Of a DNA stretch of 64,000 bases, positions 1 through 64,000 are shown one piece after another. The stretch spans positions 62,001 through 126,000 of the forward strand of contig CAMBIX010000001.1 in the NCBI GenBank assembly GCA_945867815.1. Reading direction: 5' to 3'. The DNA is from an uncultured Veillonellaceae bacterium (GTDB lineage: Bacteria; Bacillota; Negativicutes; Veillonellales; Veillonellaceae). Each line of letters starts with the position of its first letter. Positions within the stretch are counted from its first letter, which is position 1. The notes beneath the pieces were generated by a model. It had not been told where the DNA came from. It ran no database searches and saw only the letters and a list, made by a program, of their open reading frames with translations. A program made the position numbers and the translations under genes.

Positions 1-1901
1 TCGGGATCCCGGATATTACGGATGAACAGCACTATACAGAACTGAAACGGGCAATCCACCGGGCGTATCCCTTCTTCGATGAAGCGGCTCTCGATGCAGC
101 CCGGTTCATCTATGGCTGCCCTGTCGAGAAAGTATTGTGGCAGGACGGGGAAACGACAATCGACCAGGTACTCAAAGTGGGAGATACCGAGTCACGCAGT
201 ATCCCGGCCGGACGCCGGAACAGCACTATGAGCCGTTTTGCCGGCCGCGTCATCAAACGTTACGGGGCGACGGAAAAGGCGTACCAGATTTTCCTCGACG
301 AAGCGGAAAAGTGCGACCCGCCGCTTCCCGACACCGAGCTGAACACTATCTGGGGCAGTGCCGTACGGTTCGGCAAGCGCATCGCAAAGCAGGAAGGTTA
401 CGTCAGCCCGGATGAATACAACAACGATTTCGGCACCCGGGACTCCTTGCGGCCGGAGGATTATTCGGATATCGGCCAGGCCAAGGTCATCGCCAGAGAA
501 TACGGCAACGAGCTGCGCTACACCGACAGCACGGATTTCATCCGCTACGATGGCATCTGCTGGGAAGAATCGCGGCAGGCAGCGGTCGGTGCAGCGGAAG
601 AATTCCTGGATTTGCAGCTGGCTGATGCTAATGAACAGTCCGAGCAGGCACTCAGGGAATTAGCAGGGACAGGGATTTCGGAAGATATCATCCGTAAGGG
701 CGGACGGAACCTGGAGAAGATGATTGAGGAAAAGCAGACCAAAGCCTACGCCGCCTACCTTGCCGCAGAAGCGTACCGGAAGTTTGTCCTGAAACGCCGC
801 GATATGCGCTATATCCTGTCGGCCTTGCAAGCATTGAAACCCATGGTCCAGATGCCTATCCAGGCACTGGATGCAGATGAATTCCTGCTGAACACCCCGT
901 CTTATACATATGATCTGCGGAAAGGGATGCGGGGACGGCAGGAACACCGAGCGACGGACTTCATCACGAAATGTACCTCTGTAGACCCGGGCATCGAAGG
1001 GAAAGCTATTTGGGAACAGGCCGTCCGGCAGTTCTTTACCGGCGATACGGCGCTCATCGACTACGCCCAGGAAATCAGCGGTCTCATGGCTATCGGCAAA
1101 GTCTATGTAGAAGCCCTGGTCATCGCGTACGGCGACGGCCGCAACGGCAAGTCGACCTACTGGAATTCCCTGGCCCGCGTCCTTGGCAGCTACTGCGGCG
1201 GCATCTCTGCCGATGCCCTGACGGCAGGCTGCAAGCGGAACGTCCGTCCGGAAATGGCGGAGCTGAAGGGGAAGCGCATGATCATTGCCGCCGAAATGGA
1301 AGAAGGCGTCCGGCTTTCTACGTCCATCCTGAAACAGCTCTGCTCGACGGATGAAGTGAGCGGCGAAAAGAAGTATAAGGATCCTTTTAAGTTCGTACCG
1401 ACACACACGCTGGTCCTCTACACGAACCACCTGCCCAGGGTGGGAGCCAATGACGAAGGGACATGGCGGCGTCTTATCGTCATGCCCTTCAAGGCCCAGT
1501 TCGAAGGGAAGAGCGACATCAAGAACTACGCAGACTACCTGGTGGAGAAAGCCGGTCCTGCCATCCTGCAGTGGATTATCGAAGGGGCGGAGAGGGTCAT
1601 TGCCAAGAACTATCACCTGGATACGCCTGATTGCGTCGCATCTGCCATCAATGAATACCGCGGGCAGAATGACTGGCTTCGGCATTTCCTGGATGACTGC
1701 TGTGAAGAAGATGCCTCTTTCAGCGAGAAGTCCGGGGAACTTTATACGGCCTATCGGCTGTACTGCCAGCAGATGAACGAGTATACCCGCAGTACGACGG
1801 ATTTTTACGGAGCATTAGAGAAAACTGGGTTTGACAGGCGTAAGCGGAAAGCCGGGTATTTCATTTATGGGCTGAAGCTGAAAGTCACAGATTTCCTGTA
1901 A
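1..1901 (+). CDS. D5/P4-type phage primase-helicase (5' end outside window)
   Basis: Replicative helicase-primase of the phage. The frame is open from base 3 and stops at 1899-1901, so the N-terminal primase part and the start codon lie before the window. The visible part carries a superfamily 3 helicase core: Walker A GDGRNGKS (1131-1154), Walker B-like IIAAEMEEG (1281-1307), then TNHLPRVG and a C-terminal D5-type tail. It heads a same-strand replication module with the VRR-NUC and SNF2 genes. A closely similar gene sits at 56.4-58.6 kb in the same orientation; by eye most residues agree, except that the other copy has lost the last ~16 residues. The family is clear; the exact role is inferred from it. 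Confidence 0.93.
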   Translation, partial: GIPDITDEQHYTELKRAIHRAYPFFDEAALDAARFIYGCPVEKVLWQDGETTIDQVLKVGDTESRSIPAGRRNSTMSRFAGRVIKRYGATEKAYQIFLDEAEKCDPPLPDTELNTIWGSAVRFGKRIAKQEGYVSPDEYNNDFGTRDSLRPEDYSDIGQAKVIAREYGNELRYTDSTDFIRYDGICWEESRQAAVGAAEEFLDLQLADANEQSEQALRELAGTGISEDIIRKGGRNLEKMIEEKQTKAYAAYLAAEAYRKFVLKRRDMRYILSALQALKPMVQMPIQALDADEFLLNTPSYTYDLRKGMRGRQEHRATDFITKCTSVDPGIEGKAIWEQAVRQFFTGDTALIDYAQEISGLMAIGKVYVEALVIAYGDGRNGKSTYWNSLARVLGSYCGGISADALTAGCKRNVRPEMAELKGKRMIIAAEMEEGVRLSTSILKQLCSTDEVSGEKKYKDPFKFVPTHTLVLYTNHLPRVGANDEGTWRRLIVMPFKAQFEGKSDIKNYADYLVEKAGPAILQWIIEGAERVIAKNYHLDTPDCVASAINEYRGQNDWLRHFLDDCCEEDASFSEKSGELYTAYRLYCQQMNEYTRSTTDFYGALEKTGFDRRKRKAGYFIYGLKLKVTDFL

Positions 1902-1912
1902 GAAAAAGGGAA

Positions 1913-2018
1913 GGGTGCAGGTCGGTGCAGGTCAATATATAAACCCCCTTTAGGGCTGAAAAATAGAAAAAATGTCTTTAAGGGAAGTTTATGAAACGAC
2001 CTTCACCGACCTGCACCC
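1913..2018. repeat. Tandem 10-mer plus distant inverted copy after primase gene
   Basis: GGTGCAGGTC occurs twice head to tail at 1914-1933, and its complement GACCTGCACC lies at 2008-2017. The arms 1913-1926 and 2005-2018 form a 14-bp perfect inverted repeat around an AT-rich, apparently non-coding stretch. It lies between the primase-helicase and nuclease genes, so an origin-like, operator or RNA-structure role is possible. None can be proved from sequence. Confidence 0.6.
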
Positions 2019-2040
2019 CTATAAAAAAGAGGTGAGTAAT

Positions 2041-2349
2041 ATGCGAGAAAAAGTAATCGAACACCACCTGGTGATGGAAACGGAGAAGGCTGGCGGTAAG
2101 GCAGTGAAGCTTGTTTCGCCATCATTTGCAGGTATGCCGGACCGCTTGATTCTATTGGCTGATGGGAAGATGGGCTTTGTGGAAGTAAAGGCGCCGGGGC
2201 AGAAGCCAAGGCCGCTGCAGCTGAAGCGCCATGCCATGTTGCGACGGCTGGGCTACCAGGTATTCGTCCTGGATGCCATGGAGGATATTCCCGCAGTCCT
2301 GAAGGCTATCGCCCACATGCCTGATGGGAAAGGGGGCGGAGGTGCATGA
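2041..2349 (+). CDS. VRR-NUC domain nuclease
   Basis: A 102-residue stand-alone VRR-NUC (PD-(D/E)XK) protein, a family thought to act as structure-specific nucleases in phage replication or recombination. Motifs seen are GMPDRLIL (catalytic Asp) and GFVEVKAPG (E-x-K). The ATG at 2041 is chosen because AGAGGTG lies just upstream; a longer open frame from 1972 would run through the inverted-repeat region. It overlaps the next gene by ATGA, so the two are probably translationally coupled. This nuclease-SNF2 pairing is a common phage arrangement. Confidence 0.9.
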   Translation: MREKVIEHHLVMETEKAGGKAVKLVSPSFAGMPDRLILLADGKMGFVEVKAPGQKPRPLQLKRHAMLRRLGYQVFVLDAMEDIPAVLKAIAHMPDGKGGGGA

Positions 2350-3716
2350 AGTTCATGCCGCATGATTATCAGAAATACGCCATCGAATACATCAAGTCCC
2401 ATCCCATTACAGCCCTGTTCCTAGACATGGGCCTTGGCAAGACGGTGACAACGCTGACGGCCATCCGTGACCTCATGTATGATGCCTTTGAAGTTAAGCG
2501 GGTGCTGGTGATAGCTCCGCTGCGGGTGGCGAGAGACACCTGGCCGGATGAACTCAGGAAGTGGGATCACCTGAAAGAGCTGACCTGCAGTGTGGTCGTG
2601 GGAACCGTGGCAGAACGGCGGCGGGCTTTGCAGCAGGATGCGGATATCTATATCGTGAACCGCGAGAACCTGGCCTGGCTCTATGAGAACAGCCGCCTGG
2701 ATTTCGATATGGTCGTTCTGGACGAGCTGTCGAGTTTCAAGAACCACCAGTCGAAGCGGTTCCGTGCCATGAAGGCCCTGCGTCCTAAAGTGAAACGCAT
2801 CGTCGGCCTTACAGGGACGCCCAGCGGCAATGGCTTGATGGACCTCTGGGCTGAGTTCCGCATCCTGGATATGGGAGAGCGTCTGGGAAGATATATCAGC
2901 CAGTACCGGAACCTCTACTTCCAGCCAGACAAACGCAACGGCATGGTGGTGTATTCCTACAAGCCACTGCCGGGAGCGGAAGAAGCCATCTATCACCAGA
3001 TTTCCGACATCACCGTGTCCATGAAGGCAACAGATTATCTGGAGATGCCGGAACTGGTGAGCGTAGCGAAAGAGGTCTGCTTGAGTGAAACGGAAAAGAA
3101 ACGGTACGATAAGCTGAAGAAGTCCCTGGTACTGGAGCTTCCAGGCGGCGAGGTCACCTCTGCTAATGCCGCATCGCTTACCCTGAAGCTTTCGCAGATG
3201 GCGAATGGCGCGATTTATACCGATGGCAAGGACGTGGCGGCCATCCATGACCGGAAACTGGATGCCTTAGAAGACCTGGTGGAAAGCGCCAACGGGAAAC
3301 CGGTCCTGGTGGCCTATTGGTTCAAGCATGATAAAGACCGTATCCAGCAGCGGATGGAAGCCCGGGAGCTGAAGGAGCCGCAGGATTTCGCCGACTGGAA
3401 TGCGGGAAAGATTCCTGTGGCCCTCATCCATCCGGCCTCTGCCGGACACGGCCTGAACCTGCAGCAGGGCGGTTCCATCTTGATCTGGTTTGGCCTGACT
3501 TGGAGTCTGGAGCTGTACCAGCAGACCAACGCCCGGCTCTGGCGGCAGGGGCAGGCGGACGAGACGGTCATCATACAGCACATCGTAGCCAAGGACACGA
3601 TTGATGAACGCATCCTGAACGTCTTGAAACACAAAGACGGAACCCAGGCGGCTTTGATTGAAGCCGTAAAGGCTGACCTGGGCATGACGGAAACAGAAAA
3701 TGGGGGTATACTATGA
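2346..3716 (+). CDS. SNF2/DEAD-like phage helicase
   Basis: A 456-residue superfamily 2 ATPase of the SNF2 class. Motif I is LDMGLGKTVTTLTA, the motif II equivalent is VVLDELSSFKN, motif III lies in LTGTPSGNGLMDLW, and motif VI is the arginine-rich NARLWRQGQ near the C-terminus. The family remodels or unwinds DNA during phage replication. It starts inside the nuclease gene (ATGA) and its stop overlaps the next ATG, so all three genes form one tightly packed operon. Confidence 0.92.
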   Translation: MKFMPHDYQKYAIEYIKSHPITALFLDMGLGKTVTTLTAIRDLMYDAFEVKRVLVIAPLRVARDTWPDELRKWDHLKELTCSVVVGTVAERRRALQQDADIYIVNRENLAWLYENSRLDFDMVVLDELSSFKNHQSKRFRAMKALRPKVKRIVGLTGTPSGNGLMDLWAEFRILDMGERLGRYISQYRNLYFQPDKRNGMVVYSYKPLPGAEEAIYHQISDITVSMKATDYLEMPELVSVAKEVCLSETEKKRYDKLKKSLVLELPGGEVTSANAASLTLKLSQMANGAIYTDGKDVAAIHDRKLDALEDLVESANGKPVLVAYWFKHDKDRIQQRMEARELKEPQDFADWNAGKIPVALIHPASAGHGLNLQQGGSILIWFGLTWSLELYQQTNARLWRQGQADETVIIQHIVAKDTIDERILNVLKHKDGTQAALIEAVKADLGMTETENGGIL

Positions 3717-4162
3717 AACCGGAAACAGAAGGAGAAGAAAAGCGTATGGAAGCCAAGGCGTACCTGGAACAGGCACGGAACATCAACATACAGATAGACA
3801 GCAAGCTGGAGCAGGTATCGTCTTTGCGGCAGCTGGCTATCAAGGCGTCATCGACACTCAGCCCGGTGCCGCCAAGCGGGACACCCAATCCGCACCGTCT
3901 GGAAGAAACCATCGCCCGTATGATGGATATGGAACAGGAAGTGGATGAAGCCATCGACGTCCTGGTCGAACTCAAGGCAGACATCATGATGGCTGTCAGC
4001 CGAGTGCCAGATGCCCGGGAACGGGTCGTCCTGGAACTCCGCTACCTGGCTTTCAAGGACTGGGCATCCATTGCCGATACTCTCGGACTTCATATCCGCC
4101 AGGTGTATCGGCTGCATGACGAAGCCCTGAAACACATCGAGATTCCTGGCGAATGTCACTGA
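3713..4162 (+). CDS. DUF1492/ArpU-like sigma-type late regulator
   Basis: A 149-residue protein with an N-terminal helical, coiled-coil-like half and a C-terminal sigma-70 region-4-like HTH (residues ~105-140, RVVLELRYLAFKDWASIADTL followed by RQVYRLHDEAL). Such ArpU/RinA-like proteins control late transcription in Firmicute phages and commonly stand just before the packaging genes, as here. Direct repeats of a GTCACT motif and a -10 hexamer lie right behind the gene and are plausible targets. The ATG at 3713 overlaps the helicase stop. Confidence 0.8.
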   Translation: MKPETEGEEKRMEAKAYLEQARNINIQIDSKLEQVSSLRQLAIKASSTLSPVPPSGTPNPHRLEETIARMMDMEQEVDEAIDVLVELKADIMMAVSRVPDARERVVLELRYLAFKDWASIADTLGLHIRQVYRLHDEALKHIEIPGECH

Positions 4163-4215
4163 ATGTCACTAAAGCAGCACTTGATGTCACAGGCTTCTGT
4201 AAGATATACTATAAT
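4151..4215 (+). promoter_or_regulatory. Putative late promoter with GAATGTCACT repeats
   Basis: The end of the regulator gene contains two tandem copies of GAATGTCACT (about 4151-4170) and a further GATGTCAC at about 4182. A perfect TATAAT lies at 4210-4215 with no good -35. Repeats replacing a -35 box fit an activator-dependent promoter served by the upstream sigma-like protein. This is inferred from position and motif only. Confidence 0.55.
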
Positions 4216-4231
4216 CAGCAAGAAAAGAATG

Positions 4232-4266
4232 AAGGACCGAGGCTTGAACGCCATCGGTCCTTTTTT
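4232..4266 (+). terminator. Intrinsic terminator just after the putative late promoter
   Basis: Stem AAGGACCGA (4232-4240) pairs with TCGGTCCTT (4254-4262) and is followed by six T (4261-4266). It lies only about 15 bases after the expected transcription start. It would give a very short RNA unless polymerase reads through, which suggests an antitermination or small-RNA arrangement. Confidence 0.75.
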
Positions 4267-4285
4267 GATGCCGGAGATGATGTAA

Positions 4286-4645
4286 ATGCCCAGAAGACCG
4301 AAGACGCCCTGCAAATATCCGGGCTGCCCCAGGCTGGTGCCGTATGGAAGAAAATATTGTGAGGAACATGAACGGCAGTGCCAGGGCGACCGGGCTGATG
4401 CAGAAACACGTGGCTACGGATGGGAGTGGCAGAAGGCCAGGAAGTTTTTCCTGAAACGTCATCCCTGGTGCATCCGCTGCAAAGCAAAAGGCCGTCTCGT
4501 CCCGGCAACGGTCGTTGACCATATCAAACCGCATCGCGGTGATGCGAAACTGTTCTGGGACGAAACGAACTGGCAGCCCCTTTGCAAGAGCTGTCATGAC
4601 CATAAGACGATGACCGAAGACCGGAACATCGAGTACAAGTACTGA
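4286..4645 (+). CDS. HNH endonuclease of the packaging module
   Basis: A 119-residue HNH nuclease. It has an N-terminal Cys pair (PCKYPGCP) with further Cys/His (YCEEH), then the ββα-metal core: CIRCKAKG, VVDHIKPHRGD and WQPLCKSCHDHKT. HNH proteins encoded next to terminase genes in HK97-type phages assist DNA cutting at packaging. Here it lies upstream of the terminase, separated by methylases and the amidoligase cassette. The ATG at 4286 follows CGGAGATGATGTAA. Confidence 0.9.
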   Translation: MPRRPKTPCKYPGCPRLVPYGRKYCEEHERQCQGDRADAETRGYGWEWQKARKFFLKRHPWCIRCKAKGRLVPATVVDHIKPHRGDAKLFWDETNWQPLCKSCHDHKTMTEDRNIEYKY

Positions 4646-4770
4646 ATCCGTCCGTAGGGCGGGGGATGCAAATCTCTGCAGCCCTTCCGTCCATGACCGC
4701 CGCCCCCTCAAACGTGAAAAAACGCGAAATTCATAAGGGGGGATACCCGGCATCTAAAATCGAATCATCT
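4646..4770. other. G/C-tract intergenic region, possible cos site
   Basis: This stretch directly after the HNH gene has strong strand asymmetry, with a run of G near 4657-4666 and C-rich blocks near 4690-4708 followed by a GGGGGG run near 4737. No ORF is supported. Phages with HNH, P27-type TerS and Terminase_1 genes use cos packaging, and cos often lies next to the HNH gene. Assignment as cos is a guess. Confidence 0.3.
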
Positions 4771-4800
4771 GCTCCAGGCTATTTGGCCCGGAGCTTTTTT
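4771..4800 (+). terminator. Intrinsic terminator
   Basis: GCTCC (4771-4775) pairs with GGAGC (4790-4794), followed by TTTTTT. It separates the HNH unit from the methylase unit. Confidence 0.65.
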
Positions 4801-4821
4801 GTTGTGTGAAAGGAGCCTGTC

Positions 4822-5061
4822 ATGAACGACTGCCAGCGCCGGCAGATAGAAGACATGCGGAAGCAGGGGATGGGCTACAAGGCCATCGCCAGAAAGACCA
4901 AGCTGTCACGGGACAGCGTACGGAATTATTGCAGGTGGCACCACCTCGCCGGTTACGGCAGAGCGGTGGCGGCTGCCTTCAGAGAGGAGCAAGCGTGTGA
5001 AGACATCGGATATGGAATGGAAGATGCTGCCCATCGGCCAGCTGAAGCCTGCGGCATATAA
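4822..5061 (+). CDS. Small HTH protein
   Basis: A 79-residue protein with an N-terminal sigma-like/Hin-type helix-turn-helix (GYKAIARKTKLSRDSVRNYC). The same domain type opens the zinc protein at 34676. The ATG follows AAAGGAGCCTGTC. The last ~65 bases overlap the start of the ParB-methylase gene, so the true C-terminus could be read differently, but the HTH half is well supported. Probably a DNA-binding accessory of the methylase operon; function unknown. Confidence 0.65.
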   Translation: MNDCQRRQIEDMRKQGMGYKAIARKTKLSRDSVRNYCRWHHLAGYGRAVAAAFREEQACEDIGYGMEDAAHRPAEACGI

Positions 5062-6247
5062 CCCCAGGAAGCAGCTGAAGCCTGGCGACAAGGAATACGA
5101 GAAAATCAAGAAGTCCATTCAGGAGTTTGGCTATGTGGAACCCATCATCGTCAATTACGACATGACGGTCATCGGCGGGCATCAGCGCCTGACCGTACTG
5201 AAGAACCTGGGCTACGAAGAAGTCCAGTGTGTCGTTGTCCATATCGAGGATGAGCATAAGGTCAAGGCGCTCAACATTGCGCTCAACAAAATCACGGGTG
5301 CCTGGAACGAACAGCTCCTGGCCGACCTTATCGTCGATTTGCAGAGCGTCGACTTCAACGTCGACCTGACGGGCTTTGAAGCACCGGAAGTCGAGCAGCT
5401 CTTCTCGAAAGTGTACAACAAGAAAATCAAGGAAGATGACTTTGATGTCGACGGCGAACTGGCAAAGCCGACTGTCGCCCGTGCGGGAGATATCTGGCTC
5501 CTGGGTGACCACCGCGTCATCTGTGGCGATGCGACGCTGCCGGAAACCTATGAACGGCTGATGGCGGGGAAGAAGGCCAACATGGTGCTGACGGATCCGC
5601 CGTATAACGTCGATGTGGAAGAAACAGCCGGCAAGATCAAGAACGACAATATGCCGGATGACAAGTTCTACCAGTTCCTTTTCGCGGCCTTTGTCAATAT
5701 GGAACAGAACATGGAGCAGGATGCTTCCATCTATGTATTCCACGCAGATACCCAGGGGCTGAACTTCCGCAAGGCATTCAAGGACGCAGGATTCTACTTG
5801 TCTGGCTGCTGCATCTGGAAGAAGAACGCCCTGGTACTGGGACGTAGCCCGTATCAATGGCAGCATGAACCGTGCCTTTTTGGCTGGAAGCTGAACGGCA
5901 GGCATCAATGGTATTCTGACCGCAAACAGACGACCATCTGGGAATACGACCGGCCGAAAGCCAGCAAAGAGCATCCCACCATGAAGCCTATAGCCCTGAT
6001 GGCGTACCCTATACAGAATTCATCCATGAGCCACTGCATCATCCTGGACCCATTCCTCGGTTCCGGTTCTACGCTCATGGCCTGCCAGCAGACGGGCCGC
6101 ATCTGTTACGGCATCGAGCTGGACGAGAAGTTCGTCGACGTCATCGTCAGGCGCTACATCAGTGAATATGGGGACGCGGGTGTGTTTGTCCTGCGCGGGG
6201 ACGAGAAAATCCCGTATGCGGAGGTGGCAGATGATGGAACAGATTAA
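4997..6247 (+). CDS. ParB-domain fused DNA N6/N4 methyltransferase
   Basis: A 416-residue fusion. Residues ~10-110 form a ParB/Srx-like N-terminal domain (YNPRKQLKPGD, VIGGHQRL). The rest is an amino-methyltransferase with DPPYNVD (nt ~5595-5615) before DPFLGSGSTLMA, i.e. the β-class motif order. Such ParB-methylases are frequent in Firmicute phages and mobile elements and probably mask restriction sites on phage DNA. The GTG at 4997 follows GAGAGGAG. It overlaps the small HTH gene upstream and the C5-methylase downstream. Confidence 0.9.
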   Translation: MKTSDMEWKMLPIGQLKPAAYNPRKQLKPGDKEYEKIKKSIQEFGYVEPIIVNYDMTVIGGHQRLTVLKNLGYEEVQCVVVHIEDEHKVKALNIALNKITGAWNEQLLADLIVDLQSVDFNVDLTGFEAPEVEQLFSKVYNKKIKEDDFDVDGELAKPTVARAGDIWLLGDHRVICGDATLPETYERLMAGKKANMVLTDPPYNVDVEETAGKIKNDNMPDDKFYQFLFAAFVNMEQNMEQDASIYVFHADTQGLNFRKAFKDAGFYLSGCCIWKKNALVLGRSPYQWQHEPCLFGWKLNGRHQWYSDRKQTTIWEYDRPKASKEHPTMKPIALMAYPIQNSSMSHCIILDPFLGSGSTLMACQQTGRICYGIELDEKFVDVIVRRYISEYGDAGVFVLRGDEKIPYAEVADDGTD

Positions 6248-7745
6248 GCTGGGCAGCCTGTTCTCCGGGAGCGGCGGTTTTGAACTGGGCGCCATCCTGG
6301 CGGGCATCCGTCCTGTATGGAACTCGGAAATCGAGCCGTTCCCCATCTGCGTGACGACGAGACGGCTGCCATCTGTGAAGCATTACGGCGATGTGAGTGC
6401 CATAAACGGCGCACAAATCGAGCCGGTAGACATCATTACCTTCGGCAGTCCCTGCCAGGATATGTCGATTGCCGGAAAAAGGGATGGCCTTGGCGGTTCG
6501 CAGTCCTCGCTGTTCTATCAGGCAGTGCGCATCGTGAAGGAAATGAGGGAAGAAACGAATGGACAATATCCAAGATATATCGTGTGGGAGAATGTCCCTG
6601 GGGCTTTCTCCAGCAACAAGGGAGAGGACTTCCGGACGGTCCTTGAAGAAATCTGCCGCATCAAAGACCCTGCAGTTTCAGTGGCTGGCTGTGCCAGATG
6701 GCAGCCTGCGGGATGCATCCTGGGAAACGGGTACTCTGTGGCCTGGCGCGTCCTCGATGCCCAATACTGGGGCGTCCCCCAGCGAAGAAAGCGCATCTAC
6801 CTTGTCGCAGATTTTGATGGACAAAGTGCCGGAAAGGTTCTATTTGAGTCCGAGGGCCTGTCAGGGTATTCTGCGAAGGGCTTCCGAGCATGGCAGGGTG
6901 CTGCCGGACGTCTTGCGCCTGGCCCTGGAACGGCAGGCACAATCTGCCTGAATGACCAGGGCGGCATCCGAATGGATGTGACGGAAGAGCGGACGAACAC
7001 CTTACGGGCAGAAGCCCATCATCCTCCGGTCATCGTCAATCTGCCGGGTCCGGTGTTTGAGAACCATGGAGCCGATGCCCGGTACAAGGGGCCGCTCTCT
7101 GTGAACCCATCACTCACGGCACGGTACGGGACGGGCGGCAACAACCAGCCGCTGGTCCTGCAGGGCGGGGGCAACAGAGAAAAGAAAACCTATGATGTAC
7201 GGCAGACCTCGGACGGCACCCGCAATATGCGGAACCATATCTATGAGAGCGATACCTGCCGGACCGTCGACCGTTCGGGAAATGTACCGGGGAGCAACCA
7301 GGGCGGCATCGCTGTGGTGGAGCTGACCTATAGTGCCAGCAAGAATTCCCACTTCACACGGGCGGCGAAGGAAATGGCCAGTTCCCTGGTAGCTACGGAT
7401 TATAAAGATCCGCCGCTCATCAACAGCCATGCTCGTGTCCGCCGCCTGATGCCGGCAGAATGTGCAAGGCTCCAGGGATTCCCGGACTGGTGGTGCAGCC
7501 ATCTGGAAACAGGGAACCCGTCTGAAGAAGACATCCGCTTTTGGAGCGATGTCTTTGAGACCCATCGGAAAGCCCTGGGGAAAAAGACAAAGCCCAAGAC
7601 CCGGAACCAGATTATCAAATGGCTGAAGGAACCGTACCGGGATTCTGCGGAATACAAGATGTGGGGCAACGGTGTCGCCCTTCCCTGCGTGTATTTCGTC
7701 TTGGCCGGCATTGCCTGCTTCTTTGAGAAAAAGATGCAAGAATGA
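6231..7745 (+). CDS. DNA (cytosine-5) methyltransferase, phage type
   Basis: A 504-residue C5-cytosine methylase. Motif I is GSLFSGSGGFELG, the catalytic motif IV is FGSPCQDMS, motif VI is ENVPGAF and motif VIII is VPQRRKRIYLVADF. The C-terminal target-recognition and motif X part ends near ARLQGFPDWW and NGVALPC. It is longer than minimal Dcm-type enzymes because of a large middle region. ATG 6231 (or 6234) follows GGAGGTG inside the preceding gene. With the ParB-methylase it forms an anti-restriction pair; no partner nuclease is adjacent, so it is likely an orphan. Confidence 0.9.
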   Translation: MMEQIKLGSLFSGSGGFELGAILAGIRPVWNSEIEPFPICVTTRRLPSVKHYGDVSAINGAQIEPVDIITFGSPCQDMSIAGKRDGLGGSQSSLFYQAVRIVKEMREETNGQYPRYIVWENVPGAFSSNKGEDFRTVLEEICRIKDPAVSVAGCARWQPAGCILGNGYSVAWRVLDAQYWGVPQRRKRIYLVADFDGQSAGKVLFESEGLSGYSAKGFRAWQGAAGRLAPGPGTAGTICLNDQGGIRMDVTEERTNTLRAEAHHPPVIVNLPGPVFENHGADARYKGPLSVNPSLTARYGTGGNNQPLVLQGGGNREKKTYDVRQTSDGTRNMRNHIYESDTCRTVDRSGNVPGSNQGGIAVVELTYSASKNSHFTRAAKEMASSLVATDYKDPPLINSHARVRRLMPAECARLQGFPDWWCSHLETGNPSEEDIRFWSDVFETHRKALGKKTKPKTRNQIIKWLKEPYRDSAEYKMWGNGVALPCVYFVLAGIACFFEKKMQE

Positions 7746-7777
7746 CTTGCTATTATCGGCGTTCAGAGTGATATATG
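7741..7777 (+). promoter_or_regulatory. Promoter copy 1 of a repeated promoter element
   Basis: AATGACTTGCTATT (7741-7754), ten variable bases, then AGAGTGATATAT (7765-7776). The same two blocks with the same spacing recur at 8701-8736, and related forms at 35218 and 61394. TTGCTA and TGATATAT look like a -35 and an extended -10. Confidence 0.65.
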
Positions 7778-7806
7778 TACTAGCAAAACAAGGAGGTACA
7801 TAGACC

Positions 7807-8670
7807 ATGACAATTCAGATGAACCTGAACGACCGCAAGGAACTGGCCAGACGGCTGATTCCTTTCAACCATAACGAAAAGCTTCATTACACCGGGACGC
7901 CGGCCTTTGCCTACGAAGGGCAGGGCTTCCGCATCCTTCGCAATGGCGATATCGAATGCGATGATGAAAAGACAGAAGCCGCTATCACGGCTTTCCTGCA
8001 GGAAGCCGGAATCCTTCCGCAGCCGGAACCGGAAGAAGGAACAGGAACCGAAGTAACGCAAGACCCGCCACAGCAGGATGAAACGCCAGAATCGGAAGCA
8101 CTGCCGCAGACGGAAACGGAGCTGGACAGGATGGAAATCAAGGTTCCCGTTGATGGCATGGACGGGGCGCAGCTCCGCAACCTGGTCTTCATGCTCCACG
8201 CCCAGCAGTACCTGCTGAACCGGGCGGCAGGACATGAAAACATCCATGTGCCGGACAGGCTGGTGGAAGACTTGAAAGAAGAACCTGGTACCGACCAGAC
8301 TTCCTTCTTTGCCATCTATCAGAACTATCGCAAGGAAGGGCGGGGCTTCTGGATTGCGGCAGATACGGTGACATTCTGCATTGCCGCAACCGGCAATGCC
8401 GTGAAGAACCGCGCCCTGATTGAACTAGCGGCCTTCATGGTCAGCGCAGCGAAAAAAGCGAAACGGGTTCAGGCTGACACACGGAAGCCTGAAAACGAGA
8501 AGTACTACCTGCGGATGTGGCTCCTGCGCATCGGCATGGGGACCAGGGCCAGCCACGAATCGCGCATGGCCCTGCTAAAAGGCCTGAAGGGATGGAGCGC
8601 CTTCCGCACGGAAGAAGAAGCCAAGGCTCATGCCAGAAAGCAGAAGGAACGCCGGCATCAGAACCCATAA
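7807..8670 (+). CDS. 'Virulence protein'-type phage protein; amidoligase-like C-terminal half
   Basis: A 287-residue protein of a family often named 'virulence protein' in Firmicute phages and integrative elements; its function is unknown. Residues ~1-70 hold a small N-terminal domain (YTGTPAFAYEGQGFRI) and ~75-110 an acidic/Pro/Gln linker. Residues ~115-285 resemble the C-terminal half of the next gene's amidoligase: AQLRNLVFML against KTLRNLVNIM, VTFC against VEFR, and NEKYYLRMWLLRIG against NEKYAFRCWMLRLG. The amidoligase catalytic start (GIEMEM, HIHIG) is absent. It may be a non-catalytic partner or substrate adaptor. The ATG follows AAGGAGGTACATAGACC, and the gene has its own promoter. 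Confidence 0.75.
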   Translation: MTIQMNLNDRKELARRLIPFNHNEKLHYTGTPAFAYEGQGFRILRNGDIECDDEKTEAAITAFLQEAGILPQPEPEEGTGTEVTQDPPQQDETPESEALPQTETELDRMEIKVPVDGMDGAQLRNLVFMLHAQQYLLNRAAGHENIHVPDRLVEDLKEEPGTDQTSFFAIYQNYRKEGRGFWIAADTVTFCIAATGNAVKNRALIELAAFMVSAAKKAKRVQADTRKPENEKYYLRMWLLRIGMGTRASHESRMALLKGLKGWSAFRTEEEAKAHARKQKERRHQNP

Positions 8671-8700
8671 ATTTTCAATTTAATTCATAATTATTCTCAA

Positions 8701-8742
8701 AATGACTTGCTATTGTGTGCCTTTAGAGTGATATATAGTGTA
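8701..8742 (+). promoter_or_regulatory. Promoter copy 2 of a repeated promoter element
   Basis: AATGACTTGCTATT (8701-8714), ten variable bases, AGAGTGATATATAGTGTA (8725-8742). It is identical in both blocks to the copy at 7741 and shares 17 bases, AGAGTGATATATAGTGT, with the promoter of the serine recombinase gene at 35237-35253. It drives the amidoligase gene. Confidence 0.65.
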
Positions 8743-8783
8743 CCAAAAGAACACACGCACACATAGAAAGGACAGAGAGGATT

Positions 8784-9680
8784 ATGAAAACACTACACTT
8801 TGGCATCGAAATGGAAATGACAGGGATTACGAGAAGCCGGGCCGCCAGCCTCATGGCCCGCTTCTTCGGGACAGAAAGCAGGCATGAAGGCGGAGCCTAC
8901 GATACCTACACCGCAAGGGATGAACAGGGACGGAAATGGAAAGCCATGAACGACTCCAGCCTGGTTCCACAGAAGAAGGTGAACGGAAACATTACAGATG
9001 CTTCCAGCTTCTACCGCACGGAAGTGGTCAGTCCCATTCTTTCCTACGAAGACATCCCGAAGTTGCAGGAACTGGTGCGGATGCTACGCAAGGCCGGGGC
9101 CTTTGCCAATAAGTCCTGCGGCATCCACATCCACATCGGGGCCGAACGCTTCACGGCAAAGACCCTGCGGAACCTGGTGAACATTATGGCGAGCAAGGAA
9201 GACATGATTTACCGCGCCCTCCAGATCAACCCCTCGCGGGAAAGCCGATACTGCCGGAAAACGAACACCACCTTCCTGAAGGATCTCAACCGGAAAAAGC
9301 CGGACACGCTGGACGGCATCGCCGACCTCTGGTATCAGGAAGCACCCTACGGACGGAACCATCATTACAACAGCACCCGCTACCACGGGCTGAACCTGCA
9401 TGCCACCTTCACCAAAGGAACCGTCGAGTTCCGGCTTTTCAACGGGACACTCCACGCTGGGGAAATCAAGGCATACATTCAGTTCTGCCTGGCCGTCGCT
9501 CATCAGGCCCTGGCCCAGAAGAAAGCCTCGGCCCGAAAGACCGAAACGGACAATGAGAAATACGCTTTCCGGTGCTGGATGCTCCGGCTCGGACTCATCG
9601 GTGACGAGTTCAAGACCTGCCGGCTCCACTTCCTGAAACACCTCACGGGCAATTCCGCATGGCGCAATGCCGCCGCTTGA
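8784..9680 (+). CDS. Amidoligase (Amidoligase_2, glutamine-synthetase-like)
   Basis: A 298-residue member of the GS-like amidoligase family, predicted to form amide bonds between an amine and a carboxylate on a small peptide or protein using ATP. The N-terminal FGIEMEMTG carries metal-binding glutamates, SCGIHIHIG is the second conserved strand, and EFRLFNGTLHAGEI holds the conserved Arg. The C-terminus ends in NEKYAFRCWMLRLG...SAWR, the element shared with the upstream protein. The ATG follows AAAGGACAGAGAGGATT. Comparative work on the family has linked amidoligases with gamma-glutamylcyclotransferases in mobile elements, as here. The substrate is unknown. Confidence 0.88.
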   Translation: MKTLHFGIEMEMTGITRSRAASLMARFFGTESRHEGGAYDTYTARDEQGRKWKAMNDSSLVPQKKVNGNITDASSFYRTEVVSPILSYEDIPKLQELVRMLRKAGAFANKSCGIHIHIGAERFTAKTLRNLVNIMASKEDMIYRALQINPSRESRYCRKTNTTFLKDLNRKKPDTLDGIADLWYQEAPYGRNHHYNSTRYHGLNLHATFTKGTVEFRLFNGTLHAGEIKAYIQFCLAVAHQALAQKKASARKTETDNEKYAFRCWMLRLGLIGDEFKTCRLHFLKHLTGNSAWRNAAA

Positions 9681-9756
9681 AGGGGATAGCCTTACGGGCA
9701 GCTTCGGCTGCCCTTGGGGTGGTAGAAGGGTAATCCCTTCAGAAAGGATGAGAGCG

Positions 9757-10368
9757 ATGAAACAAAGAATCTACATTGCCTACGGCAGCAACATGAGTGA
9801 AGTACAGATGGCAAGACGGTGTCCTGACGCCGTTCTTTCAGGGACGGGCCGAATCCGGGGCTATGAACTCCTCTTCAAAGGTTCTCTGACAGGATGTTAC
9901 GCCACTATCGAGAAGAAGGCGGATGCCTTCGTGCCGGTTGTTTTCTGGCGCATTTCTCCGGCGGATGAACGGCGGCTCGATGCCTATGAAGGCTTCCCGC
10001 GGTTCTATTATAAAAAAGAAGTGGATGTGGAAACAGATGACGGCATCATCAGCGGTCTTGTGTACATCATGCACGAAGACCGGCGGTTCGGTATTCCGGA
10101 GGACTGGTATTATCAGAACATGGAGCGGGATTACCGCAGGTTCGGTTTCGACCTGTCTATCCTGCGAGCCGGCCTGCGGCACAGCCGGGAACGGATGGAA
10201 GGAACGCGGCTCCGGCTTATCGCCATGGATGACAGGCAAGCTCCGCCCAAGGGAACTGAAGGCACCGTCCAGTTCGTCGATGATGCTGGAACCATCCATG
10301 TACAGTGGGATACAGGCAGCAGTCTTGGGCTGATACCCGGAACCGACGAATGGGAAGTCATCGAATAA
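9757..10368 (+). CDS. Gamma-glutamylcyclotransferase fused to DUF4314
   Basis: About 203 residues. The first ~130 form a GGCT/AIG2-like domain with IAYGSNMSEVQM (the YGSN substrate loop) and LDAYEGFPRFY (catalytic Glu). The last ~55 residues (RLRLIAMDDRQAPPKGTEG to DEWEVI) match the DUF4314 type. GGCT enzymes release gamma-linked or isopeptide amines as cyclised products, so this could reverse or trim what the amidoligase builds. ATG 9757 is preferred to upstream in-frame codons because AGAAAGGATGAGAGCG lies before it. Confidence 0.85.
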   Translation: MKQRIYIAYGSNMSEVQMARRCPDAVLSGTGRIRGYELLFKGSLTGCYATIEKKADAFVPVVFWRISPADERRLDAYEGFPRFYYKKEVDVETDDGIISGLVYIMHEDRRFGIPEDWYYQNMERDYRRFGFDLSILRAGLRHSRERMEGTRLRLIAMDDRQAPPKGTEGTVQFVDDAGTIHVQWDTGSSLGLIPGTDEWEVIE

Positions 10369-10534
10369 GATGCATAAATATCGGATAGGCAGTCAGCGTC
10401 GAACTGTTCGAAGACAATGGCCACGCCATCGAATGGGTCATGAAGAATTAAAAAAGAGAACCCGAGGGGAACGCAGATGCGGTCCCCTCTGTCGTACAGC
10501 CCGCAAGGGCTTTTTTATTGGGAGGTGAGCGCCA
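10369..10534 (+). other. Intergenic region with small coding remnant
   Basis: A short frame encoding VELFEDNGHAIEWVMKN and a stop (about 10393-10451) has no start and looks like the remnant of a small accessory gene that followed the DUF4314 fusion. The remainder holds the hairpin at 10499-10516. Confidence 0.3.
10499..10516 (+). terminator. Short intrinsic terminator before terS
   Basis: GCCC-GCAA-GGGC followed by TTTTTT, inside a larger imperfect GAGGGGA/TCCCCTC stem-loop. It ends the cassette transcript just before the packaging genes. Confidence 0.6.
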
Positions 10535-11005
10535 TTGGCTGTACGAGGAAGAAAACCGAAGCCGACGGCGCTCAAGGTGCTGGAAGGCAATCCCGGCCAT
10601 CGTCCCCTCAATAAGAAGGAACCCATGCTAAAGGGACGGCTCCCTCGCTGCCCGGACTGGCTGGAAGATGACGCCAAGAAAGAATGGAAGCGGCTGGGGA
10701 AAGTCCTTGCTGGGATGGGGATGCTGACCAACCTGGATATGATGGCCTTTGCCGGGTACTGCCAGGCATATGCCCGATGGAAAGGAGCGGAAGAGTTCAT
10801 CACCCAGCATGGGGATATGGTGCGGACGCCGAACGGCTACCTGCAGCAGGTACCGCAGGTATCCATTGCTCAGACGAACCTCAAGATCATGCTGAAATTC
10901 TGTGAGCAGTTTGGCCTGACCCCGTCAGCCCGGAGCCGCATAGTTGGGGAAGAGAACGGGGCAGAAAAAGAAACGGATGAAATGGAACTGCTGTTAAGGG
11001 GGTGA
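10535..11005 (+). CDS. terS: Terminase small subunit (P27 family)
   Basis: A 156-residue DNA-recognition subunit of the packaging motor. It has the P27-type N-terminus RGRKPKPTALKVLEGNPGHR, the central CPDWLEDDAKKEWKRL and the C-terminal LTPSARSRI typical of this family. The TTG at 10535 is chosen because GGGAGGTGAGCGCCA precedes it. The stop overlaps the GTG of terL. Confidence 0.93.
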   Translation: MAVRGRKPKPTALKVLEGNPGHRPLNKKEPMLKGRLPRCPDWLEDDAKKEWKRLGKVLAGMGMLTNLDMMAFAGYCQAYARWKGAEEFITQHGDMVRTPNGYLQQVPQVSIAQTNLKIMLKFCEQFGLTPSARSRIVGEENGAEKETDEMELLLRG

Positions 11006-12603
11006 CAAGTTTGGCATTTGTATATAAGCCGTCAGCGTTCATGCTGCCGGATTCCCATTACGACAAGGACAAGGCCGACAGGGCGGTTGCCTTCATCGAG
11101 CATCTCTGTCATACCAAAGGCAAATGGGCCGGGCAGCCGTTCCTGCTCCTGCCGTGGCAGGAACAGATTGTGCGTGATCTCTTCGGCATCGTCAAGGAAA
11201 ACGGGAAGCGGCAGTTCCTGACGGCCTATATAGAGATTCCAAAGAAGAACGGGAAAAGCGAGCTGGCTGCAGCCATCGCCCTGTACCTTCTTTATGCCGA
11301 TAACGAGCCGAGTGCCGAAGTGTATGGTGCGGCCTGTGACCGCAACCAGGCTTCCATTGTCTTTGATGTGGCACGGCAGATGGTCGAGATGAGTCCGGCC
11401 CTGATGCGCCGCTCCAAGATACGGACGGCGGGCAAGCGCATCATCAATTATCGCAACGCCGGGTTCTACCAGGTGCTGTCGGCGGAAACCGGGACCAAAC
11501 ACGGACTCAATGTGTCGGGCCTGGTCTTTGACGAAATCCACGCCCAGCCGAACCGCAAGCTCTATGATGTCCTGACCAAAGGCTCCGGCGATGCCCGGGA
11601 GCAGCCGCTCTTCTTCATCATCACGACGGCGGGCAACGACAAGAACAGTATCTGCTATGAGTTGCACACAAAGGCCCTTGACTTGATGGCGGGCCGAAAG
11701 AAAGATTCCACCTTTTACCCCGTGGTCTATGGCCTGGAACATGAGGAAGACTGGACGGATGAAGCCAATTGGTACAAAGCCAATCCTTCTCTGGGGCATA
11801 CCATTCAGATTGATCGCGTCCGGGAAGCCTATCGGAATGCTGTCGAAAATCCGGCGGAAGAGAATGTCTTTAAGCAGCTCCGGCTCAATATCTGGACTTC
11901 GGCCAGCATCCGCTGGATACCGGAACAGGTCTACGACAAGGGGAGCCTTCCCATTGACCTGGATTCCCTGCGGGGACGGATGTGCTACGGCGGGCTGGAC
12001 TTGTCCAGTACATCGGATATCACGGCCCTGGTACTGGCTTTCCCGCCACGGAGCGATGATGAGAAATACATCCTGTTGCCTTTCTTCTGGCTGCCGGAAG
12101 ACACGCTGGAACTGCGGTGCCGCCGGGACCATGTTCTCTACGACGTCTGGCAGAAGCAGGGCTTCATCCAGACGACGGAAGGGAACGTCATCCATTACGG
12201 CTTCATCGAGAAGTTTATCGAACGCCTGGGGGAAACGTACCACATACGGGAAATCGCCTATGACCGCTGGAACGCCACCCAGATGGTGCAGAACCTGGAA
12301 GATATGGGCTTCACCATGGTGCCTTTCGGCCAGGGGTTCAAGGATATGTCGCCGCCGTCGAAGGAGCTGTTCAAGCTCCTGATGGAAGGGAACATCATCC
12401 ATGGCGGCAATCCCGTTCTCAAATGGATGGCCAGCAACGTCGTCATGCGCCAAGATCCTGCGGGGAACATCAAGCCGGACAAAGAAAAATCCGTCGAAAA
12501 GATTGACGGAATCGTGGCGTCCATCATGGCACTAGACCGCTGCATCCGCAACGGGACTGGCAGTGGCAGTGTCTATGACGAACGAGGTGTTATTGCATTT
12601 TAA
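11002..12603 (+). CDS. terL: Terminase large subunit
   Basis: A 533-residue Terminase_1 protein. The N-terminal ATPase has IEIPKKNGKSELAAA (Walker A-like) and LVFDEIHAQPN (Walker B). The C-terminal RNase H-like nuclease has GGLDLSSTSDITAL and acidic residues near DGIVASIMALDRC. It cuts concatemers and pumps DNA into proheads. GTG 11002 overlaps the terS stop (GTGA). Confidence 0.95.
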   Translation: MTSLAFVYKPSAFMLPDSHYDKDKADRAVAFIEHLCHTKGKWAGQPFLLLPWQEQIVRDLFGIVKENGKRQFLTAYIEIPKKNGKSELAAAIALYLLYADNEPSAEVYGAACDRNQASIVFDVARQMVEMSPALMRRSKIRTAGKRIINYRNAGFYQVLSAETGTKHGLNVSGLVFDEIHAQPNRKLYDVLTKGSGDAREQPLFFIITTAGNDKNSICYELHTKALDLMAGRKKDSTFYPVVYGLEHEEDWTDEANWYKANPSLGHTIQIDRVREAYRNAVENPAEENVFKQLRLNIWTSASIRWIPEQVYDKGSLPIDLDSLRGRMCYGGLDLSSTSDITALVLAFPPRSDDEKYILLPFFWLPEDTLELRCRRDHVLYDVWQKQGFIQTTEGNVIHYGFIEKFIERLGETYHIREIAYDRWNATQMVQNLEDMGFTMVPFGQGFKDMSPPSKELFKLLMEGNIIHGGNPVLKWMASNVVMRQDPAGNIKPDKEKSVEKIDGIVASIMALDRCIRNGTGSGSVYDERGVIAF

Positions 12604-12657
12604 AGACATTTGCAAAAATGGCAGGTGCTTTTTTGTGCCCGTTTTTGGAGGTATTTT

Positions 12658-13914
12658 ATGAGAATCCCCTTTTTATCCAGCCTGTTCCGTACCCGGGACA
12701 AGCCTCAGAACTATTATATCGGCACGGATTTTCGTTATCTGTTCGGCCCCTCTGCCAGTGGCAAGACGGTGAACGAGTTCACGGCTATGCAGACGACGGC
12801 AGTGTATGCCTGCGTCCGCATCCTGGCGGAAACTCTGGCGGCCTTGCCGCTCCAGCTGTACCGTTACACGCCTGGCGGCAAGGAGCGGGTCTATGACCAT
12901 CCGCTGTACCATCTGCTCCATGATGAGCCGAATCCGGAGATGACTTCGTTTATCTTCCGGGAAACGCTCATGAGCCACCTGCTCATCTGGGGCAATGCTT
13001 ACGCCCAGATCATCCGCGACCGATTAGGGCGGGTACAGGGACTATACCCGCTCAGGCCGGACAAGATGACCGTCTGCCGGGATGACCGGGGAAAGATTTT
13101 TTATCTGTATACCAAGACGGGAGACGAGAATCCGAACATCAAGCCGTACGGGCAGGTGGCCCTGCAGAAGGAAGAAGTGCTGCATATCCCCGGCCTTGGG
13201 TTTGACGGCCTGGTCGGTTATTCGCCGATTGCCATGGCCCGCAATGCCGTGGGCATGACCATGGCCTGCGAGGAATACGGTGCCTCTTTCTTTGCGAACG
13301 GGGCCAGCCCCAGCGGGGTGCTGGAACATCCAGGCGTTCTGAAGGATCCGGCCAAAGTCCGGGATTCGTGGAATGCCGTCTACCGGGGGACGGGCAATGC
13401 CCACAAGGTGGCTGTGCTGGAAGAAGGCATGAAGTACCAGCAGATCGGCATCCCGCCGGAAGAAGCACAGTTCCTGGAAACACGGAAGTTCCAGCTCGAT
13501 GAGATTGCCCGGCTCTACCGCATCCCGCCACACATGATTGGCGACCTGGAGAAAAGTTCCTTCAATAATATTGAGCAGCAGTCCATGGAATTTGTGAAGT
13601 ACACGCTGGATCCATGGGTCATCCGCTGGGAACAGGCCATGCAGAAAGCCCTGTTCCTGCCGGAAGAGAAGAAACAGTATTTCCTGAAGTTCAACGTGAA
13701 CGGTCTCATGCGCGGCGACTATGAGAGCCGCATGACCGGGTACAGCATCGGCCGGCAGAACGGCTGGCTGTCCGCCAACGATATCCGGGAGATGGAAGAC
13801 ATGAATCCCGTGTCGGATGAAGAGGGCGGTAATCTATACCTTGTCAATGGCAGCATGACCAAGCTCAAGGATGCCGGGGCTTTTGCCCAGAAGGGAGATA
13901 CGAATGAAACATAA
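12658..13914 (+). CDS. Portal protein, HK97 type
   Basis: A 418-residue HK97-family portal. It has the hallmark EFTAMQTTAVYACVRILAETL, VLHIPGLGFDGLVGYSPI, and the YRIPPHMIGDLEKSSFNNIEQQ segment. It forms the dodecameric DNA gate. ATG 12658 follows TTTTGGAGGTATTTT; a longer open frame upstream has no ribosome site. Confidence 0.95.
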   Translation: MRIPFLSSLFRTRDKPQNYYIGTDFRYLFGPSASGKTVNEFTAMQTTAVYACVRILAETLAALPLQLYRYTPGGKERVYDHPLYHLLHDEPNPEMTSFIFRETLMSHLLIWGNAYAQIIRDRLGRVQGLYPLRPDKMTVCRDDRGKIFYLYTKTGDENPNIKPYGQVALQKEEVLHIPGLGFDGLVGYSPIAMARNAVGMTMACEEYGASFFANGASPSGVLEHPGVLKDPAKVRDSWNAVYRGTGNAHKVAVLEEGMKYQQIGIPPEEAQFLETRKFQLDEIARLYRIPPHMIGDLEKSSFNNIEQQSMEFVKYTLDPWVIRWEQAMQKALFLPEEKKQYFLKFNVNGLMRGDYESRMTGYSIGRQNGWLSANDIREMEDMNPVSDEEGGNLYLVNGSMTKLKDAGAFAQKGDTNET

Positions 13915-14611
13915 ATTTTGGAAGTGGGTGACTAACGAAGCACCGGATTCTTTCGGCAGTGAACGGACGCTGTATCTGGACGGCCAGATTTCGGATGAGA
14001 CCTGGTGGGGCGATGAAGTGACACCGAAGGCATTCAAAGAAGAACTGAATGCGGGCAGCGGCGATATCACACTCTGGATCAACAGTCCGGGCGGTGACTG
14101 TTTTGCCGCTGCCCAAATCTATAACATGCTCATGGATTATCCGGGGAACGTCACCGTCAAGATTGACGGCCTGGCCGCTTCGGCTGCGTCCGTCATCGCT
14201 ATGGCCGGGACCAAGGTCTGCATGTCGCCAGTGGCCATGCTGATGATCCATAATCCGGCGACCCTGGCCTATGGCGATCAGGCAGAGATGGAAAAGACCA
14301 TCGGCATGCTGAGCGAAGTCAAGGAGAGCATCATCAACGCTTACGAAATCAAGAGCGGCCTGGCCCGCACGAAGATTTCGCACATGATGGATGACGAGAC
14401 CTGGCTCAACGCGAAGAAGGCCGTGGAACTTGGCTTTGCCGATGAAATCCTCTTCGACCAGAAGAAAGACGATGGGGAGCAGCCGGAAGCCATGATTTAC
14501 ACCCCTGTTACTGTCACCAATTCGTTAGTACAGAAATTAAAACCACGTGAACCTGTCAATAAAGTGCCAGCCGCTTCCCTGGAGAACCGGCTGGCATTGC
14601 TCATTCATTAA
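13904..14611 (+). CDS. Prohead protease, ClpP-like
   Basis: A 235-residue ClpP/S49-fold head maturation protease. INSPGGDCFAAAQIYNML holds the oxyanion region, AASAASVIAMAG the nucleophile Ser, and MLMIHNPA the His. It trims the capsid N-terminal delta domain. The start lies 11 bases inside the portal gene after AAGGGAGATACGA. HK97-type phages more often use a U35-type protease; ClpP types are a known alternative. Confidence 0.92.
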   Translation: MKHKFWKWVTNEAPDSFGSERTLYLDGQISDETWWGDEVTPKAFKEELNAGSGDITLWINSPGGDCFAAAQIYNMLMDYPGNVTVKIDGLAASAASVIAMAGTKVCMSPVAMLMIHNPATLAYGDQAEMEKTIGMLSEVKESIINAYEIKSGLARTKISHMMDDETWLNAKKAVELGFADEILFDQKKDDGEQPEAMIYTPVTVTNSLVQKLKPREPVNKVPAASLENRLALLIH

Positions 14612-14622
14612 GGAGGACAACA

Positions 14623-15813
14623 ATGGATACGATTTTAGCACTGCGTGAGAAACGCAAGAATCTGTGGGATGCCGCCAAGAATTTTCTGGATACCGTCCGT
14701 GATGAAAACGGCATGGTCTCTGCAGAAGATGCGGCTCGCTACGACAAGATGGAAGCGGATGTGGTGAACCTCGGCAAAGAAATCGACCGCCTGGAACGCC
14801 AGCAGCAGCTCGATGCCCAGCTGTCCCAGCCGACCACGATGCCGATTACTGAACTCCCTGGCGCAGGCCAGAATGGAGCAGAAAAGAGAGGCCGTGCGTC
14901 CGATGCCTATCGTAAGGCTTTCTGGGACAGCATCCGCCATAAGAACTTCATTGATGTACAGAACGCCCTGAGTGCAGGCACCGATGCTGATGGTGGCTAT
15001 CTGGTACCGGACGAATTCGAACACCAGCTCATCGACAAGCTCCAGGAAGAGAATTTCTTCCGCGGACTGGCCACGGTCATCCACACCAGCGGCGACCGCA
15101 AGATTCCCATCGTGACGGGTCATGGCGAAGCGTCCTGGATGGAAGAGAACGGCCTCTACCCGGACAGCCAGGATACCTTCGGCCAGCAGTCCATCGGGGC
15201 GTACAAGCTGGGGACGGCTATCCGTGTGTCGGAAGAACTGCTGAACGACAGCGCTTTCGACCTGGAAAGCTACATTGCCGGTGAATTTGCCCGCCGTATC
15301 GGCACGAAGGAAGAAGAAGCCTTCCTCACCGGTGACGGGAAGAACAAGCCGACTGGCGTGTTCCCGTCCGCGGAGCTGGGCGTGATAGCCAATGGCGCAT
15401 CCATCACCTTTGATGATGTCATCGACCTGTATCACTCCCTGCGCATCCCGTACCGCCGCAAGGCCGTATGGCTCCTGAACGATGCAACCATTAAGGCCTT
15501 GCGCAAGGTGAAGGACAACAACGGCAACTACATCTGGCAGCCGTCTGTCACCGCAGGTACGCCGGATACTATCCTGAACCGTCCCTGCTACTGCACTTCC
15601 TTTGCACCGGAACTGGCGGCGGGCAGCCGTCCCATGCTCTTCGGGGACTTCAGCTACTACTGGATTGCCGATAGGGAATACCGCTCCTTCAAGCGGCTTA
15701 ACGAATTGTATGCCGCCAACGGCCAGATCGGCTTCCTTGCCAGCCAGCGCGTCGATGGCATGCTGATGCTCAAGGAAGCGGTCAAGGCCCTGGAGATGAA
15801 AGCGAAGGGATAA
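14623..15813 (+). CDS. Major capsid protein, HK97 fold
   Basis: A 396-residue capsid precursor. Residues ~1-100 are the helical scaffolding delta domain, rich in Glu/Lys/Leu (for example EADVVNLGKEIDRLERQQQ). The HK97 core follows: SAGTDADGGYLVPDEFE at ~120, the E-loop and P-domain, and KEAVKALEMKAKG at the end. AAGGAGGACAACA precedes the ATG. The upstream ClpP-type protease presumably cleaves after the delta domain. Confidence 0.95.
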   Translation: MDTILALREKRKNLWDAAKNFLDTVRDENGMVSAEDAARYDKMEADVVNLGKEIDRLERQQQLDAQLSQPTTMPITELPGAGQNGAEKRGRASDAYRKAFWDSIRHKNFIDVQNALSAGTDADGGYLVPDEFEHQLIDKLQEENFFRGLATVIHTSGDRKIPIVTGHGEASWMEENGLYPDSQDTFGQQSIGAYKLGTAIRVSEELLNDSAFDLESYIAGEFARRIGTKEEEAFLTGDGKNKPTGVFPSAELGVIANGASITFDDVIDLYHSLRIPYRRKAVWLLNDATIKALRKVKDNNGNYIWQPSVTAGTPDTILNRPCYCTSFAPELAAGSRPMLFGDFSYYWIADREYRSFKRLNELYAANGQIGFLASQRVDGMLMLKEAVKALEMKAKG

Positions 15814-15816
15814 GCC

Positions 15817-16098
15817 ATGATTGTGACGCTGGAAGAAGCCAGGGAATACCTGCGGATTGATGAAGATGACACGAGTAATGATGACGTCATCCAGTCTTCC
15901 CTGGAAACAGCCCAGGCCCTCTGCCTGGATATATCCCGTTGCGAGGAAGCCGATGCCGAAGAGAATCCCGTGGTTTTTCACGAAGCGATTCTCTTCGCTG
16001 CGGCTTTTTTATATGAGCACCGGGAGGAAGCGGACTACGCAGGCCTTTTGAAACGTCTGCGCTGGCTGCTGTTCGGGGTCCGGCGGAGCTGTTTTTGA
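15817..16098 (+). CDS. Head-tail connector, gp6-like
   Basis: A 93-residue all-helical connector with the standard start MIVTLEEAREYLRID and a C-terminal ILFAAAFLYEHREEA. HK97 gp6-like proteins dock on the portal as the first ring of the neck. It lies four bases after the capsid gene. Confidence 0.88.
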   Translation: MIVTLEEAREYLRIDEDDTSNDDVIQSSLETAQALCLDISRCEEADAEENPVVFHEAILFAAAFLYEHREEADYAGLLKRLRWLLFGVRRSCF

Positions 16099-16112
16099 AA
16101 AGGGGGATGCCC

Positions 16113-16454
16113 ATGAAGACGGGGCTTTTGAATAAACGGATTGAGATTCTGGGAAAGCAGGCCGTGACGGATGAATATGGTTTCGATACCCAGGCCGACG
16201 TCGTAGTGTACCGCTGCTGGGCATCCATCGAGCCTGCCCGGGGCAAAGTGTTCTATGAGATGGAACGCAAGGCGGACACGGAGTACAGCAAGATCACCAT
16301 TCGCTGGCGTCCGGGTGTCACCCACGATATGAAGGTGAAGTATCAGGATCACCTCTACGACATCGATACCATAGTTGACCCGTATATGCGCCATGAAGCT
16401 CTGGAACTGTACTGTACGGAAGAAGTGAGGGGGACGGACAATGAGCGGAAGTGA
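16113..16454 (+). CDS. Head closure protein (SPP1 gp16/HK97 gp7-like)
   Basis: A 113-residue β-rich head closure protein with the family pattern GLLNKRIEILGKQAVTDEYG, CWASIEPARGKVFYEMER and MKVKYQDHLYDIDTIVDP. ATG 16113 follows AAAGGGGGATGCCC. It overlaps the next gene. Confidence 0.88.
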   Translation: MKTGLLNKRIEILGKQAVTDEYGFDTQADVVVYRCWASIEPARGKVFYEMERKADTEYSKITIRWRPGVTHDMKVKYQDHLYDIDTIVDPYMRHEALELYCTEEVRGTDNERK

Positions 16455-16860
16455 CTTTGAGGTCAAAGGATTGGATGACCTTTCAGAAAAACTGCTTTCT
16501 GCTATTGAAGAGTTTCCCGGCACTACCGAAAAGGGCCTGGTGACGCTTGGCAACAAGCTCAAGAAGGAGTGCGTAAAAAACACGCCGGAAGGCAGCACGG
16601 GCAAGCTGAAGAAAGGCTGGAAGCATAAGGTGGAAGGCTACAACGGTTCCGAGCTGGTCTATGAGCTGATCAACAAGCATCCCGTACATCACCTCTTAAA
16701 TAACGGCCATGCGAAGAAAACACCTGGCGGCAGGACCGTGGGCTATTATGAAGGCCAGCACTATACGGAGAAATCCGTCAAGGTCTTCGAAGCCAGCGAC
16801 TTGCAGCCGGGACTGGAGAGACTCACGAAGAAGCTCCTCAAGAAAGCAGGCGGCACATGA
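16441..16860 (+). CDS. HK97 gp10-like tail-neck protein
   Basis: A 139-residue HK97-gp10/tail completion protein. It has an N-terminal helix (FEVKGLDDLSEKLLSAIEEF), basic KKECVKNTPEGSTGKLKKGW, and HHLLNNGHAKKTPGGRTVG, typical of the family. It couples the neck to the contractile tail. Confidence 0.85.
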   Translation: MSGSDFEVKGLDDLSEKLLSAIEEFPGTTEKGLVTLGNKLKKECVKNTPEGSTGKLKKGWKHKVEGYNGSELVYELINKHPVHHLLNNGHAKKTPGGRTVGYYEGQHYTEKSVKVFEASDLQPGLERLTKKLLKKAGGT

Positions 16861-17297
16861 TCCATGATATCGATATCTTGCAGGCGGTGCAGCAGAAACT
16901 CAAAGAGCGGTTCCCGTACCCCGTCTATTTGCAGGAAGTCAAGGAAGGCTTTGCGCCGCCGGCCTTTTTCCTGAAGACAATGACGGTAGCGACGCCGCAG
17001 AAAGAAAACGAGGTCTACCGGGATACGGACCTCTACATTACGTATCTGCCGAAGAAGCAGGAAAAAAGCACGGCCATCTACGCCGTGCTTTTTGCTGCGG
17101 AAAATTTATTCCGGGACGGACTGAAAGTCGGCAACCGTTATCTCCCTGTCGTGTCTATGAGTGAGGAGCTGATGGGGACGGACAATGACGGCGGGCGTCT
17201 GACGCTGACCTTCCAGTACTATGACGCCCGGGAAAAAGAAGAAACGGCAGAAATCATGAAGGTACTGCATCAGCGGTATCAGGGAAAGGAGACGTAA
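16857..17297 (+). CDS. Tail terminator-like protein (DUF6838 type)
   Basis: A 146-residue protein in the position of the tail terminator/completion gene in PBSX-like phages (before the sheath). VYLQEVKEGFAPPAFFLKTM and LTLTFQYYDAREKEE resemble the DUF6838 family. It overlaps the previous gene by ATGA. The assignment rests mainly on synteny. Confidence 0.75.
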   Translation: MIHDIDILQAVQQKLKERFPYPVYLQEVKEGFAPPAFFLKTMTVATPQKENEVYRDTDLYITYLPKKQEKSTAIYAVLFAAENLFRDGLKVGNRYLPVVSMSEELMGTDNDGGRLTLTFQYYDAREKEETAEIMKVLHQRYQGKET

Positions 17298-17300
17298 CCC

Positions 17301-18383
17301 ATGAAAATGCCATCCATTAATATCGCGTTCAAAGAAAAAGGCATCAGTGCCGTCGAACGCAGCGAACGCGGTATTGTCCTTCTGATTCTGAAAGAAGAGA
17401 CACTGCCGTCCCAGACGGAAGTGAACCTGTACACGGCAGATGACATTCCCAAAGAACTCTCAGACAGCAACCGTGAGCAGCTGGAACTGACCCTTCGCGG
17501 CTACGTGAACAGTCCGAAGAAGGTCATCGCCGAAATCATCAGCAAGGATGCAGAAGATTATACCGATGTCCTCAAGGCCATCGAGAACAAGCGCTTCGAT
17601 TACCTAGTCATCCCGGACATCGAAGAAAACCACATCGACACTATCGCGACCTGGATCAAGGGGATGCGGACGAATAAGAATAAGCGCATCAAGGCCGTCC
17701 TGCCGGACTGCACGGCGGATACGGAAGGAGTCATCAACTTCGTCAATCAAGTCATCCGTACGAAAACGAAGACCTACACGACGGCCCAGTACTGCGGGCG
17801 CATCGCGGGCATCATCGCAGGAACGCCGATGACCATTGCCTGTACGTATGCGCCGCTGCCGGAAGTCATCGGCTGTGACGTCTGGACGAAGGAAGAAATG
17901 GATACCATGACGGATGCCGGCAAGCTGTTCTTTTTCTTTGACGGGGAAAAGGTCAAGCTGGGCCGCGGAATCAACTCCCTGGTCACGACAATCCAGGGAA
18001 AAGGCGTATCGTTCCAGAAAATCAAGCTCGTCGATTTAATGGACATGATGTATGACGATATCCGCACCACAGCCCAGGATCATTACCTTGGCAAGTATGC
18101 CAACAGCTATGCCAACCGATGCCTCCTGGTGACGGCTATCCAGGGGTATCTTGACCAGCTGGCCCAGGAGGGCCTGCTGGAACAGGGGCAGAACACGGCT
18201 TATATCGATGTGGAATCCACGAAGATTTGGCTGGCATCCAATGGCAAATATACGAAAGAGGAACTGGCGGACATGTCGGAAATGGACATCAAGCTGGCCA
18301 ACATCGGCAGCAATGTCTTCATCGCCGTAGATGCTTCACTCCTGGATGCCATGGAAGATGTCACGATTGCCGTCAATATCTAA
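17301..18383 (+). CDS. Contractile tail sheath (XkdK-like)
   Basis: A 360-residue sheath protein. It has the N-terminal PSINIAFKEKGISAVERSERG, the ANTE-like VRTKTKTYTTAQYCGRIAGI region, and the C-terminal domain INSLVTTIQGKGVSFQKIK followed by YLGKYANSYANRCLLVTAI. Its presence shows the phage has a contractile tail. It is preceded by AAAGGAGACGTAACCC. Confidence 0.92.
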   Translation: MKMPSINIAFKEKGISAVERSERGIVLLILKEETLPSQTEVNLYTADDIPKELSDSNREQLELTLRGYVNSPKKVIAEIISKDAEDYTDVLKAIENKRFDYLVIPDIEENHIDTIATWIKGMRTNKNKRIKAVLPDCTADTEGVINFVNQVIRTKTKTYTTAQYCGRIAGIIAGTPMTIACTYAPLPEVIGCDVWTKEEMDTMTDAGKLFFFFDGEKVKLGRGINSLVTTIQGKGVSFQKIKLVDLMDMMYDDIRTTAQDHYLGKYANSYANRCLLVTAIQGYLDQLAQEGLLEQGQNTAYIDVESTKIWLASNGKYTKEELADMSEMDIKLANIGSNVFIAVDASLLDAMEDVTIAVNI

Positions 18384-18397
18384 GGAGGTGAAGTACA

Positions 18398-18826
18398 GTG
18401 AACAGCATGGAAGCCAAACGGGTGATGAACGGAAAGTATGCCGACCTCTATATCGACGGCGACCTCATGGCCGAAGCCACGGCTTTCAAGGCCGAGGTCA
18501 CCCTGACCAAGGAAGAAGTGAAGATGCTCCGCCATGTCGGCAAGGGCTACAAGGTCACGGGCTATGACTGCAAAGGGCAGCTGAAGCTCCATAAAGTCTC
18601 GAGCTACATGATCAAGAAGATGAACGACAACATTAAGGCGGGCAAGCAGACCGTCGTGACCATCGTCTCCGTCCTAGATGACAAGGATGCCATAGGCAGC
18701 GAACGCATCGTCATCAAGGATGCGACCTTTGACAGCCTCATTCTGGCCGACTGGGAAGTGGACAAGATGGGCGAGGAAAGCTACAGCTTCACTTTCTCGG
18801 ACTGGGACCTCTTGGATTTAGCATAA
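18398..18826 (+). CDS. Tail tube protein (XkdM-like)
   Basis: A 142-residue inner tube protein. EAKRVMNGKYADLYIDGDLM, the central KMLRHVGKGYKVTGYDCKG and DATFDSLILADWEVDKMGEE follow the XkdM family. GTG 18398 has AAGGAGGTGAAGTACA upstream. The sheath-tube-chaperone order matches PBSX. Confidence 0.92.
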   Translation: MNSMEAKRVMNGKYADLYIDGDLMAEATAFKAEVTLTKEEVKMLRHVGKGYKVTGYDCKGQLKLHKVSSYMIKKMNDNIKAGKQTVVTIVSVLDDKDAIGSERIVIKDATFDSLILADWEVDKMGEESYSFTFSDWDLLDLA

Positions 18827-18839
18827 GGAGAACAAGCAC

Positions 18840-19426
18840 ATGAATATGGTAGACCGACTGCTGAAAGCAGATGTAGTGAACAAGCTGGCCGAACGGCCTG
18901 AAAAGAAAGTGAAGATGGAACGGCTCTCGAAGTTGTTCGGATTCGATTTTATCATCACGCTCCGGGCTATCGACCCAGAACGCTACGCCGATATCCAGAA
19001 GATGGCCGTGGACTTCACCAACGGCAGCGCCGATAACATCGACATTTATCAGATGCAGACCCAGACGCTCCTGGCGGGGATTGCCGACCCGGACCTCAAG
19101 AACAAGGATCTGCTGGAAAAATTCGGGGCCGTACTTCCTGGTGACATCATCCGCAAGCTCTTCCTGGCAGGTGAGATTGCTGATCTCACAGCGCAGATCA
19201 CAGAACTCAACGGCTATACGACCCAGGAAAAGGCGGACAAAGCCGTAAAAAACTGATCCGGACCGATGGCGAAGTGCAGGCAATGTATCTCCTGTTCCGG
19301 GAGCATCACCTGCTGCCGTCAGCGGTCATGAAACTGGGATACGGCGAACGGCAGGTGCTGTATGCTTTCATCCGCTATGAGATGGAAGAACGCGATAAAA
19401 AAGTATCTTCAGCATTATCGGATTAA
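18840..19426 (+). CDS. Tail assembly chaperone (XkdN-like) with -1 frameshift extension
   Basis: The zero-frame product (18840-19256, 138 residues) is XkdN-like: helical, KLFGFDFIITLRAIDPERY near residue 45. The classic slippery heptamer A AAA AAC (19247-19253) sits directly before the UGA stop. After a -1 slip the frame continues LIRTDGEVQAMYLLF to a TAA at 19424-19426, adding about 57 residues. Two-product chaperones of this kind (lambda G/GT) load the tape measure protein, which is the next phage gene. I infer programmed frameshifting; it is not demonstrated here. Confidence 0.85.
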
Positions 19427-19456
19427 CTGCTGAAAATACGGCTATCTGCCATAAAG

Positions 19457-20152
19457 TCATAAGGCAGGCTCAAGCCACTTAGATATTTCATAGACGAAGT
19501 CGCTTTTTTTCTTGCATTGTGGGTGGCCGACACGTAGTACATGAAAGGTTTGATTGCCCAGGGTGGAAATGGCTTCCTGCCAGGGCATTTTTCTTTTCCC
19601 AATGTCTTTAAAACCGTTGTAATGAATATTATAACGGTCAAAAACGTTAGGGATGTAATCGTCATAATACCAAGATGTATAAAAAATGATATGAGTAGGA
19701 TGTATTACCTTTAATTCCTGCTGAAGGACTTTTAGGTTTAGGATACAGTTGGATTTTACAAAATCTGAGGTAGTATCCTTTCCTCCGGAATTGTTGCATT
19801 TGACAATATTGGTAAATGCGATGTGTTCTATAGAATCGTCACCGAATATTCTCTGAGTGATAGCACGAGTATAGCTCCAATATGGCCAGCTTTTGTTCCA
19901 CAGAGATTCACGGGTATATTGAAAGGGATTGCGGAAGCCGTCTTCAATCGTGCCGGGATTGTTTCTGGCATTTTTACCGACAAATAGAATTCTCTTGGAA
20001 GTTTTATTAAAATCGGAACCTACGCACCAGCAGCCAATCGGTAAGGATAAATGTTCTTTCTTGTGACATTCTTCACAGATTTTGCAAGTACCAAGCTCCA
20101 TATGGTGATATCGTTCAGCTAATCTTTTTTCTGTTTCATTGAAATAGCGCAT
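19457..20152 (-). CDS. Uracil-DNA-glycosylase-like moron gene
   Basis: A 231-residue protein on the minus strand between the chaperone and tape measure genes, more AT-rich than its neighbours. Motifs resemble the UDG superfamily: ILFVGKNARNNPG (loop A), AFTNIVKCNNSG (the TN..KC block) and VLRVGHPQ (HP loop). The N-terminus has a CKICEECH cluster plus CWC, which could bind zinc or an iron-sulphur centre. AATTCCTCC on the plus strand is its ribosome site and an AT-rich promoter-like stretch follows (~20165-20215), so it is expressed independently of the tail operon. It may act as a defence or DNA-repair moron; substrate unknown. Confidence 0.6.
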   Translation of the reverse strand: MRYFNETEKRLAERYHHMELGTCKICEECHKKEHLSLPIGCWCVGSDFNKTSKRILFVGKNARNNPGTIEDGFRNPFQYTRESLWNKSWPYWSYTRAITQRIFGDDSIEHIAFTNIVKCNNSGGKDTTSDFVKSNCILNLKVLQQELKVIHPTHIIFYTSWYYDDYIPNVFDRYNIHYNGFKDIGKRKMPWQEAISTLGNQTFHVLRVGHPQCKKKSDFVYEISKWLEPAL

Positions 20153-20232
20153 TGGAATTCCTCCGTAACGATAGATTTCTTTTATCTTACTATATTTTTA
20201 ATATCTGTAACAACATTGAGAGGTGAAACAGC

Positions 20233-22353
20233 ATGGCCAATAATGTCATCGATGCCGCCATCCGGCTGCGGGATTTGTTCACGCCGACCGTGCGTAGCGT
20301 CAATGCCAGCCTGGGGACCATGAAGACCCAGATGGCGGCGGCGAAACAATCGGTCAGCGGACTGTCGGACAAGCTGACGGAGCATGAGCGCATCCAGAAA
20401 CGGACGGCGAAGAGCATCGAGCAGACGGGAAGCAAGATTTCCGGCTTATCAGACAAGATGGCCCTGCTGTCAGCCCCCATCCTGGCAGCCGCAACGGCAG
20501 GCTTCAAGCTGCACAGCGACTTTGCCAACGGTATCGCCAAGATTTCGACTTTGGTCGACACGACGGTCGTTTCCATGCAGAAGGTCAGTGATGAGATTCG
20601 TGCTGTCAGCGATGAAACGGGCGCAGGTGTCGCTGATCTTTCGGAATCGGTCTACCAGGCCATTTCCGCTGGTGTCGATGCGGCCCATGCCGTGGGCTTT
20701 GTCAAAGACATGACAATTGCTGCGAAAGCCGGCTTCACCGACACGACGACTGCCGTTAACGGTGTGACCACGGTCCTCAATGCCTATGGAAAATCGGCAG
20801 AAGAAGCCACGGCGGTGACGGACCAGATGCTCCTGGCACAGAACTTCGGCAAGACATCCTTTGGCGAGATGGCCCAGTCCATGGGCAATGTCATCCCCAT
20901 TGCGGCACAGCTCAATGTCAGTACCCAGGAACTGTTCGGTTCCATCGCCGTCCTGACCAAGAACGGTATCCGGACCAGCGAGGCCATTACCGGACTCAAG
21001 GCGGCTTACAGCAACATCCTGAAGCCGTCTGCCGAAGCGGCGAAACTGGCTCAGTCCCTTGGCCTTGAGTTCAATGCGGCTCATCTGCAGAGCGTGGGCT
21101 GGGTGAAGTTCCTGGATGAAGTGAAGCGGGCGACAGGCGGCGATGCCGAACAGATGGCCCAGCTCTTTGGCTCCGTCGAGGGCCTGAACAGTATCCTGGT
21201 CCTGACGGGCAAGGGAGCCGGGGACTTCGATAAGGTCATAAACCAGATGGCCCAGTCTGCCGGCATGACCCGGGAAGCCTATGAGAAGATGCTGACCCCG
21301 TCGGAGCAGATGCAGATTGCCATGAACCAGCTGAAGAATGCCAGCATGGATTTAGCGGTGTCGTTTACGCCGTACTTCAAGGCCATGTCGATGCGCGTCA
21401 AGGAACTGGCCGCCTGGTTCCGTGCGCTTACACCGGAACAGAAAGCCCTCATTGGCCAGGTGGCTTTTGGCATCGTGACCTTCCAGCTCTTCGGCTCGAC
21501 TTTGGGCCGTATCCTGACGGTCGGCGGCAGGGCTTTTGGTACTTTCAACTCTATTGCCACGGGCATCAGCAAAGCTGGCAGTGTCTCGAAGTATCTATCG
21601 ACCCAGTTCAAAGGACTCATTCCGGTCTGCCGGGGCATTGCCATCGTGGCCAGGGGCATGGGCAGTACCTTTCTGACTGCCGGACGCATGATGATCACCA
21701 TCATCCGTGCCGTAGGCGCCGCAGCCATGGCCAATCCCATCATTATCATCATTGCCGCGATTATTGCTGCCTTGTACCTTCTGTGGAGAAACTGGGATAC
21801 GGTTTCGCAGTATATCGAACAGGCTATACAGGCTGTATCGGACGCCGTCGATGCGGGGATGAACTGGATCAGTTCTGCCTGGGACGGAGCCATGAACGGT
21901 ATCAGCGAGACGGCCTCCAGTATCTGGGAAAGCATCAAGGACACCTTTCGCAGCGGTGTGAACTGGATCATCGATCAGGTGAACGGCCTGATTTCCAGCA
22001 TCAACGGCCTGTCTATCGACATTCCGTCCCTGACGGGAGGGGCGCCGACCCATGTGGGATTTGATATCCCAAGCATCAGCCACTTTGAAAGCGGTGTCGA
22101 GAACTTTCGTGGCGGCTTTGCCGTCATCAATGAAGACCGCCGGGGCGAGCTGGTACACCTGCCCAATGGCAGTACGGTCATACCTCATGATGAAAGCATC
22201 CGCCAGGCCATGAACGCCGGCAACGGCGGCATCACCATCTGCATTGATACCATGAATGTCCGCAGCGAGCAGGACATTGACGCCATCGCTGAAAGGCTCG
22301 TCGAAAAAATCCGGCTGTACGGCATGAACCGCATGAAAGGAGCGACCCTCTGA
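20233..22353 (+). CDS. Tape measure protein
   Basis: A 706-residue tail tape measure protein setting tail length. The N-terminal TMP core (ISTLVDTTVVSMQKVSDEIR, GADLSESVYQAISAG-like helices, QNFGKTSFGEMAQSMGNVIP) is followed by hydrophobic segments, including PIIIIIAAIIAALYLLW at ~500, then Gly-rich SLTGGAPTHVGFDIPSI. The family's length range is wide; this one fits a fairly short contractile tail. GAGAGGTGAAACAGC precedes the ATG. Confidence 0.93.
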   Translation: MANNVIDAAIRLRDLFTPTVRSVNASLGTMKTQMAAAKQSVSGLSDKLTEHERIQKRTAKSIEQTGSKISGLSDKMALLSAPILAAATAGFKLHSDFANGIAKISTLVDTTVVSMQKVSDEIRAVSDETGAGVADLSESVYQAISAGVDAAHAVGFVKDMTIAAKAGFTDTTTAVNGVTTVLNAYGKSAEEATAVTDQMLLAQNFGKTSFGEMAQSMGNVIPIAAQLNVSTQELFGSIAVLTKNGIRTSEAITGLKAAYSNILKPSAEAAKLAQSLGLEFNAAHLQSVGWVKFLDEVKRATGGDAEQMAQLFGSVEGLNSILVLTGKGAGDFDKVINQMAQSAGMTREAYEKMLTPSEQMQIAMNQLKNASMDLAVSFTPYFKAMSMRVKELAAWFRALTPEQKALIGQVAFGIVTFQLFGSTLGRILTVGGRAFGTFNSIATGISKAGSVSKYLSTQFKGLIPVCRGIAIVARGMGSTFLTAGRMMITIIRAVGAAAMANPIIIIIAAIIAALYLLWRNWDTVSQYIEQAIQAVSDAVDAGMNWISSAWDGAMNGISETASSIWESIKDTFRSGVNWIIDQVNGLISSINGLSIDIPSLTGGAPTHVGFDIPSISHFESGVENFRGGFAVINEDRRGELVHLPNGSTVIPHDESIRQAMNAGNGGITICIDTMNVRSEQDIDAIAERLVEKIRLYGMNRMKGATL

Positions 22354-23087
22354 TGAGTTCTTTCTTAGCATCCCTGTTGAATGCCATCGGCCAGGCTGCG
22401 TCTTCCCTCACGATTTCACTCTTTTCTGAATCGGCAGCGGTGGTCTTTCCCGTCCTGCCTTCGGAGCTGATGGTATCTGTCAATACGAATCATGGCACGG
22501 TGAACATCAATAACTTCGGCGACTATCTTATGATGGGAAAGACGGGACTCAAGACACTGACCCTTTCCGGCTTTTTCCCGGCCCAGGATTATCCCTTTGC
22601 CATGATGGGGCTGGCACCTTATACGTACATTGCCCAACTGGAAACGATGCGTACCGGTGACAGCGTCTGTCAGCTGACGGTATCAGACACGCCACTTTCC
22701 ATGCCCTGCCTGATTTCGTCCTTCAAGTTTGGCGAAAAGGACGGCAGCGGCGATGTCTACTACGAGCTGGGCCTGACAGAGTACCGCTACGTTACGGCGC
22801 CTGAGACAGGAAAGACCGAGGCTGCTACGGGACTGAAGAAGCGGCCGGAATCGTTCTGGCCGAAGATGAAGAAGAACATCACCTATTATCCCGGGGACAG
22901 CATCGGCAACGTCATCGGCCGGGCCGTGGGGAAATCGGTGACGCTCAACAATGAGCAGTTCTCGAAGTTCCAGATCTATCGCAGCATCGTCCGTAACGGC
23001 GGTCTTTCGCCCGGGGATATCATCCGCCTGACGACGATGAACCTCAAAAGGAATGATGAAAATGTTCCAGTTACAAAGAATCGATAA
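22353..23087 (+). CDS. Baseplate/tail protein, XkdP-like
   Basis: A 244-residue protein in the XkdP position. It has the N-terminal β domain FPVLPSELMVSVNTNHGTVN to LTLSGFFPAQDYPF common to XkdP-type proteins, and a C-terminal part with ITYYPGDSIGNVIGR and GGLSPGDIIRL resembling a LysM-like fold. Thought to link the tube to the hub. It overlaps the tape measure stop and the next gene. Confidence 0.82.
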   Translation: MSSFLASLLNAIGQAASSLTISLFSESAAVVFPVLPSELMVSVNTNHGTVNINNFGDYLMMGKTGLKTLTLSGFFPAQDYPFAMMGLAPYTYIAQLETMRTGDSVCQLTVSDTPLSMPCLISSFKFGEKDGSGDVYYELGLTEYRYVTAPETGKTEAATGLKKRPESFWPKMKKNITYYPGDSIGNVIGRAVGKSVTLNNEQFSKFQIYRSIVRNGGLSPGDIIRLTTMNLKRNDENVPVTKNR

Positions 23088-24582
23088 GCAAACCAATACC
23101 GATGCCGCCCAGACGGAAGGAGAGAAAAAGCCGGAAAATACAGACCTTACGGGCTGGCTGATTTCCGCGACCTGGTCCGGCGATGTCGAGCAGGCCGGCC
23201 GCAGGCTGGAATTCGACCTGGCCTATACGACGCGGGATAAAGCCTGGCAGAATCCGGAACTGGAACTGGGGGACGAGGTGCTGTTTATCCACATTGACGA
23301 TAAGACGCAGCAGACTGTCCACCTGTTCCAGGGACGTATTTTTGGCCGCAGCCGGGAGAGCGGCTCTTCCGTAATGCATTTTACAGCCTTTGACAATATC
23401 GTCTATCTGGCCAAGTCCCGCATAACCAAGAAGTACACGAACGTCACAGTGGCCGACGCCATCCGCCAGACCATCAATGACTTTTCTATTCCGGCCGGGA
23501 CTATGCCGGATCTGTCCGTCATCTGCAATTTCATCGCCGATGATATCTCCGCTACGGAAGCCATCAAGCAGGCGCTCTCCTATCAGTCCGCACAGGATGG
23601 CAAGGGATACCATATCTACATGACCGAAGGGAGGCTCAACGTGGTCTGCATGAACGACCAGGTGGTGAAAGATTTCCTGATCAGCGATGTGACAAATCTG
23701 ACCGGCGCTTCCGTGTCGGAGTCGGTCGAAGACATGATTTCTAAGGTCATCGTCGTCGACAGTGCCGGACAGACGAAAGGCGAATTGCCCAATCAGACGG
23801 ATATCGACCGCTTCGGTCTCATCCAAGCCATTTGCAAAGCGGACCCGAAGCAGGACGATGCCTCGCAGGCAAGGGCCATGCTGAAGACCGTCGCCCATGA
23901 CATGTCCATCCGGGCTATCGGTCATATCCAGTGCATCGCCGGCTTTTCTGTCTCGGTCCAGGAAGAACAGCTCAAGGGCCAGTTCTTCATCAAGTCGGAC
24001 AGCCATAAAATCGAAGGCAGCAAGCACCTGATGGAGCTACATCTGGCATTCAATAAACTGCTGGATGAGCAGAAACAGGAACTGGACAGTACATCGTACA
24101 ATGCCAACCCGGACTATGTGCCGCCAGCGGAAACGAAATCGACATCTTCTGTTTCTGCAGGTGGCGCTGTGGCTGGCAGCAGTGTGGTCGATGCGTGCAT
24201 GGCCAATTTCGAGGGTACCGTTTCTCCCTATGGCTCAGAAGGCTGTGTCGACCGGGCGACCATCGCTGCGGCGGGCTATTCCCCTTTCGCAGCGCAGGAA
24301 TATAACAATGGCGTGAAAGGCTGCGACCAGCTCCGGGCCGATGCCGAAGCGCAGGGGCTGGCTATCCCTTATGACCCGTCGCAGCTCGAAAAGGGCGACA
24401 TCATCATGTACAACCGCTACAGCAAGCCGGATCCGAACTGGCATGTCGTCGTCTATGACGGGAGCGACGGCTGCTGGGGCAACAGCTCCAATGTCTATGG
24501 CTGTTTTCATCACTACGAAGGCAGCATCGATATGGGAAGCGACTATTATCCGGCAACGATTATCAAGACCTCAAGGGGGTGA
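23056..24582 (+). CDS. Baseplate hub (XkdQ-like) with C-terminal NlpC/P60-type hydrolase
   Basis: About 508 residues. Residues ~30-350 match the XkdQ/gpD-like hub (TGWLISATWSGDVEQAGRRL, LFQGRIFGRSRESG). A Ser/Ala/Gly linker (~365-385) leads to a peptidoglycan-hydrolase-like domain: YGSEGCVDRATIAA (candidate catalytic Cys), LEKGDIIMYNRY, NWHVVVYDGSDG (candidate His). It probably opens the cell wall during injection. The start overlaps XkdP by ~30 bases. Confidence 0.85.
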   Translation: MKMFQLQRIDKQTNTDAAQTEGEKKPENTDLTGWLISATWSGDVEQAGRRLEFDLAYTTRDKAWQNPELELGDEVLFIHIDDKTQQTVHLFQGRIFGRSRESGSSVMHFTAFDNIVYLAKSRITKKYTNVTVADAIRQTINDFSIPAGTMPDLSVICNFIADDISATEAIKQALSYQSAQDGKGYHIYMTEGRLNVVCMNDQVVKDFLISDVTNLTGASVSESVEDMISKVIVVDSAGQTKGELPNQTDIDRFGLIQAICKADPKQDDASQARAMLKTVAHDMSIRAIGHIQCIAGFSVSVQEEQLKGQFFIKSDSHKIEGSKHLMELHLAFNKLLDEQKQELDSTSYNANPDYVPPAETKSTSSVSAGGAVAGSSVVDACMANFEGTVSPYGSEGCVDRATIAAAGYSPFAAQEYNNGVKGCDQLRADAEAQGLAIPYDPSQLEKGDIIMYNRYSKPDPNWHVVVYDGSDGCWGNSSNVYGCFHHYEGSIDMGSDYYPATIIKTSRG

Positions 24583-24586
24583 GCGT

Positions 24587-25006
24587 GTGCAGAAAAATCC
24601 GTATATCAGCCTGCTGAATCTGATGGAGCAGGTCAGCCGCAGCAGCAACAGCCCGGACATTCAAATCGGGCAGATCCTTGCTTCGCCGCCAGATATCAAG
24701 GTCCGCTACAATGGCATCATTTTGACCAAAGAGGAGCTGTGGATTTCCCATTATCTCCTGGCAGGTTATGGCCGCACAGCTAAAGGGCATCTGGTATCGG
24801 CGACACAGAATCGTGCCGGCGGCAGCGGTGATGCGGCTTACCAGTCCCATAATCATGATATCGATAATGACTACACCGATTCCGTCATCTATACGGATAC
24901 ACTAAAGCCCGGCATGTACGTGTCCATCATGCCCATGCTCATCAACGACCGGATTCAGCAGTACATTATTTTGGATGAGATTGTGAGGATTGATGGCCAT
25001 GGCTGA
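24587..25006 (+). CDS. DUF2577 baseplate protein (XkdR-like)
   Basis: A 139-residue DUF2577 protein: NPYISLLNLMEQVSRSSN at the start and IQIGQILASPPDIKVRYNGI, typical of XkdR. GTG 24587 after AAGGGGGTGAGC is preferred; the longer open frame upstream overlaps the hub gene and lacks a ribosome site. Confidence 0.87.
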   Translation: MQKNPYISLLNLMEQVSRSSNSPDIQIGQILASPPDIKVRYNGIILTKEELWISHYLLAGYGRTAKGHLVSATQNRAGGSGDAAYQSHNHDIDNDYTDSVIYTDTLKPGMYVSIMPMLINDRIQQYIILDEIVRIDGHG

Positions 25007-25448
25007 TCCTTTTGTAGCAATGAACAGCATCCAGGCAGCGAACCGGAATGAGTCGCTGCCTCTTTTCGTAGAATACGGCTATGACTTTGATAAGCAGTGC
25101 TTCCGCTACGATGAAAAAGGCCAGAACCTGATGGTGACAGAAAATGAAGCCCTCAAGGTCTGGATTTATAAGGCAATCCTCACCGAGCGGTATCGCTACT
25201 TGGCGTATGATGACAGCTATGGCATTACCATCGAGCCGTATCAGGGGAGAGCGCCAAACAGCCAGTATACGGCAGACCGGATTTGCCAGAATATCCGTGA
25301 GGGATTGATGGTGAATCCGTACATTGCCCGCATTAACCATGTCGAGGTGGAGAAGCGGGAACGGGATGATTTGGCCATTACGGTTGACGTCACTTCCATT
25401 TACAGTGACGAATCATTGACCGTGACGGCAGGAAGGAGCGAGGCATGA
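24993..25448 (+). CDS. DUF2634 baseplate protein (XkdS/gp25-like)
   Basis: About 151 residues of DUF2634: LKVWIYKAILTERYRYLAY, followed by YGITIEPYQGR and SIYSDESLTV. gp25-like wedge proteins start sheath assembly at the baseplate. The ATG at 24993 (or 24999) lies inside the previous gene; the stop overlaps baseplate J. Confidence 0.87.
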   Translation: MAMADPFVAMNSIQAANRNESLPLFVEYGYDFDKQCFRYDEKGQNLMVTENEALKVWIYKAILTERYRYLAYDDSYGITIEPYQGRAPNSQYTADRICQNIREGLMVNPYIARINHVEVEKRERDDLAITVDVTSIYSDESLTVTAGRSEA

Positions 25449-26512
25449 GCAATTTATTTGATGCACAGACCAAAGATGTGATTGAGAGCCGCATGGCCCA
25501 GACCCTGCACACCATTACGGAAAAAGAGCAAAGTACCATGGAAGGCACCTTTGCCCGCGACCTGATCGACGCCAATGCTGTGGAATTTGAGAGCAGCTAT
25601 GCCGAGATGGCCATGTTGCGCGACGCGGCCTTTGCCGAAACGTCCTGGGGCGACTACCTGACGCTGCGGGCAGCGGAATTTGGCGTCGATCGCAAGAAAG
25701 CCGTCAAGGCCAAAGGAGAAGTCACGGTGACGGGGATGGCAGGAGCCTACATCATTCGCAGCAGTCTCTTCCAGACAAAAGACGGCCAGCGATTTTATAC
25801 CCTGGAGTCGGCCACCATTCCTGCCGATGCCGCTGAGGTTACGATTCCCGTGGAAGCCGCCGATGCCGGGGCGAGTGGCAATGTGGCCGAAGGAACGATT
25901 ACAGAAATCCCCTATTCCATCCCGAATATCTCGGCAGTCGTTAACCATAAGAAATGCACCGATGGGGCGGATGAAGAAACGGATGACGCACTCCTTGCCC
26001 GGCTCCTGTTCCGGGTGCGCCAGCCTATCACCTCGGGCAATGCCAATCATTATCGTGACTGGGCCATGTCTGTCGATGGCGTCGGGAACTGCAAAGTCAT
26101 CCCGCTCTGGCAGGGCAATGGCACGGTGAAGGTCATCATCGTCACGGCAGAGAATGAATCGGCATCGGCTGAACTGATCCAGGAGGTCTATGACTACCTC
26201 GAAAGCCAGCGGCCTATCGGTGCGACCGTGACCGTCGTTTCGCCGGCGCCATTATCCATCGATTTGACGGCAGATGTCTATGGCACAGCCAGCCCCGATG
26301 CCGTAAAGGCAGCCATGACAGCCTATCTCAAGCAGACGGGCTTCACGCTTTCCTATGTCAGCCTGGCCCAGATGGGGAAACTTCTTCTTTCCATCAGCGG
26401 CATTACGGATTATAAGGATTTGAAGCTTAATGGGAAAGCGGCCAACGTGGAACTGACGAACGAGCAGATCCCCGTGGCAGGGAAGGTGGTGCTGAACCTT
26501 GTCAGCCAATGA
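25445..26512 (+). CDS. Baseplate J protein (XkdT-like)
   Basis: A 355-residue baseplate J/gp47-like wedge protein: DAAFAETSWGDYLTLRAAEFG, VEAADAGASGNVAEGTIT, and DDALLARLLFRVRQPITSGN followed by the C-terminal SISGITDYKDLKLNG. It is the conserved core component of contractile baseplates. It overlaps both neighbours. Confidence 0.93.
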   Translation: MSNLFDAQTKDVIESRMAQTLHTITEKEQSTMEGTFARDLIDANAVEFESSYAEMAMLRDAAFAETSWGDYLTLRAAEFGVDRKKAVKAKGEVTVTGMAGAYIIRSSLFQTKDGQRFYTLESATIPADAAEVTIPVEAADAGASGNVAEGTITEIPYSIPNISAVVNHKKCTDGADEETDDALLARLLFRVRQPITSGNANHYRDWAMSVDGVGNCKVIPLWQGNGTVKVIIVTAENESASAELIQEVYDYLESQRPIGATVTVVSPAPLSIDLTADVYGTASPDAVKAAMTAYLKQTGFTLSYVSLAQMGKLLLSISGITDYKDLKLNGKAANVELTNEQIPVAGKVVLNLVSQ

Positions 26513-27065
26513 CTGGATGCGGCAGAGCCGGATGGATATCCTGAAGTATTTGCCGCATTTCTTATCGAAAGACCCGATGTTCCGCCGGGCGGCAGAAACC
26601 TGCAATGAGGAGCATGACCGCCTGCGCCTGGCTCTGCAGGATCTGGCGGACAACTTCTTCGTGAACACCGCCACCTGGGCGCTGCCGCTCTATGAATCGT
26701 TCCTGGGCATCAAGCCCAGTGATGGAGATAGTGACGAGTTCCGCAGGCAGCGGATCCTTTTCAAGCTGCAGCACGTGGATGTATCTACGAAGGATTTCAT
26801 GAACTCTATCATCAATCTCTACAGTGCCGGCCATATCGAGGAAGTCAATGAGGAGTATTACTTCAAGGTGTACTGCATCATGAACGACAAAGATACCACG
26901 ACCTTGCAGAAGCTCATCACGCAGCTCAACATCTACAAGCCGGCCCATCTGGGATACGCCATCTACCTGGGTTATTCCTGGAATGGCAAGATTCACTGGA
27001 ACGGAGAAGCCACCTTCTCGACGGCAACCATCGTATCCCAAAAAGGAGTGATGACAAATGGATGA
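26499..27065 (+). CDS. DUF2313 tail protein (XkdU/YmfQ-like)
   Basis: A 188-residue DUF2313 protein, which links baseplate J to the fibres: MDILKYLPHFLSKDPMFR at the N-terminus, LYESFLGIKPSDGDSDEFRR and a C-terminal IYKPAHLGYAIYLGY. TTG 26499 overlaps baseplate J; ATG 26517 is the alternative. Confidence 0.85.
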   Translation: MSANDWMRQSRMDILKYLPHFLSKDPMFRRAAETCNEEHDRLRLALQDLADNFFVNTATWALPLYESFLGIKPSDGDSDEFRRQRILFKLQHVDVSTKDFMNSIINLYSAGHIEEVNEEYYFKVYCIMNDKDTTTLQKLITQLNIYKPAHLGYAIYLGYSWNGKIHWNGEATFSTATIVSQKGVMTNG

Positions 27066-28128
27066 TTACAGCAAAGAGAAATGGTCTGCCGACTTCCCGG
27101 ACCGTGCCGGACAGGAAGTCCGGCCCACAGAAGCTGTGGAGAATACGCTGGATTATGACGTGCTTTTCCCTCAATATCTTTCAGAAGACCCGGTCGTCTT
27201 CAATCAGCAGAACAAGACCGTGTCCCAGCTGGTCAGTAATGATGCCCGGCTCTATGAGCGGATTTCCGCTACGGCAGCCGACATCAATGCCCATCTAACC
27301 GATGCCAAGGCCCATGCCAGCGGCATCAGCGGCAATGCGGCCAGTGCGTCGAAGCTGCAGACGGGGCGGAAGATTCACCGGGTTGTCTTTGATGGCACGA
27401 AGGATATCACCCTGCCAGATTTCAGCGGTTGCGGCGAAAAGACGGCAGGCCAGAGCGGCATGGTCCCGTCACCTTCAGCCGGGAAGCTGAATACCGTCCT
27501 GCACAGCAATGGCAGCTGGGGCAAGGTCACCTACGCCGATATGGACGAGGAAGCCGTGGCTAAGATTCAGGCCTGTCCGTTCCCTGTCAATGCCATCTAT
27601 ATTTCCGCAGACGGGAAGAATCCGGCAACGTACTGGCCGGGTACGACCTGGGTGGCCTTTGCCATGGGCCGCTGCCTGATTGGTGCCGGTACGGCTGACA
27701 GCGGGATTATGTATAAAGCCGGCGATAAACTGGGTGAAGAAAAACATACCATCGTTCCAAGTGAAATGCCTATACATGGTCATACGGGAACTACGGCCAA
27801 AGCTGGTGGGCACAATCATAACCGGGGAGACATGGAAATTTGGGGGAACTTTGGTGCCGATGACGCTGTTCGCGGCCAACAAGGGCTTCCAGCACCTGGT
27901 GGCTCTTTTTACTCAGGTGGGCTTGCTCGATATGACGCGAAATCGGGCTATGATGGAGATGAAGACGGCGTGGTTGTTGAATTCAGAGCTTCCCGTACTT
28001 GGAGCGGCAACACATCTTGGAATGGCGACCATAGTCATGGCTTTACAACGAATAATGCTGGTGGCAATCAGGCACATAACAATATGCAGCCGTCGCTGGT
28101 GGTCTACATGTTCCAGCGTACCGGTTAG
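27058..28128 (+). CDS. Tail fibre/baseplate collar protein
   Basis: A 356-residue fibre. The N-terminal ~130 residues attach to the baseplate and include DARLYERISATAADINAHL. A short repeat region (SGNAASASKLQTGRKIHRV) follows. The C-terminal Gly/His-rich collar domain contains WPGTTWVAFAMGRCLIGAG, HIVPSEMPIHGHTG-like and HNNMQPSLVVYMFQRT, as in many prophage receptor-binding fibres. ATG 27058 overlaps the DUF2313 gene. Confidence 0.88.
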   Translation: MDDYSKEKWSADFPDRAGQEVRPTEAVENTLDYDVLFPQYLSEDPVVFNQQNKTVSQLVSNDARLYERISATAADINAHLTDAKAHASGISGNAASASKLQTGRKIHRVVFDGTKDITLPDFSGCGEKTAGQSGMVPSPSAGKLNTVLHSNGSWGKVTYADMDEEAVAKIQACPFPVNAIYISADGKNPATYWPGTTWVAFAMGRCLIGAGTADSGIMYKAGDKLGEEKHTIVPSEMPIHGHTGTTAKAGGHNHNRGDMEIWGNFGADDAVRGQQGLPAPGGSFYSGGLARYDAKSGYDGDEDGVVVEFRASRTWSGNTSWNGDHSHGFTTNNAGGNQAHNNMQPSLVVYMFQRTG

Positions 28129-28139
28129 GAGGTGAACTT

Positions 28140-28412
28140 ATGGTCGAATGGATGCAAGTCGCAGGCTCCCTGGTCTCCGTCCTGATGCTCTGCGGTATCA
28201 TCTTTAACTTCAGCGTCATCAAGCCGCTCAATGAATCGGTACGGGGTCTTCGGGACTGCATCGTTGAACTGCGCCGGCAGCTGACGGATACGGAAGCGAA
28301 GCGGCAGAAGATGGCTGAGCGGTTGTCCCGTGTGGAAGAGTCGGCAGAGCATGCCCATCACCGACTGGATGTGATGGAGCAGCGCCAGCATGAACAGGGG
28401 GGAGGGAGATGA
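28140..28412 (+). CDS. Small membrane-anchored coiled-coil protein
   Basis: 90 residues: one N-terminal transmembrane helix (VAGSLVSVLMLCGIIFNFSV) then a long charged coiled coil (LRDCIVELRRQL to HHRLDVMEQ). It resembles XhlA-type hemolysin/holin partners with the order reversed, or DUF7365-like phage proteins. Placed among fibre genes, so its role in lysis or adsorption is uncertain. AGGAGGTGAACTT precedes the ATG. Confidence 0.65.
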   Translation: MVEWMQVAGSLVSVLMLCGIIFNFSVIKPLNESVRGLRDCIVELRRQLTDTEAKRQKMAERLSRVEESAEHAHHRLDVMEQRQHEQGGGR

Positions 28413-28774
28413 GCTTTTTTGTACTAAGAAATCGGATTCACTTAACGCGAGGTGATTCGGCAGAAATCAATCTGACTATCCGGGACCGGGTGACGGGCAG
28501 TGTCTTTATCTTGGGAGAAGGCGACCGCCTGACCTTTACACTGAAGCGCTTCATCACGGATAAGGAACCCGTCCTCACGAAAACACTGGGACAAGGCATC
28601 CGGCAGGAACAGGAACGATATGTACTCCATTTCCGGCCGGAGGATACACAGTCGCTGGCCTGCGGCCGTTACGTTTATGAGATGAAGCTCATGCGGAAGA
28701 ACGGTTATACCGATACCTTCATCCCGGCCAGAGACTTTTTCCTGGAAAGGAGTGTGATGGGGCATGGCACATGA
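28409..28774 (+). CDS. Fibre-associated protein, BppU-N-like
   Basis: A 121-residue β-rich protein: RIHLTRGDSAEINLTIRD, LTFTLKRFITDKEPVLTK and YVYEMKLMRKNGYTDTFIP resemble the N-terminal domain of baseplate upper proteins (BppU type), which anchors receptor-binding proteins. It overlaps both neighbours; exact role inferred. Confidence 0.6.
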   Translation: MSFFVLRNRIHLTRGDSAEINLTIRDRVTGSVFILGEGDRLTFTLKRFITDKEPVLTKTLGQGIRQEQERYVLHFRPEDTQSLACGRYVYEMKLMRKNGYTDTFIPARDFFLERSVMGHGT

Positions 28775-28976
28775 ACGGAATACCCTGGTCGGCATCCTTT
28801 CCATGCCGCAGGCACCCTCTTCTGCCTTTCAGGAAAAATGTATCATTCCAGAAGCTCGGGAACAGATCATCATGGCAGACGGCGGGTATACCGCCCTTTT
28901 CAAAGTGACGGTAGCTGCCATCCCGTCGAACTATGGCAGAATCAGCTTTAATGGCTATGAGTTGAAAGTCGAGTAA
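28764..28976 (+). CDS. Small fibre-region protein
   Basis: 70 residues (MAHERNTLVGILSMPQAPSS to ISFNGYELKVE). Not recognised. Its start overlaps the previous stop and it is in line with the fibre genes, so it is probably a small structural or attachment component. Confidence 0.6.
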   Translation: MAHERNTLVGILSMPQAPSSAFQEKCIIPEAREQIIMADGGYTALFKVTVAAIPSNYGRISFNGYELKVE

Positions 28977-28989
28977 AGGAGCAATCAAT

Positions 28990-29496
28990 ATGGCGAAAAA
29001 CGTAAAGATCAATTCGGTTGTGTATGCGGAAGTGCCGCAGGTTTCCATCCCTTTGGCAGAAGGGCAGGGGACAGCTGTCTTTTATGATACGACTGGGGCC
29101 ACGGCGGCATCGGGCGATATCCTGACCGGGAAATCCGCTTTTATCGGGAACGGCTTCGTCGCGGGTTCCATGCCCAATAACGGAGCCGTCAGCGGCAGTA
29201 TCAGCAAGGCCGATGGCACGTATACCATCCCTGCCGGGTTCCATAACGGCAAAGGGGCAGTCCGCATCAGCAGTGAGGAACAGGCCAAACTGGTCAGCGG
29301 GAATATCAAGGCCGGTGTGACCGTTCTCGGCGTGTCCGGCAAATCCAGTGTCGTCGATACGGGCGATGCCACAGCGGCAGCCGGCACCATCATCAGCGGC
29401 AAGACGGCCTACGTCAATGGCACCAAAGTGACCGGGAGCCTGACAACCGTGACCGTATCCCAGGACAGCCTGACCAAGGTGCTGACCATCGAGTAA
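28990..29496 (+). CDS. Tail fibre-like repeat protein
   Basis: 168 residues with an N-terminal module (VKINSVVYAEVPQVSIPL) shared with the next gene (VKMAGNSYSGVPSVLIPL). Two copies of a ~29-residue repeat follow the pattern DTxxATAAxGxIxxGKxAxxxGxxVxGS (residues ~35-63 and ~118-146). Such GK-A-NG-V-GS repeats are common in prophage fibres. The ATG follows AAAGGAGCAATCAAT. Confidence 0.7.
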   Translation: MAKNVKINSVVYAEVPQVSIPLAEGQGTAVFYDTTGATAASGDILTGKSAFIGNGFVAGSMPNNGAVSGSISKADGTYTIPAGFHNGKGAVRISSEEQAKLVSGNIKAGVTVLGVSGKSSVVDTGDATAAAGTIISGKTAYVNGTKVTGSLTTVTVSQDSLTKVLTIE

Positions 29497-29508
29497 AGGG
29501 GTGATGAC

Positions 29509-30675
29509 ATGAAGGTAGATGTGAAAATGGCCGGGAACAGCTACAGTGGGGTACCGTCCGTCCTGATTCCGCTGAAAAGCGGCGGGAAGGCCCGTTTCTG
29601 CGAAGTGTCGGATACGACGGCGAAAGCCTCCGATGTGGCCCAGGGCAAGACCTTCTATGATGCAGACGGGAACTATACAGAAGGAACCCGTACGGGAAGC
29701 GGCGGCACAGCGGCAGAAGCGGCACCATACAGAGTCACCATCCAACAGGTGCCGCATCAGACTATCGAGGTAACTTTTACGCCACAAGTTACGGGAAACC
29801 TGACGGGATTCAAGAAGTCGGGAAGCCAGTCTGCCGAACTCACGAGCGAGGCCAATCTGGCCCTTTCCTATGCCTTTGATGCAGAAGTCATAGCCGACTC
29901 TGGCTGGATTAAAGGCAATCCAACCATTTCTGGGGCTTTGAAGAACGGCCTGATTTGCGGGGACGTAGTTATCAGTGCCACAGAGGCAATAGAAGATGCA
30001 TCCGGACTCAGGATGCCCGTCGGATATATTCCCCTTTATTTATCCGATGGCCGCTTGTACATGGACAAGGACTTGCAGGGAAAATTCAATAATAAATCCT
30101 TGGTCAAAGATGGCGCTAAACTGTTCATCGTTGATATTACAAAAAATACAACGAGCATGAACGGTATGTTCAATCCATCTAACGTAAGTTTTGCTGAGGG
30201 AACCCTGGCGGAATCTGTCATTGATTTCAGCAATGTGGAAAAAGGGGCGATTACTGATCTGGGAATGGCCTTTGCGGGAAATCAGAAGCTGGAATCCCTG
30301 GATTTGAGCGGCTTTGGCAATGTGACAGCCATGTACAGCATGTGCGCCTTTTGTTCGAGCTTGAAATGTGTCTATATCGATACATTATCCAACAGCAAGA
30401 ATAAAACTATCAATACCTATCACATGTTTGCTCCCTGCAGCAACTTAGAATATCTCATCATTGATAATGTGAATGTGGATTTTGTCATGCAGGATGCCGC
30501 CGATGCAGACAAAGGGGTGCTCGCATCGGCAAAAATCCTGGTTCCCAGAGCTGCTTTGGATGCATATAAGGCAGACAGCCACTGGAAATCAGCAGCTGAC
30601 CGCATCCTGCCCATGGAGGATTTCAATATCGTCCGCAAGGATGGCAGGGTGACCGTCACACCGAAGGCGGTGTAA
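29509..30675 (+). CDS. Putative receptor-binding protein with BspA-type leucine-rich region
   Basis: 388 residues. The N-terminal module (~1-70) is shared with the preceding gene and is probably the attachment domain. The middle is β-rich. Residues ~230-345 look like BspA-type leucine-rich repeats (LGMAFAGNQKLESLDLSGFG, MYSMCAFCSSLKCVYI, TYHMFAPCSNLEYLII). BspA-like repeats mediate surface adhesion, so this is a good candidate for host recognition. Codon use shifts towards A+T after ~30000, consistent with exchange of the binding domain. Confidence 0.7.
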   Translation: MKVDVKMAGNSYSGVPSVLIPLKSGGKARFCEVSDTTAKASDVAQGKTFYDADGNYTEGTRTGSGGTAAEAAPYRVTIQQVPHQTIEVTFTPQVTGNLTGFKKSGSQSAELTSEANLALSYAFDAEVIADSGWIKGNPTISGALKNGLICGDVVISATEAIEDASGLRMPVGYIPLYLSDGRLYMDKDLQGKFNNKSLVKDGAKLFIVDITKNTTSMNGMFNPSNVSFAEGTLAESVIDFSNVEKGAITDLGMAFAGNQKLESLDLSGFGNVTAMYSMCAFCSSLKCVYIDTLSNSKNKTINTYHMFAPCSNLEYLIIDNVNVDFVMQDAADADKGVLASAKILVPRAALDAYKADSHWKSAADRILPMEDFNIVRKDGRVTVTPKAV

Positions 30676-30678
30676 GGC

Positions 30679-30858
30679 ATGTTTGAGAAAGTGAATATCC
30701 CCGACTGTATCGTCATCATCGGGCTGGTCACAGCACTGATCCTGGCGATTTTTTATGCCTTGAACGAACTGGCTATGTCCATTGCGTCAGGGCTTCTCGG
30801 TTACATTGGCGGCACCGTGAAGTCCGCCGTTCATCAGAAAGGAGAAGAAAAACCATGA
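30679..30858 (+). CDS. Small holin-like membrane protein
   Basis: 59 residues: CIVIIGLVTALILAIFYAL (first membrane helix), then MSIASGLLGYIGGTV (second hydrophobic segment) and a charged tail HQKGEEKP. Its position directly before the amidase with an ATGA overlap fits a class II holin. No strong family match; the call rests on topology and context. Confidence 0.65.
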   Translation: MFEKVNIPDCIVIIGLVTALILAIFYALNELAMSIASGLLGYIGGTVKSAVHQKGEEKP

Positions 30859-31412
30859 AAGTATTCCTGAATCCCGGTCATGCGCCGGGCGGCCATCCCG
30901 ACCCGGGAGCCGTCAATAGTGAAAGCGGTCTGCGTGAGTGCGATGTCGCTTTGGCAGTCGGTCAATCTGCGGAAAATTACCTGAATGCGGCAGGAGTAGC
31001 AACAGAACTGCTCCAGTCTGACAGCCTGGAGGAAATCTGCGAGGCCGCCAATGCCAGTGATGCCGACATCTTCGTGTCCATCCACTGCAATGCCGCTGAA
31101 GCCGAAGAAGCCAACGGCACGGAAACCTGGGCCTGTGCTGGCAGTTACCGTGGCAGCATGCTGGCGAGCTGCATCCAGAACCAGATTGTCGATGCCCTGG
31201 ATACGACAGACCGGGGCGTGAAGATTGCCACGCCCGGCGTCAACGGCCTGTATGTCCTCACAAACACCGGCATGCCCGCTGTCCTGGTCGAACTGGCCTT
31301 CATCACCAATCCTGGCGATGAAGAAATCCTGGCCAATGCCCAGGATGCCCTGGCCAGAGCCGTGGCACGGGGCATCACCGATTATGAACAGCTGATTCTA
31401 GGAGGTAAATGA
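30855..31412 (+). CDS. N-acetylmuramoyl-L-alanine amidase (endolysin)
   Basis: A 185-residue Amidase_3 zinc enzyme cutting the MurNAc-L-Ala bond. Zinc ligands are in FLNPGHAPG (His), RECDVALAV (Glu) and VSIHCNAA (His); the catalytic Glu is in VLVELAFITNPGDE. There is no signal peptide, so release probably relies on the upstream holin-like protein. Confidence 0.93.
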   Translation: MKVFLNPGHAPGGHPDPGAVNSESGLRECDVALAVGQSAENYLNAAGVATELLQSDSLEEICEAANASDADIFVSIHCNAAEAEEANGTETWACAGSYRGSMLASCIQNQIVDALDTTDRGVKIATPGVNGLYVLTNTGMPAVLVELAFITNPGDEEILANAQDALARAVARGITDYEQLILGGK

Positions 31413-31414
31413 CT

Positions 31415-31681
31415 ATGAACCATGAAGAAATCAGGAAAGCTGTCGCCGATGCTGTCGTAGGCTTTGCCAGGAGCGAAGCCGAAGCAGCCATCAAGTCCAT
31501 CGACCTGGATGACGTCCAGACGATGGTGGAAGCCCAGATGAAGAACCTCACAGACCCGCTGGAAGCCGAAATCCAGACCACCACCAGCTGGTGGGTGAAG
31601 ATTCGGAACAGGCTGTATATCACCTTGATGCAGCAGGCGGTCAAAGCCATCGTGGTTGATGTAAAACAGAAGATTGCATGA
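31415..31681 (+). CDS. Small late protein of unknown role
   Basis: 88 residues, helical (EEIRKAVADAVVGFARSEAE), with KIRNRLYITLMQQAVKAIVV near the end. The last gene of the late operon, directly after the amidase and before the terminator; perhaps a lysis accessory. ATG 31415 has AGGAGG nine bases upstream. Confidence 0.6.
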   Translation: MNHEEIRKAVADAVVGFARSEAEAAIKSIDLDDVQTMVEAQMKNLTDPLEAEIQTTTSWWVKIRNRLYITLMQQAVKAIVVDVKQKIA

Positions 31682-31685
31682 AAAG

Positions 31686-31735
31686 AGCCGGTACGGGACA
31701 TCGGGAGGGATGTTCTGTACCGGCTTTTTATTTTT
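31686..31735 (+). terminator. Strong terminator at the end of the late operon
   Basis: AGCCGGTAC (31686-31694) pairs with GTACCGGCT (31717-31725), followed by TTTTTATTTTT. It marks the end of the phage structural unit. Confidence 0.88.
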
Positions 31736-31744
31736 AGATTGGAT

Positions 31745-31802
31745 TTGCTATTTGGTGAATAGCATGGTATAGTTAGACTAAATTTAGTCTAACTGTAGGA
31801 GG
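31745..31802 (+). promoter_or_regulatory. Promoter with 24-bp palindromic operator for the R-M operon
   Basis: TTGCTA (31745-31750), 17-base spacer, TATAGT (31768-31773). A perfect 24-bp palindrome with half-site AGTTAGACTAAA spans 31771-31794, covering the end of the -10 and the start point. AGGAGG at 31797-31802 serves the next ATG. A dimeric repressor bound here would block transcription; the AbrB-like protein encoded first in the operon is the obvious candidate. Confidence 0.75.
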
Positions 31803-31808
31803 ATGTTG

Positions 31809-31991
31809 ATGGACGACTCAGCAATATATCTTGACACATATATTTTACAAAAGGATATGCGAATAAGATTGCCAAAGGCAATCTTATCAAATCTTCATGC
31901 AGAAAAAGGGGTGACACTTTTTGATATATATTATTATAAAGAAAGGCAAGAACTAATTTTAAAAATTCATAAGGGAGAAGAAAAACAGTGA
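31809..31991 (+). CDS. AbrB/SpoVT-type small regulator
   Basis: 60 residues with the swapped-hairpin AbrB pattern: MRIRLPKAILSNLHAEKGVT, then LFDIYYYKERQELILKI. Such proteins bind DNA as dimers. It is the first gene of the methylase operon behind a palindromic operator, so it may act like the controller protein of other R-M systems (inference). ATG 31809 is six bases after AGGAGG; its stop overlaps the methylase GTG. Confidence 0.65.
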   Translation: MDDSAIYLDTYILQKDMRIRLPKAILSNLHAEKGVTLFDIYYYKERQELILKIHKGEEKQ

Positions 31992-33100
31992 AGAAATATG
32001 GTGTCATAGATTTGTTTTGTGGTTGTGGAGGTATGTCATGGGGCCTTTATAAAAAAGGCTTTAACATTTTAGCAGGATTTGATTGCTGGGATGTTGCATT
32101 ATCCACATACCAGCATAATATGAAAAATGCTAAAGCCCTAAATATCGACCTCACAAATGCAGAGCCGTTAGCACTTCTAAAAGAATTAAATTTAAAAGCA
32201 GAAGATATAGATGTGATTATTGGTGGCCCTCCATGTCAAGGTTTTTCAAAAAATACGCCTGCTTCATGGCGATTTCTTGAAGATCCAAGAAATCAATTAT
32301 ATAAGGCATATCTTAGATTTGTTCATGAAATTAATCCTAAAGTGGTTATTATCGAGAACGTAGCTGAAATTTTCAATGCCTTTAAAGGTGTTGTTCGACA
32401 GGAAATTGTTAACACTTTAGAAAGTTGGGGATATACAGTTTCTGTAAAAATAATAAATATGTCGAAATATGGGATTCCTCAAAAACGTAGGCGATGTTTC
32501 TTTTTCGCATCAAGAACAGGAGTACCCGTTTTTCCAAGTGAACATGAAACCGTACTTTCAGGGTGGGATGCTATATCTGATTTGCCAATAATTGAACAAG
32601 GTGAAGGGTATGATGGTATGCCATACAATTCGCAACCTTTAAATGATTATCAAACACATCTAAGAGCTGGGTCTTCCACCTTATATAATCATATTGCAAA
32701 CATTATGACCCCTAAACAAACTGCTAGAATCGCCTCCATTGGCCCTGGACAAGGGTTAAAAGATATGCCTAAAGAATTACAGGTGAAAGGAGGATACTCT
32801 GGTGCATATGGACGTTTGGACTATACTTCAGTAGCCCCGACAATAACTAGATGGGTGTTTCATATTGGTTCTGGACGTTTTTCTCATCCAAGAGAAATAC
32901 GAAGTTTGACAATGAGAGAAGCCGCTAGAATTCAATCATTTTCCGATGATTTTCATTTTTTAGGGAGCCGTAATGAACAGGCGGGACAAATAGGAAATGC
33001 TGTACCGCCTTATTTCATGGAACAATTAGCAGATAATATTATTGATGCTCTTCAAGGTAAGGCAGTAATATATCAACAAGCTGATCTTTTTTCAATCTGA
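31988..33100 (+). CDS. DNA (cytosine-5) methyltransferase of a type II R-M system
   Basis: A 370-residue complete C5-methylase: motif I VIDLFCGCGGMSWGL, motif IV GGPPCQGFSKN, motif VI ENVAEIF, motif VIII IPQKRRRCFFFA, motif X GQIGNAVPPYF. A+T-rich codon use differs from the phage genes, showing separate origin. GTG 31988 overlaps the AbrB-like stop. The 3' end overlaps the convergent gene at 33039 by 62 bases. Confidence 0.93.
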   Translation: MKKYGVIDLFCGCGGMSWGLYKKGFNILAGFDCWDVALSTYQHNMKNAKALNIDLTNAEPLALLKELNLKAEDIDVIIGGPPCQGFSKNTPASWRFLEDPRNQLYKAYLRFVHEINPKVVIIENVAEIFNAFKGVVRQEIVNTLESWGYTVSVKIINMSKYGIPQKRRRCFFFASRTGVPVFPSEHETVLSGWDAISDLPIIEQGEGYDGMPYNSQPLNDYQTHLRAGSSTLYNHIANIMTPKQTARIASIGPGQGLKDMPKELQVKGGYSGAYGRLDYTSVAPTITRWVFHIGSGRFSHPREIRSLTMREAARIQSFSDDFHFLGSRNEQAGQIGNAVPPYFMEQLADNIIDALQGKAVIYQQADLFSI

Positions 33101-33755
33101 CAGGTGTGATATCAAGGACTTGAGTCCTTTTAGGGAGAACGAAACGTTCAAAAAGTTGTGTTTGAGAAGGATACCAACGATACACACACATGTTATCGGA
33201 ATATCGGTATCCCTTTAGTCCATTTTTTTTGGGGCTAGTCCATTGCCAATATAATTCTTCTGGTGAATATTGTTTAATAGATTCTTCGTATATAGCGAAG
33301 CGCCGTTTGTCTTCTGTTTTTAGTAAAACCATTATTCTTTTGTCACTAACATTTTGAGCAACGGCGTCTTCGTTTATTTTTTTATTCCAGTGCTTAATCA
33401 ATGCGGCTCCAATTAGATTTGGATCACTATTTGAATCTAATTTATCGAATCCTAATTCTTTTGCTTTTTTGTATACAGCGGCTCTTTGGATAACAAGTTC
33501 GAATTCACACCCTTCATAAAAAGCCCATTGTAGACTTTTTACGGACCAGCCTCTTCCTGTTTTAGAATCAACCACATCGTATAATTTTTTTGAACGAATA
33601 TTAAAAAGGGGATCAATGCCATCAATGTTGCGAGCATATTCCCATATTGCCTCTACAATAAAGTCCTCTACATCGTCAATAAATGGAATAGCCATGGCCA
33701 CTTTCAACCCATTTTTCATTTTTTTCAATTCTTCATCCGATAAAAAATACTGCAT
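33039..33755 (-). CDS. Probable cognate restriction endonuclease
   Basis: A 238-residue protein of similar A+T-rich composition, tail to tail with the methylase. There is no clear family by eye. A segment LYDVVDSKTGRGWSVKSLQ, followed by EFELVIQRA, could be a degenerate PD-(D/E)XK centre (Asp...S-V-K), and DPNLIGAALIKHW follows. Position beside a solitary methylase strongly suggests a type II endonuclease. The start MQYFLSDEELKK is preceded by AAAGGGTGTTGG. Confidence 0.6.
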   Translation of the reverse strand: MQYFLSDEELKKMKNGLKVAMAIPFIDDVEDFIVEAIWEYARNIDGIDPLFNIRSKKLYDVVDSKTGRGWSVKSLQWAFYEGCEFELVIQRAAVYKKAKELGFDKLDSNSDPNLIGAALIKHWNKKINEDAVAQNVSDKRIMVLLKTEDKRRFAIYEESIKQYSPEELYWQWTSPKKNGLKGYRYSDNMCVYRWYPSQTQLFERFVLPKRTQVLDITPVRLKKDQLVDILLPYLEEHQ

Positions 33756-33776
33756 AATCCAACACCCTTTTCTTTA

Positions 33777-34424
33777 TTAAAATAAATGAAATTCTTTTTT
33801 TGTAAATCCCATGTCCAAAGCCCGGTAAAGAAACCGGGCAGCAATGGAGGAGTAGGGCTTCCACTTTTTACATTTCTTTTCTATGGATGCTCTCGACACA
33901 TCTTCTGTTTTATAAAGCCATTTGTAGCTTTGTAAAAAAGCAACGTCTTCGAATGGCAGGATATCCTGTCTGTCCAGGACGAAAATCAAATACATCTTTG
34001 CAGTCCAAGTACCAATGCCGCGAAGACTGACTAATTCTTTGAGCGTAGCTTCATCTGTCATATCAGGAAACTTCGTAAAATCAAGTTTTCCTGTCAAGAC
34101 GGCTGAAGCTGCGCTTTTTATATAGTTAGCCTTCGCAGTAGAAGTACCGATTGCCTTGATTTCCTCAACGGAGAGCTTTGAAATAGACTCCGGGGTTATC
34201 TGACCAGCACATAATTCTTCAAACCGCCCATAGATTTTGGCTCCGGCTTTTATCGACAGCATCTGCTCGATGATTTCATGGATCAGAAAAGGAAAGGGAT
34301 TATCAGTGTGTGGTTCATAGGTAATCGGGCCAACCATGCTGATGACTTTTGTCAGTCGTTTATCTTTTTTGCATAAATATTGGACAGAAGGGCTGTCTTG
34401 ATTCAAGGTGACGATAGCGGCCAT
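33777..34424 (-). CDS. DNA-3-methyladenine glycosylase II (AlkA-type)
   Basis: About 215 residues of the HhH-GPD superfamily, which removes alkylated bases. Helix-hairpin-helix LVSLRGIGTWTAKMYL is followed by DRQDILPFEDVAFLQS with the catalytic Asp in the EDVAF segment. The start at 34424 has AAGGAGATTCT before it. It is codirectional with the endonuclease gene and close to it, so repair of damaged or modified DNA may be linked to this cargo. Confidence 0.88.
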   Translation of the reverse strand: MAAIVTLNQDSPSVQYLCKKDKRLTKVISMVGPITYEPHTDNPFPFLIHEIIEQMLSIKAGAKIYGRFEELCAGQITPESISKLSVEEIKAIGTSTAKANYIKSAASAVLTGKLDFTKFPDMTDEATLKELVSLRGIGTWTAKMYLIFVLDRQDILPFEDVAFLQSYKWLYKTEDVSRASIEKKCKKWKPYSSIAARFLYRALDMGFTKKEFHLF

Positions 34425-34445
34425 AGAATCTCCTTGTGTACACAC

Positions 34446-34675
34446 CGTCTGTAAATTTTCTAAGCCGTGGTGTGTTTATATTGAGTTTCTTTAATTATAA
34501 CACACTGAAACGACAGCTACTATAGGTACAGCACAGCCGTACTTATTATTTAGTACGAGTAATGAAAAATCGGATGCTCATCACGGGCATCCCTATTTTT
34601 TTGCCATCAAAGTACTTAACGATAGCTGTTCTGTCCTATTACTCCTAAAAGCTAAATTTTCAGGAGGTGTCCTCG
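34446..34675. promoter_or_regulatory. Divergent intergenic region, probable left edge of transposon
   Basis: 230 bases between two divergent genes. It holds a CGTACT/AGTACG stem-loop near 34531-34555, a GGATGC/GCATCC hairpin followed by T-rich sequence near 34573-34600, and AGGAGG at about 34662 for the next gene. The composition changes from A+T-rich cargo to G+C-rich transposon genes here. No terminal repeat could be paired with the right side. Confidence 0.4.
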
Positions 34676-35068
34676 ATGACGGACGAACAGAAACAACAGA
34701 TCATTGCCCTGCGCCGGGATGGGGCGGGGTATGGCAGGATTGCGGCGCGGCTCCAGATTTCCATCAACACGGTGAAGTCGTTCTGCCGACGGCACAGTCT
34801 TGCTGCCAGTACAGCGGGGGCAGTCTGTGAGCAGTGTGGAAAGCCGATTGAACAGAATCCGGGACGGAAGCGGAAAAGGTTCTGCTGCGATGTCTGCCGG
34901 AATAAGTGGTGGAATGCACATCTGGAGCTGGTGAAGCGGAAAGCAGTCTACACCTATACCTGTCCGGCTTGCGGGAAGAAATTCACTGTCTACGGCAACA
35001 GCCATCGGAAGTTCTGCTCCCATGCCTGCTATATTGCATACCGGTTCGGAGGTGTCCGCCATGGATAA
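34676..35068 (+). CDS. HTH and zinc-finger protein of the recombinase module
   Basis: About 130 residues. An N-terminal sigma-like HTH (GYGRIAARLQISINTVKSFC) is followed by two zinc-binding motifs: CEQCGKPI...FCCDVCRNKWW and CPACGKKF...FCSHACY. Such proteins often precede large serine recombinases in Firmicute transposons and may regulate or assist them. The same HTH type is in the phage gene at 4822. Confidence 0.8.
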   Translation: MTDEQKQQIIALRRDGAGYGRIAARLQISINTVKSFCRRHSLAASTAGAVCEQCGKPIEQNPGRKRKRFCCDVCRNKWWNAHLELVKRKAVYTYTCPACGKKFTVYGNSHRKFCSHACYIAYRFGGVRHG

Positions 35069-35222
35069 GAGGTCGTTTCAAAATGAAACAGCCTTCCAGG
35101 TGGTGATGCATCTGGCAAGGCGGATGCTGGCCGAAAAGCTCATCACCGGGAAGGAGTACCGGGACTTCGTGCAGGAGATGATCCGCCGCTATCCGCCGTT
35201 TTCCGGGGACTTATACACTTGA
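35061..35222 (+). CDS. Small SHOCT-like protein of the recombinase module
   Basis: 53 residues, MDKRSFQNETAFQVVMHLAR and RMLAEKLITGKEYRDFVQEM. The second part resembles a short SHOCT-type helix pair. It overlaps the zinc protein gene and has GGAGGTGTCCGCC upstream. Small proteins like this are recurrent companions of serine recombinases; function unknown. Confidence 0.65.
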   Translation: MDKRSFQNETAFQVVMHLARRMLAEKLITGKEYRDFVQEMIRRYPPFSGDLYT

Positions 35223-35253
35223 TAATTGTATCAAACAGAGTGATATATAGTGT
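35218..35253 (+). promoter_or_regulatory. Promoter copy 3 of the repeated promoter element
   Basis: TTGATA (35219-35224) and AGAGTGATATATAGTGT (35237-35253). The second block is identical over 17 bases to the amidoligase promoter at 8725. It drives the first recombinase. Confidence 0.6.
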
Positions 35254-35270
35254 CGAAAGGAGCTGATTCT

Positions 35271-36950
35271 ATGCGGACTATCCGTAAGATTGAACGACGC
35301 ATACCAAATTTGAAGCAGCGAAAGAAAGTCGCAGCCTATGCCCGCGTATCCATGGAATCGGAGCGGATGCACCATTCCCTTTCGGCGCAGGTCAGTTATT
35401 ACAGCAGCCTCATCCAGAAGAACCCGGACTGGGAATACGCCGGGGTCTATGCCGACTATGGCATCTCTGGGACGGGGATGAAGAAGAGGCAGGAATTCCT
35501 GCGGATGCTGGAAGATGCCGAAGCCGGGAAGATAGACATCATCCTGACCAAGTCCATCCAGCGCTTCGCACGCAACACCGTAGACCTTCTGCGTACCGTC
35601 CGGCATTTGAAAGAGCTAGGCGTCGAAGTCTGGTTTGAAAAAGAGAATATCCATACCATGAGCGGGGACGGCGAGCTGATGATGACCATCCTGGCCTCCT
35701 TCGCCCAGGAAGAGAGCCGTTCCATCAGCGAAAATGTCAGATGGAGAGTGAAGAAACGATTTGAGCAGGGGAATCCTAACGGGCGGTTCCGTGTTTACGG
35801 GTATCGTTGGGAAGGGGATACCCTGGTGATAGTCCCCAAGGAAGCGGCTGTTGTCAGACGCATCTTCCAGAATTTCCTGGATGGCAAGTCACGTCTTGAA
35901 ACCGAACGGGAATTTGCTGCCGAAGGCATCACGACCCGGAATGGCCGCCGCTGGATGGATTCCAACATCAGGGTTGTCCTGACCAATGTTACCTATACCG
36001 GCAATATGCTTTTCCAGAAGGAATATGTGACGGATCCAATCCTCAAGAAGCGGAAGAAGAACCGGGGAGAACTTCCTAGGTATTATGTTGAAAATACGCA
36101 TGAGCCTATCATCGACAAGGAAACCTTTGATTACGTGCAGCAGGAGATGGCGCGGCGAAAGGAACTGGGGGCGCTGGCCAATAAGTCCTTGAATACGACC
36201 TGCTTCACGGGGAAAATCAAATGCGGCATCTGCGGTCGGAGTTATATGCACAATCGCCGCACAGACCGGGGCTTTGAAGAATTCTGGGATTGTGGCTCCC
36301 ATAAGCTGAAAGGCCGGAATTGCGGCGCAAAAGGAAGTATCCCGCATGCAGTCCTTGTAAAGGAGAGTACAGAAGTCCTAGGCCTGGATGATTTCGATGA
36401 GCAGGCCTTCCTTGACCAGGTCGAAAAGATAGTAGTGCCAGAATACCACGTGATGGTTTTCTGTATGAAAAACGGACAGAAGCTTATCCGGCACTGGGTA
36501 TCAACGGCGAAAAAGGATTGCTGGACCGATGAGTATAAGGATCGCCAGAGGGCATGGATGAAAAACTACATGGCCAATGGCAAGGGAACACGGTTCTCCG
36601 CCTTTACGACACGTGTCCGGTGCGCCTTGTGCGGATCCTCTTTCCGGCGGTGCAAAACGAAGCATGACAGGCCTGTTTATTGGCGATGCAGCAAAGGCGG
36701 CAAATGTGAATCGGTCAGCATCCGGGAAGATGACCTGAAGCGTGTGGCCGCAGAGGCCATGGGGTTAGAGAACTTTGATGAGGATAGATTCCGGGAGAAA
36801 GTGGAATCTATCGAAGCCGGAAAGCCAGACTGCCTGACTGTCCATTTCAAAAGTGGGAGAACAAAAGAGATTTCTTATACGCCTACGCCGTCCAAGCGAC
36901 GTTCCAAGGCACGGAGAAAGGAGAGCAGAGAAAAGTGGCAAAGACAGTAA
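35271..36950 (+). CDS. Large serine recombinase 1
   Basis: About 559 residues. The resolvase-type catalytic domain has KKVAAYARVSMES (nucleophile Ser in the RVS motif) and TKSIQRFARNTVDLL. The recombinase domain includes GYRWEGDTLVIV, and a zinc ribbon has CGICGRSY...CGSHKLKGRNC. There is a second Cys set (CALCGSSF) in an unusual C-terminal extension. The family moves transposons without target duplication. ATG 35271 follows CGAAAGGAGCTGATTCT. Its stop overlaps recombinase 2. Confidence 0.92.
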   Translation: MRTIRKIERRIPNLKQRKKVAAYARVSMESERMHHSLSAQVSYYSSLIQKNPDWEYAGVYADYGISGTGMKKRQEFLRMLEDAEAGKIDIILTKSIQRFARNTVDLLRTVRHLKELGVEVWFEKENIHTMSGDGELMMTILASFAQEESRSISENVRWRVKKRFEQGNPNGRFRVYGYRWEGDTLVIVPKEAAVVRRIFQNFLDGKSRLETEREFAAEGITTRNGRRWMDSNIRVVLTNVTYTGNMLFQKEYVTDPILKKRKKNRGELPRYYVENTHEPIIDKETFDYVQQEMARRKELGALANKSLNTTCFTGKIKCGICGRSYMHNRRTDRGFEEFWDCGSHKLKGRNCGAKGSIPHAVLVKESTEVLGLDDFDEQAFLDQVEKIVVPEYHVMVFCMKNGQKLIRHWVSTAKKDCWTDEYKDRQRAWMKNYMANGKGTRFSAFTTRVRCALCGSSFRRCKTKHDRPVYWRCSKGGKCESVSIREDDLKRVAAEAMGLENFDEDRFREKVESIEAGKPDCLTVHFKSGRTKEISYTPTPSKRRSKARRKESREKWQRQ

Positions 36951-38503
36951 GGGCCATCCCGGCCACCATCAGCCGTTATACGGCGGCTCCGATTAACAGC
37001 CGGAAGAAGCGGAGAGTAGCGGGCTATGCCAGGGTTTCCACGGACCATGATGACCAGATCAGCAGCTATGAAGCACAGGTCGATTATTATACGAACTATA
37101 TCAGGGAACGGGATGACTGGGAATTTGTCGGCATCTACACCGATGAAGGCATCTCGGCTACCAACACGCGTCACCGCGATGGCTTCAAGCGGATGGTCAG
37201 GGATGCCATGGATGGGAAAATCGACCTCATCGTCACAAAATCAGTCAGCCGCTTCGCCAGAAATACCGTAGACAGCCTGACAACGGTACGCAAGCTCAAG
37301 GACAAGGGCATCGAGATATATTTCGAGAAGGAAAATATCTGGACGCTCGATGCCAAGGGCGAACTCCTCATCACCATCATGAGTTCCCTGGCGCAGGAAG
37401 AAAGCAGGAGCATCTCGGAAAACGTCACCTGGGGCCATCGGAAGCGATTCGCTGACGGGAAGGTGTGTGTGCCGTTCGGCCATTTCCTTGGCTATGACCG
37501 GGGACCGGACGGGAATCTGGTCGTCAACCGGGAACAGGCCAAGACGGTGAAACTGATTTACCGCTTGTTCCTGGACGGGTATACCTTCCACTCCATTGCC
37601 AGGGAGCTGACTTCCAGAGGGCTGGAAACTCCGGCAAGAAAGAAACGCTGGTATCCGGGGACGGTAGAGAGCATCCTGACAAATGAGAAATACAAGGGCG
37701 ATGCCCTGCTGCAGAAGCGGTTCACCGTCAACTTCCTGACCAAAGAAACGAAAGCGAATGAAGGGGAAGTGCCGCAGTACTATGTGGAAAATAACCACGA
37801 AGCCATCATCAGCCCGCAGGTCTTCGACTGGGTACAGGAAGAAATCAAGCGGCGGCGTGAAGGCAGGGGACGTTACAGCGGCGTATCCATCTTCTCCAGC
37901 AAAATCAAGTGCGGCCAGTGCGGAGGCTGGTACGGGGCCAAGGTCTGGCATTCGACCGACAAGTACCGCAGAACCATCTACCGATGCAACGATAAGTTCA
38001 AGAGCCATTGCAAGACACCACATCTGACAGAGGATGATATCAAGGAAGCCTTCGTCCGGGCCGTCAATCAGCTCATCGAAAACAAAGCGGACGTACTTGA
38101 CAGCATCACACTGCTGAAGGAACGGCTCACTGACACAGAAGACTTGGAAGAGGAGCGGGACAGGATAAGCACAGATTTGAACCTGCTGGCCGACAAGATA
38201 CAGCAGCTCATAGCCGAGAACGCCAGGGTCGCGCAGAACCAGGATGATTATGACCGGAACTACAACGAACTGGTCAGTCGGTATGAAGCAGCGAAGACGC
38301 AGTACGACAAGACCTGTGAAGCCATCCAGTATCGCAAGGCCCGGAGCCGTCAGATGGACAGCTTCATCAAGGAGCTTAGGAATCAGGATCTCATTAAGGA
38401 GTTCGATGCCCGGCTGTGGGGCAGCCTGGTGGATTTCATCACAGTGTACAGCAAAGACGATATCCGGATGACCTTCAAGGACGGGACGGAAATCAGAGCA
38501 TAA
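36935..38503 (+). CDS. Large serine recombinase 2
   Basis: 522 residues: RRVAGYARVSTDHDDQ (catalytic Ser), TKSVSRFARNTVDSLTTV, a recombinase domain (GYDRGPDGNLVVNREQAK), zinc ribbon CGQCGGWYGAK...YRCNDKF, and a coiled-coil C-terminus. It resembles TnpX-type transposases. GTG 36935 follows GAAAGGAGAGCAGAGAAAA and overlaps recombinase 1, so the two are probably co-produced and may act as a heteromer. Confidence 0.92.
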   Translation: MAKTVRAIPATISRYTAAPINSRKKRRVAGYARVSTDHDDQISSYEAQVDYYTNYIRERDDWEFVGIYTDEGISATNTRHRDGFKRMVRDAMDGKIDLIVTKSVSRFARNTVDSLTTVRKLKDKGIEIYFEKENIWTLDAKGELLITIMSSLAQEESRSISENVTWGHRKRFADGKVCVPFGHFLGYDRGPDGNLVVNREQAKTVKLIYRLFLDGYTFHSIARELTSRGLETPARKKRWYPGTVESILTNEKYKGDALLQKRFTVNFLTKETKANEGEVPQYYVENNHEAIISPQVFDWVQEEIKRRREGRGRYSGVSIFSSKIKCGQCGGWYGAKVWHSTDKYRRTIYRCNDKFKSHCKTPHLTEDDIKEAFVRAVNQLIENKADVLDSITLLKERLTDTEDLEEERDRISTDLNLLADKIQQLIAENARVAQNQDDYDRNYNELVSRYEAAKTQYDKTCEAIQYRKARSRQMDSFIKELRNQDLIKEFDARLWGSLVDFITVYSKDDIRMTFKDGTEIRA

Positions 38504-38518
38504 GCAGGAAAAAAGGAT

Positions 38519-38566
38519 TACGGCAGAGAATCCAAGAGGAAACGCAGGATTCTCTGCCGTATTTTT
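38519..38566 (+). terminator. Terminator after recombinase genes
   Basis: A 15-bp perfect stem, TACGGCAGAGAATCC (38519-38533) with GGATTCTCTGCCGTA (38547-38561), followed by TTTTT. Confidence 0.9.
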
Positions 38567-38704
38567 GATGAAGAAAATCGGAATATGATATAATAGTAAG
38601 GGTTTCAGGTGTGCGAAGTTTGAGTGAGATATAAATGTTTGGCGAAATATTTTTGCGTGATGGCCCTCTCTGCCCATCGGCAATACCGATGCTATCAAGC
38701 CCCT
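38565..38704 (+). promoter_or_regulatory. Putative promoter pointing into aci1 antisense
   Basis: TTGATG (38565-38570), 18-base spacer and a perfect TATAAT (38589-38594) face right, where no plus-strand gene follows; it would make RNA antisense to aci1. A CATCGG/CCGATG hairpin lies at about 38677-38693, 3' of aci1. Weak evidence. Confidence 0.35.
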
Positions 38705-39559
38705 TTAAAATACTAAATTATCAAAAATTCGTTTTGCCGCCTCCGCAATCATAGCGTCGTCAGATTTTGCATTTTTTTCCGTGCGGCGCGACATTATCGC
38801 CATGACAATGGGTTTGCGATTGGGCGGATAAATCACGGCAATATCATTCCGCGCCCCATAATCGCCTGAACCGCTCTTGTCGATAACTTTCCAACCTTGC
38901 GGAGTTTCTGCCTTGATAAGCGTGTCGGTTATGGAATTGTCGCTCATCCAATCAATCAGCAGTTTTTTCTTGTCGTCGCTCAAAATATCGCCGAATATAT
39001 AGACTTGCAAATTTTTTACCATCTGTCTCGGCGTGCTAGTATCACGATTATCTTTTGGATTGAAAAGATTAAGTTCAGGTTCATTTCGCGCAGGTTTGGT
39101 AGTTTTGTCGCCAATATTTTTAAGTGCCACCTTGAAATTTTCCACGCCGCCGATCTCCTGCAAAATTAAATTTGCCGCCGTGTTGTCACTCCACCTGAGC
39201 GATGCCGAACAAATTTCCGCCAGCGTCATGCCATCAGCAACATGGTCTTTGGTGATTGGCGCGTAGGACAAAATATCTTCCGCCGAAAACTTACGAATTT
39301 CATTCAAATCGGAGGTATTTTTTTGTCTTAGCAATTCTGCAGCCGTAAAAACTTTGATTGTCGAGCAGTAGGAAAAACGCGTATCAGGTTTGTAGCAAAT
39401 TTTTTTTCCATTCTCCATGTCAACGGCGTAAACACCAATCACGGCGTTATATTTATTTTCCAGATCAGCAAGATTTAATTTCTGCCGCGCTTGACAATCC
39501 TGAAGGCAGAAAACCATCAAGCCACAGATTATCAAAAACAAAAAACAAAATTTCTTCAT
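38705..39559 (-). CDS. aci1: ACI-1-type class A beta-lactamase
   Basis: A 284-residue serine beta-lactamase. It has a Sec signal (KKFCFLFLIICGLMVFCL), the S-x-x-K motif CSTIKVF, the SDN loop RWSDNTAAN, the omega-loop Glu in RNEPELN and the K-[ST]-G motif DKSGSGDYG. Length and sequence fit ACI-1, first described in Acidaminococcus fermentans and known to lie on transposons inside tailed prophages of Negativicutes. It hydrolyses penicillins and some cephalosporins. AGGAGG sits just upstream of the ATG, inside a short upstream frame whose stop overlaps it. Confidence 0.93.
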   Translation of the reverse strand: MKKFCFLFLIICGLMVFCLQDCQARQKLNLADLENKYNAVIGVYAVDMENGKKICYKPDTRFSYCSTIKVFTAAELLRQKNTSDLNEIRKFSAEDILSYAPITKDHVADGMTLAEICSASLRWSDNTAANLILQEIGGVENFKVALKNIGDKTTKPARNEPELNLFNPKDNRDTSTPRQMVKNLQVYIFGDILSDDKKKLLIDWMSDNSITDTLIKAETPQGWKVIDKSGSGDYGARNDIAVIYPPNRKPIVMAIMSRRTEKNAKSDDAMIAEAAKRIFDNLVF

Positions 39560-39657
39560 AATAACCTCCTACTATCTGTTGAACGACCCGCCAAATTCAA
39601 CGGGGCGTATTGGCTCAATAGAGCGTGATCATCAGCAATTAGCACTCTTATTGCCAT
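39556..39657 (-). CDS. Leader frame made from a response-regulator 5' end
   Basis: A 33-codon frame beginning MAIRVLIADDHALLSQ, which is the typical N-terminus of a NarL/FixJ-type response regulator including the acidic pair of the receiver. It then runs into unrelated residues and stops in an ATGA overlap with the aci1 start. It looks as if the start region of a response-regulator gene was joined to aci1. It may couple translation to aci1. The fragment identity is by eye. Confidence 0.55.
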   Translation of the reverse strand: MAIRVLIADDHALLSQYAPLNLAGRSTDSRRLL

Positions 39658-39679
39658 TACTAATACATCACTTCATACA

Positions 39680-39709
39680 ATCAAAGATGCAGTCACTTGC
39701 ACTTGTCAA
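39680..39709 (-). promoter_or_regulatory. Putative aci1 promoter
   Basis: On the minus strand TTGACA (39704-39709), an 18-base spacer and TTTGAT (39680-39685). The -35 is perfect, the -10 weak. It lies directly before the response-regulator-like leader. Confidence 0.45.
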
Positions 39710-39760
39710 CAAAAATTGGACACAAAACTAAAAAAATCAGGCATAAAAAACGAATCGATA

Positions 39761-39852
39761 TTATCTTTTGGATTGAAAAGATTAAGTTCAGGTTCATTTC
39801 GCGCAGGTTTGGTAGTTTTGTCGCCAATATTTTTAAGTGCCACCTTGAAATT
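39761..39852 (-). pseudogene. 92-bp duplicated internal fragment of aci1
   Basis: Bases 39761-39852 are identical to 39048-39139 inside aci1 and in the same orientation; they encode the piece around NIGDKTTKPARNEPELNLF, which includes the omega loop. The fragment begins four bases after the rlmA stop codon in the minus direction. It is a scar of recombination between aci1-bearing molecules. Confidence 0.9.
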
Positions 39853-39856
39853 GAAT

Positions 39857-40690
39857 TTATAATTTCCCTGCAAATATCTCTGCATCAATAGTGATTTCTT
39901 TTGTTTTTTTTAAATCTATTCCATCTTTATTTACACAAAACAGTAGTGGAGTCATATCCGCAAAGGTTTTTATTTCCTCGGATGTCATTGTATACGTTGC
40001 TGAAACTTTCTTGTGATAAACAACGGAATACTTCTTTTGGAAATAATCTACGACAGCCGCATTAGAATATTGATTGCTTTTCAATTGTTCTTTTGCCGTC
40101 TCTCGAAGCTCCTTAAGATGAGCATTTCCCGGAATTACCTTAATTACATAACCGCCTTCTTTCAAAACTCTGTTAAATTCGGAATAGTTAGCAGGAGTAA
40201 AAATATCTAATATGCAATCTATCCTTTTGTCTTTTATGGGCATTTCTTCCAAATTTCCCACAAACCATTTGATAGAATTACTGAAATCACTTTTTGCTGC
40301 AAGCTGAACAGCATCTTTAGAAATATCAAATGCAATAATTTCTTTATCACCTGATACTTCTTTTATCTGCTTTGAATAATATCCTTCACCGCAGCCAACA
40401 TCAAGTATTGTATCAATGCTGCTAAAGCTTTTTATAAGCTGCACCACTTCATTCAGGATATGTGAATAATAGCCTTTTTCTAAAACCTCCCGCCTAATTT
40501 GAAAAGTCTCTCTGCTATAATGTTTTGAAGATTTTGTTCCTACAGCAAAGTTCACATAACCCGTTTTTGAAATATCGAAACAATGATGATTAGAACAAAA
40601 TAAACTTTTTTGTTTCAATTTTAAATCTGTTTTACATATAGGACATTGAAAAACTTTTTCACTGTCACTAAATCTAAGTATTTTATTCAT
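39857..40690 (-). CDS. rlmA: RlmA-family 23S rRNA (guanine-N1) methyltransferase
   Basis: 277 residues. The N-terminal zinc finger has QCPICKTDLKLK and CSNHHCFD; the SAM-binding motif ILDVGCGEGYYSK follows, then CILDIFTPANYSEF. RlmA enzymes methylate G745 or G748 in 23S rRNA helix 35, and the RlmA(II)/TlrB type adds to macrolide (tylosin) resistance. Linkage to a Mef-type pump and a macrolide-type leader peptide supports a resistance role here. GGAGGG precedes the ATG. It is lower in G+C than the phage. Confidence 0.85.
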   Translation of the reverse strand: MNKILRFSDSEKVFQCPICKTDLKLKQKSLFCSNHHCFDISKTGYVNFAVGTKSSKHYSRETFQIRREVLEKGYYSHILNEVVQLIKSFSSIDTILDVGCGEGYYSKQIKEVSGDKEIIAFDISKDAVQLAAKSDFSNSIKWFVGNLEEMPIKDKRIDCILDIFTPANYSEFNRVLKEGGYVIKVIPGNAHLKELRETAKEQLKSNQYSNAAVVDYFQKKYSVVYHKKVSATYTMTSEEIKTFADMTPLLFCVNKDGIDLKKTKEITIDAEIFAGKL

Positions 40691-40767
40691 TATTCCCTCC
40701 GTTATTATATTACTTGCCCAATAAGCGAGCTATGCAATACGGATTCACCGCAACATAACCCGCGGTG

Positions 40768-40794
40768 TTATCTTAATCTCATATGCGCTGTCAT
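40768..40794 (-). CDS. Macrolide-type leader peptide MTAHMRLR
   Basis: An eight-codon ORF with a strong ribosome site (GGAGGTGAGAAT) encodes MTAHMRLR. This is very like the stalling leaders of erm/mef-type genes (MTHSMRLR, MTASMRLR), whose R-L-R motif arrests the ribosome when a macrolide is bound. It lies between the efflux gene and rlmA, with a CACCGC/GCGGTG stem-loop (40746-40767) straight after the stop. Drug-dependent control of rlmA is inferred. Confidence 0.75.
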   Translation of the reverse strand: MTAHMRLR

Positions 40795-40872
40795 ATTCTC
40801 ACCTCCAAACTCCGATTTGTAAGATACCTTCATCCAGGCATTTTGTTTAGTAATAGAAAAAGGTGCAGTTGA

Positions 40873-42093
40873 TTATTGCGTATTGTCAATCTCTCTCAAA
40901 CCGGGTAGTAAAAATACGGCAAGCGCAACGATGATAATGCCAATTCCGCAAATGACAAACCATTTCTCAACTCCCAGCCGCTCCGCCAGAGGCCCGGAAA
41001 TGACAAGGCCAAACGGCATGGCGAGGGAAGCGGCGCTTGTCAGTAGAGAAAAAACTCTCCCCAGATATTCTGGTTTGACCGTTTCTTGAAAAATCGCATT
41101 TTGCACACCGTAAAATGGAGCGGAAATTCCCATAACAGTACAGCACACAACAAAGACAAGAAATGCGTCTGGCGGCAAAAGCCCGGAGAGCATATTGCTA
41201 ACGCCCATCAGGAGAACGGAAAGACCGATGGTGTACCGCCGTTTCTTAAAACCGCCCCAAATGCTCAGAATGACTCCGCCAAGCAGCATACCAACCGCAA
41301 AAGCAATTTCAGCGGCAGAGGCATGGGCCGGTGTTCCTTTGAAGTATGACATACAGATGAGAGGAAAAAGCGTACTGATTGGCATATAAAAGAACATATA
41401 AATTACACCAATCCAGAGCAGAGCAAAGAGGCCCCTGTTTTGCTTTAATACCACATACCCCTCTTTCATATCCTGTAAAAACTGTTGTCTTTTCGTTTCT
41501 GGACATAGTTCAGGCGTTGGTATGGACGAAATCGCAACAGTCACACAGGCAAGGATTGCACCCACAATATCTAACAATATAATTGCATTAAGAGGCCAAA
41601 CAGCATATAAAAACGCTGCGGCAGCTGGACTGATAATCGCACTTACTGCTTGCATGGTCTGCGTGTAACCAGCGCATTTTGTAAGTTCCTCTTTTGGCAC
41701 AATCATAGGTGTTGCTGCGCTGAATGCTGGAGAATGAAAAGCAGTTCCCGCACTTCGGATTAACAGGACAACCATAATAGACCATACGGGCAATTCCATG
41801 TAAAACGCCACCAGCGCCAGAATACCGCCAGCGGCGGCAATTATCAAATCCGCACCAATCATTACGCTTTTACGGCTGTGCCGGTCAACAAAAGCACCTG
41901 CAAACGGGCCTAAACAGGCTTGCGGCAAAAATCCAATCAGTGTTGCCGCCGTCAATATGATTGCAGAATTAGTTTTCGCAACCAAATAAAAGATAATGGC
42001 CATTTGCAAAATACCGCTGCTAATAAAGGATATTGCTTGTCCGGCAAGAAGTGTAAAATAAGTTTTTCTCCATGAATTGTTGTTTTGGGTCAT
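40873..42093 (-). CDS. mef: Mef-type macrolide efflux MFS transporter
   Basis: 406 residues, about twelve membrane helices. It is very like Mef(A): WRKTYFTLLAGQAISFIS, the motif-A loop GAFVDRHSRKSVMIGADLII, ELPVWSIMVVLLIRSAGTAFH, and LFPLICMSYFKGTP. It exports 14/15-membered macrolides with the proton motive force. ATG 42093 follows AAAAAAGGAGGTTCGCATT; the longer open frame upstream is the leader. Followed by the MTAHMRLR leader and rlmA, probably in one transcript. Confidence 0.88.
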   Translation of the reverse strand: MTQNNNSWRKTYFTLLAGQAISFISSGILQMAIIFYLVAKTNSAIILTAATLIGFLPQACLGPFAGAFVDRHSRKSVMIGADLIIAAAGGILALVAFYMELPVWSIMVVLLIRSAGTAFHSPAFSAATPMIVPKEELTKCAGYTQTMQAVSAIISPAAAAFLYAVWPLNAIILLDIVGAILACVTVAISSIPTPELCPETKRQQFLQDMKEGYVVLKQNRGLFALLWIGVIYMFFYMPISTLFPLICMSYFKGTPAHASAAEIAFAVGMLLGGVILSIWGGFKKRRYTIGLSVLLMGVSNMLSGLLPPDAFLVFVVCCTVMGISAPFYGVQNAIFQETVKPEYLGRVFSLLTSAASLAMPFGLVISGPLAERLGVEKWFVICGIGIIIVALAVFLLPGLREIDNTQ

Positions 42094-42398
42094 AATGCGA
42101 ACCTCCTTTTTTATTGCATTGTTCCTTTGTTTCTGCAATAAAAAGCAGGCGTTGTCCCACAGAGAGGGCAGACGCCTGCATAACAACAAAGCACGAAAAA
42201 ACACCACGATACAGTTCAAAGACTGCTCGTGTCAAACCTACGTGTTCCTTTGCATACGCACGCAAAAAAAGCCCACCATCATGTGGAAAGGTACTTCTAC
42301 TTTTTATTGCTTATTAGCGTACACAAATTAACACACGTAAGCCTCCTTCCAATCTCAAACTGTCGCACAGTATAACACACATCCGATAGACTTGTCAA
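42094..42398 (-). promoter_or_regulatory. Promoter and attenuator-like leader of mef
   Basis: Minus-strand promoter TTGACA (42393-42398), 18-base spacer, TATACT (42369-42374). The ~275-base leader holds a GGAGG followed by very short frames, a CCAC/GTGG hairpin with a T run near 42269-42290, the mini-ORF MQRNT (42238-42255) and, near 42139-42172, a GCAGGCGT/ACGCCTGC stem followed by TTTTTA just before the mef ribosome site. This is the layout of transcription attenuation. Which mini-ORF senses the drug cannot be told. Confidence 0.65.
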
Positions 42399-42667
42399 CC
42401 ATTTTTAACCTTGTTTTCCATCTTGTTTTTCCATCTCTTACGGGCAGTAGCAAAGCCAGGCGAGCCAGTCAACGGTCAAGATGAACGGCGCTTTCAGCGC
42501 CGCCGTTGACAGTCTCGCCCGTCTTTGCTAATGGGTAATCAAGGCGGGAAAGCCATTTTAGGGCTTTCCCGCCCATTTCAATTTTGGGAGAAGAAAGGCC
42601 CCAAAATGAACGAGTGCGGCCAAACACTTTTAGGGATTGGCCACCTTGTCTGGTCCTATGTCAAGTT
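42399..42667. other. GC-rich hairpin region left of the IS
   Basis: No gene supported. It contains GTCAACGG...CCGTTGAC (~42467-42511) and a 12-bp stem GGCGGGAAAGCC with GGCTTTCCCGCC (42543-42573). Similar blocks accompany mobilisation regions of Firmicute elements. It was probably contiguous with the block right of the IS. Confidence 0.4.
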
Positions 42668-43962
42668 TGAGTACAAGTTAAATTGAGGTTTCTATCAATC
42701 AGTTATCCAGCAATCAAAGCTGCCTTTTTCTTGTAGTTTGCATATAATTTTTCATAGTCATTGGGTGACATATAGTTACAGTGACTGTGAATTCGAACGG
42801 TATTATAAAACGTGTTAATGTATTCAAACACCAGCATATAGGCTTGTTGATAATTTTCAATCTTAAATCGATTCAGCCATTCTCGCTTAATCAAGGCATG
42901 GAATGATTCTATGCAGGCATTATCCCATGGATAGCCTTTCTTCGAATAGCTGCGGCACATCTGTGCGGTTTCCTTGATATAGGATTGCGAAAGATATTGA
43001 CAACCGCGGTCAGTGTGAATTACTACCAGACGGCCTGGATTCCTGGTTTGCTTTGCCATTTGAATCATCCTAACAATGCCAGATGCATCTAACTTCCGGG
43101 ATAAATTCCAGGCAATGATTTTTCGAGAAAACAAATCCATGATACTGGCCAAATACACAAATCCTTCAGTGGTCCAAATATAAGTAATATCGCTGCACCA
43201 GATTGTGTCTGGCTTTGGCGGATTAAATTGTTCTTGCAGAATGTTAACTAATATGGCATCCAAACAACTGCTCTGGGTCGTAACGGTATAATGCTTGACC
43301 CAACAAGCACGAATCCCCATTTGCCGCATGTAAAGGCCCACTGTCCTTTCGGAAATACATTCACCTTTCTGTTGAAGCAATTTAGTAATTTTGGGTGCTC
43401 CATAGATTTGCTTTGAATCTTCGTAAATGGTTTGAATCTGTTTTTTTACCTCCTTACGGTGCGTAGCTTGTTTGGATAATTTGCGATGACTCCATCCATA
43501 GTAACCTGATGTAGAAACGCCCAATTCTGCCAGCACTCCAGATACCGAAAAATGGCGTTTCCCCTGATAGGCTTTTTCGGCTTCCTGTTTGACGCTATGG
43601 TAAATGGCAGGGATTATTTGTCTAGAATGCTGATAGCTTTTTTTAAGACATTGATGGCATCCTTGGCATCTCGTAATTCACGTTTCAAACGAGCGATTTC
43701 CTTGGCTTCATCAGATGCATAGTTTCCGGATCCGCGATATGGCATTTCCCCATTATCCCGTAATTGCTTTTGCCATCGGGACAGTGTCTGTTGGGAAATT
43801 CCTAAATTATGAGCACACCCAATCAGTCCTAAATCACGATGATCATGGTAATATTGGACAGCATCCATTTTGAATTGTTTGTCGAACTTCGTCATACTAA
43901 GGCCCCCTATATATACTTTTATTGTATCACTTTATGGAAAACCTCAGTTTGACTTGTCCTAT
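42668..43962 (-). mobile_element. IS3-family (IS150-like) insertion sequence
   Basis: About 1.3 kb. Imperfect terminal repeats: left TACAAGTTAAATTGAGGTTT (42672-42691), right the complement of AACCTCAGTTTGACTTGTCC (43940-43959). orfA (43614-43895, minus) has an HTH-leucine-zipper (FKMDAVQYYHDHRDLGLIG). orfB (42703 to about 43625, minus) has the DDE integrase core: WCSDITYIWT, VVIHTDRGCQYLS, the Glu in NACIESFHALIKREW. A run of seven A (orfA codons TTA AAA AAA GCT) allows the -1 shift that joins them. It interrupts the GC-rich mobilisation-like block. Exact ends uncertain by a few bases. Confidence 0.85.
42703..43895 (-). CDS. IS3-type OrfAB transposase (by -1 frameshift)
   Basis: OrfA (93 residues) ends INVLKKAISILDK. 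The orfB frame, when extended upstream, reads SYQHSRQIIPAIYHSVKQ before VLAELGVSTSGYYGW, and joins orfA by a -1 slip on A AAA AAA. The fused product is the DDE transposase. OrfB's three acidic residues are all visible, so the element may still be active. Confidence 0.85.
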
Positions 43963-44500
43963 TTATATGCTAGCACCAGTCCACCCATCCAGCGGGGCGG
44001 CGGGGAACGGTCAAGGCCGGGCGTCAGCCCATTCATTTCAGCCTTGACGGTTTCCTGCCGTCCTGCTACTTTTCCCGGAGTGTGGCCACACATCTGGTCA
44101 CGGTGTCCAGAGCTTTGGGACTTTTTGTCCCATAGGCCGGGGGCGGAGGACGAGGGACGGGGGCTTTCATAATACGCCCTGTCTGCTGCTGAAATCAGCC
44201 CTTTGTTTCCGGCTTACCAGCCCCAAACAAAGCCCTGCTTTCCTGCCGCGTCAAATGCCCTTGCCCTCCCCGGCGGCAACGGTATTTTCAGGGCAACGCC
44301 GACAGAGCGTATAACACACTACACTTTGCTCCGCAAAGTCGTGTGCCAAATGGGGCGCTGCCCCCTTTGGAAACCCCCACAAGAAAAGGCGGTACGCTAC
44401 CCCTCCACGGGGCGCATACCGCCTTTTCTTGTTATCCAGCCCTCCGGCTGTATCGGTTGAGCAAAAGTCCGCGTGGGATTGATGTGGTATCTTTAACTTT
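43963..44500. other. GC-rich mobilisation-like remnant, no gene
   Basis: About 540 bases without a supported ORF. Contains GGGCGCTGCCCCC-type repeats and a purine/pyrimidine-skewed block, of the kind found near transfer origins of Firmicute mobilisable elements, and a long hairpin (44381-44430). Its junction with rtcB is near 44500. I see no intact relaxase. Confidence 0.4.
44381..44430. terminator. Long bidirectional hairpin
   Basis: AAGAAAAGGCGGTACGC (44381-44397) pairs with GCATACCGCCTTTTCTT with one mismatch (to 44430); A/T runs lie on both sides, so it can end transcription in either direction. Confidence 0.75.
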
Positions 44501-44827
44501 GGGAAACTCCTTATTCCCATCAACATGCGTGACGGAAGCATCCTGGCACTCGGCAAAGGCAATGCCGAGTGGAATTACTCTGCCCCGCACGGCGCAGGCC
44601 GCATCATGTCCCGTACACAGGCAATCAAAGAGCTTTCCCTCAAGGAATACCAGCAGGAGATGGCAGGCATATATACGACATCGGTAAACGAAGGCACCAT
44701 CGACGAAGCTCCTATGGCCTATAAATCCCTTGATGATATCTTGGATGTCATCGGTGACACCGTGGACGTTATCGACGTGATGAAACCAGTCTATAATTTC
44801 AAGGCGGCAGAGGAGAAGCATTTCTAA
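44501..44827 (+). pseudogene. rtcB: rtcB, 3' fragment only
   Basis: The frame GKLLIPINMRDGSILALGKG to VKPVYNFKAAEE-like ending is the C-terminal ~105 residues of the RNA ligase RtcB (WNYSAPHGAGRIMSR holds the guanylated His region, then TSVNEGTIDEAPMAYKSLDD). Upstream of 44501 the frame loses similarity and meets a stop. The 5' three quarters are missing from this window. It marks the breakpoint between mobile DNA and older chromosome. Confidence 0.85.
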
Positions 44828-44843
44828 AGCATCGGGAAGCAAA

Positions 44844-45785
44844 GTGACATATATGGAAAAACTAGGGTGCATGAAACGGATTGATGACTTGCGGTCTATC
44901 TGGCCGCATGAGGAACAGGATTTTTCAAAATGGCTTGCCCAAAAAGAAAATCTGGAACAGCTGAGTGATGCCATTGAAATTGACCTGGAGCTTGAGGAAA
45001 CGGAATCTCCAGTAGGAAGTTTCAGTGTAGACATCTACGCCCGCGAAAGCGGGAGTTCCCGTGGGATTATCATCGAGAATCAGCTGGAAGATACCGACCA
45101 TGATCATTTGGGAAAAATCATTACGTATGCGGCAGGGAAAGACGCTGAAATTATAGTCTGGATTGTCAAAAGGGCTCGTGATGAGCATAAACAGGCTATC
45201 GGATGGCTGAATCAGCATACGGATGAAAATATTGGTTTTTTCCTGATTGAAATTGAACTCTGGCGCATTGGGGATTCGCTGCCAGCACCACGGTTTAATG
45301 TTGTAGAACGTCCCAACGAATGGGCAAAAACGGTGAAAGCTGCAGAAACCCTGACGCCGCTGCGGAAATTCCAATTGAACTTCTGGCAGCAGTTCTGTGA
45401 CTATGCCTTCGATAAAGACAGTAAGTTCAGCAAGAGCTTCTCATGCAGAAAGGCTTTCGCGACCAATTGGTACAACCTGAGTACCGGCGTATCGTCTGTG
45501 GTGGTAGAATTTACAATCAACACATCCCGCCATCGGGCGACAGCGGGCTTGTATGTTGCCAAGGGGAAGGATTGGTATAGGCAGCTGAAAGATAATCAAG
45601 ATACGATAGAAAAGGAATTAGGCGCTTCCATTGAGTGGTCAGAAGGTGAAAAAGATGGACGTATGCTTTTGACCAAGGAGCTTGATGCGGCGTTTGATAG
45701 AAAAGAATATAAAAACTACTTTGACTGGTTCATGGAAAAAGCACTTCTGCTCAAGAAGATAGCCAATCAGTACAACACCGATTGA
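44844..45785 (+). CDS. DUF4268 protein with PD-(D/E)XK-like domain
   Basis: 313 residues. The N-terminal half resembles a PD-(D/E)XK nuclease fold: GSFSVDIYARES, GIIIENQLEDTDHDHLGK, AEIIVWIVKRA. The C-terminal DUF4268 domain starts about residue 175 (LRKFQLNFWQQFCDYAF). The family is often found in defence islands and may be a restriction-like nuclease; activity unproved. GTG 44844 or ATG 44853 are possible starts. Next to the type I R-M genes. Confidence 0.78.
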   Translation: MTYMEKLGCMKRIDDLRSIWPHEEQDFSKWLAQKENLEQLSDAIEIDLELEETESPVGSFSVDIYARESGSSRGIIIENQLEDTDHDHLGKIITYAAGKDAEIIVWIVKRARDEHKQAIGWLNQHTDENIGFFLIEIELWRIGDSLPAPRFNVVERPNEWAKTVKAAETLTPLRKFQLNFWQQFCDYAFDKDSKFSKSFSCRKAFATNWYNLSTGVSSVVVEFTINTSRHRATAGLYVAKGKDWYRQLKDNQDTIEKELGASIEWSEGEKDGRMLLTKELDAAFDRKEYKNYFDWFMEKALLLKKIANQYNTD

Positions 45786-45854
45786 AGTGAACACGGGGGT
45801 GTTCAAAATCCCTGCTATCGTTCGATTGTATCAAATACAGACACCTTTGAGACC

Positions 45855-46744
45855 CTGCATGTGGAACTGGCGGAATGCTAATTGAGGCAATACGACACAT
45901 TGATAATGACCACATGACCTATGGAAAAATTTACGGTCAAGAGAAGAACCTGTCGACTTCTGCAATTGCCCGTATGAACCTCTTCCTTCATGGAGCAAGA
46001 GAGTTCAAGATCGTGCAGGGAGATACTCTCGTTGATCCGAGCTTTACAGAAGGGAATCACTTAAAGACGTTCGACTGCGTACTTGCGAATCCGCCATTCT
46101 CCTTAAAGCACTGGGGTGCCGCCGCTTTCGAACATGATAAGTACGGAAGAAATATCTGGGGCAGTCCATCCGATTCAAATGCAGATTTCGCATGGTTGCA
46201 GCATATGGTTGCGTCCATGGATAAGAAGCATGGTCGTATAGCTGTAGTTCTCCCACAGGGGGTATTGTTCCGTATGAAAAAAGACGGAAAGATACGTAAG
46301 AAACTTGTAGATTCCGATTTGCTAGAGGCGGTGATCACGCTTAAAGGTGGCATATTCTACGGCGCCGGCGTTTCCGCTTGCATCCTGTTCTTGAAGCGGG
46401 AGAAGTCAAAAAACCATATCGGAAGAGTTTGCATGATAGATGCGAGTGAAATATATACGCCGCAGCGTGCCCAGGACTACATGTCTGAAGATGACATTGA
46501 AGAAGTCTATAAACTTTACACGGATTACCAGGATGTTATTGAACGCTGCAAGATTGTGACCTTAAAAGACATTAAGGATAAAGGATATACCCTTTCCACA
46601 AATGTCTATATCGAAAAGAAGCCGGTACCGATTACACCACCGTCTGTAGTACGCGAGCAGTATTTTGCATCATATAGGCGTGCATTGGAATGTGAGAAAA
46701 GGCTTCGTGAATTACTGAAGGAAGGAGGATACATTGATGAGTAA
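45855..46744 (+). pseudogene. hsdM: hsdM, 5'-truncated copy
   Basis: In frame from 45855 the sequence reads DPACGTGGMLIEAIRHID, i.e. motif I of an N6-adenine HsdM, followed by CVLANPPFS (motif IV) and the HsdM C-terminus ending at 46744. A TGA stands directly before the Asp, and everything N-terminal of motif I is missing. It is not a copy of the next hsdM but a diverged relative. A frame from ATG 45875 would start inside motif I and is unlikely to be active. It overlaps the intact hsdM by eight bases. Confidence 0.8.
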
Positions 46745-48230
46745 GATTTCGCTGGATGAATTGGAAAGCTATCTCTGGGGATCAGCAGTTCTTCTACGTA
46801 CAAATATTGATGCCGGAGAATATAAGCAATACATATTTCCGCTACTTTTTTTCAAACGTCTATGCAATGTGTATGACGAAGAATGCAAGCAGATCCTGGA
46901 AGAATACGATGGTGATAAATCCGCTCTTGAATTTGAAGAGAACCATAAATTTGTGATACCGAAGGGTGCCCACTGGAATGACGTCCGGAATACCACTGAA
47001 AATGTCGGAAAGGCGCTTATTGATGCTTTTCACGCCATCGAAACGGCCAACCAAGATCAGTTGATAGATATATTTGGGGAGGGTGCATGGACAAATAAGA
47101 ATCGTCTTCCCGATCGTCTTCTCAAAGAGTTGATTGAGCATTTTAGTACGAAGACTCTCTCTCTAGCAAATTGTCCGGAGGATGAGCTTGGACAGGGATA
47201 TGAATACCTGATCAAGAAATTTGCAGATGATAGTGGACATACGGCACAGGAATTTTATACCAATCGTACCGTTGTACATTTAATGACGGAGATGCTTAAA
47301 CCACAGCCTGGAGAGTCCATTTACGATCCTACATGTGGCAGCGCTGGCATGTTAATTTCTGCGGTGTCCTATTTGCAGCAGCAGAATCTGGAGTGGCGCA
47401 ATGTGTCCTTGTACGGACAGGAGATCAACTCCCTGACTTCAGCGATTGCTCGCATGAATTTATTCCTTCACGGGATACAGGATTTTCATATCGTAAATGA
47501 CGATACGCTGGAAAGACCTGCCTTTATTGAGAACGGCAAGCTGAAGACCTTTGATATCTGTCTGGCCAATCCGCCATACTCCATCAAGCAGTGGAATCGG
47601 GCTGCATTTGAAAAGGATCAGTACGGGAGAAACTTCCTGGGAACGCCGCCGCAGGGCAGAGCGGATTATGCCTTCTTCCAGCATATTATCAAGAGCCTCA
47701 AGAAGGATACCGGTCGCTGCGCGATACTTTTCCCACATGGGGTTTTGTTCCGTAATGAAGAACGGGATATGCGAGAAAAGCTCGTGAAGGGCGACTATGT
47801 GGAATGCGTAATCGGCCTGGCTGCGAATCTGTTCTACAACTCTCCAATGGAAGCGTGCATCGTGATCTGTCGGATGACCAAGCCAAAGGATCATGTTGGA
47901 AAGATATTGTTTATTAATGCTGTGAATGAGGTTACAAGAAAGAATGCGCAAAGCTACCTTGAAGATCAGCACATCAATAAGATCGCAGAAGTCTATGAAA
48001 AATACGAGGAAATCGAAAATTTTTCTAAAATAGTGACTATAAGAGAAATTGGTGAAAATGACTACTCGCTTAGCATACCACTTTATGTGAAGATGGAAGC
48101 CAATGAGGGTGACGAAGATACAAGGTCCTTTGAGAGTATTTATGAATCATGGAATGGAAAAACAAGACGGGTATTCAGTTATTATAAGGTGCTGAATGAA
48201 ATGATCAGAAAGGAAACCTCAAATGAGTAA
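46737..48230 (+). CDS. hsdM: Type I R-M methyltransferase subunit HsdM
   Basis: About 497 residues. An N-terminal helical HsdM_N domain (SKISLDELESYLWGSAVLLR, FPLLFFKRLCNVYD) precedes YDPTCGSAGMLISA (SAM motif I) and ICLANPPYS (motif IV, NPPY). It methylates adenine as part of the M2S complex. ATG 46737 follows GAAGGAGGATACATTG. Its stop overlaps hsdS. Confidence 0.94.
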   Translation: MSKISLDELESYLWGSAVLLRTNIDAGEYKQYIFPLLFFKRLCNVYDEECKQILEEYDGDKSALEFEENHKFVIPKGAHWNDVRNTTENVGKALIDAFHAIETANQDQLIDIFGEGAWTNKNRLPDRLLKELIEHFSTKTLSLANCPEDELGQGYEYLIKKFADDSGHTAQEFYTNRTVVHLMTEMLKPQPGESIYDPTCGSAGMLISAVSYLQQQNLEWRNVSLYGQEINSLTSAIARMNLFLHGIQDFHIVNDDTLERPAFIENGKLKTFDICLANPPYSIKQWNRAAFEKDQYGRNFLGTPPQGRADYAFFQHIIKSLKKDTGRCAILFPHGVLFRNEERDMREKLVKGDYVECVIGLAANLFYNSPMEACIVICRMTKPKDHVGKILFINAVNEVTRKNAQSYLEDQHINKIAEVYEKYEEIENFSKIVTIREIGENDYSLSIPLYVKMEANEGDEDTRSFESIYESWNGKTRRVFSYYKVLNEMIRKETSNE

Positions 48231-49329
48231 CCTAGTAAAAGTAAAAGACGTTATTGAACGCGTCAACACAAAGGAAGATAGGTTTAATACAGATCGTCTT
48301 TATTACGTTGGAGGCGAGCATTTCCAATCTGGGGCGTTGACCGTAGATGATCGAGGAATTATTAAGGGCAGCACGATCGGTCCGATGTTCTACTATGGTT
48401 TTAAAGCAAATGATTTTCTTTTGGTATCTAGAAATCCGCATCTTCGGAAAGCTGGTTTAGTAAATTTTGATGGAATTTGCTCTGAGAAGACGTTCGTGCT
48501 TCACACAAAGAACGAGAGCATACTTCTTCAGAAATTTATACCGTTTATATTTCAAAATGAGCGCTTTTGGAAATATGCAATAGCCAATAAGCATGGATCG
48601 ACTAATTTCTTTGTTAACTGGTCTACGCTGGCAGATTATTCATTTGAGTTACCCTCAATAGAACAGCAAAAGGCAATTTCAAAATTGTTATGGGCCTTAA
48701 ATGACACGAAGAAAGCTTATGAGGACCTGATTCAAAAAACAGATGAGCTGGTCAAATCTCAATTTATCGAGATGTTTGGAGAACCTTCTAAGTCTGATGA
48801 AGCTGTTCCACTTGAAAGAGCCTTCGAGATCAGAGATGACCTGAGAAAGCCATTGAATGATGTAGAACGATCTCAAATGAAAGAAGGACAGCTATATCCA
48901 TATTATGGTGCTAATGGACAGGTTGATACTATAAACGATTATATGATTGACGGACAGGCTTTATGTCTGGCAGAAGATTGCGGTGCGTATGGGGCCGGAG
49001 ATGTGACCTCGTATATTATCAAGGGAAGATCGTGGGTAAATAACCATGCTCATGTACTTTTTCCGCGGAAAGAGTGTGATATTGAATATGCAAACGCCTT
49101 CTTTCGAATACTTGATATGTCAGAATATGTTTCTGGTACAACTAGGCTCAAATTGACGCAGGGTAAGATGAAGGAGATTCCCGTTGTTTTACCGCCTATG
49201 AATGAACAAAGGACTTTCGCGGATATTGTTGAACAAAGCGATAAATCAAAATTTGAATTGCAGTACGTTAACAAAAATGTGAAGGAGATGGGTATATGTT
49301 CACAGAAGAAAATACGACTGAACAGATGA
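48223..49329 (+). CDS. hsdS: Type I R-M specificity subunit HsdS
   Basis: 368 residues, two target recognition domains joined by conserved helices: TRD1 ends at LPSIEQQKAISKLLWALNDT, then a coiled helix VKSQFIEMFGEPSK; TRD2 ends LPPMNEQRTFADIVEQSD. The two TRDs define a bipartite DNA target. TRD1 lacks some usual N-terminal length. It overlaps hsdM by 8 and hsdR by 34 bases. Confidence 0.9.
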   Translation: MSNLVKVKDVIERVNTKEDRFNTDRLYYVGGEHFQSGALTVDDRGIIKGSTIGPMFYYGFKANDFLLVSRNPHLRKAGLVNFDGICSEKTFVLHTKNESILLQKFIPFIFQNERFWKYAIANKHGSTNFFVNWSTLADYSFELPSIEQQKAISKLLWALNDTKKAYEDLIQKTDELVKSQFIEMFGEPSKSDEAVPLERAFEIRDDLRKPLNDVERSQMKEGQLYPYYGANGQVDTINDYMIDGQALCLAEDCGAYGAGDVTSYIIKGRSWVNNHAHVLFPRKECDIEYANAFFRILDMSEYVSGTTRLKLTQGKMKEIPVVLPPMNEQRTFADIVEQSDKSKFELQYVNKNVKEMGICSQKKIRLNR

Positions 49330-52205
49330 TTCTTACAACACTCCAGCGCAATGGCTGGAAGTATATTCCGGCAGAAGAGTTGCAGCGGGATTATTCTGAT
49401 GTCTATGTGGAGTCGATGGTTAAAGATGCCCTTATCCGCTTGAATTCTGTAATTGCGGAGGATGAAAGCAAAGCAGATGAGGTTATTTTCAAACTGCGGG
49501 CGCTCTTCCTTTCAACGAATCCACAGAATCTTGTTACTCAGAATGAGTCTTTCAAGCAGTTTGTGCTTGAAAAAAACTCCTATCCGTTTGGCAAAGACGG
49601 GAGACAAGTGGCGATTGAATTCTTTGGGACGGAAATCAATGGCAAGCTGGATCAGAATGAATATGTAGTTACAAACCAGTGGGTGTATCCGAAAAAAGAT
49701 GGTGGAAAGCGTCTTGATATTGTCCTTCTAATTAATGGATTTCCAGTAGCAGTAGGAGAGGTTAAGACGCCGACAAGAGCTGCAATTACTTGGCTGGACG
49801 GCGCTCAGGATATCAATGATTATGAAAAGAGCATTCCAGCTATGTTCGTAGCAAATATCTTTAATTTCGCTACCGAAGGAAAACTCTATCGTTACGGTTC
49901 GGTTTGCATGCCAGCAGCTAAATGGGGCCCTTGGCATACGACGGATGATAAATCTGATGGTAGCCTTGCTGCAGTACAGGGAAGTATTCAGAACATGATC
50001 ACACCGGAAAAAGTTCTAGATCTGTTTCAGTTCTTTACGCTCTTCTCAACGGATAGCAAATATAGAAAATTCAAGGTCATCGCACGTTATCAGCAGTATG
50101 AAGGCGCCAACATGATCGTTGATCGTGTAAAGAATGGTTATCCGAAAAAAGGCTTGATCTGGCATTTCCAGGGCTCCGGAAAATCATATCTGATGGAATT
50201 CGCTGCCGTAAAGCTGCGTATGCTCCCGGAACTCAAAAATCCGACAGTCATTGTTGTTGATGACCGTCTTGATCTGGAGTCTCAGATTACCGCACAGTTC
50301 CATTCATCAGATGTGGCTAATCTAGAAACTGCAGGAAATATTGAGCAGCTGATGAGTATGCTCAGACAGGATATTCGTAAAATTATCATCACGACTATCT
50401 ATCGTTTCCAGGACGTTACTGAAGAACTCAGCCCACGCGATAATATCATCGTTCTGGTAGATGAATGCCATAGGACACAGGAAGGTGACCTTGGGCGTAA
50501 AATGCGTACTGCGCTGCCGAATGCATTCTTCTTCGGGCTGACAGGTACGCCAATCAACCGTCTTGATAAAAATACGTTTGTTACATTTGGCGCCACAGAA
50601 GATCGCAGTGGATACATGAGCAAATATTCTTTCTCAGACTCGATTCGTGATCATGCTACACTTCCACTTGAATTTGAACCGGTGCCTGTAGATTTGCATG
50701 TAGACAAAGATACGATGGACCGTGAATTTGATGTGCTTACGGACAACTTGAATGAAGATGAAAAAGCTGAACTTTCAAAGCATGTCAACATGAAGGCTAT
50801 CATCTATAACCAGAAACGTATTCACAAGGTTTGTGCGCATATTGCAAAGCATTTCATGACCAAAGTACATCCTAATGGTTACAAAGCGCAGGTCGTTGTT
50901 TTAGATCGTCCATGCTGTATCAAGTATAAAAACGAGTTGGATAAACTGCTTGGACCGAAAAGATCTACAATTGTCATGGATACGAACGATGATAAGGCAG
51001 ATGAATACAAAGAATATGCTAGATCCCGCGATGAAGAGGCCAAGATTCTGGACCGTTTCCGTGATCCAGAAGACCCGCTTGAAATCGTTATTGTTTGCAA
51101 TAAGCTTCTTACTGGTTTTGATGCACCAATTTTACAATGCATGTATTTGGATAAACCAATGAAGGACCACACGCTGCTGCAGGCCATCTGCCGAACGAAC
51201 AGAACCTATGACGACGGAAAGACATTCGGTCTGATCGTTGATTATATTGGAATTTTCGACAATGTTGCAAAAGCACTAGATTTCGATGAGTCCAGCATGA
51301 AGAAAGTTATCACAAATATCGATGAAATCAGAAAGCAAATTCCGGCGTTGCTTAGAAAATGCCTCAGCTATTTCATGGGTGTGGATCGTACGCTTGATGG
51401 TTGGGAAGGACTTATGGCAGCACAGGAATGCCTGCCAACAAATGATGAGAAAGATCAGTTTGGCGCAGATTATATTGTTCTGAATCGGGCATGGAATGCA
51501 CTGTCTCCTGATCCGGTATTAAATGCATTACAGGCAGATTATGTTTGGCTGACAAAAGTATACGAATCCGTCAAGCCTACGAACGGCAGTGGTGGATTGA
51601 TCTGGGCTGCGCTCGGACCGAAAACTTTGGATATCGTCGATAGTAATCTGGACGTTGGAGAAGTTCACGAGGATGAAGAAATTTTGACCTTGGATGCTGA
51701 TCTGATCGATGACTACATTGCAAAATATAAAGACGCAAAAACGGCGGCGAAGAAAGTAGAAATTGATCTGGTAGCTAAAATTAGAAAGCATACTAATAAT
51801 CCGAAATACATGAAGCTCGGTGAAAAACTGGAACAGCTGCGGGAAAAGCATGAGCAGGGTCTTATCAACAGCATCGAGTTTTTAAAGAGACTTCTGGAAT
51901 TGGCAAAGGAAGCTGCGGAAGCAGAGAAAGAAGTTGTTCCAGAGGAAGAAGTCGATAAAGGCAAAGCTGCCTTGACGGAACTTTTCAATGGCGTAAAGAA
52001 TAAAAAAACGCCAGTTATCGTAGAACGAATAGTCACTGATATTGATGATATCGTAAAAATTGTTCGTTTCGATGGCTGGCAGAATACTAAGACGGGTCGA
52101 CAGGAAGTTAAAAAGGCGCTTCGCAGTGTTGTATGGATGAAATATAAGATCAAGGACAAGGACGTCTTTGATAAAGCGTATAACTATATTGAACAGTACT
52201 ATTAA
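49296..52205 (+). CDS. hsdR: Type I R-M restriction subunit HsdR
   Basis: 969 residues. The N-terminal nuclease contains KRLDIVLLINGFPVAVGEVKTP (D...E-x-K). The translocase has WHFQGSGKSYLMEFAAVKL (motif I), LVDECHRTQEG (DECH, motif II) and LTGTPI (III). AICRTNRTYDDGKTFG-like residues give motif VI. A C-terminal helical region binds the methylase. It cuts unmodified DNA after translocation. Full length and uninterrupted, so the system is probably functional. Confidence 0.94.
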   Translation: MFTEENTTEQMILTTLQRNGWKYIPAEELQRDYSDVYVESMVKDALIRLNSVIAEDESKADEVIFKLRALFLSTNPQNLVTQNESFKQFVLEKNSYPFGKDGRQVAIEFFGTEINGKLDQNEYVVTNQWVYPKKDGGKRLDIVLLINGFPVAVGEVKTPTRAAITWLDGAQDINDYEKSIPAMFVANIFNFATEGKLYRYGSVCMPAAKWGPWHTTDDKSDGSLAAVQGSIQNMITPEKVLDLFQFFTLFSTDSKYRKFKVIARYQQYEGANMIVDRVKNGYPKKGLIWHFQGSGKSYLMEFAAVKLRMLPELKNPTVIVVDDRLDLESQITAQFHSSDVANLETAGNIEQLMSMLRQDIRKIIITTIYRFQDVTEELSPRDNIIVLVDECHRTQEGDLGRKMRTALPNAFFFGLTGTPINRLDKNTFVTFGATEDRSGYMSKYSFSDSIRDHATLPLEFEPVPVDLHVDKDTMDREFDVLTDNLNEDEKAELSKHVNMKAIIYNQKRIHKVCAHIAKHFMTKVHPNGYKAQVVVLDRPCCIKYKNELDKLLGPKRSTIVMDTNDDKADEYKEYARSRDEEAKILDRFRDPEDPLEIVIVCNKLLTGFDAPILQCMYLDKPMKDHTLLQAICRTNRTYDDGKTFGLIVDYIGIFDNVAKALDFDESSMKKVITNIDEIRKQIPALLRKCLSYFMGVDRTLDGWEGLMAAQECLPTNDEKDQFGADYIVLNRAWNALSPDPVLNALQADYVWLTKVYESVKPTNGSGGLIWAALGPKTLDIVDSNLDVGEVHEDEEILTLDADLIDDYIAKYKDAKTAAKKVEIDLVAKIRKHTNNPKYMKLGEKLEQLREKHEQGLINSIEFLKRLLELAKEAAEAEKEVVPEEEVDKGKAALTELFNGVKNKKTPVIVERIVTDIDDIVKIVRFDGWQNTKTGRQEVKKALRSVVWMKYKIKDKDVFDKAYNYIEQYY

Positions 52206-52253
52206 TATACAACAGAAAATATTTTCTGAAATGAAATCGAGATGATATGGTAG

Positions 52254-54209
52254 ATGGCAAAATATCCGGATTTAAAAAGCTATTTGCAGGCAAATTACAA
52301 GGATCTTTTTCTCGAAGAAGTACAGAAATTTGTTGATAACAAATATGATGGCGGCGGCTTTCACAGTTTTAACGTCGTATCATTGCTAAAGCATAAGATT
52401 GAGAACCTAGAAGTCAAAGCACTTACATGTCACGACGCACCCGGTCCTATCGTGAAGATGGACGTAGGAATTGCAGCTGACATTGTAGATCTGGGACTCG
52501 GAACAAAAAGTTACGAAGCTAGTCGAAAAAGGCATTGGTTTACTATCTACATAGAAGGAATTCTTAGAGATGGCCTTACGGATGTTAAGGCCATCTGTAC
52601 TGAAGAATTTTATAGCGGAAAATTTCAAAAAGAGAATGCGCTAGACCAGTTTCTTGTGCCATATATATATTCGGCGGACTTAGAAGAACTTGCTGAAGAC
52701 TTCACGGGTTTTTATTGCCATGGTGCTATTTATGACGGTTATAGGTTGCCGATTGGACATATCCTTAACGAGCTCGAAATCACATATTATTCGGCTGATT
52801 TACCAGGAAATTGCTTTGGGCGGATGTATTTTAGGAAAGCTACGGCCACTGTTTATCGGCACTTCCCTTATTGTGGTGAGGTAAGGAAAGAAAACAAAAC
52901 CATTGAACCAGGCACTATGCTGATAAGTCGTGACAAGTATTATCTTGGAGGTGACGGAACACATCTTCTTACGATTGCACATGAGATTGTCCATTGGTTT
53001 CTACATCAAAAATATTTCAAGATACTTGCATTATTGGATGATAAGAGTGATATGATGTCTTGTGAAGTGGAACCGAGCCGTTACGATGAAAGTATGACAA
53101 TGGCTCAGAAAGCGCATTGGTATGCTGAATGGCAAGCAAATGCACTGGCTCTACGCATAGCTATGCCACGATTGTTCATGATGCGGGCTTTTCAGGAGGC
53201 AAAAGCTGCCACACAGCCGTATTTTTTCACCGGTGACTTTGTGGAGGATATCTTGAGTCGTATAGCAGAGCTATTTGATGTTCCAATCTTCGCAGCGAAG
53301 CAGCGTGCTAGACAGTTGGACTTTGACAATGCCGATGGAGCTTTCGTGTACGTTGATGGTGAGTGGCATGATTCATTTTGGTTTCATAAAGGAAGTTTAG
53401 AAAGAAATCAGACTTTTGTCATTGATAGGGCTGGGTACGAGCGTCTTTATAAAAAAGATGCTTACTTTGCAGAGCTTATTGATTCTGGAGCGTTTATCTA
53501 TCTCGGGTATGTTGTTTGCATAAACGATCCAAAGTATGTTGCATTAAAGAGATCCCATACAGCTGTTAAGTTAAAATTAACCGATTACGCTAGGGAGCAT
53601 GCAGATGAATGCTGTCTGAAATTTTCTTTCCGCAGCACGTCCTATCTTCGTGATATTCAGGATAAGTATGAATTCTACGGAGAATCATACCTTAGTAAGG
53701 AAGTCAAAGCGGAAAATTATGTAGAACATTATTTTGACAAGGGGTTTAACCTGAAGCCGCAACAGTCTATAAACGAAATACGTGAGGCAGTTGCAGCATA
53801 TAATGCTTCCAATGAGGCGGCTAAGAAAGTGAAGATAGAAATGTTGCAAAATAATTGTAATAGTTTTGCTGATGCCTTAGTATATCATATGGACCGTAAG
53901 AAAATAACGATTGACCAGCTTGTAGAGAGAGCCGGATTAAGTGATACAACTATTAAAAATTATCGAAGTGGTGTTAAGAATCCGCCCATTGAAAATGTGA
54001 TGGCAGTATGTATAGGGCTAAATCTTCCAAGATCATATAGCGAAGATTTATTACATCGCGCAGGATACGATCTGAACAATACGCCTCAGAGAAAAGCGTA
54101 TAATTTTCTTTTAGATTATGATGATGGTACACTTGAGCAGTGGAATTTAATACTAGACGCATTTCAACAGCCACATATTCCATATAGAAGAAATCAAAAA
54201 ACAACATGA
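52254..54209 (+). CDS. M78/ImmA-IrrE-like zincin with C-terminal HTH
   Basis: 651 residues. The zincin motif TIAHEIVHWFLH (HExxH, nt ~52975-53010) is followed by WYAEWQANALALRIAMP, where a third metal ligand (Glu of EWQAN) is typical of ImmA/IrrE proteases. The long N-terminal (~200) and middle parts match nothing I know. Residues ~565-620 form an XRE-type HTH (ITIDQLVERAGLSDTTIKNY). The usual ImmA/IrrE fusion has the HTH first; here it is last. It is same-strand, 48 bases after hsdR, with a weak ribosome site, so it likely belongs to the R-M operon. Confidence 0.75.
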   Translation: MAKYPDLKSYLQANYKDLFLEEVQKFVDNKYDGGGFHSFNVVSLLKHKIENLEVKALTCHDAPGPIVKMDVGIAADIVDLGLGTKSYEASRKRHWFTIYIEGILRDGLTDVKAICTEEFYSGKFQKENALDQFLVPYIYSADLEELAEDFTGFYCHGAIYDGYRLPIGHILNELEITYYSADLPGNCFGRMYFRKATATVYRHFPYCGEVRKENKTIEPGTMLISRDKYYLGGDGTHLLTIAHEIVHWFLHQKYFKILALLDDKSDMMSCEVEPSRYDESMTMAQKAHWYAEWQANALALRIAMPRLFMMRAFQEAKAATQPYFFTGDFVEDILSRIAELFDVPIFAAKQRARQLDFDNADGAFVYVDGEWHDSFWFHKGSLERNQTFVIDRAGYERLYKKDAYFAELIDSGAFIYLGYVVCINDPKYVALKRSHTAVKLKLTDYAREHADECCLKFSFRSTSYLRDIQDKYEFYGESYLSKEVKAENYVEHYFDKGFNLKPQQSINEIREAVAAYNASNEAAKKVKIEMLQNNCNSFADALVYHMDRKKITIDQLVERAGLSDTTIKNYRSGVKNPPIENVMAVCIGLNLPRSYSEDLLHRAGYDLNNTPQRKAYNFLLDYDDGTLEQWNLILDAFQQPHIPYRRNQKTT

Positions 54210-54260
54210 ATTTTTAATGTCGAGACAACTTCAAGTTCCCCATCAAGAGACTAATAAGTA

Positions 54261-54303
54261 TAAGGCTTTGCGCATCAAAAGATGCGTGAAGCCTTATTTT
54301 TTT
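54261..54303 (+). terminator. Terminator closing the defence operon
   Basis: TAAGGCTTTGCGCATC (54261-54276) pairs with GATGCGTGAAGCCTTA (54281-54296) with one mismatch; seven T follow. Confidence 0.9.
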
Positions 54304-54663
54304 GCCTGGAAATAGCAACTTTAGGTTCCTTAAAAAAGTTAATGTTTTCAGATATTCTTTGATTAACAGATAGAAATAACAATTGACATCGAAAATAAAA
54401 TGATTTTACGGAGGTGAAAAACGTAATTGCAAATCGGGGCTCTCCCCACGTAAAAAATTGAAAATCATGCCATAGAGCGCGCGATCTAGGCAGGATATCA
54501 CATACAGATTTTTTCCAACCCATTAGGGTAGGAGGGAATCTGTGCGAGATACCCTCCTTCGCTGTGCGCTCTTTTTGGCTTCAGACGGGGCTGTGTATCT
54601 CTGCACAGACCTGTTTTTCATATCTTGCCGAAGATCGTGCCTTCTCTGGCGAGGAGGCAAATC
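54304..54663. other. Intergenic region before the second phage module
   Basis: 360 bases without a supported gene. It includes A+T-rich stretches, a GGGTA...TACCC/GGAGG...CCTCC structure near 54525-54565 and the ribosome site GAGGAGG at 54650. It could hold the left junction of the second phage fragment, but no att-like repeat matching the right end was found. Confidence 0.35.
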
Positions 54664-55170
54664 ATGAAGTTGAGTTTAAGATATGATAACACTTTCCAGG
54701 AAGTTGAAATAGAACTACGTGAAATGGAAGGCTGGATGAACATTTTAGTAGAGTCGGATGAATCAATAGAAGACAGAGAAAAGCGAGTTCAGGAAGCGGT
54801 GAATGTACTGCTGAATCGGCCGGACTACAACAACTGGCATACAATGGCCCGTCACCGCGGTATCCCTCCAAAGCCAAGCCGGAAGGATGACCAGGATGCA
54901 GATGATACGGATGGGTTGGATTGTCTGGAAGATACAAATTACACACGGCAGATGGAAGAACGGGAATCATATGACGCCGCTTGTAGTGATGTGAAAAGCG
55001 CACTAGCAAAGAAACCCAAGTGGGCTGATGCTGTTATTGCGGTTTACATCAATGGAGAGTCCATCCGGGATTATGCTAAAAGAATCGGCGTCAATGAAAA
55101 TAGTATCACACAGTTTTTGAAGCGAGCGAGGAAAAAATTGCAGAAAATTTTTGCGGACCGTCAGATTTGA
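54664..55170 (+). CDS. Sigma-70 region-4-like phage regulator
   Basis: 168 residues with an acidic middle (DDQDADDTDGLD) and a C-terminal sigma region-4-like HTH (SIRDYAKRIGVNENSITQFL). ATG 54664 follows GAGGAGGCAAATC; the open frame from 54625 is longer but without a site. Such proteins regulate transcription in mobile elements. First gene of this module. Confidence 0.72.
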   Translation: MKLSLRYDNTFQEVEIELREMEGWMNILVESDESIEDREKRVQEAVNVLLNRPDYNNWHTMARHRGIPPKPSRKDDQDADDTDGLDCLEDTNYTRQMEERESYDAACSDVKSALAKKPKWADAVIAVYINGESIRDYAKRIGVNENSITQFLKRARKKLQKIFADRQI

Positions 55171-55230
55171 CGATTTGCCGTGGCTAGTAAGTAGGGGGCA
55201 ACTCCCAATTACATCAGAGGAGGTCATCAA

Positions 55231-56029
55231 AATGACTACAATGGAAAACTTTATTTACAACAGAATGAACGTACGCACGGCTATCGTAGACGGCGAGCCT
55301 TGGTTCGTGGCTGCAGACGTGTGCCGGATTCTGGATATCGGCAATCCTAGTGATGCGCTGTCGAGACTGGATGACGATGAAAAAAGTACCCTCGTTTTAA
55401 TCGAGGGTATTCCCGGAAACCCAGAAAAACGTGTTGTCAATGAATCAGGACTCTATACGCTGATTCTCGGTAGCCGGAAACCGGGAGCCAGAGCTTTCAA
55501 ACGCTGGGCGACGCATGAAGTTATTCCGGCTATCCGCAGAACGGGTATATATGCTACGGAGACCATCCTCGACAATCCGGACCTTGCGATTGCAGCCTTT
55601 ACCAGACTCAAAGAAGAACGGGAACGGCGTGTATCTGTGGAACTTCTGGCTACCGCACAACAGCAGCAGATTGCCGAACTCCGGCCTAAGGCAAGTTACT
55701 ATGACCGAGTACTCCAGTGCCCGGATCTGGTCAAGATTTCCACTATTGCAAAAGACTATGGATGGTCTGCTCAACGTATGAACAATTGGCTCCATGAACA
55801 CGGTATCCAGTACAAGCAGGGCAATATCTGGCTCCTTTATCAGGAATATGCGCCGATGGGGTATACCAGCACGAAAACGTACAGTGTTCCCGATGGTCGC
55901 GGAATCCGGCACAATCGTATCAATACGTACTGGACACAGAAGGGGCGGCTGTTTATCTATCAGCTGATGACGGCTGAAGGTAACTATCCGCTCATCGAAC
56001 GGGAGTGTGGAGACTGTGGACAAGTTTAA
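55231..56029 (+). CDS. BRO-N/KilAC antirepressor
   Basis: 265 residues. The BRO-N domain (~5-105) reads RTAIVDGEPWFVAADVCRIL, ESGLYTLILGSRKPGARAF and the RWATHEVIPAIRRTG signature. The KilAC domain (~150-250) reads KISTIAKDYGWSAQRMNNWL and RLFIYQLM. Phage antirepressors of this type counter the lysogenic repressor. ATG 55231 follows AGAGGAGGTCATCAAA. Confidence 0.93.
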
Positions 56030-56435
56030 TGCGGAACATTACCAGGACCCGACTCCATATCAGGCGCTCAGCACTATCGAAACCGAGCGGAAGGTGGCCC
56101 GGGCTTATCGGCCACTAGTGTATATATGCTCCCCTTATGCAGGCAATATCGCCGGAAACGTGGAAAACGCCCGGCGGTACTCCCGCTTTGCCTTTGAACA
56201 GGGGTGCATTCCCATTGCGCCTCATCTGTTATTTACACAGTTTCTGGATGACAATAATCCGAGGGAACGGGAAATGGTTATGCATTTCGGCGATGTGCTG
56301 ATGAGCCAGTGCCGGGAGGTGTGGGTGTTCGGCGATACTATTTCCCCAGGCATGGATGCGGAAATCAAAAGAGCCCAGTGGAAAAATTACAGGCTGAGAT
56401 TTTTTACTAACGACCTCAAGGAGGTAGAAAGATGA
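56007..56435 (+). CDS. DUF4406/DUF7768-like phage protein
   Basis: 142 residues with YICSPYAGNIAGNVENARRY, CIPIAPHLLFTQFLDD and REVWVFGDTISPGMDAEI, resembling the nucleoside 2-deoxyribosyltransferase-like DUF4406/DUF7768 family found before phage primases. The true start may be inside the overlap with the antirepressor gene. Function unknown; the fold suggests nucleotide binding. Confidence 0.8.
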   Translation: METVDKFNAEHYQDPTPYQALSTIETERKVARAYRPLVYICSPYAGNIAGNVENARRYSRFAFEQGCIPIAPHLLFTQFLDDNNPREREMVMHFGDVLMSQCREVWVFGDTISPGMDAEIKRAQWKNYRLRFFTNDLKEVER

Positions 56436-58641
56436 TTTTTACGATTTACACTGCTGACTGCACCGGTAACGAACGCAATGCTGTGTATCCCCATAAGGCA
56501 GTTATCACGAATGGCGCAGAACTGAAAGGTGCAGTCGCCTTCGATCATGTATGCGCGGCTTTTAAAGAAAATTACCGCAGTCGGGAGAATTTCATTGCCT
56601 CAGATGTGGTGGTAATGGATTGTGACAACAGTCATTCAGAAAATCCTGCGGACTGGGTAACGGAGGAACGGTTCCTTGCTATGGTACCGAATACGGCTGT
56701 TGCCATTGTGCCTTCACGGAACAATATGAAGCCAAGGACGGTAAGTGCGCTCGTCCCAGGTTCCATGTGTATTTTCCCGTTTCTGAAGTTGAGGATGAAG
56801 CCATGTATGCAGAAATGAAGCGTGTCACCCAGCACCGATTCCCATTTTTCGATGGGGCTGCGCTGGATGCTGCCCGGTTCATTTACGGATGTGCGGTAGA
56901 AAATGTATTGTGGCAAGAAGGTTCTCAGTCTATTTTAGCAGTTATTGAAAGTTTTCCCAAATCATCCGGCAGTATCCCGCAGGGGAAACGTAACAGTACC
57001 ATGAGCCGATTTGCTGGCCGGGTCATTAAACGGTATGGGGCAACAGAAAAAGCCTATCAGATTTTCTTTGAGGAAGCAGAGAAATGCGATCCACCGCTTG
57101 AAGATGCAGAGCTGAATAGAATCTGGCAGAGCGCCGTCCGGTTCGGAGAAAAGGTAGCCAAGCAGGAAGGCTATATCAGCCCGGATCAGTACAATAATGA
57201 ATTTGGAACAGAGGAAAGCCTGAAACCCGGAGACTATTCGGATATCGGTCAGGCCAAGGTACTGTACAGGGAGTATGGTAATGAACTGCGCTATACGGAG
57301 GAAGCGGACTTTATCCGCTACAACGGTGTGCACTGGATGGAGTCGCGCCAGGAAGCGGTCGGGGCGGCGGAAGAATTTCTTGACCTGCAACTGGCTGATG
57401 CGAACGACCAGTTGAATAAGGCGGTGAGGGAACTGGCACGTTCGGGGCTGTCGGAAGATATCATCCGTAAAGGCGGCCGGGCATTGGAAAAGATGATTAA
57501 TCCAGGGCAGCATAAAGATTATCTGGCATACCTTTCCGCAGAAGTGTACCGCACTTTCGTTATGAAACGCCGGGATATACGCTATATACTGTCTGCTTTG
57601 CAAGCATTGAAGCCGATGATTCTGCTTCCCATCCAGCGCCTTGATGCGGATGAATTTCTGCTTAATACACCGTCATTTACTTATGATTTGCGAAAGGGAA
57701 TCGACGGGCGTCGGGAGCACCGGGCAGAGGATTATATTACGAAATGTACAACTGTCGATCCGGGTGATGAAGGTAAAAACATATGGGAGAAAGCGCTCAA
57801 TGAATTCTTTATCAACGATTGGGAACTCATCGGGTACGCGCAGGAAATCAGCGGGCTTATGGCTATTGGCAAGGTCTACGTAGAAGCTTTGGTCATTGCC
57901 TATGGCGATGGCCGAAACGGAAAATCCACCTACTGGAATTCCATCGCGCGTGTGTTGGGAAGCTACTGTGGCGGTATCTCAGCGGATGCGCTGACGGCAA
58001 ACTGTAAAAGAAACATCCGGCCAGAGATGGCCGAACTTAAAGGAAAGCGCATGGTGATTGCCGCTGAAATGGAAGAAGGCGTCAGGCTTTCGACTTCCGT
58101 CCTGAAGCAGATCTGCTCTACCGATGAGGTGGGTGGCGAAAAGAAGTACAAGGCGCCGTTCAAGTTCGTACCGACGCATACCATTGTCCTTTATACCAAC
58201 CATCTGCCAAGGGTGGGTGCGACCGATGAAGGGACATGGCGTCGGCTGATAGTCATCCCATTCAAGGCGCAGTTCGAAGGACAGGGCGAAATCAAGAACT
58301 ACACGGATTACTTGGTGAAGAACGCCGGCCCGGCCATCCTGCAATGGATCATAGAGGGAGCGAAGAAGGTCATCGACAAAGACTACCAGCTTGAACCGCC
58401 CAAGTGCGTTCAGGAAGCGATTGAGAAATACAGGGGACAGAATGACTGGCTCCATCATTTCCTGGATGATTGCTGTGATCTGGGCCCGGCATTTAACGAG
58501 AAGTCAGGTAACCTTTATACGGCATACCGGGCGTACTGCCAGCAGATGAATGAGTATATCCGGAGTACGGCAGATTTCTATTCGGCACTGGAGAATGCAG
58601 GCTTCGAGCGTAGGCGCAATAAGGATACACCAAGACCATAG
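56432..58641 (+). pseudogene. D5-type primase-helicase, frameshifted and 3'-truncated
   Basis: The same gene type as at the window start. The first frame (MIFTIYTADCTGNERN...) runs to about 56728. The correct continuation (AKDGKCARPRFHVYFPVSEV) is one frame away, consistent with loss of a single base near 56729-56731. The helicase core then reads normally (GDGRNGKS, nt ~57907-57930) up to FERRRNK, where it is joined to foreign sequence and stops as DTPRP. The other copy continues for ~16 more residues. A sequencing error cannot be excluded for the frameshift; the 3' junction is real recombination. Confidence 0.85.
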
Positions 58642-59054
58642 AAAAAATCCGTGCCGCTATCAAAGCAGCTTATGATGAAGGTCAGGGCAAGCTCAAAGGC
58701 AATGACCGTGCAGTCCCTGCCCTCGAAGCTATCAAAATTCCGCTCCATGACGGCGATCTGGAACGTCCTGGTGATGACGCTTATAAAGACAGTTTCTTTA
58801 TTAATGCCAACTCTACCACTAAGCCGGGCATTGTCGATGCTGACTGCCAGCATATCCTGGAACGCTCTGAAGTCTACTCTGGCGTCTATGGCCGTGCATC
58901 CATCAATTTCTATGCTTTCAACAGCAATGGCAACAAAGGTATTGCCTGCGGCCTCAACAACCTGCAGAAGATTCGTGACGGCGAACCCCTCGGTAGCAAA
59001 CCTCGTGCTGAAGATGACTTCGCTACGGCTGACGATGACGATTTTCTGGCATAA
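58623..59054 (+). pseudogene. DUF2815 (phage ssDNA-binding-like), 5'-truncated
   Basis: The frame following TAA at 58620 reads TKTIEKIRAAIKAAYDEG, then SFFINANSTTKPGIVDAD, LERSEVYSGVYGRASINFYA and GIACGLNNLQKIRDGEPLG. This is the DUF2815 family, single-stranded-DNA-binding-like proteins encoded just before phage DNA polymerase. About the first 45 residues and the start are missing at the junction with the primase. The remaining core is intact. Confidence 0.85.
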
Positions 59055-59074
59055 GGAATGAAGTAAATGTACTA

Positions 59075-59101
59075 GGGTGGCAGAGTTCTGCCACCCTTTT
59101 T
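59075..59101 (+). terminator. Terminator between DUF2815 fragment and polymerase
   Basis: A 9-bp perfect stem, GGGTGGCAG (59075-59083) with CTGCCACCC (59088-59096), followed by TTTTT. Confidence 0.85.
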
Positions 59102-59120
59102 ACTACACGAGGTGAAACGT

Positions 59121-61109
59121 ATGAAAAACATAAGTATCGATATTGAGACGTTCAGTGACGTCAACTTGACCAAGTGCGGCGTATACAAATATGCTGAATC
59201 CCCAGCCTTTGAGATTCTTCTCTTTGGTTACGCCGTGGATGGCGGCGACGTACAGGTCGTTGATTTGGCCCAGGGAGAATCCATTCCGGATGACATCCTG
59301 GATGCCGTAACCGATGAATCCGTCACCAAGTGGGCCTTCAATGCCAGCTTTGAACGAATCTGCCTGTCGAGGCACTTGAATGATCTGGGGATGAGCCTTG
59401 ATCCTTTCCATGACCATCATCCGCTTTCCCAGGAATGCGCCCGGTTCCTCAACCCGGCGGGTTGGAAATGCTCCATGATCTGGTCGGCATACATGGGGCT
59501 GCCTCTTTCCCTGAAAGACGCCGGTGCCGTTTTGAATCTGGATAATCAGAAGATGAAGGAAGGCAAGGACTTGATTCGCTATTTTTGCACTCATTGCAAG
59601 GAAACTAAGTCGAATGGCGGCAGGTCGAGGAACTTTCCCCGTCACGCACCAGATAAATGGAAGTTGTTCAAGTCCTACAACAAACGGGATGTGGAAGTGG
59701 AAGTGGCTATTCAGAAACGGCTGAAGAATTATCCAGTCCCGGAACAGGTGTGGGACGAATACCATCTGGACCAGGAAATTAACGACCGGGGTATTGCCAT
59801 CGACCGGACGCTGGTCAGTCAGGCCGTGGCTATGGATGCCCGATGCCGGGAATCATTGATGGGCGAGTTAAAGAAAAAGACGGGCTTAGAAAATCCGAAT
59901 TCCGTCATCCAGATGATTGGCTGGCTGGAACAGCATGGCATGGAGACAGATTCTCTGGGGAAGAAACAGGTGCAGGAACTGCTGAAGACTGCGGAAGAAC
60001 CGCTGCGCAGTGTGCTGCTGCTCCGGCAGAAGCTGGCCAAGTCATCTGTCAAGAAATACCAGGCTATGGAAATGACGGCCTGTGATGACAATCGGGCCAG
60101 AGGCATGTTCCAGTTTTATGGTGCCAACCGGACCGGGAGATTTGCCGGACGTCACATCCAGTTGCAGAACCTGCCACAGAATCATCTGCCCGATTTAGCT
60201 GAGGCCAGGGAATTGGTGCGACAGGGGAATTATGAAGCTTTGGAACTCCTGTACGACTCTGTCCCCGATGTCCTGTCCCAGCTCATCCGCACCGCCTTTG
60301 TGCCTCGGCAGGGCATGAAGTTCGTGGTATCGGATTTCTCCGCCATCGAGGCACGGGTCATTTCGTGGCTTGCTGGAGAAAACTGGAAATCAGAAGCCTT
60401 TGCGGCCGGACAGGATATCTATTGTACGACAGCCAGTCAGATGTTTGGCGTACCCGTGGTGAAGCATGGGATAAATGGCCACCTGAGGCAGAAAGGTAAA
60501 ATCGCAGAACTGGCTTGTGGTTATGGCGGGTCTGTCGGTGCGCTGAAGGCGATGGGTGCACTGGACATGGGGCTTACAGAAGATGAACTGTATCCTTTGG
60601 TGCAATCCTGGCGCTCTGCCAATCCGCATATCGTTGATTTCTGGTGGCAGGTGGATGCCGCCGTAAAGACGACCGTCAAAAAGCATGTCCCTATGCGGGC
60701 AGGATGCATCCGCTTCCTTTATCAGAGCGGCATGTTGTTCATCCAGCTTTCCAGCGGACGGCGGCTTTCCTATGTGAAGCCACGGATGGGTGAGAACCGC
60801 TTCGGCGGTGAATCAGTAACCTATGAAGCTATCGGCGCCACCAGGAAATGGGAACGGCTTGAGAGCTATGGCCCGAAGTTTGTGGAAAATATTGTTCAGG
60901 GTATCAGCCGGGACATCCTTTGCTATGCTATGCAGACGTTACGGTGTTGTGCTATCGTCGGCCACGTTCATGATGAACTGATTATCGAGTGTGACAAGAA
61001 TGTCAGCGTCGATGCTATCTGCGAACAGATGGGACGGACGCCACCGTGGGCTGAAGGACTTGTTCTGCGGGCCGATGGGTACGAATGTGAATTTTATCAG
61101 AAAGATTAA
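59121..61109 (+). CDS. Phage family A DNA polymerase
   Basis: About 662 residues. The 3'-5' exonuclease has ISIDIETFSDV (D-x-E), KWAFNASFERI and NKRDVEVEVA. The polymerase has VVSDFSAIEARVISWL (motif A, Asp), a motif B region (KGKIAELACGYGGSVGALKA) and VGHVHDELIIEC (motif C, HDE). No 5' nuclease domain, as usual for phage enzymes of this kind. ATG 59121 follows ACGAGGTGAAACGT. Normally the upstream partner is DUF2815, which is here truncated. Confidence 0.94.
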   Translation: MKNISIDIETFSDVNLTKCGVYKYAESPAFEILLFGYAVDGGDVQVVDLAQGESIPDDILDAVTDESVTKWAFNASFERICLSRHLNDLGMSLDPFHDHHPLSQECARFLNPAGWKCSMIWSAYMGLPLSLKDAGAVLNLDNQKMKEGKDLIRYFCTHCKETKSNGGRSRNFPRHAPDKWKLFKSYNKRDVEVEVAIQKRLKNYPVPEQVWDEYHLDQEINDRGIAIDRTLVSQAVAMDARCRESLMGELKKKTGLENPNSVIQMIGWLEQHGMETDSLGKKQVQELLKTAEEPLRSVLLLRQKLAKSSVKKYQAMEMTACDDNRARGMFQFYGANRTGRFAGRHIQLQNLPQNHLPDLAEARELVRQGNYEALELLYDSVPDVLSQLIRTAFVPRQGMKFVVSDFSAIEARVISWLAGENWKSEAFAAGQDIYCTTASQMFGVPVVKHGINGHLRQKGKIAELACGYGGSVGALKAMGALDMGLTEDELYPLVQSWRSANPHIVDFWWQVDAAVKTTVKKHVPMRAGCIRFLYQSGMLFIQLSSGRRLSYVKPRMGENRFGGESVTYEAIGATRKWERLESYGPKFVENIVQGISRDILCYAMQTLRCCAIVGHVHDELIIECDKNVSVDAICEQMGRTPPWAEGLVLRADGYECEFYQKD

Positions 61110-61122
61110 ACAGAAACGTCAG

Positions 61123-61162
61123 AAAACACCTCCTGTCGTGGCTAATAAGCAGGAGGTGTTTT
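61123..61162 (+). promoter_or_regulatory. Perfect 13-bp hairpin hiding the xis ribosome site
   Basis: AAAACACCTCCTG (61123-61135) and its exact complement CAGGAGGTGTTTT (61150-61162) with a 14-base loop. The right arm contains the Shine-Dalgarno AGGAGGTG for the ATG at 61165. On RNA read from the polymerase gene the site would be closed, so translation of excisionase should be low unless transcription starts inside the loop or the stem is opened. Confidence 0.8.
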
Positions 61163-61164
61163 CG

Positions 61165-61380
61165 ATGAAAAGCAATGATGAAATCCATACGGTTCCTTTT
61201 ACCCAGAGGTTTTCGCTGACACCGAAGGAAGCCAGTATCTACTTTCATATTGGAGAAAAGAAAATCAGAGCACTGGCTGCAGAACAACGTGGCGCATCTT
61301 TTGCCGTCTATAACGGCCGGCACTTGCTCATCATTCGAGAAGAATTTGAAAAGTTCCTTTGCCGAAGTTCCAGCATTTAA
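61165..61380 (+). CDS. xis: Excisionase (Tn916 Xis-like)
   Basis: 71 residues of a winged-HTH excisionase: FSLTPKEASIYFHIGEKKIR, then FAVYNGRHLLIIREEFEKFL. It bends DNA at the att site to favour excision by the downstream integrase. Standard xis-int order. Its ribosome site is in a hairpin. Confidence 0.88.
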   Translation: MKSNDEIHTVPFTQRFSLTPKEASIYFHIGEKKIRALAAEQRGASFAVYNGRHLLIIREEFEKFLCRSSSI

Positions 61381-61393
61381 TGCGCTATTATGA

Positions 61394-61431
61394 GTTGACT
61401 TATTAGCTCATCAGAGTGATGAATAGGATAG
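61394..61431 (+). promoter_or_regulatory. Putative integrase promoter, related to the repeated element
   Basis: TTGACT (61395-61400) followed by CAGAGTGATGAATAG; the AGAGTGAT block matches the elements at 7765, 8725 and 35237. It would drive int separately from xis. Confidence 0.45.
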
Positions 61432-61459
61432 AAAAAAAAAGAGAAAGGAGATTGAAATT

Positions 61460-62752
61460 ATGCCACGCCTACGAGGACCAATACGCAGAGATAAAAAACG
61501 ACGGGTTCTTCGGCCCGGCGAAACAATCCGTGCCGATGGCCGATATCAGTTTAAATATATGGTAGACGGAAAACCTAAATTCTTTTACAGCTGGAAACTG
61601 GAGCCTACTGATCCCTTGCCGGCAGGAAGAAAGCCTTGTAAATCATTGCGGGAAATGGAAGAAAGTCTGGAAGTCCGCTCAATTATTTGTCCAAACAGCG
61701 ATGATGATACCATGACTGTCATGGAACTGGTGCAGCGTTATTTATCTTTAAAGACCGGTGTGAAACCTAACACCCGAATTAACTATAATTTTGTCGTTAA
61801 TGCATTAATGAAAGACCCATTCTCGAAAAAGCCGATTGGCAAGGTAAAGATGTCTGATGCTAAATTATGGTTGGTAAAGATGCAGTCAGAAGGGAGAGGA
61901 TACAGTTCCATCCATAGCATTCGCGGCGTAGTACGTCCGGCGTTTCAGATGGCTGTGGATGACGAAATCCTGTGGAGAAATCCTTTTAACTTTGAAATGA
62001 GAGAAGTGCTGATTAATGACAGCGTAAAAAGGGAAGCTATTTCCCGCAAAGATATGCGAATTTTTCTGGACTTCCTGAAAAACGATCGGCACTTCAAAAA
62101 GTATTATGAAGCAGTATTTATCCTGTTTCATACGGGGTTACGCATTTCGGAACTCTGCGGACTGACGGTCGGGGATATTGATCTGGAAAAACGAACCATC
62201 AACGTAGATAAGCAGCTACAACGGGATACGAAGGGAAAGCGGTACATAATTTCCACGAAAACCAAAGCCGGAGCTAGACTGCTTCCAATGACAGATGACG
62301 TGTATGACTGTTTTACAGCTATCTTGAGGCGCAGGAAGCCTCCGAAAGTTGAACCAATCATTGATGGAATCGGCAACTTTCTTTTCTATGACGCCAACGG
62401 GAATCCGACTGTTGCCATGCATTGGGAACATTATTTCAACCATATGGTGAAAAAATATAATGACATATACAAATATCAGTTACCCAAAATTACACCTCAT
62501 GTCTGCCGGCATACGTACTGTACCAATATGGCTCTGTCTGGAGTCAGTGCTAAAACTCTCCAGTACCTGATGGGTCACAGCGATATATCCATCACCCTCA
62601 ATGTGTACACGCATATCAAATTCGATGATGCTCAGAAAGAAGTGGAGCTGGTCCAGGAACAGCAGCAAAAAGAAATGGAAAACGTTTGGAAAGAACTGGA
62701 ACAGGTAGGAGAAATACAGCCTAAAATCATTCCGTTCCGTAACAAGGCGTAA
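61460..62752 (+). CDS. int: Tyrosine integrase
   Basis: 430 residues. An arm-binding/AP2-like N-terminus (DGRYQFKYMVDGKPKFFYSW) and SAM-like core-binding domain (~95-190) precede the catalytic domain: HTGLRISELCGLTVGDID (first Arg), HVCRHTYCTNMA (H-x-x-R), YLMGHSDISITLNVYTHI (His and Tyr). All catalytic residues are present. Tn916/phage-type. It reads towards the repeat array at ~63.5 kb, as expected for an int-att arrangement. Confidence 0.95.
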   Translation: MPRLRGPIRRDKKRRVLRPGETIRADGRYQFKYMVDGKPKFFYSWKLEPTDPLPAGRKPCKSLREMEESLEVRSIICPNSDDDTMTVMELVQRYLSLKTGVKPNTRINYNFVVNALMKDPFSKKPIGKVKMSDAKLWLVKMQSEGRGYSSIHSIRGVVRPAFQMAVDDEILWRNPFNFEMREVLINDSVKREAISRKDMRIFLDFLKNDRHFKKYYEAVFILFHTGLRISELCGLTVGDIDLEKRTINVDKQLQRDTKGKRYIISTKTKAGARLLPMTDDVYDCFTAILRRRKPPKVEPIIDGIGNFLFYDANGNPTVAMHWEHYFNHMVKKYNDIYKYQLPKITPHVCRHTYCTNMALSGVSAKTLQYLMGHSDISITLNVYTHIKFDDAQKEVELVQEQQQKEMENVWKELEQVGEIQPKIIPFRNKA

Positions 62753-62764
62753 TCCATGAAACAT

Positions 62765-62803
62765 AAAAAGACTCACGATTATAACGATTGTGAGTCTTTT
62801 TTT
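62765..62803 (+). terminator. Terminator after int
   Basis: AAAAAGACTCAC (62765-62776) pairs with GTGAGTCTTTTT (62790-62801). Confidence 0.88.
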
Positions 62804-62906
62804 ATGCTCAATTTTCGATTTATCCTTGTGGTATAATGAAAACAATAAAAAACAGAAAGAGCGATAGAGGAATTTTATAGAATAGAAAGCTGGTGGCAAA
62901 ACTGAA

Positions 62907-63377
62907 ATGAAATTTGAAAGTATAAATAAAAGCAACCCAATTTATTATTCCAGATTTCAGTTCTGCGCCGATGGAGAGATTTATGAACGAGTTGTCTGTA
63001 ATATCTCTTATAAGGAACTGAGTTATTTGCGTTTTAAAATGGTATCGCGGCCAATATCCCTCACTGAAGTGACGTGGGAAGAAAAAGTTACTGAGAAGAT
63101 CGTTCATGTTTTGACGGCGGCGGAAATTGCGGAAATGAAGCCTTATATAAACGCCTGGGATTTTGAGCCTTATAGAAATCGGGAAATGGAAATGTTTAAC
63201 CCTGGATTTGTCGGGTACCTGGACGGAATACGCAGAGAATTTGAGGGGATTACCGATTCTTATCTGCCGTATATAAAACTTTCCATGGACTATTGCTATG
63301 AACCCATGTTGCCACCGGAAGCATTATACAGCTATATCATGGATAAGTATTTTCCTCAAGTATGTGGGAAGCAATGA
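62907..63377 (+). CDS. Unknown protein between int and att
   Basis: 156 residues (MKFESINKSNPIYYSRFQFC to YFPQVCGKQ), mixed alpha/beta, acidic; no family recognised. RFKMVSRPISLTEVTWEEKV and VLTAAEIAEMKPYINAWDFE may form a small domain. The composition is more A+T-rich than the replication genes, and its position between integrase and attachment site is a common place for cargo. A weak ribosome site makes the start uncertain. Confidence 0.55.
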   Translation: MKFESINKSNPIYYSRFQFCADGEIYERVVCNISYKELSYLRFKMVSRPISLTEVTWEEKVTEKIVHVLTAAEIAEMKPYINAWDFEPYRNREMEMFNPGFVGYLDGIRREFEGITDSYLPYIKLSMDYCYEPMLPPEALYSYIMDKYFPQVCGKQ

Positions 63378-63466
63378 TGAAAATAAAGAAAATAAATGCA
63401 TGTAGGCAAAGGTATGGGAGAACTATTGTCGCAACTATTCTTTCTCTGTTACAATAAAATGAAAAA

Positions 63467-63625
63467 ATCGCGGTAGTACGAATGGCTCGTTTTACTACCA
63501 ATTTTACTACTTAAGGCGGCCGAGTTATGCCATGTTATGCCGGATTATGGATGATTCGGCATAAATACCTCTGATTGAGAAAACCGCCGTAAATCGGCAT
63601 TTTACGGCATAATTTGGCATAGAAA
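63467..63625. other. TTATGCC/GGCATAA repeat array, likely attachment region
   Basis: TTATGCC at 63525-63531 and 63535-63541, GGCATAA at 63558-63564 and 63606-63612, with variants ATTATGG (63544), GGCATTT (63597) and GGCATAG (63616). Two TTTTACTAC blocks lie just left (~63490-63510). Direct and inverted heptamers downstream of a tyrosine integrase look like arm- and core-type Int/Xis binding sites. The crossover core cannot be fixed without the left end. Confidence 0.6.
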
Positions 63626-63639
63626 AGGAGTTTCACATT

Positions 63640-64000
63640 TATGATAAAGATACTTTTTATTTGCCACTAGTTATTATGACTTATATTAATCCTGTTTTTG
63701 TTTATGGCTATGATTCTTTCTTTAAATAGTGTCAAGAAGTAGGGATTACAGGCTTAATTGTGCCAGATGTGCCTTACGAAGAATCAGAAGAGATGATACA
63801 AGCAGCTAAGCCCTATGGTGTAACTATTATTTCCTTAATTGCTCCTACGTCTAAGCAACGTATACAGATGATTGCCCAAGGGGCAGAAGGTTTTATTTAT
63901 TGTGTATCTTCTTTGGGCACAACAGGTGTACGTAAAGAATTAGGAGCAGATATTAAAGGTTTGGTGAGAGCTATAAAAGAAAAGGCGAACGTTCCTGTCG
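63640..64000 (+). pseudogene. trpA: trpA fragment with in-frame stop (continues beyond window)
   Basis: The frame reads LPLVIMTYINPVFVYGYDSF, a TAG at 63727-63729, then GLIVPDVPYEESEE and SSLGTTGVRKELG. These are the middle of tryptophan synthase alpha chain (PDVPxEE and the later phosphate-binding loop). The N-terminal ~100 residues are missing, and the frame is closed by the TAG, so the gene is dead here. A+T-rich codons differ from the phage. It is probably the flank into which the element integrated. Confidence 0.8.

Follow-up and report, generated by a model that had tools for sequence, protein, structure and literature searches.

A putative phage-specific promoter nested in a ribosome-site hairpin ahead of a Tn916-type excisionase gene

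Background

In an uncultured Veillonellaceae bacterium (contig CAMBIX010000001.1), a long perfect hairpin separates a phage DNA polymerase gene from a Tn916-type excisionase gene and holds the ribosome-binding site of the latter, which raises the question of what such a structure does at this position. Throughout, the window refers to the whole 64,000-nt stretch of DNA that was analysed. From sequence comparisons we infer that a phage-specific promoter is quite probably nested in the hairpin and belongs to a regulon with three sites per phage. Copies of the underlying two-block element are referred to below as site (or class) A ahead of the antirepressor gene, B ahead of the replication operon, and C in the hairpin behind the polymerase gene.

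The hairpin and its Shine-Dalgarno sequence

The initial annotation reported a 13-bp inverted repeat with the Shine-Dalgarno (SD) sequence in its 3′ arm, and was right apart from the length: the arms, GAAAACACCTCCTG (61122-61135) and CAGGAGGTGTTTTC (61150-61163), form 14 perfect pairs around a 14-nt loop, and the SD stands 7 nt from the xis ATG at 61165 (Table 1). The 64-kb window has two places with perfect repeats of at least 14 nt and loops of no more than 20 nt, vs. none in 20 dinucleotide-preserving shuffles, and the 101-nt fold has a z of -3.8, being matched in stability by one of 200 dinucleotide shuffles. None of the 4227 Rfam 15 models matched positions 60900-61600 at E up to 1, or eight relatives at the gathering score.

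Table 1. Coordinates of the features discussed in the text, in window positions
Feature	Position	Strand	Remarks
Sigma-region-4-like gene	54664..55170	+	phrog_11138 (unknown function); candidate recognition factor; just before the antirepressor gene
Site A, CGTCAGA-16-GGCTA-6-A	55159..55193	+	The window's other copy of the element, before the antirepressor gene; overlaps the last codons of the sigma-like gene
BRO-N/KilAC antirepressor gene	55232..56029	+	Downstream of site A
Phage family-A DNA polymerase gene	59121..61109	+	3′ end marks the hairpin position in relatives
Block 1 CGTCAGA, site C	61117..61123	+	Putative -35 of a phage-specific promoter
Hairpin	61122..61163	+	Arms as given in the text, loop 61136-61149; register conserved in relatives
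Block 2 GGCTA, site C	61140..61144	+	Putative -10; 16 nt downstream of block 1 and within the loop
Shine-Dalgarno AGGAGGT	61151..61157	+	Within the 3′ arm; first A is the putative transcription start, 7th base after GGCTA
Excisionase gene xis, Tn916-type	61165..61380	+	Pfam PF09035, E 1.8e-14, 54.1 bits vs. cut-off 22.9
Integrase gene int, Tn916-type	61460..62752	+	Pfam PF00589, PF02920

Computed folding supports the earlier suggestion that RNA reading through from the polymerase gene hides the SD: in the window, opening it would cost 16.8 kcal/mol in the read-through RNA vs. 2.1 kcal/mol in an RNA beginning at the putative start. For 38 distinct class C copies, the computed median cost is 13.2 kcal/mol in read-through RNA vs. 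1.95 kcal/mol (maximum 5.89) from the corresponding start, and the SD in read-through RNA is unpaired with a median probability of 0.0008 (maximum 0.51). The initial annotation had also considered the case of transcription starting within the loop, in which the hairpin would never form; the putative start lies at the 3′ arm, close to that case.

The hairpin is a property of site C in particular. Pairing of the spacer with the start region reaches 95.2% of cells at class C vs. 58.0% when A/B copies are read in that register; slid registers give 38-59%. Most A/B sites have no SD hairpin; site A of the window lacks a strong one and would provide no masking switch (4.9 vs. 5.2 kcal/mol). The stem itself is kept in relatives. 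Covariation within it is slight, with two pairs changed on both sides and as many in 79 of 500 shuffles, since each arm is under constraints of another kind. Two phages, W06 and W08, add an outer stem pair with both sides changed (T-A).

The hairpin could also be the intrinsic terminator of the polymerase operon, the SD in its 3′ arm being a by-product of close packing. This explanation, which we regard as rather unlikely, is favored by the T-richness of the 8 nt 3′ of the stem (5 to 8 T in 42 of the 43 distinct class C copies, 4 in the other one) and by those class A copies that lie in terminator-like hairpins with T-runs. In the window, however, the T-run is short (TTTT, then CG), the stem lies only about 12 nt past the polymerase stop, and the SD falls exactly in the arm; moreover, a terminator leaves unexplained the fixed 16-nt spacing of the two blocks, their presence at two other operon starts and their concerted changes, all of which are described below. 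A terminator scan that considered loops of 3-8 nt did not list the window hairpin, whose loop has 14 nt. The functions of terminator and nested promoter are compatible and do not exclude each other.

Genes around the hairpin

According to the initial annotation, int would have its own promoter. A sigma-70 scan listed none in the xis-int gap, and its promoter-like matches in 60500-63000 were no more numerous than in shuffles (4 vs. 4.2). A model in which the hairpin acts on translation only and limits Xis, int having its own promoter and integration being favored as a result, would agree with the SD opening cost in read-through RNA (16.8 kcal/mol), but it has to contend with the empty xis-int gap, with the non-xis genes that lie behind the hairpin in other phages, and with the promoter-like element inside the hairpin, and we consider it improbable. 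Nothing points towards a bias to integration. With the read-through RNA shut and the promoter RNA open, the embedded promoter would supply xis and int jointly.

At 58600-59053, comparison with L047 by eye suggests that a DUF2815-type gene is 5′-truncated and joined behind the primase gene, its 3′ part being all that stands between primase and polymerase genes, so that the prophage region looks like a remnant devoid of its replication-operon start; the exact two-block pattern detected no replication-operon site in the bacterium's own genome. Both blocks and the stem of site C are nevertheless intact in the window, despite these remnant-like surroundings. Further downstream (63640-64000), the flank opens with codons resembling the beginning of a low-molecular-weight phosphatase gene (cf. 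L012, position 4866) and continues into a trpA-like fragment containing stops. This phosphatase gene may harbor the attachment site; only a distant phosphatase relative is found in the own genome.

The primase genes at 135-1901 and 56767-58641 are similar, and would represent the early modules of two related prophages within one window. A second polymerase gene is located just beyond the window (G000:C1:59881-60300), with a different downstream layout. The region 34640-38503 contains an HTH/zinc-finger gene and a pair of serine recombinase genes, like the replacements of xis/int in relatives, with no long hairpin at the start of the HTH/zinc-finger gene; an ORF adjoining the serine recombinases on the minus strand (38705-39559) resembles, by eye, a class A beta-lactamase.

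The hairpin accompanies the polymerase gene rather than xis

The hairpin is kept in close xis relatives (L007, L008, L012 and L013) and is absent from those with 57-63% identity (L009-L011); the latter carry other stable hairpins near xis. A pattern scan of IMG/VR revealed the same hairpin behind polymerase genes where the next gene codes for an HTH/zinc-finger protein, followed in those phages by a SHOCT-like gene and then by serine recombinases. Searches behind polymerase genes, together with a looser pattern, yielded 24 distinct copies with the polymerase gene upstream, all 24 of which have GGCTA in the loop; hairpin matches without the polymerase also lack GGCTA, the exception being L190, a contig that starts 49 nt upstream. 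In the enlarged set, a polymerase gene is found within 600 nt upstream of 42 of the 43 distinct class C copies. The gene after the hairpin is variable: it may be xis, an HTH/zinc-finger gene, a SHOCT_2 gene (PF20612, tested for one member) or a gene for another small protein, with recombinase or integrase genes coming next wherever the downstream region was read or annotated. The hairpin is thus not an excisionase mask, since unrelated genes follow it in other phages; with xis present without it in L009-L011 and non-xis genes present with it, we rejected an excisionase-specific device.

A leader peptide was considered and rejected. In L007, L008, L012 and L013, a short ORF begins just past the polymerase stop and ends by overlapping xis at ATGA, and its translation would melt the stem; it was dropped because the start codon is replaced by CAG in the window, where the frame runs into xis, and because the other class C copies lack the ORF. 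We also observed an intein-like insertion in the polymerase genes of L046 (2-1384) and L048 (4000-5691), which is longer in L048.

The alternation of modules behind the hairpin indicates that integration modules were exchanged exactly at this point. Is the conserved stretch, then, a mere linker that promotes such exchange by homologous recombination? Tn916-type xis/int and HTH/SHOCT plus serine recombinase modules do alternate exactly here, but the letters of the spacer vary while its length and pairing are kept, and the same blocks are present at site B, where no exchange is seen. We regard the linker as very improbable.

A two-block element with fixed geometry

In 230 loci plus the window (1.6 Mb in total), GTCAGA and GGCTA are separated by 16 nt in 39 distinct instances vs. 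12 in total at the 18 other spacings between 8 and 26 nt, which have 0-2 instances each except for 7 at 26 nt. Bases 6-8 past GGCTA read YAG in 37 of these 39 instances and TGG in two (by eye), with some of the loci having been fetched by a pattern that requires GAGGTG. With both gaps left free, a scan of IMG/VR returned 117 stretches; among the matches in the 80 loci listed, 50 of the 63 distinct ones counted have gaps of exactly 16 and 5 nt, and 13 have scattered spacings. These counts include several loci fetched with motif-like patterns, and sites from related phages are non-independent.

The whole genome to which the window belongs contains two exact copies of the element, both in the window, and no copy of the reversed pattern. 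The A/B form is found in 3 of 398 genomes of the phylum, this one included, vs. none for the reversed control. Two possible sister promoters were also noticed, mostly preceding antirepressor-type genes: one combines ATCCTCAAC with GGCTA-5-TAGAGG (6 distinct: L103, L108, L110, L113, L141 and L144), and the other combines CTTAA with a TTCAC-like second block at a gap of 16 only (4 distinct: L076, L087, L092 and L155).

Three classes of sites

With at most one mismatch allowed in block 1, we collected 118 distinct sites, of which 43 are class C, 61 precede phrog_7234, 11 follow the sigma-like gene, two are other and one is odd; these sets were partly chosen by polymerase or related patterns, and the class proportions are not a census. 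The phrog_7234 gene begins the replication operon, which continues with DUF2800/2815-type genes and the polymerase gene. The antirepressor gene was found downstream of 4 of the 11 sites that follow the sigma-like gene. All three classes are present at the same places in Ruminococcus phage NatCom_38182, Streptococcus phage Javan630 and Erysipelothrix phage phi1605; phage W05 has site A only, and the element is absent from its polymerase 3′ end.

In most rows, block 1 of class A overlaps the final codons (RQI) of the sigma-like gene, and coding could therefore explain part of its conservation there. Several class A sites sit in terminator-like hairpins with T-runs, such as TTGCCGAGGCTAC...GTAGCCTCGGCAAATTTTTT. 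At L318 (3893) and L335 (3837), the two-block element is enclosed by a clear terminator-like hairpin that has seven T in a row.

Replication-operon sites (46 non-redundant) have a T-rich run just upstream, and no other conserved block was found at their positions -70 to -25 (0.16 bits, 46 sites), which is the main argument for the element itself being the promoter. An operator or an antitermination (nut/put-like) site for a phage protein would likewise account for blocks that are conserved at several operon starts and vary together. With a T-run directly before the element and no other block upstream, however, there is little room for a separate promoter; in addition, the spacing resembles -35/-10 geometry, and a purine-rich start block follows at a fixed distance downstream. 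Taken together, these features make an operator or antitermination site unlikely, and we favor the promoter.

Concerted change of block 1 and a candidate recognition factor

Within a phage, block 1 is alike at sites A, B and C, reading CGTCAGA, CGTCCGA, TGTCCAA or CGTCCTT, with the exception of CATCAGA at site C in two phages. Thus, all sites have CGTCCGA in Javan422, TGTCCAA in NatCom_28274 and CGTCCTT in NatCom_3870, with GGCTA, the spacing and the start block remaining constant. In the six phages that possess the complete set of sites (W04 and W05, which have just site A, were excluded, and heptamers were entered by hand), block 1 differs on average by 0.22 letters within a phage vs. 2.07 between phages, and 1 of 20000 permutations was as tight. 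The simplest cause of such concerted change is a shared trans-acting reader.

That factor is probably the sigma-like protein encoded beside the antirepressor, as the co-occurrence of gene and element suggests. In 17 whole records, the pattern GTC-19-GGCTA-5-YAGRRG gave 18 matches, distributed over all 8 records with the sigma-like gene; it was found in none of the 9 polymerase-containing records without this gene, and the reversed-pattern control in none of the 17. Three of the 8 positive records yielded no match with the strict pattern and were recovered only with the looser one, and the 8 were drawn from 10 found, NatCom_28775 and NatCom_2329 being left out with scores almost equal to that of NatCom_3870. 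The product of phrog_11138 has weak similarity to phage sigma factors: PF08281 (region 4) matches the window protein with 26.5 bits vs. a cut-off of 25.7, while two relatives fall below the cut-off, and no Pfam region 2 match was obtained in three proteins at E up to 0.01. The structural model is confident only from about residue 98 onwards, the N-terminal part being not confident. In Foldseek searches with it, sigma region 4 matches rank first but are weak, the best being SigR region 4 at E 0.02, with none reaching E 0.001.

Proposed mode of action

In the arrangement that we propose, CGTCAGA would serve as the -35 and GGCTA, 16 bp downstream, as the -10, with RNA starting about 7 nt past GGCTA, on the A that opens AGGAGG. 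Of the two hairpin arms, the 5′ one would then lie within the 16-bp spacer and the 3′ one would constitute the start region. RNA reading through from the replication operon would contain both arms, with the ribosome site hidden by the hairpin; the same hairpin may also terminate read-through transcription, given the 4-8 T among the 8 nt that follow the stem. The RNA from the nested promoter would escape both masking and termination because it lacks the 5′ arm, and would allow translation of xis, then int. In this manner, the first gene of the integration module would be insulated from polymerase-gene read-through and, at the same time, would join a regulon that serves to start the antirepressor and replication operons as well.

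More tentatively, and with somewhat less confidence than doubt, these temperate-phage promoters may constitute a new class, recognized by a small phage protein that has a sigma region 4 and no evident region 2, and starting the antirepressor, replication and integration operons together. Some of its sites would lie in a hairpin that silences upstream RNA by ribosome-site masking or termination, acting as promoter and insulator in one, and co-evolution of block 1 with the protein may have given rise to several specificities.

Gut Firmicutes are the source of many of these phages, and some of the records contain resistance genes. A limited literature search gave no account of the timing of integration, excision and replication in these phages; the element offers a sequence handle on the regulon, from which follow three predicted starts in each phage, a switch involving two kinds of RNA, and a candidate factor. 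The matched block-1 sets form a natural series for how sigma region 4 shifts specificity.

Comparison with known systems

The xis and int protein families are shared with Tn916, but the Tn916-type xis starts of four genomes of the same family (L003-L006) have neither the hairpin nor the two-block element, and the same is true of the xis start in a Tn916 copy within a phage record (L043). Late promoters of phage SPO1, which are read by a phage-modified polymerase, have a similar-looking first block, CGTTAGA, but differ in the second block and in the spacing. The promoter family itself had no match in a limited search of the open-licence literature, whereas the logic of a nested promoter is already known from phage T4.

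In S. aureus prophages, the conserved untranslated stretch ahead of int is a promoter for the host sigma-H (PMC2869324). The likeness to our case would consist in an alternative sigma factor, here a candidate one, driving a prophage integration gene. The S. aureus factor belongs to the host, whereas the element described here occurs in almost no host genome (3 of 398) and is associated with a phage gene.

The closest parallel in logic is provided by T4. T4 genes e, soc, 49 and I-TevI have a late promoter within a ribosome-site hairpin, with a similar arrangement for mobE of Aeh1; a long upstream RNA hides the ribosome site in the hairpin, and a promoter at the 5′ arm yields a shorter RNA without it (PMC3014915, PMC2988022). 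As in those accounts, the SD would be masked in the upstream RNA and free in the RNA from the nested promoter, here by computation and with a putative start. The differences from T4 are that we are dealing with temperate Firmicutes phages and with CGTCAGA-16-GGCTA instead of TATAAATA, that the controlled gene opens an integration module, and that the element recurs at operon starts, with some of its copies in terminator-like hairpins.
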